From positions 21,006 to 71,732 of the forward strand of contig WIDE01000138.1 in NCBI GenBank assembly GCA_015039315.1: a stretch of 50,727 bases of DNA, given 5' to 3'. A model generated the notes under the pieces. The model worked only from the letters and a program-made list of their open reading frames with translations, did no database searches and was not told where the DNA came from. This DNA comes from Clavulina sp. PMI_390. Lineage: Eukaryota > Basidiomycota > Agaricomycetes > Cantharellales > Hydnaceae. Below are positions 1 through 50,727 of this stretch, in pieces. Numbering within the stretch: the first letter of the stretch is position 1; the number at the start of each line of letters is the position of its first letter. Position numbers and translations under genes: made by a program.

Positions 1-3000
1 CAGTGCGAGTCCCACTACCCTCTCTATGACCGCCTCGACGAGAGGTACAGCTAAAATCACTGCGACTCTCACTGGTAACACGGGTCAGGCAACCACAAGT
101 AACAAAAACCACGCCCAAGCCAGGTTCAACATTTTTGGAGCGAGAAAAGACCTTGGGCTCGGTGTGATTGGCTTGTTGGGCGCTGCAATAAGTCTTGCTA
201 CAATGCACTGAGACAGAAATTCATGTTTCAGCCCACCCACCCTCAGCAGTGAACGGCCATATGGATAATATCCATCACTTCGTTCCGTTCCGCCTAACCC
301 CTTGTTAGCTTCTTTCAACATTTTCTGGTTTTGTCATTGAGGGTTTCCTTATCAGCGGCTGCGTTGCATTAACTTACGTCGCCCACACATTATTCCTCAA
401 CCCGCCCGATACGTTCCACCATCTCTCGCGATAGACCACTCTAGTATATCGCGAAAAACGGCCTCAATATACCGTTTTGCTTGATACCATCTTGGGACCG
501 AGGTGCAATCTGACCTCGCGGCGCCCAACAGGTAAGCGACAATGCTTATAGAGCGGAGTGTGGCTGATCCACGTTTAGATACAAGGTTCTTATCAAGCAG
601 TCTCGATCAAATCAGAAGGACGCGCTTCATTATTCGAACCGCAATCTGTCCTCTACCGGAACGGACAGCGATGATCAGACTATTTTGCACTTTGGTATGC
701 CAGGCTGAATGACTCCCAGAGTGCTCATAGTGTCATGGATGCACACCACACCTGGATCGCCGATCGAACTGGCTCGACGTTTGTCCTAATAATCGCCCCT
801 GTGCTCCCTGTACCGATATAGGCTATTTGTCACGCCACCCATATTCGCTTCCTGGCACTAGCCTGGTTCCGTCCAGACACCGGCGGAAAGGATGCTCCTG
901 GCTCCCCAGCGCCGATCCGTGGGTGCCTTACCCTGACCTATACTAAACACCCGTGAGACGGCGCCGAATGATTTGGCCTGGTAACGGGCTCCACGACTCT
1001 ACTCTCTTCGACTCAGCCTCCACTGTGCCGGCTACGTATACCCTACACTATAATGACAGTCCTCATGTCATTACAGCGCCCTCCAATTACAGCCACCATA
1101 ACATTGAGCCTAGCGAAAAATACTACGGATAGCACGGCAGATTCTACCTTTACCATAATCCAAACTGGCTAATATCAGTCCTCCGTTTGTAAGCTATATA
1201 TCGGCACTGCCCTATTCACGATCAATCAAATAGCTCGACTAATACCTTTCAAGATCCATGTTGGGATTCCATGCTTTGGAGCATGGTAGGTTCGGACGTG
1301 CTTGCCGGAATTCCATCAGTTTTAGCAGCAAAAAAGCGAAGGCTTGCGTCGATAGCGGCAATCGCAGGGAAGATTCCTGATATCGAGAATTGGGACTGTA
1401 GTGTCTTATATTTGCCACGTTTTGTCAGACGACTCTCTTTCCGACACCACTAGCGTAGCTATTTTCACATTTATGACAGGTCCCCGAGCATTCACTCTCA
1501 TTTAACTGTTCGAGCATCTCAAAGGGAGCACACTTCCCCTCTTAGATCCTTCGGATGTTGCGAGGATCCAGAGATAGATTCATATGTGGTGTTATGACGT
1601 AGCAGCTAATGACCCTAAACAGACATCCTCACCAGTAGTAACTGCCAGTATCACGCGGTATCAGATGCCGGCGTGTAAAGGATGCGAAGTCCGGCATTCA
1701 ACTTAACTCAACTGAGATTGACCAGCCGTGAGGGATACCCGATCAACTGAGCAACAATGCATACGCGAACATCCTTGAACAACTGAAAATCTACTCATGC
1801 AAAGCTTCGCAGACTCCCTAGATCTCCGTTGTGGCATCGTTTCTCAAACATCAGGCCATCTCGGCCACCTAACGAAACCATGCATGCGAGATCCCGATGT
1901 CTATGACGTCAATGTGAGCCGCGCGGGATAAGGTGTAAACATGGCGGAGGCTGTGGCGGGTTGGCTGTAAGCCTCGAGCGCGCAAATGGAAGGCAATCGA
2001 TAAGAACAAGAGTTTATTCTAACAAGAACAAGCTAGAGAACTCGCAGGAACGGTCCACAAGAGGCGGAGGGAAGCGAAATCCCTGGACATAAGGAATTGA
2101 CAGCCTGGTGAGATCGAGCAGAAGTTGAGTCGATATTATTTGCAGATAAAAGGAGGAAAATCAACCAAAAGGCTCTCAGGAAAGCGGTAGCGGTAGGCGC
2201 ATTCAGCCATCCAGAACCTATGTAATGAAGATTCCAGGTGGTCTGGTTGTGCCAAACGACGTGGCGTTGAGATAGATCCATTGGTGTCCTCAGTATGGAA
2301 AACCCCTAATCCGGATACTTTGAAGCCCGACAAGATATAGATATTCATTCGAAAGAAGCACAAGTGACTGAGCATTGGTGCGAAAGCACTGGGAATAGTT
2401 TGTTTGGGATGATCAAATCTTGGGGACACCTTCCCCTAAACGATATACCGCTGAACCGGTTGAGATTGGTAGATGTGATAGACGCGATTTATTGGACGTT
2501 ATGGAGTTATGGAGACCAAAACCACTTTTCTGGTCACGATTGCCGACGAGCCTTCCGCTCGAGCAGGCACACGTAGAATCACGAGCCAAGTTTTAAGTCC
2601 ACAGATAATCTAGGCAACACTGATAGTCCAAAATGTCTCCAGTGATGTCGGGATAGCTGGAAATTTTGAGATGTCGGATGATGTCGGAGGAAAGCATTTT
2701 TTTCTTCGCTTAGATCATATGATGTGATCACATATTATGAGACCGCTTCCTCAAGTCACAAACAGGACAGTACTCTCAACGCGCAATGGATGGTATGCCA
2801 TCATAGGAAGGAGATGCTTATTATTCGAACTCTATTGTACAGTAGGTATCCACAAATATGACTGTTGCTTTTTGGCAACCGAAGGAGACAAATTTGGTAG
2901 CCTAATACACTCTCCGTCATTCGGAGTTGGTCAAGTCCAATTCGAAGAAAGGAGAGAAGCAGCCGATGTCATGGAAAGGGAGAGTAATAACAAATGTGCC

Positions 3001-3728
3001 ACGGAGCGCATTGAGAAATATTATAGTAGAATGCCGCAAGGAAGTCAAGATGAAATGAAACAATAGTAAACGGGCGGAATTGCGCGGAGATGAGAATGTG
3101 GAGGATCTGACGAAAGTCATGAAAGTACGATGAGTCATTGGGCTATTACAATTACGGGTGAAAATGAGAATCCCGATGCACAGAAGAAAAGAAATCAAGT
3201 GCGATGCTGTTGTGGACGCGACAACAGAGAAACAAGACAATTGCGGGGTGATATACATGTGCACAGTACAAGATAAGCAAGAACAAGAAAACAAACTGAC
3301 AAGAGACAATATTAGCAACGGAGATGTGCGACGAGAGATGCCGATGAATGGGACCAAAAATCAGTCCAAATCATGGACCCTCAGGGAACGAGATGGGGAA
3401 CCACAAAAAGGCCGGGCGCAGCCGCGCTTCGATCTTAGTAACGACCGCAAAACCAGGCTGATACCGAGCTGGGACAACGAAGGTGATGCCCGGTGAAGTC
3501 CTGCCCGACAACACAGCAATAGAGCTGTGACAGGTAAATCGCCGGAGTGGAGACAGGCAGGATGGAAAGCACCGAATCGAGCTGCAACTTGCCTCGAGCG
3601 GTGCACTGGAGACGGGGATGGACCCGCCCGTCCTTTTTTGATCTACCCAATCTCACCTCACGCCCCTGCGCCCCTCTTTACCCTGCGTCGCGTCCATGGG
3701 CGGGGGCGGCCGACTCCACATTACCAGA
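1..3728. other. gene-poor stretch, nothing recognised
   Basis: I see no convincing gene in this 3.7-kb stretch. Open frames on either strand are short, lack recognisable motifs, and do not join through plausible GT-AG introns into a longer product. The last 200 bases or so, up to 3728, are probably the 3' untranslated and downstream region of the kinase gene that ends at 3729. The sequence could be decayed transposon DNA, but I found no terminal repeats, reverse transcriptase or transposase motifs to support that. Confidence 0.5.
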
Positions 3729-6375
3729 CTACTTGGATGACCGTCCGAATAACCGGCTACGCTTCTTGCCGATGCTCATGCCCCATTTCTTATCCTTGTC
3801 TCGAGGAGACGGGGAAGCAGAGCGCGGGTTGGGGACAGAATGAGTAGGTGGTGGGGAGGAAGACGAAGACCCATAAGAAGCGGGCGGTGTCATCAGTCCT
3901 CTAGGAGCAGAAGCGTTGGGAATCATGAGTGTTGCAGTCCCAGAACTCGAATAGGAGGGCGCAGCATGTGGAAGGGGTCGAGGGCCGGGCACCGACGACG
4001 CCAGAGAAGGAGATCCATCGAGAGGAGAGTTCCCAGGTGAGGGATAGGCACGTGCTGCTGAAGCACCGTCAAAGCTGGCACGGTTCGAGGAAGAGGAGGA
4101 TGACCAACGCTCGACATCGGCATCCTCGTCACTCTCGCCCTCCATTGAGAACACGACAGGACCAGGGCCACCGTTATTTGGCAGGTCATCAGCAAGGAGC
4201 ATGGCCTGGCGTTGCGTTGGGCTGGAAGGGATATAAACGCTCGCATTAAAATCCCAACTAATACCCAAGGTCCCAACTGTAGCGCCTGGCGCGCCGGGAC
4301 CTGCCATCACGCGTCGCTCCTGGCGAACAACAAGTGGGGGTAAGCCTTGGAGTAGGACAGGGACGAGATAGTCCTTTTTCTTGGCATTGCGGAAGTAAGG
4401 CATTGCAAGGAGAGCTGCCGCAGTGGGCCGCTGCGTGGGGTCCTTAAGGAGGCACGCATCAATGATGTCCTTGAGCTCTTGAGAATAGCGATGCTTGCCG
4501 CCACGCGGGAGACGAGAGCCAGAGGAGGAGCCGCCCCGATCGAGCGTGGGGCTGGCGTTTTGCAAAGTCTTGAGCAGCGCCTTGTAGGGCGGATCGAGCG
4601 AGTGCGGCGCCCGCCCATGCGCTAACTCAAGCGCCGTGATGCCGAGCGAATAGATGTCTGCGCTCGTGTTGTAGCCAGCGACGCCTGACGCACCGGACGA
4701 CTTTTGAGAGATGACTTCGGGGGCCATCCAGCATGGCGTGCCGACAAAGGATTTGCGACGGCCTAGATGCTGTTGAGCCGTGGGACGAGAAGACGATGAT
4801 GTAGCGCCAGGAAGATTCGTGCCTGGTGGGGTCGTCTGGCGTGTGAAGGAGGCGTCAAACATTGACGACTTGGTATTGCCACTCGAATTTGCAGGTGCGA
4901 GAGACGAGTAATAGAAGCCGCCCCCAGTGCTGCTGCCAGACGATGAGGCCGTTCCTCCACGGGAGGATGACCCTAGACCTGGGGCGATACCAGAATGTGA
5001 GGATGTGGGTTCCTCTGAGAGCGACACAGCGACACCAAGATCGCCGAGGAGGACGGTGCCATCGTCGTCGATCAGGAGATTAGCAGCCTTGATGTCGCGG
5101 TGGATGAAGCCATTGACATGCAAGTAGCTAATGTGTGGTGGTGGTGGATGAATTGAGTCAATCACGAGCAAAGTGAGCATGCGGATGACCGGCACGGGTG
5201 AGGCAATGCATCAACCGGTAGGGTTGATTAGAAAAAGGAAAGTAGGGAAAGAGGGTCAGCTCCGCGGTCAAAAGTGGATCGTGAAGATTAAATGAAGGGT
5301 GCAAGGAAATGAACGTAAGATTGAATTTGAAGCTCAAAGGCACGGCATAGCACGCATGAAAGCAGTTCAAGTGGAGCGAGTAGCTGAGAGGTACGGCGGG
5401 GCGGTCCTTCTTCCATCCCTATTTGGGTGCCGGAAGGAGAGTTGGAACTGTTCTTGCTCGATCCGAACGAACAACGGAGAGGCGCTCAGGCGTATTGAAT
5501 AAGAAGCACGAGGGAGGAATGCAAATCATATCACAAAGGTCCGGAATTTCCGGAACCTGTTCTCCCCACCCGCCAAGCCACCATGCCGGTGGTGCCGACA
5601 AAAACGTTTGGTGGGCCCGTAGTGCAGCAAGAAACAGGGGACGCCAAGTGGAAAAAAAAAGAGGGGTCCCACGAAAGATCGGCACGAGGAAGAAAGCCAG
5701 ATATGCGGAGTGGAAAATATTCAAATTGTGGAGACAAGGTTGGACTTACTCGAGACCCTGGAGTGCCTGCTTTAGGATGCACTTGATTGCATCCTCTTCA
5801 ATGCCATCGATATGGCGATAGCGCATGACGTCGCGAACGGAGCCCGCTCGCATGAGCCTAAGAGCGATGTAGACTCTGTGATCTGTCATCCAGCTGCCAC
5901 GTACACGGAGAACGTTGGGGTGCTTAGAGAGCGACATGAGGCGGGTTTCACGTGTGAGAAGGTGGAACGCAGACTGCGGAAGCTTGTCAAGATCAAGAAC
6001 TTTGATGGCGCATGGATAGGATGGAGCGGCCCGCCGAGCAGACGGCGGTTGCTTGGGGGTGAAAGTGGCAGCGTAGACGATGGAGGAGGCCCCAAAGCCT
6101 ATAGGGGCGCCTATATTGTAGTCTGCTGGGTCATCGCTGGATAAAATTCATGAGTCAGTGCATGTCCGCGAGGACTCGATTCGCTAGAGAAGAGCAAACC
6201 TAAACATGACCCAGTCTGTGGAGCGCACACACGTTTGTTAGTCACCGATCATCAGATTAGAAGGGACGACCCTACCATCTTCGACAGCGCCGATAAAGTT
6301 TGGGACTTGGGAGGGCATAAGGGGCGGGAGGATGGAGGAGGCGGAGGGGGGCTGTTTCCGTTTTGGAGTGGGCAT
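3729..6375 (-). CDS. STE20-family Ser/Thr kinase, OSR1/SPAK (FRAY)-like
   Basis: Predicted cytoplasmic protein kinase of the STE20 group, closest in feel to OSR1/SPAK. Exons 6375-6276, 6215-6200 (16 nt), 6136-5750 and 5127-3729 give 633 residues. Kinase motifs in order: glycine loop IGFGASS, ATP lysine in CAIKV, alpha-C glutamate in TRETRLM, GLDYLH formed exactly across the third intron, HRDIKAANLL near residue 177, DLG (in place of DFG) near 197, GTPCWMAPE near 297, and subdomain XI DPTQRPTAA. About 80 Ser/Gly-rich residues are inserted between DLG and GTPCW. The C-terminal 230 or so residues are Ser/Pro-rich, and I cannot see the CCT domain that binds RFxV/I motifs in animal OSR1/SPAK. The third intron (622 nt) is unusually long here. 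An in-frame downstream Met at 6318 is an alternative start. In animals this family regulates ion transport and cell shape; the role here is inferred. Confidence 0.88.
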
Positions 6376-6799
6376 TATTATACGATGGTCGGGGGCTGGT
6401 GGAGATGGGACTTGGATTCGCCATCAACCTGTGTTTGTTTGGTTTTGGCGGCGGTAACTTAAACTCGAATGCCGACGGACCTTTTGCGCGCTGAGTGAGC
6501 CATTAGATTATGACAATATACTGCCCCATCGCTTGACAAGAAGCAAAAGGGTCTCTCGGAGTTAGCCCCTTGCCAAATTCAGATCCAGATGCAGGGGGTG
6601 CCGCCCTCCCTGCCTCCACATACCGACGAGCACGCGCTATAGAGCCACGCGTCCCTTGTTTTCCCCCAGGCGCGTGCGAAATTAAAACGCCGAATCTCCA
6701 CTCGTCCCAAATCCGGTCAAGCGCCGGATCCAAACATCCTCCCACACCTTCTCTTCGTTATTCGTCGTTGTCGTCGTCGTTGGCGTTCTCGAGCTCGTC
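6376..6799. promoter_or_regulatory. shared divergent promoter, kinase / Rieske protein
   Basis: These 424 bases separate the start codons of the kinase (minus strand) and the Rieske protein (plus strand), so both promoters must lie here or overlap neighbouring sequence. I see no clear TATA box. The Rieske side is pyrimidine-rich, with a short GTC/GTT trinucleotide run near 6762-6783 just before its ATG, typical of fungal core promoters and 5' leaders. Confidence 0.5.
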
Positions 6800-8014
6800 A
6801 TGGCCGCACTGCGCTCAGTCTCCCGCACGGCCATTAACCTTGGCCCCACCGTTACCGCCAAACCCTCCGGCGTCCCCTTTGCCCCCCTCCTTAACCTTGC
6901 TGCTTCTGCACCTGCCAGTGACGCTCACGGTCATGGGCATTCCGCCACGCGCTCCGACGCCGTTCCTGCCTGGGCTGGATCTTCGCGTTCGTCGTCTGGC
7001 TCATTACTGAGCAAGACCAACGTCAATGGTGTGTGCTGGCATCCTTTTTTGCCATTGCGCGCATTCTCATTCGTCTAATTTTTTCTCACCGAACCGTGTT
7101 CGCCGATACCAAAACTTGTTGCTGGACCTTGCTGGACGCTGCATTTATACCATAAATTTTATGCTTAAACCTGCTCCCATATACAACGCTATCAACTCCA
7201 TATATGACCATCGTAAACCTTCAGCTCGCGTCACTGTCCCTGGCCAGCGCTATATTCATACTTCCGTCTCCACCCAAACCGACGTTCCCGACTTCTCCCC
7301 CTACCGCGCCAAGAATCCCGAGAGCAACCGGGCCCTCTCTTACTTTATGATTGGCTCCACGGGTCTCCTCGCTGCCTCTGCCGCAAAGTCTACCGTCACC
7401 TCCTTCCTCGCTTCCATGTCGGCGTCCGCAGACGTTCTCGCGCTCGCCAAGGTCGAGGTCGAGATGGCTTCCATCCCTGAGGGCAAGAATGCCATCATCA
7501 AGTGGCGTGGCAAGCCTGTCTTCATCCGCCACCGGACTCCTGACGAGATCCAGGAGGCCAACAGTGTCGACGTCAAGACGCTCCGTGACCCTGAGACCGA
7601 TGAGGCGCGTACTCAGAATCCCGAGTGGCTGGTCATGTTGGGTGTGTGCACCCACTTGGGTTGTGTGCCCATTGGCGAGTCTGGTGACTTTGGTGGATGG
7701 TCCGTGTTTTCAGTGTTGCTCCAATCTCGATGCCCAAATCTTACTATTTTTGCCTTTCAATACAGGTTCTGCCCCTGCCACGGCTCTCACTACGATATCT
7801 GTTAGTACCTCACCCATGGTTACTCGCATTTTCACTCGCTGATGTTTTTCCTGATTTTTTTTAGCTGGTCGTATTCGCAAGGGTCCTGCACCAGTACGTT
7901 TTCCCTTCCCTTATCATAAGCTACATTTGCTGATCAGCCTTGCCCCTCTAGCTTAACTTGGAGGTCCCTGCATACAGCATTGAGGAGGGCGATGGCAAGA
8001 TTGTGGTCGGGTAA
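6800..8014 (+). CDS. RIP1: Rieske iron-sulfur subunit of cytochrome bc1 complex
   Basis: Mitochondrial inner-membrane subunit of complex III that carries the mobile [2Fe-2S] cluster passing electrons from ubiquinol to cytochrome c1. Exons 6800-7028, 7225-7699, 7766-7800, 7865-7893 and 7952-8014 give 276 residues. The N-terminus is Ala/Ser/Arg-rich and fits a mitochondrial presequence. A membrane segment follows around SYFMIGSTGLLAASAA. The two cluster loops are intact: CTHLGC (residues 218-223) and CPCHGSHYD (from 237). The cluster ligands are C218, H220, C237 and H240, and C223 and C239 form the loop disulfide. The tryptophan of GGW is split by the second intron directly before FCPCHG. The first intron is 196 nt; the others are 58-66 nt. 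Length and order match fungal Rip1. It shares a divergent promoter with the kinase. Confidence 0.97.
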
Positions 8015-11000
8015 AAACACCTTTAGAGAAGCCCCTACATCGCATGTAGACCGTCGTTGGAGCAATATTATCTCACTACCATATTATTACTGGGCCCACC
8101 CTCAAACAATGTTCTCGCTCTGCCGGAGAAGGATTCCTCGGTTGTCCCACTACTGATTCTATTCTGGGAACGTCGCGCTGAATTTGAGTCCTGCCGCTTG
8201 CTCTAGTTCGTATTACTCCAGTATTCTTTACCTCGAGTCAAGGGCGCGAGAAGCGTTAATGGACGGGATTGCAGCTCAGTCGCTTGATCGGACCGAGCTA
8301 CATATACAGCACGCGGAACTACCACTCACTCGAGAAAGCTAGCTTGAATTATCGCCTCGATAATCCCCGTGGAGGTCTCCGTAAGGTGGATCCCCCTGCT
8401 GTATTCTCATATCGCTGACAGGCTGTGTGCTCTATACAGAGATGGAGTGGCTCGACATGAGAATGTGACTGAGGAAGAACTCGCCACGAAGATCATGAGC
8501 CCCACCGGAGCTCGAGCATCAGTGGTTGCTCTCCTTCGTACCTGCAGTGCAAAGAGTCATCAATTTGAAAGACTTTAATGAACGGGTAATGGAATATGGA
8601 ATGTTCTCCTGGAAGATCAGTTCTAGGGTGTTCGTTGGTGAGGACGCTCAAGTGACCTCGTACCTTTTCTTTCGGTCAAGGCTGAATTCCTGCAGTCTAA
8701 CCCAATGTCAACTCTTCTCTTATTCCGCCTGCCATTAATGCTCTGCTTCCACATGAACTTCTGTTAGGAAGACACTCGGAACTCCGAAGTCTGCTGAGCT
8801 GCATCCCGACCATGATCGTCAACAATTCAACTATCTGCGAGCCACTTCGGCAAACTGTGGTTAGTAATCCTAGAAAATTAGTCATTATTCATCGTTGAGC
8901 TATCGCTTCCGGTTCATTCCGCCAACTCTTATCCGCATTCATGTGTACCCAGCATGCGGTATCACCGACTGTACGCCTATGATTGATTGAACATTGACAA
9001 AAATGCCCATTTGGCTTTCAGTATTTTCTCTTATAGAGACTCCAGCTGACAAAGACTTTGCAGCCACTCCCGGACGTTGGTTTGCCGTGAGTGAGCTGCG
9101 TTCATATGGCGGTCCTTCGAACCGAGGCCGAACCCTGTGGTCGTACGACTCATTACTGGCTCTATGACAAAAATGTGGATTTCATCCCCAACTAGCGAAT
9201 GAACTGCGACGGGATCGGATATACATGCAGGGATATACGAAAAAGAGACGGTAAGATGAACTAGGGTAGTAAAATGAACTACATCCACGTGATCGATCAT
9301 ATCGCATCTCCTCGCATCGCATCACCTGTTCACCGACACCCTCCTCATTAGACCCCTCTTGCTCGATGGATCGAGCGGGGATCGGGGAAGAGCTTGCTGC
9401 GCCTTCGGAACTTCTGACCGCACATCCGTGCGATCACGCATCGATCGCAACGCCTTGAATGCTTGCATCTAGAGGGTTTTATGGCGAATCTCATCTTGGG
9501 ACGTCCTGCACATTGCTTGGCTGCTGCCTCTGTTAAACAATCCTGCTCAAACCTCCTGAACAAATCTACGTCTTATCACCGCCTTGTTCATCATGAGACC
9601 ATGACTTCCAAAGTACCGAGAACCTCTCGACGATTCTGCAACTAGGCCTTTGGGGATTATCCTTCTATCGAGACTGACTGCCTCGACTCATCGTACCTTA
9701 TCGACTGGAGGCTACAACATTGTAAAACTTGTTGGAGCGTCACCCTTGCTCCCTCTGATCAGCTACAAAGCATAATGGCCCTTCTCTATGATTTTTCCCC
9801 TCCATCTGGAATTCTGCTCGCCTTTACATTAGGGGCTTCTTCGCGGTGCGTCCGTGTCGGTGATAGAGGTATTGATGAGTTCGAGAGCAAAACGAGGTTA
9901 TTGAACTGGGGAGGAGGATTGATTTCGTTCACAGGCTACTAGGCAACGACCGCCCTCCAGTCATTTCTCAACTGGTACTTCTATGCGAGGCGCCGACATC
10001 AAAAGTAACCATCGCTCTCGGATTACAAATTTGTGGATCTTCAGTCAATCATGATGCAACGACTATTGGCGCGTTTCTCGGTTCTTTTGATTGGTTTCTT
10101 ATCAGCTGGAAGGCCGCTATATAAGGCGGCATCAGTCAGCCCACTCTCTCCGAACGGATATCCTTCCATCATGCTTTTGATTATCAGTCGCCTCATTTAT
10201 TCTTGTCAACAGTCCACGATGTGCCCGCGTTCATCTTCAAAGGCTAATGAGGTGCTCTGAACTTTGCCGCTCATATTCTCGAAGGCCCGTTCGCTTGCAA
10301 CGTCTCAACGTCTCATATAGTCACTATGGAATGTTGAGTCAACCTTATGTGGATCCAGTTGCCAGTCTCAGGACGACTGCACCCCGCTTCGGAAGAAGCA
10401 AGGGTGGCGGTAAAGTAGCGAACCCACCATCAAGTGATCCCCGCCAGTTGATATCGGTGCTACGAGTGGACGTAAAGAGCAGTCAGTGACGGTTGGCACA
10501 GGCGTGCAAGCGGGGATCGATGATGTATCGGTCATGGTGGCCGCAAGGACGAGGTAGAGCTCCCAATTATAATGCCGCCGCACCAGAGGTTTCCTCATGG
10601 GTGATGTGCAAACCGGAGAAACATCCTCGCCTGTGCTCTCCATAAAGATTGCATCCTTCACTGCTGCTCCACTTGTCGTCCAGGGGGTCGAAGACAATGC
10701 CCTCGATTTCAACAGGAGACGCTCTGATCCGCTGATAAGATTTCGATATTGAAACCAGTCTCAGGGCCTGACGAATATATATAATGAATAGACAACGTGC
10801 TTGAAGTCGACGAATCTAAGCGCAGCTATCTGATTGGGCCTGGATCGTTATTAGTTTCTTTACACGCGAGTCATGCATGTATGCGAATGTGGTGGAAATG
10901 CAAGAAGCGAAAAAAACGATGCTCAGAAAGAAGCACCATGGCGTGGGACCACTTTTTGACACTCGATGGACCGTGATGCTTCGGGGGACTTGAGACCACC

Positions 11001-11744
11001 CCGGAAACATGACTGTGACAGACCGATAAGGCGAACGGTATGACCAAAAAAAATGTAGAAGCCACTCAGTTGATTCCTTGACAATCTTGTCAGGGTAGCA
11101 CTGTCAAGCAACAGACTGACCGCCTTGAGATAACCGTTCGCACACTTCCAAAAGGGGATACAAACTGAATCGCACGATCGTCACCCAGCTTTCAGAAGCC
11201 GCTCATTACTTCCATTCTGAGGATGTCCTGGCGCGTGTCACCCACGCGGAAGGGACGAGGTCAGCTACACTAATGAACTAGCAAGGGAGGCAACGAAGCA
11301 TGCAGGAGGCAGTGCTGGAGCTCATAACATGGTCCACGCCTGACCCCCGCCTTCCTACCACCTTCTCGAGTCGTTTGCGCATAGTATCGCATAACAGACC
11401 TCGCCCTTTGACAACCAGGTCTCAAATAACTGTCTGCTTGATCATCAACGGTCGCTAGAGGCGCTGGAAACTTGGCGGGGCGTCGGCCACTAATACCAAC
11501 GAGCGCCTTGACGCATGACCACGCATCCCAGCAGCATCCCACTCCTCGTATCCCGTCATTAACACTATCCTATTCACGGAAATTTCACGAGTCGACACGC
11601 ATCTACACGACAGCATCTTGTATCTGTAACTGTACTTTTGTCTTGTAACCACCCCACGTTCCACGGTCTAGGCCTTGTACCCATCCAAACCCCCATTACT
11701 TCCCAAGTGCTTTCTTAATAACCACATCCTCTATTCGCCCCTCC
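8015..11744. other. 3.7-kb gene-free stretch
   Basis: No gene is visible between the Rieske stop and the coiled-coil gene. Open frames are under about 115 codons, show no motif, and do not splice into longer products. A small perfect hairpin with 7-base arms (GCTCGAT/ATCGAGC, 2-base loop) lies at 9361-9376; I attach no function to it. The last 200 bases are pyrimidine-rich and probably hold the promoter and leader of the gene starting at 11745. Decayed transposon sequence is possible but unproven. Confidence 0.5.
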
Positions 11745-13008
11745 ATGATGAAAGATCGTCTTGCAAGTGAGAAAGAGAAGCTCACTCAAGTCTGGCGCAC
11801 TCTCGCTCCTGAGCAAGCTGAAATGCGCAAGCAGAGCAAGCATCTCAACACCCTCACAAAGGAGCTAGAAGCTCAACGGAGCGAGATTCTCTCTCTCGAG
11901 GAGGCCTTCAAGCACGCTGGGTATTATACTGACATCGGGGCGGGAAACTCGAGAATGCTTTTCGAGAACGCGATGGCGAGGGAGGGAGTGCTGGTCGAGA
12001 CCTGCAAAGTAGAGAATATGATCAAAGACTCTCTCGACACGACTGAGCGACTTCTCGAGCGAGAGAAGAAGGTTCTACAGAAGGTGTGTTAACCCCAGCC
12101 AGAAAATGGCTATTGCACTTACGGATCTGGGCTGATCGTCCGTATACTCTGTGCAGGAACTCGAACGCGTCCGCATGGAGAAGTTCTGGAACCTCGCTGA
12201 CGGCTTTCGCCGTCGCAACAACTCTTTGTCTCCCGTCGAGGCCCTTTGGCTTGACGAAGTCGCTAAGATCGATGAGGACGTGCTCAAGGTCCGTGACCTG
12301 AGGAAGCTCTGCTGGCAGAGAATGCAAGTCGACGCGCAGAAGCTGGAAAATCTGCGCGCTTGGGAAAAGCAGCGTCAGGAACGCCAAGAGCGGGAGGAGC
12401 GCAAGGAAAAGGAGCGCCAAGAGCGCCACGCTGCCCGTGAGCGAGAGCGAGAGCGCCAAAAACGCCAACAATACTCTCACTCTTCCCAGCACCACCAACA
12501 TCCATACGACTCTGACTATCGTCGAGCGCGAGCAACCAACGCTGGTCATGGCTATCATACAGACAACGGTTCTCGGCGCCCTCACCTTGAGCGCAAAGGA
12601 CCTTACTCGCGCACGGACAAACGCGATGGTATGTCGGAAGAGATGGTTCTCATGAAAGCGTGGGCTTCCTACCAGCTTCGATGGGCCGGGCTGCTAGAGA
12701 TTAGCACCCCAGAGGCCCCTCTTACCTACGCATCCATTCCATGGCCGGTCGCTAGCGATCCTTGCCATCCTACCAGTCTTACTCCCCAGCGAATGGCTGT
12801 ATTCCTTCTCAGTTCGTTACATTCTCCCGATAAGCCCGCGATGGAGCGGATTCGGGAAGCAATGAAGCTCTGGCATCCCGACAAGTTCGAAGGCAGGTTC
12901 ATGGCTCTCATTGCCCCTTCTGATCGAGCCATTGTGCGCGAAGGGCTGGGCATGGTGGCGAGAGGTTTGATTGATCTGATGCGTTTGCAGAAGAAGGTGC
13001 CTGGATAG
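11745..13008 (+). CDS. coiled-coil protein with J-domain-like C-terminus, function unknown
   Basis: Two exons, 11745-12083 and 12157-13008, encode 396 residues. Residues 1-110 are heptad-like and rich in Glu, Lys and Leu, predicted coiled coil. Residues about 175-235 are an extremely charged Arg/Glu/Gln helix made of repeated RQER-type units. The C-terminal 110 residues look folded and contain KLWHPDKFEGRF. That HPDKF resembles the HPD loop of J-domain proteins, and more closely the HPDRF loop of the NFKBIL1 family, followed by a helix (GLGMVARGLIDLM). This suggests an Hsp70-binding J-like module, but the preceding helix II is not obviously canonical. There are no membrane segments and no signal peptide. 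A second Met directly after the first is an alternative start. I do not recognise an orthologue with a known function. Confidence 0.75.
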
Positions 13009-13044
13009 CGTTATCGTAGTTCAATCCATTGTTTCGGCTGCTTC

Positions 13045-13304
13045 CAGTCCCTCCTGGAGAACATCGTGGGTAGACATGCTGTGCTACGTCGGCGGTAACG
13101 TCGCTGAACAAGCTGCTGGCCCGTGAATGGCCCCGAATCATAGAGGGTTGCGGAAGTTTCGGTATTGGTGCGACGCAACAGTCCCTCCTGGAGAACATCG
13201 TGGGTAGACATGCTGTGCTACGTCGGCGGTAACGTCGCTGAACAAGCTGGCTGGCCCGTGAATGACCCAGAATCATAGACGGTTGCAGAAGTTTCGATAT
13301 TGGG
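13045..13304. repeat. 134-bp direct tandem repeat, two copies
   Basis: Copy 1 spans 13045-13178 and copy 2 spans 13179 to about 13304. Each begins CAGTCCCTCCTGGAG. The first 70 or so bases are identical; the rest differs by a few substitutions and one inserted base. The repeat starts 36 bases after the stop of the coiled-coil gene, so it lies in the 3' untranslated or downstream region. It does not encode a repeated peptide linked to a gene. Confidence 0.9.
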
Positions 13305-13978
13305 TCTAATGCACGAACGTTACGATTCAAAGACACACGAATAATCAAGAACAGTAATGACAAGAAGGAGATAGTTTGTGTGTGTTGTCAGTCACAACAC
13401 GCGCTCGACCAGTCACAACCCTGCTCCCTCTGCTTACCCGAATACGCCGGCTTCTTGACGAGGCTGAAGGCATCAATTATTGCTGGTATGCTCATGGCGC
13501 AGTTGAATGAGTCATGACGAAGTAGGGGCTCTAAGAACCTTGGACCATTGAGTAGTTTTAGTTGGTCTTTTTCTCATACCTAGCAGGCGGCAGCGCCATG
13601 CTACTCTCAGAATCGGATCTATCGCTTTCACTGCACTAAAAAGTTTCTAGCCACGTTTATGCACTGACCCTACGTTTCGCGAATGTCTGCGCCTTGTCAA
13701 TTGAGTCAAGAATTCAGCCGAGGTGATTCTCCTCGTCACGTCACACTCCCCTCTTCCATACCGCATCGGATGTTTCCTTGCTCTCCTTCAAGCATCTGAC
13801 TATCGTTTGATGCCCCGAAACCCGAGCGATCTATCATCTTATACACTGCGGCTATCTAATATTTCCTAACTCTCGGCTTTTCATCCTCGACCATTCCGAG
13901 CCCCTTTTCAGACCTGCACCCCCACTCCACGCTCTCTTACCCTCGTTTTGGATCCTGTTGTTATTATTATTCTAAGTT
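13305..13978. promoter_or_regulatory. intergenic region, upstream of the TMEM184-like gene
   Basis: This stretch lies between the tandem repeat and the start of the Ost-alpha-like gene. The last 200 bases are strongly pyrimidine-rich, consistent with a fungal promoter and 5' leader. I see no clear TATA box or other named element. Confidence 0.4.
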
Positions 13979-16427
13979 ATGCCTAGCCCAAAAGCAACTT
14001 GCCCAGTGGAAACCGTGACAGCAACCTCGCCACCCCTAATTCAGAATGGCAAGATAACAATTCAAGGTATGTTTTCTACAGAATGACATGTAGTTCCTCA
14101 TACTGACTCACGACTTTGTAGCTCATCAAGTATGTCAACCGACTTCCATAGTCCCTTGAAATATAGCTCAACTTGTAATCAGGTGGGGTGGCTATTGTGT
14201 GGAATCTGCGCACTTATTGCAACCTCCGCGTCATTCTGGCTCATTAACAAACACCTACAGTTCTATACCAATGTAAGTTCCCCAAATGTTACATATCTAT
14301 CGTTTGTATATGCTTCTGATTGCCGATCCATAGCCTGGATGCCAGAGATGTATGTCCTCCACGTTCTGTCCAACTTCCTCAGGGCTCTCAAATCGCTACA
14401 AGTCATTATCAGGCTCTTGTTTCTGGTCCCGATCTACAGTCTCGTCACGCTTGCTGCCTACATTGACTATGTGAGCTGCTGGTGCCATTTCTAACGTTGA
14501 AGCCTTCCTTACCAGCGTTGAGTAGTCTGAAGCCTCGCCATACCTCATCCTCCAAACTGCCTACGAATCTTTCGTCGTATACGCGTTTTTCTACTTAATG
14601 CTTCAATATCTCTCTCCAAACGACATCGAAAGGCGCAACATCATTCGCCGCAAACCGTGTTTTGAGCCGCAGAACCACTGGAAGTGGATGTTTCCACTTG
14701 GCCGACTCAAATACCGCCCAAAAGTTAGTCTTCTGCATGGCCTGCGTTTAGAGGGTACTGACGTGCCGTTCCATAGAATGGTCTCTATTTCCTTCAGCTC
14801 ATGAAGTGGGGCATTCTTCAATATTGTGTGATTCGCCCACTGTGAGCAGCATTCTCCACAACAAACGATGGTACCGTAACTAACAATAGATTTTCTTCCT
14901 AGTGGATCCATTGTAGGCATCTCAACGCAGACTTCTTGCGCGCTTTTTTTTTCACCGAGGCTACTACTAGATATCCGTGATTCTCGAAGCGGCGAACCTC
15001 TACTGCGAGGCAAGCTGGAGTCCCATCTGGGCTCATGTTTGGGTAAGCTTCACAGCAGATCACTACTCCGTCTATGATTTCTCATTACTTACTTGCGAGT
15101 AGATTGTCACCATTGTCTCAATCTCAGTCACGATTGCCATGTATTGCCTTCTCCAGCTTTATCTCGTGATATCAAAAGACATCGCCGTTCATCGACCTCT
15201 TCTACAATTCATCTCGGTAAAGGCTGTGGTCTTCCTAACCTTTTGGCAAAGTGGTATTCTTTCGGCGCTCGCAATGATAAATGTAGTCAAAGATGTAAGG
15301 TCTCATGAATTGATTGCTTGGCGCGCTACACTGATCAGCTCCGTGTGTACAGGGGCAATACATGTCGGTTCACCTCGACTCCTATGTAGCAGATCGTCAA
15401 ATCTAACTCATCATTCTCAGGACCTCAACGGAAATCATAGTTGGTATATCCGCAGTACTACAGAATTTTGAAATGGTGTACGTACAACCGCACTTACTCA
15501 TAGGAAGCAAAGATACTGAAAAGTTCCCCTTTCGCATAGTATCATAGCCTTCGTGCATTTGAAGGCATTTTCTTACCTTCCTTACCGCCCCAAACCACTT
15601 CCTGCTCTTCCTCCTGGCCCTGGTGACGCTCCCTCCAAAGAGGCTTATATCAGACCTCAGTACGAACGTACTCCACGTCTAGCGGCCCTCCGTCACGCGT
15701 TTTCCTTTGGTGAAACCTGGCGCGAACTCCGCGAGGGTGCAATTTACTTATGGAACACAATGCGGGGAAGGGAGGCAGAGCCTCATAGTCGTCTGCATCA
15801 CTTTGAGGCTGTGATGGGAGTGGAGCGACCCATCATTGGGGGAAATGGGGGTGTCAAATCTCAGCCTTTCAGTCGGCAGGTCATTCCCCAACACTGGGAT
15901 GATCGAAGATCACCACCTCCCACTCAACTGAACCGCCATCAGCGCCGTGTCTCGGTAAGTTATATCGATCCCCTTGTTTGGTCGTCCCTAGCTGAACTTT
16001 TCCTCTCTAGTGGGATCCTGCCCTAGAGCCATATTACCCTCTTGCTCCAATCGACGAAGAGCTAGAGAACGAACCGCCCACATCTCTTCTTCGCCAACAC
16101 TTATCCCAAACTGTAGCGACGAATGATCCTGACGCTCTAACGGTGTCAACCCCGTCGAATGAACGATTCCCAGCGTTCCTCCACCCAATGCCAGCTCCTC
16201 GATACGACCCCTACGTGCCATTTCAGCCGCGCAACATACCAGATCTCGACCCCGACGTCCCGTCGATATCGGCCACATCCCTCCCCGAACGACCGCCTCT
16301 CTCCATTCCCCAACCTGCGCGACTGGTTATGCCTACTCCACTCTCCCCAGCACGCTTCCCCGCCTTTGAATATACAGATAGTCGCATCGCTGTACACGGA
16401 TCGCGGCAAGATATTGACGAGTACTGA
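13979..16427 (+). CDS. TMEM184 / organic solute transporter Ost-alpha family membrane protein
   Basis: Multi-pass membrane protein of the Solute_trans_a (DUF300) family, 561 residues. Fourteen exons: 13979-14066, 14122-14129 (8 nt), 14183-14272, 14334-14349 (16 nt), 14403-14470, 14526-14723, 14798-14841, 14903-14912 (10 nt), 14971-15042, 15103-15294, 15353-15363 (11 nt), 15421-15477, 15540-15954 and 16011-16427. Family landmarks appear only when the micro-exons are included: GWLLCGICALIA (TM1), CQRFIIRLLFLVPIYS (TM2), YESFVVYAFFYLMLQYL, LMKWGILQYCVIRPL, YCEASWSP, FWQSG and FEMVIIAFVHLKAFSY. About seven helices are expected, followed by a long, Pro-rich cytoplasmic tail from roughly residue 290. 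Animal Ost-alpha needs a beta subunit for steroid transport; fungal members are poorly characterised, so the substrate is unknown. Confidence 0.9.
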
Positions 16428-16799
16428 ATTATTCGCTCGTGTGGTAGATGCACTCGTTTTTCTCGTTATTTTCCCCAATATCACGACTTGTAATGACCGC
16501 TTCATGAAGAAAGCGTTAATGATATGTACACAGATGTTTGTCCTACACGCTCTAAACGATACTTCTCAATAATCTCGAAGCGGTACTGTACCAGAATATG
16601 TCGACAAGCGGACTATAAACTCAGTGTGACTTCACCCTTGATCATCGCCTAACATTGGACGGGCGCAGGAAACTGCAAGTGATCTCCAGTGAGCATCATG
16701 GGAGTTGACGAATAGAGAACCCAGAGACAAAAGTTACCGAAGCCATCATAATGAAGTATAAGAAGAGAGAGCGAGAAAAGAAAATGCGAAGGCTCTCCA
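16428..16799. other. convergent 3' intergenic region
   Basis: These 372 bases separate the stops of two convergent genes, the TMEM184-like protein (plus) and the SPX-RING protein (minus). They presumably hold both polyadenylation regions. I see no gene or defined terminator. Confidence 0.4.
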
Positions 16800-19134
16800 T
16801 CACATGACGATGCAACTCTTTGCTCCATCCTCCCCATATCCGAGCTCTATTGCTTCTTCGCGTGCCTTCTCTTCCCTGTTCGCTTTATCTTTCGCGCGCG
16901 CCTCTGCAGGGAACCACGTCAGCATGAACTGCTGCAATGCAGTATCCACATTTTCTATTGTGTAGTGATTATATTCTGAGTTGATGCCCTGGCCCCAATA
17001 AACGATGAGTAAGCTTACCTCTGTTGGCATGAAGTACAGTTGGGGCACGACATAGCGGGCAGTTCTCTTTCCCTTGCCTCTGCATCTAGAGAGAATAATA
17101 GCATCGAAATCCGGTCAATGGAAAGTAAGAACGAGCGACTGTGATCCGCGGATATACCTTCGATAGGCATCGCACACAGAATAGATGTCGACACTGAAGA
17201 CGAATTGGGATGTAAGCGAGCGAGAAGCAGATCATGCAGGAATAATCTGGAAGTCGGAGGATGTCATTACGGGTGTTGAGTATGAAGTTGCAGGAAACTG
17301 TATGACGAGGCTCACCGTCGATGCTTGGTATGACAGGAAGAAGTGTCTCAGTGAGAACGACGACAAGCAAATGGGGTAAAGATAGCCCATGTTTCATGAG
17401 CTTTGACTCTGCACCAGCCACTGGCCCCATCATTCCAGGATGGAGCATCGCACCCCCTGGAGCAGTTCCTTCTCTCAGGAGCGTGACAAAGAGAGGATGC
17501 GATGTCATCGTTGTGGGTGATATGGATTCAAAGCCTGGGGTAGACGGTGGAGGTAGGCGGGGTGTTGACGACAGCATGAGCGCGGTACGTTTTTCATGTT
17601 TCTTCATAATCTTACGCAGAGCCTCTGAATTCGCGTGATCAAACTAGGCAAGAAAAGGAAATCGGTGGATGAGTGTCAGTATACAGTCGAAAACGTCCGA
17701 ATACTCGGAGTATAAGTGAGCTCAGGGGCGGTGATCTCAAGTACGCACTTTCTTAAGATCCAGCAATAGCGCATTCAGCTGCATAAATTTCCCTATCGCA
17801 TCGTCCACGCTTTGGCCAACATGTTCTAGTTTCCCTACTCTCTCGACGAACCCTGCCATCCTCCTCTCAACCTCCTCCAAACTCCTCTCTCCACGATCTT
17901 GCTCCGATGCGCTCTCGAAGATTGCCGAGTCCATCCAAAGCTGGAAGATCTCTCTCCAGACCGCAATCTCACCCTTGCGGCGACCATCCTTGGAAAATGT
18001 CTTCGTCCATTTGCCCTTGAAAGGAACACTGGGTGTAGAAGAGGACGACGTTTGGAGCGGGGTGATATGGGATGCTATGCCGTCTGCAAGCTCTTGTACC
18101 TGCCGTGTGAAATCTTCTTGGACAGTACGGTGATGGACTTCGAGGGCGTTCACTGCGCGGAGGAGGAGGGCATAGAAAGATTCATCGCTTGGAAGAGGAA
18201 TGACGATTTCGCTCGTAACAGAATCCAACAAAGGCCCCGTGGGTTGAGAGCGGGGAATAACACTGAAGGAAGACGACGCGGCACAAATAAATTTGTCAGT
18301 GAGAAGGGAATGGCGCGGTCAGGACGCAGACACAAACTCACATGGCCGCTGAGTTGACTTGATCAGGTCCAGTGAGAATCGCGGGATGGTATTCATCAGC
18401 GGAAACCTGAGCCAGCTCGCCGTCCCGATCGTGTCCGAAAGGAACAGTGAGGCGAAGTCGGGGAATGATCGCATCACCCTCAGCTATCAGCACGCCCATG
18501 TCCCGTGCCCACCATTACGAAGCGAAAAGGAGACGTGACCGGCGATCATAGAAACGGAGTAATCAGGGAAAGTCAGTAAATGATCATTCTGCATAGAGCA
18601 AGTCCATGTGGCAAGTGAAAATCGATGGACAGCAACTCACCAGTCAATTCATACACTGCGTGAATAGCTTGGGAGGCGACGCTACTCAGAGGAGCAGCCG
18701 GCGCGTTGGCCGAGAATGAAGACGCAGCCGACGAGGAACTGGGGATAGACTCGCTGATGGCTCGGCGGATCGTCGTCGTCGCGCCATCCGCTTCTAGCGC
18801 CTCGTCAGAGCCATCGCTACCCTCAAAAGTATCAACACTCGGAGAGGGGTGCGTTGGGATGTTGATACCAGTAGCGGTCGTCACTGGAGCCGGTTTATCT
18901 TGCAAGAGATGGTGCAGCACGGCTGGATCGAGGCCTAGGAGTGCCAGCTCGCTGGCGACACCATTGATAAGTTTCTTCAACTGTGTGAGGGAAAAGGGGC
19001 AGATCAGGTGAGAAGGAACCCCTGCACAGCAATCAGCGCAGGCGCTAACGAACCTGCGAGTAAGATACGGCGGCTTCGCGCCAGCTCTCAGGAAATGTGG
19101 GCAGGAGCACGCTGTACTGCTTTCCATACTTCAT
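16800..19134 (-). CDS. SPX-RING E3 ubiquitin ligase (NLA-like) with C-terminal CaaX box
   Basis: Exons 19134-19054, 18980-18641, 18483-18342, 18262-17749, 17643-17316, 17246-17158, 17085-17019 and 16954-16800 encode 571 residues. The N-terminus MKYGKQYSVLL is the classic SPX start. The SPX domain continues through LKKLINGVASELALLGL and NALEVHH and ends with LRKIMKKHEKRT (residues 368-379), the lysine-rich helix that binds inositol pyrophosphates in known SPX domains. Long Ser-rich insertions split it. A C3HC4 RING follows, with zinc ligands C472, C475, C487, H489, C492, C495, C507 and C510. The last residues are CIVM, a good farnesylation CaaX motif. SPX plus RING is the architecture of plant NLA, which ubiquitinates phosphate transporters, so a phosphate-responsive ligase is a reasonable inference. 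CaaX lipidation would place it on a membrane. Confidence 0.92.
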
Positions 19135-19701
19135 CGTGCAAGGTCTATGGATGTCTTAGAGTAGAAGCAAACAGTCTCCCCAGAAATCGCTCCAGAGTAA
19201 AGGCTAATATCGGAAGCAAAAAGGCTAAAGGGGGGAAGGGGGGTCATAGTGTTCCCGACGGCGGGGCATGGGGGTATATATACACTGTCGTGAGCGATCA
19301 TTTTTTGAGGCACACGACCAGAAAATAGGCCGATCCAGGCACCCACAACACTCCACAACAATGACTCCGCTAATATTCCTCATACACACCCATTCTATTT
19401 GGCAGGTGCCGCTTCGCATCTCATCGTCCGACGCCCCTTCCGGTCTCGGATGCGCTACAATAAGGAGGAAAAAATGACTCGATGACAGGCGGAGCTCGTC
19501 ATGCCCATCCGTCTAGCGGGTGGAATAACTAATCCACCCGTTCCATGTGACACGAAGCAAGAGTCAACATGAGCGGCCACGCACGCCTGACAGTCGAACA
19601 AGAATATATATATACGAATACGCCCCTAACTACAACAGCTAGAATCGTCCGAAATGTGCGAAAAGAAGAGGGAGAAAGAAAAAAAAAAGAAAATGACATC
19701 A
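19135..19701. promoter_or_regulatory. intergenic region upstream of the SPX-RING gene
   Basis: This 567-base gap between two co-oriented minus-strand genes holds the promoter of the SPX-RING gene and the 3' region of the GTPBP-like gene. A TATATATA run on the minus strand around 19274-19282, some 140 bases upstream of the SPX-RING start, is a candidate TATA box. A second short TATATATA run lies at 19605-19613, close to the GTPBP-like stop. Nothing else is recognised. Confidence 0.4.
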
Positions 19702-22151
19702 TCAGAGCTGAATCTTGTCCAGCTCAAGGTACGGTTCTTCTACTTCAACCGTAAACTTGCGCACTATGAGCGCCTCCGCGATGAGCCGCGGAGCAGGCGT
19801 TGACGGAGTCTCAGAAGAGGAGACAGGCGGGGAAACTGCTCCTTCATCACGATCCGACGTAGCCGCACTGCTAACACTCCCCATATCCTGGGCCATCAAC
19901 CAACCATCCCCTTTCTTCTTCTTCTCGCCTCCACCCAGTTTAACGGACTTCCCCTTCCCTTTGCCTTTCCACTTGCCACCTCCCGCTGAGTCACCTCTAT
20001 GACCAATCTCAACGCCCATCTCCTCCGCCTCTGCTTCGGCCTCCTCTCGTCTCCTCTCGCGGTTCCCCTCTCGCCGCACGCGTCGTAGCCGCGCTTTCTC
20101 CGCCGGGTCTACAGCAGGCGGCTGTAGCATCTTGGGGTTCTTATTGCTATTGAGCGAAGGTGTAGGGGACGGAGAGGGAGACGGAGAAATGGACGCAGAT
20201 GCGTTGGTAGATGTAGAGAGGAAAGGGTACGAGGGCGATGGAGCGTGAGCAGGAGCATAGCCGTCCTTGGATTGGCGATGTAGCCTCTCGTGCTTCGCGG
20301 TTCGGATCTCTGTTGCCACCACTGGAATCGCGATCGCAGGGGTAGGCGATGGTGCAGAGGCAGGGATAGCGAAATTGCTAATGTCTAGATCAAATGCAAA
20401 CGCTGCATCGTCATCAACGTCCGAGTCGCCATCAAATGCGAAAGGGTCTCCACGCGGTGGAGGAGCGCGCGAAGGTGGGGCAGACGAGGATGCCAGCTCG
20501 TTCGAAAGTGAGGAGGGAATTCCCTTCTTGACTTGAGAGTCCGAAGCGTGGCGAAGAAGGGGATCAGAGGCACTGGCACGACGATCACGAGAAGGCCCAC
20601 GTGCCTCTCCCCATGCATTGAAACCATACGGATAATCGCGAATGATAGGCATAGGTACTGCAATCGGCGTCGTCAATCCTGCTGGTTGAGAATCGGTGCC
20701 AGCACCAGATGGAGTCGAGTTAATTGATGGGGAGTTCTGGGTGCCCAGACTCGCAGAGAGGGGCGAGAGCAGACCAGGGCTCGACCTTGGGGGTGCTAGC
20801 AGCGAGGGGGAGGCAGACTGAGCTCTCATATGACCAAAACCACGAGCACCACCTCCGACTGCGCCAGCAGCAGCTAGAGCTGCATTGTTAGGGCGAACGT
20901 GCTGCACTTTGGGGCGTGAACCAATCCCAGTTGCCGAAGATGTTCGACGCTTGGAACTATTAGGACCGGAGAGAGGAGACAGCGGTGAGGTGGATGGGAT
21001 GTTTCTTGTAGCTGGAGACATTTCCCCTGCACCGCCTCCAAGGTCTCCGTCTGCATCGACCTCCTCCGAGCTGGAACTGCCGGCTCCCCCAGACCCCTCC
21101 GCGTCGCCTTCCGTATCGGTGAGTGAGAATGGTGAGACATCAGAGTTTTTCCTATTACGCTCAGCATCTTCGATCATGAACGGCGAGCGCCCTGGAGATG
21201 CGAGCTTTGGCATTTTGACGGCGCCCAGACCCAGTCCCAAACCAAGGCCTGGGCCCGAACCCGGGGTTCCTCCATCGAGACCTGCTAGTCCAAGATCAAG
21301 TGGGGAAGGATAGGACGAAGCAGGAAGAGTAATTTCTTTCTGAATGATGAGGGTTGCGCCAAGCTCGCCTGCCATGCGCTCAAGGGTGTCAAGGGATTCA
21401 TCCAGGTCCTAAGTGAACAAAGCACAAAGTGTCAGGATTGTATGGTGCCGGGTTTGAGGACCAATGCAATATTGGGCAGAGAGAGATATTACCTTACGAG
21501 TGAGTCCAATTAACTGTCCAGAGTCGCTAACACCAATCTCATAGAGAGCCTGGCCAGACCCAGCAAGGAGACGCCACTTGAGCTGTGTGACAAGACGAGT
21601 GAAACGTTCCGGCTGAGGAGGAGTCCCATGATACAGTGGAGATTGCATGGAGCCGCGGTGCAGGCAGTGCGAGAGGGGATCGAGTCAGCAATTGTGAAAC
21701 GAGCAACCTCAGACATTATGTCACATAGAACGCCGTCTCATCGCAGAGTACACACCGTAGGGTTCAGCAACTTGAGTTTGTACTCAACATTACCCACTTC
21801 GACCTCAGGTGCTAGCTGGGGCATGATGCCCGCCACTGCGCCTGCTCCTGTCATGGTCATCCCTGATCCTGTGCCACTGAGAACAAGGGCCGCTCCGCCC
21901 ATAGGACTTCCCCTCTCCGACATGGAGTCGAGTTCATGCTCGGAAATAGATGAGGGGGTCCCTGCAGCGGCAGCCAGTGCCGGCGATGTGGACAGCGACT
22001 CCCAGGGTGAGCGTGGAAGTGAGCTAGGGAGGCCAGCTGGGATTCCAGGGAGATGGGTCGAAGCCAGCTGTGGTGAAAGCGACATACGTGGTGTTTCGTG
22101 TTGGGATCCAAGTGCTGGAGCTTGAGCTCCGGTCGATACGGTCGTGCTCAT
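19702..22151 (-). CDS. GTPBP1/GTPBP2 N-terminal-like protein lacking a GTPase domain
   Basis: Three exons, 22151-21756, 21612-21493 and 21408-19702, encode 740 residues. Residues about 119-207 form the only obviously conserved block: GNVEYKLKLLNPTPERFTRL, then VTQLKWRLLAGSGQALYEIG, then the VSDSGQLIGL, LDESLDTLERMAGELGATL and QKEI elements. This resembles the region preceding the GTPase domain in GTPBP1/GTPBP2. The introns fall inside it at phase 0. Everything downstream is Ser/Pro/Gly-rich low complexity with SPSPSPSP and GLGLGLG runs and a KGKGKGKS basic tract. A conserved-looking tail (RLIAEALIVRKFTVEVEE) closes the protein. I see no P-loop GxxxxGKS, DxxG or NKxD, so it cannot be a GTPase by itself. 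Function unknown; a regulatory or ribosome-associated role by analogy is speculation. Confidence 0.75.
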
Positions 22152-22562
22152 GGACGGTCGTTTAGTGCGCGGGGGTTGATGCTTTATATCCAGTGCAAGA
22201 TGGTTAGAGAACGGTAGATTATAATGTCTTGAATGGTCTGAGAGCTATATTCGAGGTATCATCGTTGGTTTCTAGATCTTTGTGTCGTGGCTGGTGGATG
22301 GAGAGAGGCAAGACCGAGATTGACTCGACTCAATTCAACAACAGTATTGGTCAGGTGACCAGCTGACTCCATTCATCCTCACTCGAAAATATGAAATTAT
22401 TATCGACGTCGACGAGGCCAAAAATAGCGACCAAGGATAGGAACCATGGCTCGTAGCAGGGATGTATACACAGAGAAGCTGCCGAACTCGGACATAGGAT
22501 ATATTGCGTTCGTGACAGCCAGTACATAGGCTACCAAGCCCACGATATCTTTACGGCCTTTC
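22152..22562. promoter_or_regulatory. intergenic, upstream of the GTPBP-like gene
   Basis: These 411 bases lie between the start of the GTPBP-like gene and the stop of the first thaumatin-like gene, both on the minus strand. They contain the promoter of the former and the 3' region of the latter. No clear element is seen. Confidence 0.35.
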
Positions 22563-23384
22563 TTAACCGCAGAAGGTGTGTGTGAAGGTCGTCCCAAGAG
22601 CGGAGTTGCGATCTATAACAGTTCAGAGACGACAAATGAGACACCAAATCAAAGGTTCTGAAAGCACAGACTCGGATTTACCAGCGGCATAGTCAGTGGA
22701 ATAAGAGTACGCCTGGTCATCGGGACAGCTGGCCGCAGTACAAAGTGCCTGCGCCGCTCCATCGCTAGCAGTGACCAGGGTGTCGATATTTATAGCTATT
22801 CATCGCGAATGAACAATAATCATGATCAGTATTGCTCCGTGTATCGATGGGAAATTATTCTACGCACTGGCATCAACGCGACTGAGATCCCAGCTAATCC
22901 TCTCTCCCCCATAATCAGCGCCAAAGTCGGCATAGCCATACTCGCTCAAAATAACACCACTAGTTATCCCAGCATCGGTGCAGACGAGACCGCCGTCGCA
23001 GCCTCCAGTTGCGCAGTTGGAACCAGTGCTGTCACAGCCTGTCCGGCCCCACGCGCGGATACCCTATCACGAAATTGACAAGATATTGATTCTGTCGATA
23101 CTCGATGGATTATGACAGACTAAGAAGAAGAGGAAAGGATGATGCATAAAAGAGATGGGCCAAATGGTACGCACAGTCTCGGTATCTGCGATAGAGTAGC
23201 TCACACTGGCCCCAGCGGAAAGGGTCGTTCCGTATGCAACGCTAGTGTCTGGAACACCGTTCGGTGCCTTACCGATAGCGGGCCAGATGGTGTACGAGCA
23301 GCTATTTTGAAAGGTGATGGTGAAGGCTGAGGTGGAAGTGGCCAAAGCAGCGACGGCGGCCAAAGCGACTGAGGAGTACTTCAT
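22563..23384 (-). CDS. thaumatin-like secreted protein, array copy 1
   Basis: Small PR-5/thaumatin-like protein, 189 residues, exons 23384-23175, 23063-22868, 22795-22682 and 22612-22563. The signal peptide is MKYSSVALAAVAALATSTSA, with likely cleavage before FTITFQNSC. Family marks follow: SYTIWPAIGKAPNGVPDTSV, GIRAWGRTGC, a GGCDGGLVC cysteine cluster, SEYGYADF, and ISWDLSRVDA, which corresponds to the acidic-cleft strand DFYDISLVDG of thaumatins. The mature protein has 8 cysteines, fewer than the 10 of short and 16 of long plant types. Copies 1 and 2 form a subgroup: they lack the VAPYG segment found in copies 3-5 and end FTHTFCG. Secreted fungal thaumatin-like proteins can bind or hydrolyse beta-glucan; activity here is not established. 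A TATAAAAA box lies at about 23441-23448 on the minus strand. Confidence 0.93.
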
Positions 23385-24480
23385 GGTTGGAGAAGAAAGA
23401 TGAGGGTGATGAGAGACCAGTGTATCGAGCTGGACGCCTCTTTTTATAGCTCTCGATGAGGTCGACAGCCCACGAACTTTCGCAGAACCATTTAATGCTC
23501 AAGATGAAGAGGATGCTGCGCCTTTTTTGGCTGGCGACGCGAAATATTGGTGGGGCATATTAGTCGCATCAGACCCGGACCCCAACACAAATACCTCGGT
23601 ACGCCCCAGGCCTATTTGAAGTTTTGAGTAGCTTGATAGGAGTCTAGAGCACGCCGTGAAGGGAGAACAGGTTTTCTTCACCGAAACATGGAATCATCGC
23701 GCTCCATGGTGAGGGCATGACGAAGTGATGTGGTGGATTATGAAGAGGTCTTGCCATAGAACTCTCCAGATCCCCGCTAAAACAATGAGTAGCTATAATC
23801 CCGGCCAATTGATGAGGTAAATTTAGACTATGAGCCATTTGTTCACAGCGGCTAACATTGCTGCGATGATCGAGGAGCAAGCATAACGCCAGGGCCCAGT
23901 TGTTTCTAGGCGAACGGGATTGAAAAAATTGATATTACGTGAGGCTAGAGCAGTTACTGCTAGCATTCTGCAAACGACGTTGCTATCAGCTATGGCGCTG
24001 AAGTGGAAGGTGGTTCGCAGGACTGGAGAGATAAATCGTGCTGATCTAGGCGAACGAGAAATAAAAGCTCGCGAGATGGTGCCTAAACCAAGCGTCGAGC
24101 GAGAAATCTCAAGCCCTCACAGATGGAAGGCAGCATAGTATTCGGCCAGTGACGAGGGCGGGTGTGGGCCAAACCACAACAAACATAGGCCCAAGTTTGT
24201 CTGTGCTGGCTTAATTATAACATCCAACCCGGTTCGGAATGCTTCCCACAATGACATAATGGATAAATCAATAGCTCGAGTTCGTGAACAACCAAGTCTA
24301 TTCGTTCGTGCCTGGACAAATGGAATTATTATCGACGTCAATGTGAGTAGAAACGACGATAGTGTGTATGAGGAGAGATCTGAGTAACAAAAGATAGCCT
24401 TGCGTATTATTTGATCATGAAAGGGAAAAGCTAGGTCATGTTATTCATAGCATCATATGGAAAACGAAGCGTGAGACCCC
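23385..24480. promoter_or_regulatory. upstream region of thaumatin-like copy 1
   Basis: This 1.1-kb spacer separates copies 1 and 2. Near copy 1 it holds a TATA box on the minus strand (about 23441-23448) and, at 23534-23575, a block reading GACGCGAAATATTGGTGGGG that recurs almost exactly upstream of copy 2. The rest shows no gene. Confidence 0.55.
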
Positions 24481-25306
24481 TTAGCCACAGAAAGTGTGAG
24501 TGAAGGTCGTGCCAAGAGCAGAGTTACGGTCTACACAGGGTCAAATGAAAACATCACAGGAGAAGAGATTAGCGGAATGAAGGGAGGGGGAACATAACGC
24601 TCCGAGACATACCAGCAGCATAGTCGGTAGCATATGAGTATGCCTGATCATCGGGGCAGCTGGCTGTCGTGCAGTGAGCCTGGGCCGCTCCATCGCTCGC
24701 AGTGAGAAGTGTACCAATGTTAATGGCTGATCGACGCATATAGAGAATCAAGATGTTTAGTTCATTATCAACCAAAGCGACTGGTATGGTAGATTGAACG
24801 CACCAGCATTAACATGGCTAAGGTCCCAGCTGATCCTCTCGCCTCCATATTGGGCGCCGAAGTTGGCATACCCATACTCGCTGAGAATCACATCGCTTGT
24901 GATCCCAGCATCAGTGCATACGAGGCCCCCATTGCAGCCACCAGTCGCGCAGCTGGAGCCAGAGCTGTTGCAACCGGTACGGCCCCACGCGCGGATGCCC
25001 TACCAGAGTAAAACAAAAAGTTCGAGTCATTCATTAGTCAATGCTTAGAGAGGCTAGTGCCCAAAATAGGGACGATTCGGCTCAAACAAAACCTACAATT
25101 TCGGTATCCGCAATAGAATAGCTCGCGCTGGCTCCAGGAGCAAGCGTAGTTCCGTACGCAACGCTCGTATCTGGAACACCGTTCGGTGCCTTGCCAATCG
25201 CTGGCCAGACGGTGTACGAGCAGCTGTTCTTGAAGGTGATGGTGAAGGCTGAGGTGGATGTGGCCAAAGCGAGGGCAGCAGCCAAGGCGACGGAAGAGTA
25301 CTTCAT
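24481..25306 (-). CDS. thaumatin-like secreted protein, array copy 2
   Basis: The paralogue closest to copy 1, 189 residues, exons 25306-25097, 24999-24804, 24726-24613 and 24530-24481, with exon lengths (210, 196, 114, 50) identical to copy 1. The signal peptide MKYSSVALAAALALATSTSA is nearly the same. It keeps WPAIGKAPNGVPDTSVAYG, GIRAWGRTGC, the GGC/GGLVC cysteine cluster, ISWDLSHVNA and the terminal FTHTFCG. Eight mature cysteines are conserved. The aspartate of the usual VDA is Asn here (HVNA), a small change at the edge of the acidic cleft. Presumed secreted to the cell wall or medium. Confidence 0.93.
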
Positions 25307-26336
25307 GATTTGTTGAGAGAGATGAGCGAGGTGAAGGGGGACTGTTTGTTGAGGTGAAGGCGAATGTGAAGGATGAGGATGGATGAACAGGTCTTTATAT
25401 ATAGCTCTCAGTCATACTGATGGTGCATACATCTTCGGAGAGCTAGGTAATACCTCAGATGGAGAGTATGCTGCGCCGTCTGGAGTTAACGACGCGAGAT
25501 ATTGGTGGGGCTTATTGGTCGCATCAAACTTGGGCTCCAACGTCAATAATTCGTAGGTCCATGGCCGATGAAATGAAGACAACCGACGTCGTGGAACCAT
25601 TGACATGCTTCAAGAGCTAACTTATCATGGAGGTGGGATATGCCTTTTTTGCCAAAACTGGGGCCATTGCGAACCATTGTAGTGGGATCGTCAAGTGAAG
25701 TGCCCAAGATGTCATGACGCCGAGGCTCTCAGTTTTCGGCTACCATGGTAGAACCACTGTCATCTTGATCAGTACTAAGGTAACGTTAGATTGTGAGTCA
25801 TCTGTTGACAACACAGATATTGCCGCTGCGGTATGATCAATGAAGCGACACACAGCAGCGTAATCCAGTCGTTTCAAGGCATGAACGGCTCCACAAGCGC
25901 ATCATTACGTGTTATTCCTTCTATGTTTTACAAAATATGTCGTAAAACGTTGCTGCGCGAGCAAGCGACCCAGAGCAGATGAGGCTAGCCACTGACCCTC
26001 GAGCTTTGAAATCATGTCATCAAGGCCTGAAACGAATGATTGGAGGTCGTATAGAAGATCCCAGTTCGTAGGTCCCGAGAAACTGATGGAAATCGATCCT
26101 CTCATCCACAAAGCAGAATGCCATTTGGGTCATGATCGCGAACATGGTTTCGGGTCCAAACTGGGACAAACACTGATCCTAAATCTGTCTCAGACAGTCT
26201 CGCGCGTAGTGGCTCTTTTTCGACGTGATATGAAGAAATGATAATATAAGGACTATCATTCGTTCCTTCCACAATTTACTCTAAAGTAGGTAACAACAAA
26301 CTTCGTACATAGAATAAGTACTGCTGGGATAATAGT
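25307..26336. promoter_or_regulatory. upstream region of thaumatin-like copy 2
   Basis: This spacer between copies 2 and 3 carries a TATATATAAA-type box on the minus strand near 25393-25401 and, at 25491-25530, the GACGCGAGATATTGGTGGGG block shared with copy 1. No gene is recognised in the remainder. Confidence 0.55.
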
Positions 26337-27135
26337 TTACCAGTCTGAAGGAGGACAGAAAACGTGAGTGAATGTCGTTCCCAAAGCGGAGTTTCGGTCT
26401 ACGTGAACGAGATGATGTCATCAGAGTGGCGCACAGTATACAACACAGCGAGCTGCTCACCAGCGGCATAGTCCTTGTCATACGAGTAGGCCTGGTCTGA
26501 AGGGCAGTCACCGTATGGTGCAACCAAACACATGGCCTGAGCAGCGCCATCACTCGCTGTAACAAGAGTAGGCAAGTTGATGGCTAAGATGATAAAACAT
26601 CTATCAGATATTGTCGAAACAAATATAATAATGGAAGAGGGGACGAACAGGCATCTACAATGCTGATATCCCAGCTAATCCTCTCGCCTCCGTACTGGGC
26701 ACCAAAATCGGCATAACCGTACTCGCTTAGAACCACGCCGCTGGTGATACCAGCATCAGTGCACACGAGGCCACCATTGCAGCCGCCGGTCGCGCAGTTG
26801 GCGCCAGAGCTGTTGCAGCCAGTGCGACCCCATGCACGGATACCCTGAATATAGTCCATTTTGAATGTTTTTATTAATTTGGAGGAAGGATGAGCAAGTT
26901 GGTCGGCAGTGAGACTAGCTCTCACAATTTCAGAGTCAGCAATGTTGAAACTAGCAGAACCGTACTGTCCGATGGAAGTCCCGTATGCAACGCTCGTATC
27001 AGGGATACCATTTGGCGCCTTGCCGATGGCGGGCCAGACAGTGTACGGGCAGTTGTTGTAAAACGTGATGGTGAACGCGTTTGCAGATGAGGCGGCAACG
27101 GCTGCAACAAGAGCGATAGAAGAAGAGACCTTCAT
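26337..27135 (-). CDS. thaumatin-like secreted protein, array copy 3
   Basis: 196 residues from exons 27135-26926, 26844-26649, 26583-26461 and 26398-26337. Signal peptide MKVSSSIALVAAVAASSANA, mature start FTITFYNNCPYTVWPAIG. It belongs to the second subgroup (copies 3-5), marked by CLVAPYGDC in exon 3 and the C-terminus FTHVFCPPSDW. Eight mature cysteines. The acidic-cleft strand reads ISWDISIVDA. The start at 27135 was chosen over an upstream in-frame Met because it directly precedes the hydrophobic signal segment and matches the paralogues. Function as for the other copies; no activity can be read from sequence alone. Confidence 0.93.
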
Positions 27136-28608
27136 AGCAACTAGAAGTGACAGGATATGATACTGTGGAGTGTCGAAGCAAGAGATGAGACGAGAGAAGC
27201 TATGGTGTTCTGAGTTCATCACCACTCCACATCGAGTCTTAAGTACCTAGAGACACTTATTGTGGCAGTGCGTAGTATAGCAGTACTCGCCGAGAATAAA
27301 ACATTACTCAATCGATGTCGACCGAGGAAAGGGATGAGCAATATTGTCAAAGAAACTCGAAAATATTGACATCAACGGCTTGACAAGGGGAGTGCTATTC
27401 GATCTGTTTCAAGTTGAATACGCCCGTAGCCGAGCATTGGCTCGTCAGACGTGATCGATACGTAAAGGGTAGTAGAAGCTGATCCCATGTGCTATGAAGC
27501 CGTTGGAGACCGAAGCATGCGCTGACCATCCTATTAGGAGAGCGAACTGCAGCAGCGCCCACAAAGGGCCTATTCTGATGAGTCTGGGAGAGGCTTCATC
27601 AAAATCATTAGGAAAACGTTGTGGACAAATGAGAGGCGCCGACAAAAAGCGAGTGGTTACAGTAAACCCCCCTGGCCGAGGAAATGGACTCTTCATTGTT
27701 CACTATTTTGCCGAATGTGAAAATTCGAGCCTCGACTATAGCTGGCACATAGGGCGGATAAAAGCTGGAAGGCTAAACGAGAGGCCCGTCAAGGTCCGAA
27801 AAGGGGAGAATTTGACAGTGAAAGTATACAGTGACTTACAGTGGGAGATACAGAGCCAATAACGCTAGCTATTTTTACCCACAATGTTTTAACAAGGACC
27901 GGATAACCCCATAAGAAAGCTCCACCACTGAGGTTCGAGGTCGGCATCAGCCTCAGCAAGCCCTGAATTCCAGGTTAGCCCCTGGACTCCCAAGGAAGTG
28001 AGAGATGTTACTATAGCGTAGCCTAGAACACAGGAGAGGCTTGCTTGTTCCGGATGCTATACTACTGGTTGAATGCATCCGTCGGCATCCCCGACGGCGG
28101 GCACCACTGGTAGTAATATTGATATATCACCCCGATCAATAAAGCAGCATGAGCCGAAATCAAGGCGCTGATCCGTGCCATGCGCTTTTCGAGGTCACGC
28201 ATGCGACAAGACGGTTCAAGCGAGCATTCATACAGCAGGCTAAAGGGAAGCGCGAGCACCTGCGTGGGCTCGTGTTGCGGCCGACTCCGCCTCAAACAAC
28301 AAACAACACCCGACTGTTTCATCGGGCGAGATCTGACCGCGCAGGGATGCTCAGGTTCATATAGTAAATTATCTCCAACAAAAGCGTGGGGAAATGGGTT
28401 GATAGCTTCGATGTGTTGGGGTCCAGAGCCAATGCAGTGTTAGTCTCCTAAGTCAGAGACCTCCGCAAGCGGTTTGTTCAGAGGGGAAGATTAAGATGAA
28501 TAGATTGTATCACGTATAATCCCAAAACAATAAGACAGGATGCACCCAGACTTCCGTGTCATCGGCCCAGTAGGCTAGGGAGCGGCGGATACGCACAGTT
28601 GCCTCCAT
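27136..28608. promoter_or_regulatory. upstream region of thaumatin-like copy 3 and spacer
   Basis: The region nearest copy 3 carries GCAATATTGTCAAAG at about 27338-27352 and a second AATATTGACATCA at 27361-27373. The far end (from about 28100) matches sequence downstream of copy 5 and so is part of a duplicated block. A 122-codon open frame at 27494-27862 (+) has no motif and is not annotated. Confidence 0.5.
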
Positions 28609-29640
28609 TTACCAGTCAGTGGGAGGGCAGAAAACATGCGTGAAGGTGGTACCAAGAGCAGAGTTACGGTCTTGAAAAAATTCGAGAATTGAGCCCAGTA
28701 TTCAGGGGTAGATATTGTGAAGACATAATGTAGGCTTACCAGCAGCATAATCAGTGGCGTAAGAGTAAGCCTGGTCATCAGGGCAGCAGTCCCCGTAAGG
28801 CGCAACGAGGCACATAGCTTGAGCAGCACCATCGCTAGCAGTGACGAGGGTGGGCATGTTGATGCCTAGATTTGTGGTCAGCATCATGTTACAGGATTCA
28901 CGCGGATCCAAAGAAAGCGAGGGACATACTGGCATCAACATGGCTGAGATCCCAGCTGATCCTCTCGCCTCCGTAGTCAGCACCGAAATTGGCGTAACCG
29001 TACTCGCTCAGGATAACACCGCTAGTAATGCCGGCGTCAGTGCAGACAAGACCACCATTGCAGCCACCAGTCGCGCAGTTGGCGCCGGAGCTGTTGCACC
29101 CAGTACGTCCCCATGCGCGAATGCCCTACAGCCAATAAATAGTCGGGGAAAAAGTCAGAATTTGGACAGCAATTGGGCAAATCCAATGCATATGAGAGCA
29201 ATACGCACGATCTCAGTGTCCGAAATGCCGAAGCTGGCAGAGCCGTACTCCCCAATGGAAGTGCCGTAGGCGACGCTGGTATCAGGAACGCCATTTGGTG
29301 CCTTTCCGATGGCGGGCCAGACGGTATACGGGCAGTTGTTGTAGAAGGTGATAGTGAACGCGTTTGCCGAAGAAGCAGCGGCGACAGCAAGAGCGATGGC
29401 AGTTGAGAACTTCATAGCGGGAGAAGAATGGTAGTGCGCGATGTGGGGGATCTTAGCGAAGAGGAGAAGCTGTGGATGCTCTGAGGGATCGACAAAGGTG
29501 CTCCACTTTGCTCGTTTTATACCACACCATTCCACTAGTGTTTCATAAAGTAGGCTTCGCCGAAAAAAATATTGATTAAGCTGGATCGACCAAAGGGAAA
29601 CAGGACAATATTGTCAAAGCGACACCACCAATATCCATAT
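28489..29640. repeat. segmental duplication block, first copy (carries thaumatin-like copy 4)
   Basis: The block downstream and upstream of copy 4 corresponds to the block around copy 5 at about 30955-32130, offset 2466-2470 bases. The 12 bases GATTAAGATGAA start at 28489 here and at 30955 there. Similarity then continues through the 3' region, all four exons, the TATA region and the AATATTGTC element. Weaker similarity extends further left, to about 28100 versus 30540 (AATATTGATATAT). Outer edges are approximate. Confidence 0.75.
28609..29415 (-). CDS. thaumatin-like secreted protein, array copy 4 (extra cysteine)
   Basis: 196 residues from exons 29415-29209, 29125-28930, 28865-28740 and 28670-28609. 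Signal peptide MKFSTAIALAVAAASSANA, then FTITFYNNCPYTVWPAIG. It has GIRAWGRTGC, GGCNGGLVC, ISWDLSHVDA, CLVAPYGDCCPDD and the ending FTHVFCPPTDW. Exon 3 is 126 nt rather than 123 because of an additional codon that gives a CC pair (28783-28788). The mature protein therefore has nine cysteines, an odd number that leaves one free or allows dimerisation. It lies in a block duplicated with copy 5. A TATAAAAC box lies near 29513-29520 on the minus strand. Confidence 0.93.
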
Positions 29641-31087
29641 CACCAACCCAACCAGGAGAGGCCCATTCAGTCTATTTTTGGCTCAGCGCATCAGCAAACG
29701 GCACCAGATTAACTGTCGGCTGGATGATTGATGCATATTCCTGTCATTAAATAGCCATATATCTAGGAGTGGATTAAAGCGAGACTCTGGGGTTTTGAAC
29801 TAGGAGCCGGGCCTGCCTCAAGCAAGGCCTGTTGAACAGGTCCCATAGCATCTCACCAGGATTCCATGGAGTAATATTATTGTCGAAGACCCTCTCAAAG
29901 GACCTTCATGAGGAGTTGTGGGGATGAAGGCTCCGAGACGTTCGCAGTGGATCAACCGGTACCAGTCACTGGGGGGGTTGCGGTGAGGCACGGAACGCGA
30001 AAAGTGGTATTCTCACGCTATGAGCCTCGATATATATTTACCTATCGTCTGTGTCCAGAGTCGTAACATCCGATCAACAGCAGGAGTGCTCAATACCGAG
30101 TACCGCTATCGAGTTCGTAGGGCGGGCTGGGGGCTAGATACACCAACGGCCTTCGGCCATGTCCAAAGGAGCGAAGATCCTACAGCGAATATCGACGGCA
30201 ACCACATCCAGCAGAGGAGAGAACGCTAGGGCGCGACAGATTGCTGGCGGTTGTGGGTGGTAATGAAGAAGCAGGGTGCACTGGTCAATTGTTTGTAGAG
30301 AAAATCAGGTATTGAATTGCGGTGGCGTAGGCTTGGCGGAATAATATTAGCAGCGGGCTCTGGGAGATGACTTCATACCTAACGAATTCTGAACATAACC
30401 GCGTTGGAACCTCCAAGCGCCGATATATTCCTTTCAAGCATCTCCTTAGGATAAGGAGTTTTTCTTAATCGCATGTGGGGGGCTACGATAGGTTGGCGAG
30501 TGCCGATCCATGATTCAAACGGAGGTAGGCTCAGGTAGCACCTGCAGCAATATTGATATATTAGCTTCATCAATGAAAGACTATGAACCGAAACCATGGA
30601 ATTGATTTGCGGTCTGGGACGGTTCACATAGAATGGTCTGAAAGGCGTTTCATGAGGGCTTCATCCGATTGAGGAATGTGTAGAGAGGCGAAACTTCAAG
30701 TCCGTTGTACCACGGTTTGTTGTGGAGGCAACCTTCCTTCAGGCCAAACCGAAGTAAACACGTAGATTCGCAAGGTGCGGCGTTCGTAGAGATTTGGCTG
30801 CAAATCGATTCTCGTTCTATACGTGCATGAATGCAAGCCTATGAAGCGTTGGGCAGAATCTAGAGGCCTCGCAGGTTCAATATGTATCGTGGACCGGACT
30901 GTCGAAGCGGCATTTTGTCTCAGGTATCAAAAGGTTTGTTCACGCGGATATGTAGATTAAGATGAATCCATTGTATGACGTATTATCCCCAAATAAGAAG
31001 GTAAGGTGTATCCAGTCGACTTAGGCTTAGCCAATGACATCCTCAAGTACAGTCCTCCCAGCGGGATGGGCATAATATCATACCCGT
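29416..31087. promoter_or_regulatory. upstream region of thaumatin-like copy 4 and spacer
   Basis: The region near copy 4 holds a TATAAAAC box (about 29513-29520, minus strand) and ACAATATTGTCAAAGCGAC at about 29605-29623, the element shared with copies 3 and 5. Beyond about 29700 the spacer has no recognisable gene. Its right end (30540 onward) is the second copy of the duplicated downstream block. Confidence 0.5.
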
Positions 31088-32130
31088 TTACCAATCCGTG
31101 GGAGGGCAGAACACGTGGGTGAAGGTGGTGCCAAGAGCAGAGTTACGATCTTGGGGGGAGAAAATTAGTTATAAAGTCGAGCACTGAGAAACGCGTGAGG
31201 CAGCTTACCAGCAGCGTAGTCTGTGGCATACGAGTAAGCCTGGTCGTCAGCGCAGGTGCCGTAGGGAGCAACCAGGCACATGGCTTGAGGAGCACCATCG
31301 CTAGCAGTGACGAGGGTGGGCATGTTGATGCCTAGATTCGTGATTAGCATTTGGCACAAGACATCTGTGAATGAGATGTAGCAACGTACTAGCATCGACA
31401 TGGCTGAGATCCCAGCTGATCCTCTTGCCTCCGTATTGGGCACCAAAGTCGGCGTACCCGTACTCGCTCAGGATGACACCGCTGGTAATACCGGCGTCAG
31501 TGCAGACAAGACCACCATTGCAGCCACCAGTCGCGCAGTTGGCGCCGGAGCTGTTGCACCCAGTACGACCCCAGGCACGGATACCCTATAAAATTTTATT
31601 CAAGGCGGAAAGGAGTTAGTTAGAATATGAAAAGAGGTTGGGCAAATATAGGGTATCTGAGGACAGATGAGCACTCACGATCTGGGTGTCAGCAATGCTG
31701 AAGCTAGCAGAGCCGTATTGTCCGATAGAAGTGCCGTATGCGACGCTCTTGTCAGGGACACCATTTGGCGCCTTTCCAATAGCGGGCCAGACAGTGTATG
31801 GGCAGTTGTTGTAGAATGTGATGGTGAACGCGTTTGCTGAGGAGGCAGCAGCGACGGCGACAGCGATGGCAGTGGAGAACTTCATGGTGATCGAATACAA
31901 GCTCGAAGAGAAGGTTCTAGAGTGCGGAGTGTGGAGTGTGGAGACGAGGGATGAGACGAGAGAAGCTGTGGTGCTCTGAGGGATCATCAAAGCTGCTCCA
32001 CTCGACTCATTTTATACCCTGCGACGGTTCCTGTCGCACAATTGGGCCCTGAGTTCTTACACCTCCTAGTGGAACGCCAAGCCAAGGACGTCTAGCGCCA
32101 AGCAAGGTGGTTCTGCAATATTGTCAGCGT
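30955..32130. repeat. segmental duplication block, second copy (carries thaumatin-like copy 5)
   Basis: This is the partner of the block at 28489-29640. It includes the 3' flank, four exons and promoter of copy 5. Coding parts match best and flanking DNA is moderately diverged, so the duplication is not very recent. Edges are approximate. Confidence 0.75.
31088..31885 (-). CDS. thaumatin-like secreted protein, array copy 5
   Basis: 195 residues from exons 31885-31679, 31585-31390, 31331-31209 and 31149-31088. Signal peptide MKFSTAIAVAVAAASSANA, mature FTITFYNNCPYTVWPAIG. It is the sister of copy 4 by flanking homology. It has GIRAWGRTGC, GGCNGGLVC, ISWDLSHVDA, CLVAPYGTC and the ending FTHVFCPPTDW. 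Eight mature cysteines; the extra cysteine of copy 4 is absent (TCADD). The usual PDTSV motif is PDKSV here, an acidic-to-basic shift nearby. A TATAAAAT box lies near 32009-32016 on the minus strand. Confidence 0.93.
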
Positions 32131-33654
32131 AACCGGGATCATTGACAGCCTCGCGATGCTTGCCAAGACATACTATTAATCTTACAATATGCGCTATTTC
32201 CGGGAGCAAATGACAACGCCGGGATCGACGTAATGCAGTGATTGGACCTGATGCGGGAGAATATCAGAATATTGGTGGAATCAACCAAGGTCTGCACCGT
32301 CTAATTCAGCCATCCGAAACACGGGCGTTGATGAAATAATTTCGCAGAAACACAAGCGAGTGGATCTACTTGATCGACGCGATGAATATTGGTCGGTGGT
32401 ATCAACCATCAGTTGTACCCTGCAACATTGGACGCCATCGGAGACAATGCCGAAACGCGTTCACGACGGATCAACGGTGATGAAAGCAAAAGGATGCTGT
32501 CAGATAGAGCATGAGTAGCATTCATCTTTCCCTTTCGAGCCGCAGAACGCGCCGATGACGTATTGTCCAGAGGAAATAGTAAGAGGTGAGGCTCCGCCTT
32601 TTGGACTTGAACACAGAAGAACCCAACCCGAATATTACCGAGAAGGTCCCATAAGGAATCCATACATGCCTTCAGCGACGCCTTGTTATGCATACAAACG
32701 GTGCTCTGACAACGACAACCAAGGAAGTGAAGACCTGGATTTGTTTGCGAAATTTGACCGAAATCCGACACATTTTCTGATGTTGCGAATCTGCACAGAA
32801 GATTTTGAAAGCGACCTGAATAGTCTGGGATAGTCTGGGCAGCGATCAGATATTGCCAGTGGCAACAGCGGTCAGTGGTCTGCGAATCCTCGCCGCGGCT
32901 CGGCGTGAAGACCTGCTTTTGGCCTGCACCATGGCGGGCGCCAGTCGTTTGGCGTAGGCACCAGGGTCAATTATGGCGCATATTCGTCAATAAGTGGCTG
33001 GGAATAACTAAAACGTGATCCACCAGATAGACCGCGGTGATTTGTGGATATTTTTCATTGCTCTAACATCAACCGAAGTGAAGGGGTATGCAGGCCGAGA
33101 TGAAGGTACCAGGGGAGATCCAGAGCTTCGGTAGTTAGGGTATCCAGTCTTTTGGGTTCTGGTAGCACGACGACAGTTGTGATGAGGAGACCGAGACCAG
33201 TTGCAAAGTAGCGCCCAGAATGTCAGCGCCAAGACGGCTGTGTAAACTAGCAGATATTCATATGGGCCAATAAGCCTCCTTGAGGGTAGGAATTTTTCGG
33301 GAATTAGTTATCTGGGCGAAGATGATGTTCGGCGAGATGTAGAACTGGAACATAGAGAGCAGATAAATCGCTAAATAGATTAGCGCTAAGATGACGTTAA
33401 GAGGATCTATTAGTCAAGCAGCAGCGATATAGGGTCGCGTATGCTCAGGCGCGGCATCTCGGAACCTGCGCGGGGGGTTGGATGGATCAGGGTGCGGTGG
33501 AATGAAAGAGCGGTCACAGTCACGGGAGGTGACTGGAAACAGCTGTCAACAAATGGTGTGTCCTCTTGCGCGTCCCGATCTTGATCAATATTCTTCAAAG
33601 TTAAAAAAATTCATGAAAGGATATCGACCCCTTACAACAATCGTATACTCCCAG
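31886..33654. promoter_or_regulatory. upstream region of thaumatin-like copy 5, then spacer
   Basis: The left part holds the copy 5 promoter: a TATA box near 32009 and GCAATATTGTCAGCG at about 32115, with further AATATTGGT repeats near 32267 and 32386. The right part (about 32450-33654) shows no gene. It should contain the missing first exon of the PAC1-like gene, which I could not identify. Confidence 0.45.
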
Positions 33655-34724
33655 ATATGCTGTGGAGTCCGACGACAGTGATGATGAATTCGAGTCCACC
33701 AGAAGCACCAATTTGAGAATTGCAGAGCCCGTTGTTACTCTTCCTGAAACAATCTCTCAGAAGACCTTTCCCAGCTCGACCCTAGTGGTTGTCATAGGCC
33801 ATGCTGGAGATCAATGGCTTGAAGGCGTGTCGCCCAGCCCGGCCTTTGAGCCCATCGCCATGAATGGAACGGAGGTGTGTGTGACCTAACTACCCAAATC
33901 ACGGCCAATCGTTATTATCATCGTGACCCTTTACGCTGATTCGATAGATCGGCGGGCTGGACTCGAAAAGCTATCAACGAACTATTCTTGTCCATATTAC
34001 TCATGACCTGCCGTCCCTCCACGCCGTCACGCTCAGTGCAGCACTCGCAAGGCTGGGTCCTTCTGCGTAAGTCAGCCAATGCCCAAACTCTCCGGTAAAC
34101 TCAACAGAAACCCCCCTTCCATTATCCCTGCTGTTTTCTCCAGCCTCATTGTGCTCGACACGTATCCTGGGCCATCGTACATCTCCTCTCAGCCGTATAG
34201 CCCGCTCAACTTGCCGGTTCGCTTCTTGGGATCCACAACCACAAACCTGAAACCTCCCTCTGTGCGTCTTTTATTCTTCACTAATCCGCATTTCTCCTCA
34301 TATCAACCATTCGTGGGGCCTCTTTCACGTCTACTTGCGCGCTATGTGGCGATAGACTCCCACCCTCCAGCATTTCGAACCACCAAACCTTATTCAAGGT
34401 CTCTCCGCCGCGCTGATAGGCCGCCTTGAATCCGACAAACTTTCTCGCGCCGATGGCACTAGCATGGGACAAGTCATTCTTCTCCCATCGTTACGCATTC
34501 CTCCCCCTCCTCCACGCAAAGAGCCCCGTCCAGTCCTTAGCTCACTAGCCTCAAGTGACGAGTGGACGGATGGTATGTTAGGGAGTGTTGCTCCCTTGAT
34601 TGGGTCACATATCCCGTGGGATCCCGCCACCCGAAGCCTCGCGCGGAAGCAAAGCGGTGCGCCAGGTGCGGCGTCCAAAGGATTTAGAAGGAGTGCCGCA
34701 GGAGACGTAGGGATGTACGTCTAG
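33655..34724 (+). CDS. PAC1-like proteasome assembly chaperone, 5' exon missing from model
   Basis: Exons 33655-33874, 33948-34066, 34144-34261 and 34371-34724 give about 270 residues. The first listed exon opens with an acceptor (CCCAG) and phase 2, so at least one short upstream exon with the ATG exists that I could not place. The order of segments matches fungal PAC1/PSMG1-like proteins: YAVESDDSDDEF acidic start, TLVVVIGHAGDQWLEGV, RTILVHITHDLPS, SLIVLDTYPGPSYIS, PNLIQGLSAALIGRL, and VILLPSLRIPPPPPRKE. PAC1 pairs with PAC2 to guide assembly of the 20S proteasome alpha ring. The match is by pattern and from memory of the family, so the family call is moderate; the exon structure is firmer. 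Confidence 0.6.
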
Positions 34725-35093
34725 GCTGACCTTAGGGCGGAATGCTGCACATTTATCCCCCCAGCCTGTGTCCTACAGAGGTCATGTACCACGTCTGCCC
34801 GTAGTGGCTGTGACTACCTATACCATCCCAACCCGGTCTTCAATCCAAGACCTTAAAAAATGTACGAATTACTAGTATTTCTGTGCTAACAAACGGGCAT
34901 ATCCTCAGCCTGTATCTGTAAATATGCACGCAGTCATTTGGGTTGTGCTGACTGAATGCACCCCCACGCTTAAGCGCCGGGATTCGAATTGACTTCAAAA
35001 GTGACAGAGCGGCGCAGTTCTCTCCCTCCACCACCACCTCGTCACGACCGTTTCCATCCTCGTTTTCTTTCTTTTCTTTTGACGAAGTCGACG
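34725..35093. promoter_or_regulatory. intergenic, upstream of the C9-methyltransferase gene
   Basis: 369 bases between two plus-strand genes. The last 80 bases are strongly pyrimidine-rich (TTTTCTTTCTTTTC near 35063-35080), a typical fungal promoter or leader. No TATA box is clear. Confidence 0.4.
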
Positions 35094-37091
35094 ATGGTGC
35101 GCCTCACGGACGTACCAACAATCAAAAATGCACCGCTGCCCGCGGAAGGCAATGGGTCGTTCTCCAACCCCATCCTCGCCGCGCTGGTATTGGTCGTGCC
35201 GTGGCTGGTCAAGCGCCTTATCCCCTTCGTCAACCGTGGAGGATGGCTCACCTACTGGTTCTTCGTCGCCGTGCTCGGTGTGCCGGTCACCGTCGGGTAC
35301 TGGACCGTCATGAGCCACTATGGGCCGAGGGTCAACGAGAAGGTCGTGCTCCCCAACAAGCCTGCCAGCGAGTACTACGAAATCAAGGACTCCGACCTGA
35401 AGCACCAATGGGGCTTCTCCAAGGAGAAGATGCCTATGCAGATCTGGTACGACGCGTATTTCGACGGCAAAATTGATATCAAGGGTTCGTCCAAATTTTT
35501 CCACTCGAAAAAGTCAATTCAAGTGGCGCAACATCCCTGACACGTCTGTCCTCCCCGCTCATGAATACTTCTTCGTTCACTCTAACTACAGGTGATATGC
35601 TCGACACTCTCGAGTACCGTTGGGACTGGGCGTCGTTCGGCTTCACCGTCGACCTGTTCAAATACGTCTTCCTCAACCTCATCCCTGACGTCGTTCTCCA
35701 CACCCAAAAGCAAGACGAGGATCAGATCCGTGACAACTATGACCGTAAGCATCGCTCTCTCAACACCTTTCTTGTTCAACAGTCATGCATTGGAATTTTT
35801 GTGCTTGATTCGCCCATATGACACCATACATGTCAACTTACCAATACATTTTTCCCTCACATATTCTATGCGTTATCTTTTCGCTACACAGGAGGCAATG
35901 ACTTCTACAACTGGTTCCTCGGTCCCCGTATGATCTACACCTCTGGTATCGTCACGGACATCACCCGCGAGGAGACCCTCGAGGAGCTCCAGGACAACAA
36001 GCTCCGTATCGTCTGCGAGAAGCTCAACCTGCAACCTGGCGATACCCTCCTCGACATCGGATGTGGCTGGGGCACTCTCGTCGCCTTCGCTGCCAAGAAC
36101 TACGGTGTGAATGCCACTGGTGTCACCCTCGCCAAGGAGCAAGCTGCGTTCGGCAACCAGAGGATCAAGGATAACGGCTTGACCCCCGACCAGGCCAGGA
36201 TCCTTTGCTGCGACTACCGTGATATTCCTCGTGACCAGAAGTTCACCAAGATTGTTTCTTTGGAGATGGCCGAGGTATTTTCACTTTGCTCCCTTCTCCT
36301 TGTTCGTCCTTGTTCACCCGCCTCTCTTAGCACGTTGGCATTCGTCGTTACAGCACCTTCCTCAACGAGGTCGAGTCTCTCCTCGACGATGACGGACTCT
36401 TCCTCTTCCAGGTCGCTGGTCTCCGAACCAACTGGCAATTCCATGATCTCGTCTGGTGAGTCTTACTTGCCCTATTCTGAGTGTTTGACCACCAGGTCGC
36501 TGATGCAGATTTTATCCTCAAGGGGCCTATTCATGAACAAGTACATCTTCCCTGGTGCTGATGCCTCGTGCGCACTCAACTGGGTCGTCAACAAGGTTCG
36601 TGTCCACGCTTTCGTGCATCATCACACGCGATCCTCAACAACATGTGCCCATTTGATAGCTCGAGAACGCTGGCTTTGAGATGAAGTCCATTGATGTCTT
36701 GGGTGTTCACTACTCTGCTACCATCTACCGCTGGTACAAGAACTGGATTTCCAACGAGGATAAGGTTGTTGCCAAGTATGGCGTCAAGTACGTGGCTCAA
36801 ATACGACTGGTTAAGTGCTGTTCATTGACCTCATTTGATTCTTCTGCAGGCTTTACCGCATCTGGCTCTTCTTCCTCGCCTGGTCCGTGATTGTCGCCCG
36901 TGAGGGTGGATCCTCGCTCTTCCAGATCACCATGCACAAGAACCTCAATGCTTTCCACCGTATTGAGGGTGTGCCCACACACTCATCGCTGCATGGCTTC
37001 CCCAAGAGGGAGATTACGTATGTCTTCACGTCTTCTCCACTGATAAAAGGTCTCTTGCTAAATACACATCAATTGCAGGCCTATCGTCTAA
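35094..37091 (+). CDS. sphingolipid C9-methyltransferase
   Basis: Membrane enzyme that uses S-adenosylmethionine to add the C9 methyl branch to the sphingoid base of fungal glucosylceramides. Exons 35094-35484, 35592-35744, 35892-36274, 36331-36455, 36523-36595, 36660-36787, 36850-37017 and 37079-37091 give 477 residues. Two hydrophobic segments (NPILAALVLVVPWLV and WLTYWFFVAVLGVPVTVGYW) anchor the N-terminus. The cyclopropane-fatty-acid-synthase-like domain follows: QIRDNYDRGNDFYNWFLG, MIYTSG, SAM motif I LLDIGCGWGT (residues 234-243), VSLEMAEHVG, and MNKYIFPGAD. A third membrane segment, LYRIWLFFLAWSVIVAR, lies near the end. It closely follows characterised fungal C9-methyltransferases in order and length. 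The last exon is only 13 nt (TPIV and stop). Confidence 0.93.
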
Positions 37092-37941
37092 ACCCGATAT
37101 GCGTTGAAAGCTGGATGATGACGCTGTGATCATTTCCATGCCCTTAGGATGACGCTAATCACCCAGTGTTGTGTCTTCCACGAGAATGCACATGATTTCC
37201 CTAGCTTCATCCTTCCTTTTCAAGATATCTCCTCCGTTCCCCGTCCCCCTTCATCCCCGCCCCTTCTCTCCTGGTTCTTCCCTTGGGCTAGAGTTTCTCC
37301 GCTGTGGTATAGACTTGGCGAATCTTCATCATCCCCTTTACCACTACCCTGCATCTTTACTATTTCCCCCCTTAAAATACTTGTTCGTATATGACGAATG
37401 ACTTAGAATGACCACTTATTGAGCCTATCCTTCATATAATGCTTCCGTGGATGAAAGCCTTGTCGTCGACGCTGACAACATTTTCAGGTACAGAATTGGC
37501 GGCCGAGCGATTTGTTGCTGAGGGGTCCATTGCGGCTCCTTACAACCAGAATCATGAAACATAACCTATGCTAATAGGGGGAGTAGTGATTGTGTTCTGT
37601 AGCATATTCGCTGCTCGCTTTCTCAGAGTCTACTGAGAGGCGCACGCGCTGTCACGGTCTCCGCTCCCATCAAACTTATAAAATTTGATTGTCCATGCGT
37701 GCCTTTCTACGCACAGCAAGTCTTCATTGCGCTCGTAGCGCCTTGCGTGAGCCGTTGGCGGTGCGAAGAGGCGGTGACCGTCCACAGATCGCAGCAAAAA
37801 TAAAACAACTCCATCGTGACATACTGCGGCACCGAGAAATTGTCACACCCGAGGCAGTGTTTCAACCCGCTCACTCAGAAACTCTATAAAGCTCTTCTGC
37901 AATTCCATCATCCGCACTTGCTCTTCAGCTCTCCCGATAAC
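37092..37941. promoter_or_regulatory. intergenic region upstream of the PEF gene
   Basis: 850 bases containing the 3' region of the methyltransferase and the promoter of the penta-EF-hand gene. TATAAA-like sequence occurs near 37677-37683 and CTATAAAG at 37884-37891, the latter about 55 bases before the ATG and the better TATA candidate. No gene is seen. Confidence 0.45.
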
Positions 37942-39771
37942 ATGGCATACAATCAAGGTTACTAGCTCGGTCTGCCACACTAGATTATGGCTGACGATCT
38001 GCTGGATTGGCCCCGTCTACAGGATACGGATACAACCAGGGGTACAACCAAGGGTACAACAGCCGTGCAGGACCACCTCCTCCGGCCAATCACAACACAC
38101 GTCCTGGCGGAGCGCCTGGCGGTGGGGGGCCTGGCGGTTGGGCGCCCACGCGATACACCCAGATGCCTCAGGGCGCCGATCCCCAGCTTTGGGGGATGTT
38201 CACAGCAGTCGACCAGGATAGAAGCGGTACGCAGAGTCATTACACCTCATCGTCAGTTCATTAATGCCATCGATGGATATTGCATCCCTCGTTTACGTGC
38301 GTTTGAAGGTGCCATCGGTGTGAATGTATGTTATATTATTTTGCGTGGGCTGAACGACGTCATTATTGCGTCCTGGAGAACCCGATATTCAGATCGTGCA
38401 AGCTGACGTCGCTTTTTCGTACTGAAGGAGCTTCAAGGTGCCCTCAGGAATGGAGATTGGACAGCGTTTGACCTCGACACTGTACGTATCTCGTTATTTA
38501 TCCCCTGAGCGGAAAGGGATAGGATTATAGGCTGATGTCACATTTCCAGGTCAAACTCCTCATGTCGATTTTTGTGCGTCCCTCCCGAACTCTATCTCAG
38601 GCAAAGGCTAATTAACTTTATATGCTCTTCTGTAGGATGTCGACCGCTCTGGAACCATCGGCTTCAATGAATTCGCTGGTACACCATTTCATGCACTGTC
38701 ACTGCCGCCTTCGCAATTTCACGCTTGGAATTCTTTTAGGATTGTGGCAATATGTCAAAGACTGGCAGGGGTGAGTCTAATTAGGTCTATTTTCGTGTGT
38801 TCTGCCCAAACTCACTTGATTAATCCAGAGTCTTCGCGTTCGCCATTTTCCCATAACTTACTCATAAATCCACCTGACATTTGTGTTGTGTCCAGGGCGT
38901 TTGACTCTGATCGCTCAGGATCCATTGAAGGGGCTGAGTTGAAAAATGCCTTGAGCCAGTTCGGCTACAACCTCAGCCCCCAGCTCCTCCAGCTTGTGAT
39001 GGCAAAATATGGTGAGTGCTCCCCGCTTTCGATCTGCTCTGTCCATCTATCTCTCGCCACCTGGCCGGAATATCTTCCATCGCTTGGCTGTTGTCTCTAC
39101 CAACTGCTCTTTTCGATCTAGTGAACGACCAGTAGCTGACGCTTCGCCTCCCCCGTCCCCTTTCATCACTCTCTTCCTCTTTATTCGCCAACCCTTCGCG
39201 CCCACATCGGGAGACATTACTCAACAAGCCTCTCAAGTAGTTTCTAGCGATTTCCAGCAGCCGCCTCTCGGTATCACATTCGATCGTTTCGTGAGGGCGT
39301 GCGTAGTGATCAAGACGATGACGGAAGCGTTCCAGAAGGTGAGCGCATGTCATGCAGTCAGGAAAACTTAATCTGATACGAAGATTACAATTTAGCTGGA
39401 CACTGATCGTGATGGCTGGGTACAAATGTGAGCCTTTTTCCCGTGTCTAGTATACTCTCTGCTTTTCGCCCCTCCCTTTTTTGCGGTTCGACTTCCCGCA
39501 AGTCCCGTTCTGTTATCTTTTTCTTGGGATATTGGTGCCGAAGCGCTCGCTCGTTCTCGGCCCCTTCAGTTCCGCTTGATAACAAGCTTAGTTCTCGTGG
39601 CATTGCTTTGCTGGGGAGCCGCTACTTTCTCTACCGCTCACCCTCGGTTCGCGTTTCATCTGCGCGTCCAATGCTGACGATCTCTTATCTTGTCCTTATC
39701 ATCTCGGGTGCTTCTCAAACAACGACAGTAATTACGACCAGTTCATGCACACTGTTCTCAGCCTCCCTTGA
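37942..39771 (+). CDS. penta-EF-hand calcium-binding protein (ALG-2/peflin/Pef1-like)
   Basis: 233 residues from thirteen exons: 37942-37957, 38023-38226, 38309-38325, 38428-38481, 38550-38573, 38636-38678, 38740-38770, 38829-38837 (9 nt), 38896-39011, 39133-39154, 39248-39338, 39396-39427 and 39729-39771. The N-terminus is a Gly/Tyr/Asn/Pro tail with GYNQ repeats, as in peflin and ALG-2. EF loops: DQDRSGAIGVNE (EF1), DVDRSGTIGFNE (EF2), DSDRSGSIEGAE (EF3), a degenerate EF4 (GITFDRF), and DTDRDGWVQINY (EF5), which pairs molecules in this family. EF1-3 keep all calcium ligands. The family acts in ER-Golgi transport, membrane repair and, in yeast, calcium-dependent budding. The last intron is 301 nt, the others about 60-110 nt. 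Confidence 0.92.
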
Positions 39772-41180
39772 GCATATTGTTCAGGCGCACCGTCGCATGC
39801 AGGACGAATCAATAGTAAGCGGTTGCGGAGCTTCATTTATTACTCTACACAATACCGACAACCTAACTCACATTCATTTTACCTATCTAGCTTGGATGTC
39901 TTCTGGATTCACTCACTATCTCGCTCTATTTGTGTTGGTTGCGGCTCTTTGGCGTTATCGTGATAGCACTTGATAACCGCCTGGCTGATGCCAGCGCGAC
40001 ACGTCTCCATCCTTACTCCTCCAATGTTGTAAAGCAGAAAGCCCTCACCCATCTTGGTCTACGTTCCTCCCCCTTTTTTCGCGGTTTTTCCTTTCCATGG
40101 ACACTTGTTCTGCTTTGCTTCGCTCCGATAACTGATAAGCCCACCTCCCTGTTGTATTCATGTAACTCACTCGATGGAAATATTGATACGATATGCGTTT
40201 TGCATGTACCAATCGGACGGTGGGATCGGGTCTCTGATATCGGGATTAACTCTGGGCAAAATTGGCCGAAGCTTGGCACGAACGCTCCGCGCTGACCGTC
40301 TGAAAATGACACCACCCGCAGCCGAACGGGCCCACGTATGTGTGAATGCAGGGTCATCAAGTAGAATTGGAGTGTCTTTTTTTTTCATTTTGAATTTGTC
40401 ACTTTGCGTGTCCACGGCCGCACATGGTGCCGATAAGAGGAGCCGATCACATTGCCTAACGAGAGAAGTCTGTTTACTCCGAGAGGGCGATAACAATTCA
40501 GAGAAACAATTCAGTTTTCCCCACGCGCTTCTTTTTTCGTTTCTTTCGGAGGCCGCTATCTAATCTTTCGCAGCCACCAACGCGGCCGTCTGGGCGGCTG
40601 ACGTGCTTTTTTTTTTCGGCCTTGGGCTCGTCGGCGACTAGCCAGCGTCTCCTTATCTCTAGCGTAGTCGTGTGCATGTCGCGTATGCCGAACCCAATGA
40701 CGCCAAAGCAGTGTAGTTGCCGGGTGGGTAGGTGTAGCGTCACGGTTTGACAGAGAGCGCCATCCTACTGCAATATGACTAGGATACGGTGATTACATAT
40801 GCTGGCGTGTCGCTGCCGACATTTCCTGTGCTCATCGCGCGTACGTAACGTTAGGTTCGTTTAATTCGTCATTTACGAATGAGATTGGGTTATCTTTAGG
40901 CACATGCGTGAATACATATGGGAATCTGGTAGCGTCTAATCGCAGAACTGGTGACCTCTGCCACTACATGCACACGTTGATCTTCAACCTTGTCAGGTCA
41001 TACTTCGGGTGAATAGCGATATCGGACTCGGGCCCATATAATGCTCACATTCTGGCCAATGGGATAAGCTTTTCTTTCCCCCTCCCCTCTTCCTCCTCCT
41101 GCTAGTCCCTCCCTTTCTCTTAAGAGAAAACGTCTCCTTGAGCCAACGCGCCGGTCGCTCTAGTGAACGTCCCCGTGACC
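39772..41180. promoter_or_regulatory. 1.4-kb intergenic region
   Basis: No gene is seen between the PEF stop and the low-complexity gene. Short homopolymer tracts occur (T runs at 40377-40385 and 40609-40618). The last 100 bases before 41181 are CT-rich (41075-41120) with a TTAAGAGAAAACG stretch, typical of a promoter with a long 5' leader, as for regulatory genes. Confidence 0.4.
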
Positions 41181-43121
41181 ATGCCGCCCATCAGCGCTGC
41201 CGCGACTCGTCGTGGCGTCTATCTCGCCAACACTCCGTCTACCAACAGCTCTAGCTCCAACTCTGATTCGCCATCGCCGTTCACCTCCTCTTCCGCGTCC
41301 TCTACCACCTCCTCACCGTACCTCCCGCTCTCCACTGCACCTTCATCCTATACCCCGCCACTAATGACAGCCACCATTCCTAAACGCTCAACGATGGCCG
41401 CTCAACTCGCTCCGTCGAGTAACGGCATTGATCATTTACACGGAGTCTCAAAAGGCGGACGGAAGCGTCTCCCTCCCGCCCCATCCCTTAATGAGCTTTT
41501 GGGCTTGGCGGATGAATCAAGGGCGCTAGATACGCTCGGCGGCATTTACGGACGTGAGTTTCCTATCATTGCTATTCTCCGTCATGTGTGCATTGCGACT
41601 AACTTTTTTCCGATGGTTTGGGTGCATGTTTTTTGGTTTTTGAAAAACCAATCACGATCTTGTGTGAATAGTTGATATATCGGGACCTTCGAGAACTCAG
41701 TCCAAATCGGCGACAAATGCAATGCGATTCTTGCGTGAGCTCAAGTCGACAGATCCAGGTATGCTGGTTCGAAACGAAAAGTTGTTGGTAAGTCCTCCGA
41801 CTCTCCATTAAGACAACTTGACCTCTTACGATCCCATTCCTCTTTGTAGCTTGCAACAACGCTAGAGGAAGATTTCCGTGGACGACAACTCTTCCCTCGC
41901 AAATCCATTTCCTCTCACTCCCGTATGCCTCATAATCATTCATCTCAATCCTCTTCACGGACGACCACTCGCATTAATCACAATCACCCCCAGAATCCGG
42001 CCGAACAGCATGGCCTGCCTGCATCGTTCGCTGAGCTAGCTGCCTCGCCTTACTCAACTACTTCAACAGCCTCTCTCTCCACCACCCTCTCCGATGTTGC
42101 TACCCCATCTTCAAGTCCCTCTATGCCTCTTTCGAACCCATACGAGACGTACCACCACCACCATCATCATTCCAGTCAGCACTTCCAGCATCCTGCCGAG
42201 CCACCCATCCAAACACCCCAGCCACAATACGCTTTTGCCCCAGCTCAACACGCTCACCACCCCCAGATCCCTTCGCATCCAATCAAGCCGTTACCTGAAT
42301 CATTCGTAGGGGAAGACACCTTCGAATGGTCGTCATATGGTACCCATGAGCAGTGGGATCTCGCGGGGCCTCGGGGACCTGGGGCTGGAATGGATGGGAG
42401 TTCGTTGGGAGCGGGGATGGAGGGAGACGGAAATGAAACCTTCCCGATGCCTGACCTCGACTTTGATGTGGGGTTCTACCCGTCGTCGTTCGTCGCGGAA
42501 TCGCCTCTGGCGTACATGGCGCACCACAACATGAATGGGCACACACCGCACGCCGCCCCAATGAATAACAGCCATAGTAATAGTTGTGCTGGGAACACTT
42601 CATCGTCCAATACGTTTACACCTGTGCTGGGTCCTAGTAGTAATACCAATAGCCCTGGTGACTTCTCCTTTGGCTTTGACCGACTTCACCCATTCCAATC
42701 TCCCATCGACCGCGAGCAGCGCCATACTCAAATCCAACCTCAATCCGCACCCCTGCTTCCTCCTCCTGCTCTCCCGTTCCATCACCCACGCCCCTCCCAC
42801 CCGTCGTCGTCGGCATCTTTCATCCACGATGACTTTTCTATATTGCCTGACTCGCGGAGTCTTTCCAATTCACCCGTGACTCCTATCGCACGCACTCTTC
42901 CTTCGGGTCCCGTCCCACCAACAACTCACGATAAAAGCCACAACGGGCATGCAATTCCGGCGCGGCCTGCGAATCGCAAGGCCCCAGCGCCAAAAGTGAT
43001 CGAGATCCCATCTGGGGGGATGAACCTTAATGGGCGTGCTGCACCTCCTTCTGGAACAGGCGCGAGTGGTGGTTCTGCTGCTGCTTCTGGGGTAGCTACG
43101 AGGGGCAGGAGGGGACGGTGA
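41181..43121 (+). CDS. low-complexity protein with one conserved-looking block, function unknown
   Basis: Three exons, 41181-41553, 41672-41787 and 41850-43121, encode 586 residues. Most of the protein is Ser/Pro/His/Asn-rich and probably disordered. It includes a natural run of six histidines (YETYHHHHHHSS) and a basic end, RGRRGR. The only block that looks folded runs from about residue 92 to 195 and spans both introns: KGGRKRLPPAPSLNELLGL, DTLGGIYGLDIS, ATNAMRFLRELKSTDPGML, and LATTLEEDFRGRQLFPRK. Composition is that of a transcriptional or signalling regulator, but I see no DNA-binding domain, so this is only inference. No signal peptide or membrane segment. Confidence 0.75.
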
Positions 43122-44485
43122 TGCAGGCATCTCGATTCGTAGGGTTGAGGGTCGACTGGTTCTATCTAATCTAGCATCTGTAGCGAACGGTCTCCTTTCG
43201 CGCGAAATATTATCGGTTTCTCTCTCCATGCTTTTTGACCACGTTTGCGCATTTTGGACATGATGCATCTCATTTACCAGATCCCTGCTTATGATGCCCT
43301 TCCATGGAAAAGCAGCTGACTAGGTCCTCAGAAGCCACGGGAGGTTTAGTAGCGAACATGTTCTTCTCGCTTGTGATTGCTGCCCAAGCGACGAGCCTTT
43401 TCCTTCACACCATCACCATCAAGGCTCCTCCCTCTTGCACGGCATTTTTCGCGCTTTAATCCTTTGCTAAGTCTGCTGTAATCGGCATTGAACTTCCCTC
43501 GATCGAGCGCAAACCGATAAGCATGCCGATTCTGTCACCTCCCGATCTTCGGCCGATGCTAGTGTGACTGGGCGCGACACTCAGTTTTCTTTCCCTCAAT
43601 GAAGCAATAGTTTACTTTCTCGGCTGGTTATTAAGATCTGACATGCCTCGGCACCACTTAGTGGCCTTGTGTTGACTTCCTTTGGGTTATCGTACTATGG
43701 TATTGGACAATGGGTGAGGATACCCAGTGTTCTCTGCGCAGATATTCTGAGACTCTGCGATTACTGGGCTAGCAGAGGCTGACTGAAGGCACGAAGTGAT
43801 TGCCCTGCTCTTCATTCTTGGTCGCCTTAAGTCATATGATAGCTGTGGAGCAACATCCCATGCTCCACTGCTCGAATGTTTGCTGCCTCTCTGTCGCCTC
43901 TAGCGCGTCACCATCTATGGTCATTTGAGCCCCGATAGGTTCTAAACAACAGAAATACTTGACGCAATCCACACTTATAATGGATACCGGTCGATGGTGT
44001 GAGAGCTCCGCCCCCAGGTGTCACCTGCCACCCACCCCCTCTTGGGCAATCTACCTGTGTGTGCTGGTGAGTTATGCAGAGGTCCTTCACAAACCACAGC
44101 CTCTCCCCGATAGAGATGATCCTTCATCTGATCATCTCGCGGATTGGGCAACGAATCCATCCAAATCAATCCGTGGAACGAGGACCCTGACTAATTCAAC
44201 GAACTCGCTAATGGTCGGATCAAGCTGGTTCTTTTTAGAACGGAAAAGGCTCCTCGTAATTTCGAAAACTTTACATAACAGACTAGCATTGACCATGACA
44301 TAAGGTTAGGCTCATTCAAGTTGGTTTTGGAACGAGTGGGGCAACCCAATTGGGGTAGCCAAACAACTACCAACGCGTCGTCTATTTCAGTTGGAGATTT
44401 CAAGCGCAGCGAGATTTATCTTCTGGATTTCCGAAAGCCCAGCTTGCCTCTAGGGCCACTCGCTTCTATATCTACCCGAGGGCTC
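43122..44485. other. 1.36-kb intergenic region
   Basis: No supported gene. Open frames on the plus strand at about 43960-44300 and just before 44486 have no motif and no usable link to the gene downstream. The stretch presumably holds the 3' region of the low-complexity gene and the promoter of the triple-RRM gene. Confidence 0.4.
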
Positions 44486-47400
44486 ATGTCTTCTGAGGTG
44501 GAAACCCCCCCTGAAGACGAAATCGGACGCGCGGTGAGTGCTGCAGTTGAACCTGTGGGCACTAGGCAAGTTCATGCGGTAACAGACCATCATCGTGCCT
44601 CTAATTATTCTGCTCCCTTAAAGCTATGCTACTCTGTGTGGTAACAAAATAAAAGAGGATCCTGAAGACAAAGACGTGAAGGCATTCGCGACGCCTTCTG
44701 GTATGTCTTCCCTACCGGATATTCTTACCATCTTGGCGGTAGTTGAGTATCTAACGTTTGACCAGATCCGGAATCCTTGAAGTCCTCGAAGTATTTTCAC
44801 GACACTCTTTCAAACTTCTTGTCACGAGGTTTGATATTCGACCAAATCCTTCACTGTCCAATCAGTCTAACGTTCTCGAACCTTTTATAGTTGTCATATT
44901 CAGGGACGATATAGAGCCACCTTTGCATCAAGAGTCTTCCCATCCTCGTGAGCCAATCGAGTGGGAGCTATGGGAAGACTTCATGAAAGTTGGGACTGTG
45001 TAAGCGACCTTCATTCCATCATTCTTGGTATGATGTCGCTGAATCATATCAACTGCAGTGAGCATTGCTCCTCTATGATGTGTCAAAGGGAAGTTATCTG
45101 CTGCCTTGTGTTTCACGAACCCGAATCCGTAATTGCTATGCGCAAGCTTGGAGGCTGGGACAAGCATTGCGAATGTGGAGAGTTCATAGAGCCAGAGCCA
45201 GAGCATATTCCGCTGATAAGATACTCCCAAGTTGTTTCTGACGCACTCGCTTGTAAGCAAAGTGCATTTTCTCTTTTTCATATGCTCGTGACTGACATAG
45301 TTGTCGATAGCTCGTCCACAAACGCTCAACCTTCGTACGGACTGTCTTTTGGACCCGGTCTATGAGCCGAGATACTCCGGAACCACTGGGTTCCTCGCAC
45401 CGGCTGATGCTGTCTTGAGCCATGTCGCATACCCGGTGCCTGGAGACATCATCGACTGCCTGTTTCAGTTCCGCACATTCATGTGCGTGCCAGGTCACCA
45501 GGAAGGGGCTGTGAAGCTTGAGGACGGCCAGAAACGCGAGAGCCCCTTTCTTCCTTTGGAAGACGAAGACGAAGGGGACTGGGATTATTCGCATCTGAGG
45601 CAGCTATCAAATCCGTGGCCGTTGAAGTTGCACCCAACCAATCAAGAGCGGTTGAAGATGCGTTTGAGCATACAGGACTCTCTGAATCGAGGATGTATTG
45701 AGACTGCACTGATACCGTCACCACAGAGTCTCGCTACCCGCGAAACGTGCAAACCAGAGGTGAAATCTACGATTGGTCCCTCTGGTAAACTTTATTTTGT
45801 TGGTTCTTTACCATGCAATGGCACGAATCTAACCCATGGGTTCTCAGAATCAGGGGACTTCCCTCTATCTAAGGATAGTCTTGATAAGTTCATGCTACGA
45901 GGTACGCTTCGTTTCGCTGATTGATATCATTTCGCATGCTCGGATAAATAACATCTTTGTAGTTGCCATCTTTCGAGATGACATGGAGCCAGGTGCCTGT
46001 GGCATCCTACACCCTCGCGAACCAATTGAATGGGACCTGTGTGAAGACCTGGCCAAATTTGGGATAATGTGAGTGATTTCTCATCCTTTCACCCCTAGGC
46101 CCCGAAACGTCACTAATCAACTGAAACTAAGCGAGCATTGCTCTTCTATGTATGAGGATGGTGCACGCATCTGCTGTGTCGTATTTCGGGATCCTAGCTC
46201 CCTGATTGCGTCTCGCAAAATCTGGAAATCGTATAGCTCGTGGGGTGAATTTATTGGAGTAGACGACAATCATATCACACTCTTCCGATACTGTCAGATT
46301 GTTTCTGACTCCCTCGCTTGTAAGCTTTCTCGCCTTATTCCATTGCAAGTTCTTGACGCATGACGGTTTTATAAGCTCGCCCCCAGTCCCTGAAGCTTCA
46401 TACGGAGTGTCTGATGGAACCCGTCTACGAGCCGAGGTACAACGGCACCACCGGATTTTTGGCGCCCCTCAATGATATCCTTGGCCGCGTTGCTCCCCCT
46501 GTGCCCGGCGATGTGGTCAACCGTCTCCACCACTTTCGCACTTTTACTTGTGTGCCAGGGCACCAAGCTGGTGCAGTAAAGCTTGAAGGTGACGAGAACC
46601 GCCCGAACCCATTCCTTGATGACAACTATGACGGGGATGGGTATGAGCATGTCTGCCCACCTTCGAATCCTTGGCCGTTCAAAGTCCAGCCGACATATCA
46701 TGAGGTTCGGCAGATGCGCGAAAGTATACAAGCCTCACTCGAACAAGAATTTGCTGAGACAAAGCTAACACCATCTCTCGGGGAGCTTGCCAATCGCAAC
46801 GAGGTTGTTAAGAAAGAGCTGCTAAAAGTTGCTCCCACCATAACTCCAAAGCCGACAGTCTTTAGTGTGGCAAAGAACGGTCTGAAGGGAAACCTTAGGC
46901 TAATAAGACCGAGTGCTTATGACCCTCGTAAGCTGAACTACCTCTGATCTGATTGACTGCATTCACACTCAACATATTCTGCATTTTGAGGGTGTATTGT
47001 GATTGTTTCCGTTCCCGTCAAGAAGGGCGGCTCCAATATCCCGCCATCTGTTGCATCAGTTATGAAAATTCGAGGGTGCTTTAAGAGATATGGCCCAATG
47101 TGAGTCTCATCACTCCAGAACCAACTGAAAATCTACGATATTCTCACGCCCGAACTTAGATCTCATGTCCTTGGCTATGAAGCAAAGGGTGCGACGACGC
47201 GCGAGTATTATGTCACATTCAAGGAGGCCGCGTCAGCTGCGAAGGTCTACGCGGAATCAGAATGCGTTCAAGGGCGCAATCCTCACCTCACGCTTCAGAG
47301 ATGTGTTCCGCTCCCAGCTTCCTACGGGGATTGGCTGGCTCGCTTCTGTGTTGGTATGCAACTTTCTCTGCAATTTCTTCTCCTTACGACTATTGAAATT

Positions 47401-48495
47401 GTCTTCTCAGATAAAACAGTGCTGCCAGACAATTGCGTTTATCTTTCTTCTACGCACCCATCTAACCTCAACGCCACTCTCACTCTCTCGCACGCAGCTT
47501 GCGAACCGGCGATTGAACCCATCCCGCAAGTAACCCTTCCTTCCACTAGCGTTCCCCTGGGTAAGCTTTTCCTTGTCAACTGGCCGATAAAGTGGATACC
47601 AAATACTATGTGATTGTAGATCAAGGTGCGTCATACGTCCCACAGTCCACGGAGACCAAGGCGTCGATGAAGGCGATGAAGGCGATAAACAACGGCGAGT
47701 TTTTGGTCTCAATTGGGAGATTCATCAGCTATCTAAATCTTCTTGATAGTCCTGCTGCGAGCTGAGGAGATCCGGGGTTCGCTACTTCCTACAAAGGGGG
47801 TGCCTCGCGTGTCTGCATTGGTACGACTCAGTGGCTTCTTCTTTCTCTCCCTTCTTGCTACGTTCATCTAACCCATTCCCACTGCTATCCAGGAGATGAT
47901 CAAGACCGCTGGCCGGCTATATGATATCGAGCTTGCGCTCATGACATATCCAGAGATTCCACGACCAGACCGGCTGAGTAAGTCATTGCAAAGCGCGGGA
48001 CTTCCTCGCCACTCACACATTTCTCCAGCATGCATTCTCCAAGCCATATCCCACATTCCCGACTTCATCATCCCCGACAATGATATTTATAACATCCGCA
48101 GGCGATGTCAGCATTTGCTGGGGTCACCAGCCTCCGCCGTCGGTCCCCCTACCATCGCTCCTTCTCTTTCTGGCAAGACTTTCGTTGTCCCTTCCGTTAG
48201 CTACAACACGTTACCCTCTCATCCTGTCCTCCAAAACTCGCTTCCCGGACGGCCAATCCTGCCCGCGCCCCCTTCGACTCGGGATAAACGCACAGGACCC
48301 CCACAAAGCATGGCTCAAAAACCCCAACTGCCCTCACACCTCCACCAACCAGGGATCAACCAAAATCTCAGCTTAAGCAACAGCCATCACTTTGGTTTGG
48401 CCGACCGTCGCGTCTCTGTGAAGCGAGAGCGAGAATATGACATGGACCGGCCCGACTCTCGCGATGACCTGGATGTAAAGCGCTTGAGATATTAG
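44486..48495 (+). CDS. protein with three RRM-like repeat modules, undescribed architecture
   Basis: Sixteen exons: 44486-44533, 44658-44700, 44766-44828, 44891-44999, 45059-45252, 45311-45901, 45963-46068, 46132-46319, 46376-46927, 46991-47099, 47160-47353, 47411-47560, 47620-47625, 47750-47820, 47893-47977 and 48029-48495, giving 991 residues. Three modules (about 52-152, 350-447, 632-732) each show strands like VVIFRDD, an amphipathic helix, EHCSSM, and a third strand such as ICCLVF or YYVTF, in an RRM-like order. Modules A and B are followed by homologous linkers (VYEPRYxGTTGFLAP, PVPGD, VPGHQxGAVKLE). The C-terminus is Ser/Pro-rich and ends with a basic patch (VKRERE, DVKRLRY) resembling a nuclear signal. 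RNP1 aromatic residues are poorly kept, so RNA binding is uncertain. The 6-nt exon is optional in frame. I do not know a named family. Confidence 0.72.
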
Positions 48496-49016
48496 CGTTA
48501 GCGATTCACTGGACCTGGTGCTTCGAAGGCTTATCTTGACCCTCTCACCCACCTATCTTGCTTCCATAATCATTAGTTTCGTTTTGCTCTTCTTGCCGTG
48601 TGCCAGTGGCGGGCTCTTTTCCTATAATTACTTCCGTATCCTTCATCATAGTTCGAGCTCCATGCTACTCATATCACCTTTCTGACTCCCTAACCGTAAT
48701 CTCCACAAATGCCGATGTTGAATCATAACATTTAATCATTTCGGAAAATGTCGGTCTGGCAAACTTGGTGCACAAGAATAAACATAGCAGACGAAATAAG
48801 CGCTCGAAGCCACATTTCTGGACCGAAGGGACCGAGGCGTCCGAGACCGCGGCTAGAATATGACTGACGTACCACAATGACTCCACAACCAAGGAGTCTT
48901 GTGGCCTACATATACCTCTACCTTGATTCCTTGTCATGACTGCAACTCGCCGCCTCTGCTCATCAGTTCCCTCTTTGTGACTCACTCGCCACTGATTCTC
49001 ACTATATCTCACACCT
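48496..49016. promoter_or_regulatory. intergenic, upstream of the FAD monooxygenase
   Basis: 521 bases between two plus-strand genes, holding the 3' region of the triple-RRM gene and the promoter of the monooxygenase. A TACATATAC stretch near 48906-48914, about 105 bases before the ATG, is a weak TATA candidate. Confidence 0.4.
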
Positions 49017-50727
49017 ATGGCCAGTCCATCCTCTCAACCTCCGAAAGTTATCATTGTTGGTGCTGGCATCGCTGGTCCAATTCTTGCCGTCTTTCTAAAG
49101 CTTAACGGTTACTCCCCTGTGATCTATGAGCGCCAATCGCAATCTGCGCCAGGCGGCATTTGTCTCACGTGCGTACGTTGTTTCTGTGTAGCCCCACTCG
49201 GCCATCTCACCAGAACACGCCTTTCTTTCCACGGTTGATCTTCACGTATCACATCACACCTTGTCTTCATTCGTTGATGATTTCAACTGCTGCAATGTCC
49301 GTTGCGACTGGCCAGTCTTCAGCCAAATGGACTTCGCGTGCTTGAAATGATTCCGGGGTTGCTACCCAAGATATCTGGAGCAATCGTGGACAGCCTCCAA
49401 TTCTACTCTGTTGAACCATCCGACCCTGGTCTTCTTGCCCATTCTCAAATCATTGCCGACCTCGTCAAGGAAGGCCAGCTACGATATCCTTGGACAACAG
49501 TAAACCGCGGCCAGTTCCACGACTTGATTCTCGCCGAAGCTACAGAGGTCTATGGCGTTCCCATCTTTTACGACCATAGTGTTGTAGATGTGGTTGAAAA
49601 TGAGGAAGAAGGATCGGTGTCCGTTCGTTTCGCTGATGGGCGCTCGGACTCTGCTGCATTTGTCGTTGGTTGCGATGGGCTTCACAGCAACACTCGTGTT
49701 GCATTGTTCGGGCGAGAAAAGGCCGATTTCACTGGGATGACTCAAGTGAGTATACGACGCAATAATACCCTTTACATCCGGACGGCCGCAATTAGCTTGC
49801 CTCGGGGTACAGAATTACAGGATGGCCAGTTGCCAAGTCTCAATTGCGAGCCGCCCAGCTTTCTTACTTCTAATTGGAAATATTGACTGATTTCTTATTT
49901 TGGTCCTTCCCGTTAGATGGGAGGAATGTCACCTTTTCCAGTAGATGAGACATTGCGCCGCGGAATGACGAACCTATATGGTGACGGTCTACATTTCTTG
50001 TCATATCCTACCTCGGACGAGACTATTTGCTGGATGTAAGCCTAATTTTCCCTAAGCTGTTTCATCTTTGCTCGTTGGTCGTGATTGACTGACTGACAAC
50101 TTGCATGCGTGTTTTCCCGATGTGTGATCTTTCGGTTTAGCATTACGCAACATGAGAACGAGGCAAAGGAGACATGGAAGCCGATGGACGATGCTGGCCA
50201 GGAAGAAGTTCGCCAAGGACCTTACTCCCAACTTCCTTATGGTGCGGGCGAGCTTGTCAGAACCTGTAAGCAGATCGTCAAGGTACTGTCCCAAAGCCAC
50301 CTATCAATTTCTCCTGAAGTCTTGGCCGCTTACCACATATCCATTCATCCTATCATCTTCCTAATCGCTTCCACTTCTAGTATGGCTTGTATGATAGACC
50401 GGAGCTGAAGAGTTGGTATCGTGGGCGAGTTGTTCTTTTGGGCGACGCCGCCCATCCCACGAGCCCAGTATGTCGCTTCTCCTCCTGGAACTTCCTTCTT
50501 CTGTTTTCTGATCGCCGGCTCCCTCGCTCTTGTTATTTCAACTTCGCGCGTTGGCCTTCGGACGAATTTGTATGCTTGCGCGATACCTGTGTCGCTTAGC
50601 ATCTTGGGCAAGGCGCGAACCAATCCTTTGAGGATGTGTACCACCTTGTCCGCCTGCTCAACAAGCACAATGGCGGGACAAGCACAAATTTCATGCAACA
50701 AGATGTGGCAAAGGCAGTTTACCCCCC
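49017..50727 (+). CDS. FAD-dependent aromatic-ring-type monooxygenase (partial, 3' end beyond window)
   Basis: Flavoprotein hydroxylase of the salicylate hydroxylase / UbiH-like class, NAD(P)H- and O2-dependent. Exons 49017-49168, 49316-49745, 49917-50035, 50141-50282, 50381-50467 and 50600 onward. The N-terminal FAD fold begins VIIVGAGIAGPILAVFLKLNGY (GxGxxG) with the acidic YER at the end of strand 2. LQPNGLRVLE follows across the first intron. VVGCDGLHSNTR is the DG motif that binds FAD and NAD(P)H, and VVLLGDAAHPTSP is the GD motif that contacts the FAD ribityl chain. HLGQGANQSFEDVYHL comes next, and the window ends inside the C-terminal domain. No signal peptide or membrane anchor is seen, so probably cytosolic. 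The substrate cannot be read from sequence, and no neighbouring biosynthetic genes are visible. Confidence 0.9.

Follow-up and report, generated by a model that had tools for sequence, protein, structure and literature searches.

A predicted Clavulina gene with a duplicated RRM-like module pair and a divergent RRM of a dispersed family

PTB, HuR and Nab3 are multi-RRM regulators in which some of the RRMs are degenerate. The gene described here resembles them in that its predicted product carries several RRM-type modules, called A, B and C, of which some are degenerate; it differs in the long linkers of A and B (VYEPRYxGTTGFLAP), for which our searches found no relative, and in being confined, as far as searched, to Clavulina. 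Two Pfam domains are the nearest points of comparison for module C and its relatives. The C-type domains align with RRM_1 (PF00076) from helix 1 to helix 2, including a G-x-I turn and the RNP1 strand, and the order of strands and helices in a low-confidence model of one relative, P0007, is also RRM-like. In contrast to RRM_1, they score below the gathering threshold, lack the RNP2 aromatic, possess a conserved C-terminal GDWLARFC-type segment and have a phase-2 intron right after helix 1. The likeness to the Nup35/Nup53-type RRM (PF14605) consists of one family member's match to that domain and of an RRM lying beside low-complexity sequence; however, the score is under the cut-off, module C itself is unmatched, and the comparison concerns the RRM only. 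Nup53 has been reported to dimerize through its RRM (PMC6881172).

The gene lies in a stretch of 50,727 nucleotides (the window) from the assembly of Clavulina sp. PMI_390. Clavulina belongs to the Cantharellales, and the strain appears in the literature in co-culture with algae (PMC6634985).

The gene model and the public annotation

A predicted model, built by hand from splice signals and reading frames, runs through 16 exons from an ATG at 44486 to a stop ending at 48495 (Table 1). It comprises 992 codons, of which only the last, counted here, is a stop, and this single open frame supports the proposal of the preliminary description that the interval holds one gene. The exon sizes and phases that it had given for each module were reproduced, with identical residue positions. 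In exons 6 and 9 the coding frame contains no stops, while the other two frames contain 9–13. Alternative splice choices are possible at exons 1–2 and 12–15, and the NCBI model departs from ours at several; at the start, a GC donor at 44566 joined to an exon 2 from 44624, identified by eye, would likewise leave the frame open.

Table 1. Features of the predicted gene (window coordinates)
Feature	Position	Strand	Basis
Exon 1, ATG start	44486..44533	+	splice signals and frame
Exon 2, 5' of module A	44658-44700	+	splice signals and frame
Exon 3, 5' of module A	44766-44828	+	splice signals and frame
Module A, RRM-like	exons 44891-44999 (109 nt) + 45059-45252 (194 nt); span 44891..45252	+	phases 1/2/1
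Exon 6, linker of A (VYEPRYSGTTGFLAP), in frame up to the start of B	45311..45901	+	A/B comparison, frame
Module B, RRM-like	exons 45963-46068 (106 nt) + 46132-46319 (188 nt); span 45963..46319	+	phases 1/2/1
Exon 9: B linker, then (from ~46876) the C-family preamble (NGLKGNLRLIRPSAYDP)	46376..46927	+	A/B comparison, preamble pattern
Module C, divergent RRM	exons 46991-47099 (109 nt) + 47160-47353 (194 nt); span 46991..47353	+	phases 1/2/1, family and profile
Exon 12, family segment LPDNCVYLSSTHP ... EPIP	47411..47560	+	family comparison
Exons 13-15	47620-47625, 47750-47820, 47893-47977	+	splice signals and frame
Exon 16: C274-like segment, Pro/Ser-rich tract, bipartite NLS-like tail KR-x17-KRLRY-stop	48029..48495	+	

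The NCBI model DL93DRAFT_375576 (P0008, 501 aa) maps to the locus exon by exon and is limited to C and the tail. Two introns of the present model (47354-47410 and 47978-48028) are translated as coding sequence in it, and its exon 13 extends to about 47693; the junction 46927/46991 is common to both. Because P0008 begins at 46619 and holds no more than C and the tail, the locus might be read as two genes, an A/B gene ending in or before exon 9 and a C gene starting within that exon. Against this, the first 35 residues of P0008 do not follow the frame that A and B conserve, its intron 46724-46785 cuts out a stretch that is conserved in the two, and P0008 itself splices 46927/46991. Since the A/B-conserved frame runs without a stop through exon 9, from B into the preamble of C within a single 552-nt exon, and the P0008 start is off that frame, we keep a single gene and set aside the division into two, which appears to us quite improbable. 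NCBI's public model appears truncated and to start in the wrong frame. Protein searches, confined to a length of about 0.55–1.75 times that of the query, returned no other protein covering the A/B part.

Elsewhere in the window, two adjacent open frames on the minus strand (26584-27246 and 29155-29613) both contain ITFYNNCPYTVWPAIGKAPNG; we take them to be thaumatin-like, and they are probably a duplicate pair.

Module C and its family

A profile of ten C-type domains searched against PDB gave a best E value of 2.3e-4, and proteins recognized as RRM proteins made up 59 of the 60 listed among 91 matched chains, many of which are variants of one protein. The matches span profile positions of about 22–88 out of 103. 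An AlphaFold model of P0007 places strands and helices at E46-52, H70-80, E83-89, E96-103, H106-117 and E128-130, a beta-alpha-beta-beta-alpha-beta order at low confidence (block pLDDT 50–68); additional searches bearing on the fold order of C gave no decisive match. With Pfam RRM_1, the window C domain reached 13.1 bits and the best member 16.0, below the gathering score of 20.7. The member on contig C274 matched Nup35_RRM_2 (18.4 bits, E 0.002, cut-off 27), its only listed Pfam match, and no match to that domain was found in window C. An RNP1-like Tyr-[Tyr/Phe] is kept in all ten domains, within an invariant strand R-x-Y-[YF]-x-x-F. At the RNP2 place in the first strand none of the ten has an aromatic residue, and the canonical combination of RNP1 with RNP2 is not found in them; both places were assigned by eye. 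The profile gives computational support to module C being a divergent RRM, and the model agrees at low confidence.

When the assembly was searched with C and two relatives, nine further places of this family were found. Six of them are on contig C6 (94–114 kb), a pair is on C20, and C274 has a single one. Members on C6 are all on one strand, as likewise are those on C20. Eight of the nine were modelled over both domain exons, with exon 1 of 106–121 nt, exon 2 of 191–200 nt and phases as in C; their exon ends were picked among several options, one exon 2 stops at a contig end, and for the C274 member they were placed manually. In the ninth, C20b (L016 7250-8000), a stretch resembling exon 1 and the beginning of exon 2 are kept while the rest of the domain is missing; it looks truncated and is possibly a decayed member. 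Of the NCBI proteins, P0006 appears to lie on C6, while P0007, an additional member, is on an 18,660-base contig that was not among the matches of the assembly search. The region 3' of the C RRM also had a weak match at G000:C198:314920-315258 (E 0.15).

The family layout of C is a short preamble, the divergent RRM, a segment with a THP motif, a long tract rich in Pro and Ser and, at the C terminus, a bipartite tail. By pattern search the preamble, NGLxGxLRLxRPxxYxP followed by a phase-1 donor, occurs in window C, C6c, C6f and C274 and in degenerate form in C6d, and was not found at C6a, C6b, C6e, C20a or C20b; P0007 carries it as well. The tail, KR-x(11-17)-KRx[KR]x-stop, is present in the window gene and six relatives (C6a, C6c, C6d, C6e, C20a and C274), in a census that leaves out C6b and C20b, whose ends were not located, and C6f, which runs off its contig; NCBI's P0007 model ends without it. 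For comparison, the shorter pattern KRx[KR]x-stop, with no first KR required, turns up three times when the entire window is read in six frames, and one of these is the tail of the window gene. A refined bipartite NLS consensus, KRX10-12K(K/R)X(K/R), is quoted in PMC3121794; two of the seven tail spacers fall within 10–12 residues (11 and 12) and five are longer (14, 14, 14, 15 and 17). Taken with its preamble and tail, the C part resembles a full member of a gene family whose copies are dispersed and in part arranged in tandem.

A segment ISHIPDxIIP...RRC is common to the C274 member (L017 3619-3825) and window exon 16. It gave no separate tblastn match in the C6 and C20 members, and a long alignment of 27% identity spans it in C6e; its distribution perhaps points to two subfamilies. 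Beside the family members, a neighbouring gene, presumably a nucleoside transporter, is also copied on C6 and C20 (L014 8553-9839 and L016 425-2163). As both arrays carry a copy of this neighbour, we entertained the reading that they represent one allelic or hypervariable locus. It was dropped: the copies align in two pieces of 92% and 78% identity, and dN is far below dS in three of the six gene pairs compared, those with dS that could be computed short of saturation, the other three being saturated.

Protein searches for relatives in other species, which require shared 5-residue words and limit length so that distant relatives could escape, yielded solely Clavulina sp. PMI_390 proteins (none, two or one per query). 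An NCBIfam scan of P0001, P0002 and P0006–P0008 gave no match, and no paper concerning the family was found by title or opening of abstract. The C-type family is multi-copy and so far unnamed, and its scanned members lie below every Pfam and NCBIfam cut-off.

The A/B pair and its kinship with C

With the linker included, A and B have the same residue in 148 of 268 aligned codons (about 54% identity) over nearly their whole length, which bears out the similarity, and the linker shared between them, noted in the preliminary description. The peptide DTLSNFLSR in exon 3, before A, aligns with DSLDKFMLR preceding B. Differences number 80, 66 and 163 at codon positions 1, 2 and 3. With third positions the most changed, and dN 0.38 against a dS of about 2.5, near saturation, A and B are an old duplicate pair, and each has been under constraint. 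Searches for A/B-type modules elsewhere in the assembly, in which the best candidates were scored, matched this gene only, up to E 10.

What A and B are, and whether they descend from a common ancestor with C, has to be judged from fainter signals. Neither has a match in Pfam, the PDB search produced just two chance-level matches (E 1.8), and the AlphaFold model of B, at pLDDT 38, is too poor to use. Pairwise similarity of C to A or B is at the level of shuffled sequence (221 and 137 shuffles out of 500 do as well), and with a HMMER profile of C, nine of 1,000 shuffles equal or exceed the score of B, A not being among the best 15 listed. These results suit a reading in which A and B represent an orphan domain of their own, without kinship to RRMs, that was joined by chance to a C-family gene, the match in exon structure being coincidental. 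An hhalign comparison of A/B with the C family gave a probability of only 5.4%, but its P value was 0.0071 (E also 0.0071), its 36 columns are in register, it sets the phase-2 intron of A/B and of C on the same aligned residue, and its score was equalled by one of 200 column shuffles. A second pair of alignments returned the same stretch (1.4%, P 0.038); with a profile extended beyond the RRM, the tail was unmatched. Moreover, intron positions, phases and spacing agree, and under a simple intron-density model, with our own assumptions of 15 introns per 2976 nt and of exon sizes within the ranges seen in B and in the modelled relatives, the chance that such an exon pair recurs among the eight upstream pairs is about 4e-4. 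On the strength of the matching intron positions and the weak in-register profile match, we judge common descent of A/B with C likely, and we consider the orphan domain an unlikely explanation. The RRM-likeness originally ascribed to all three modules is retained for C and is weakly supported for A and B; a check by structure prediction recovered the RRM order at low confidence in P0007 and was uninformative for B.

Common descent would leave the route by which A, B and C came together. It had been proposed that an RRM-like domain was triplicated, with its introns, inside this gene; C-only genes elsewhere would then be later shortened copies. All three modules do share one exon blueprint, and the duplication of A and B with their linker stands. 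C as the third copy is not established, because its arrangement, preamble through tail, is that of the family and because the A/B-type searches found no second locus. A fusion between an A/B pair and a family gene, or a very old duplication followed by divergence, fits at least as well. We regard triplication within the gene as rather improbable.

Predicted function

Our favoured reading, to which we give moderate confidence, is of a single gene whose product is nuclear and has three RRM-type modules, in which C is a family RRM and A and B are duplicated, their functions being predicted. The A/B pair would have arisen by duplication of one upstream module with its long linker. The tail would import the protein into the nucleus, C would touch nucleic acid, and A and B would hold partners. 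As the R-x-Y-[YF]-x-x-F strand is kept and the RNP2 aromatic is absent, the RNP1-like tyrosines of C are probably its points of contact with RNA or single-stranded nucleic acid. In the hhalign alignment these two tyrosines face cysteines in B, and A also has Cys-Cys there; for this reason A and B are more likely to bind protein than to read RNA. Such a protein may be a nuclear regulator.

It is also conceivable, if doubtful, that every RRM in the family, that of C among them, serves to bind protein or to dimerize, like the RRM of Nup35/Nup53, and does not bind RNA. The missing first-strand aromatic in the ten C domains is in keeping with this, as is the sub-threshold Nup35_RRM_2 match of the C274 member, whereas the conservation of the RNP1-like tyrosines, and the fact that nearly all the listed PDB profile matches are RRMs of RNA-binding proteins, argue against it. 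More speculatively still, a lineage-restricted family of nuclear RRM proteins might have expanded in Clavulina, partly in tandem, one member becoming a three-module scaffold in which both RNP1 aromatics of the two upstream RRMs gave way to Cys-Cys and a long, conserved, partner-binding linker was gained, so that what had read RNA became a hub for proteins; to this scenario we attach little weight.

The public model of the gene is apparently truncated and off-frame at its start, and the scanned family members fall under the Pfam and NCBIfam cut-offs. If A, B and C share descent, their intron positions preserve a trace of kinship after pairwise similarity has been lost, and one fungal lineage has expanded and remodelled an RRM family.
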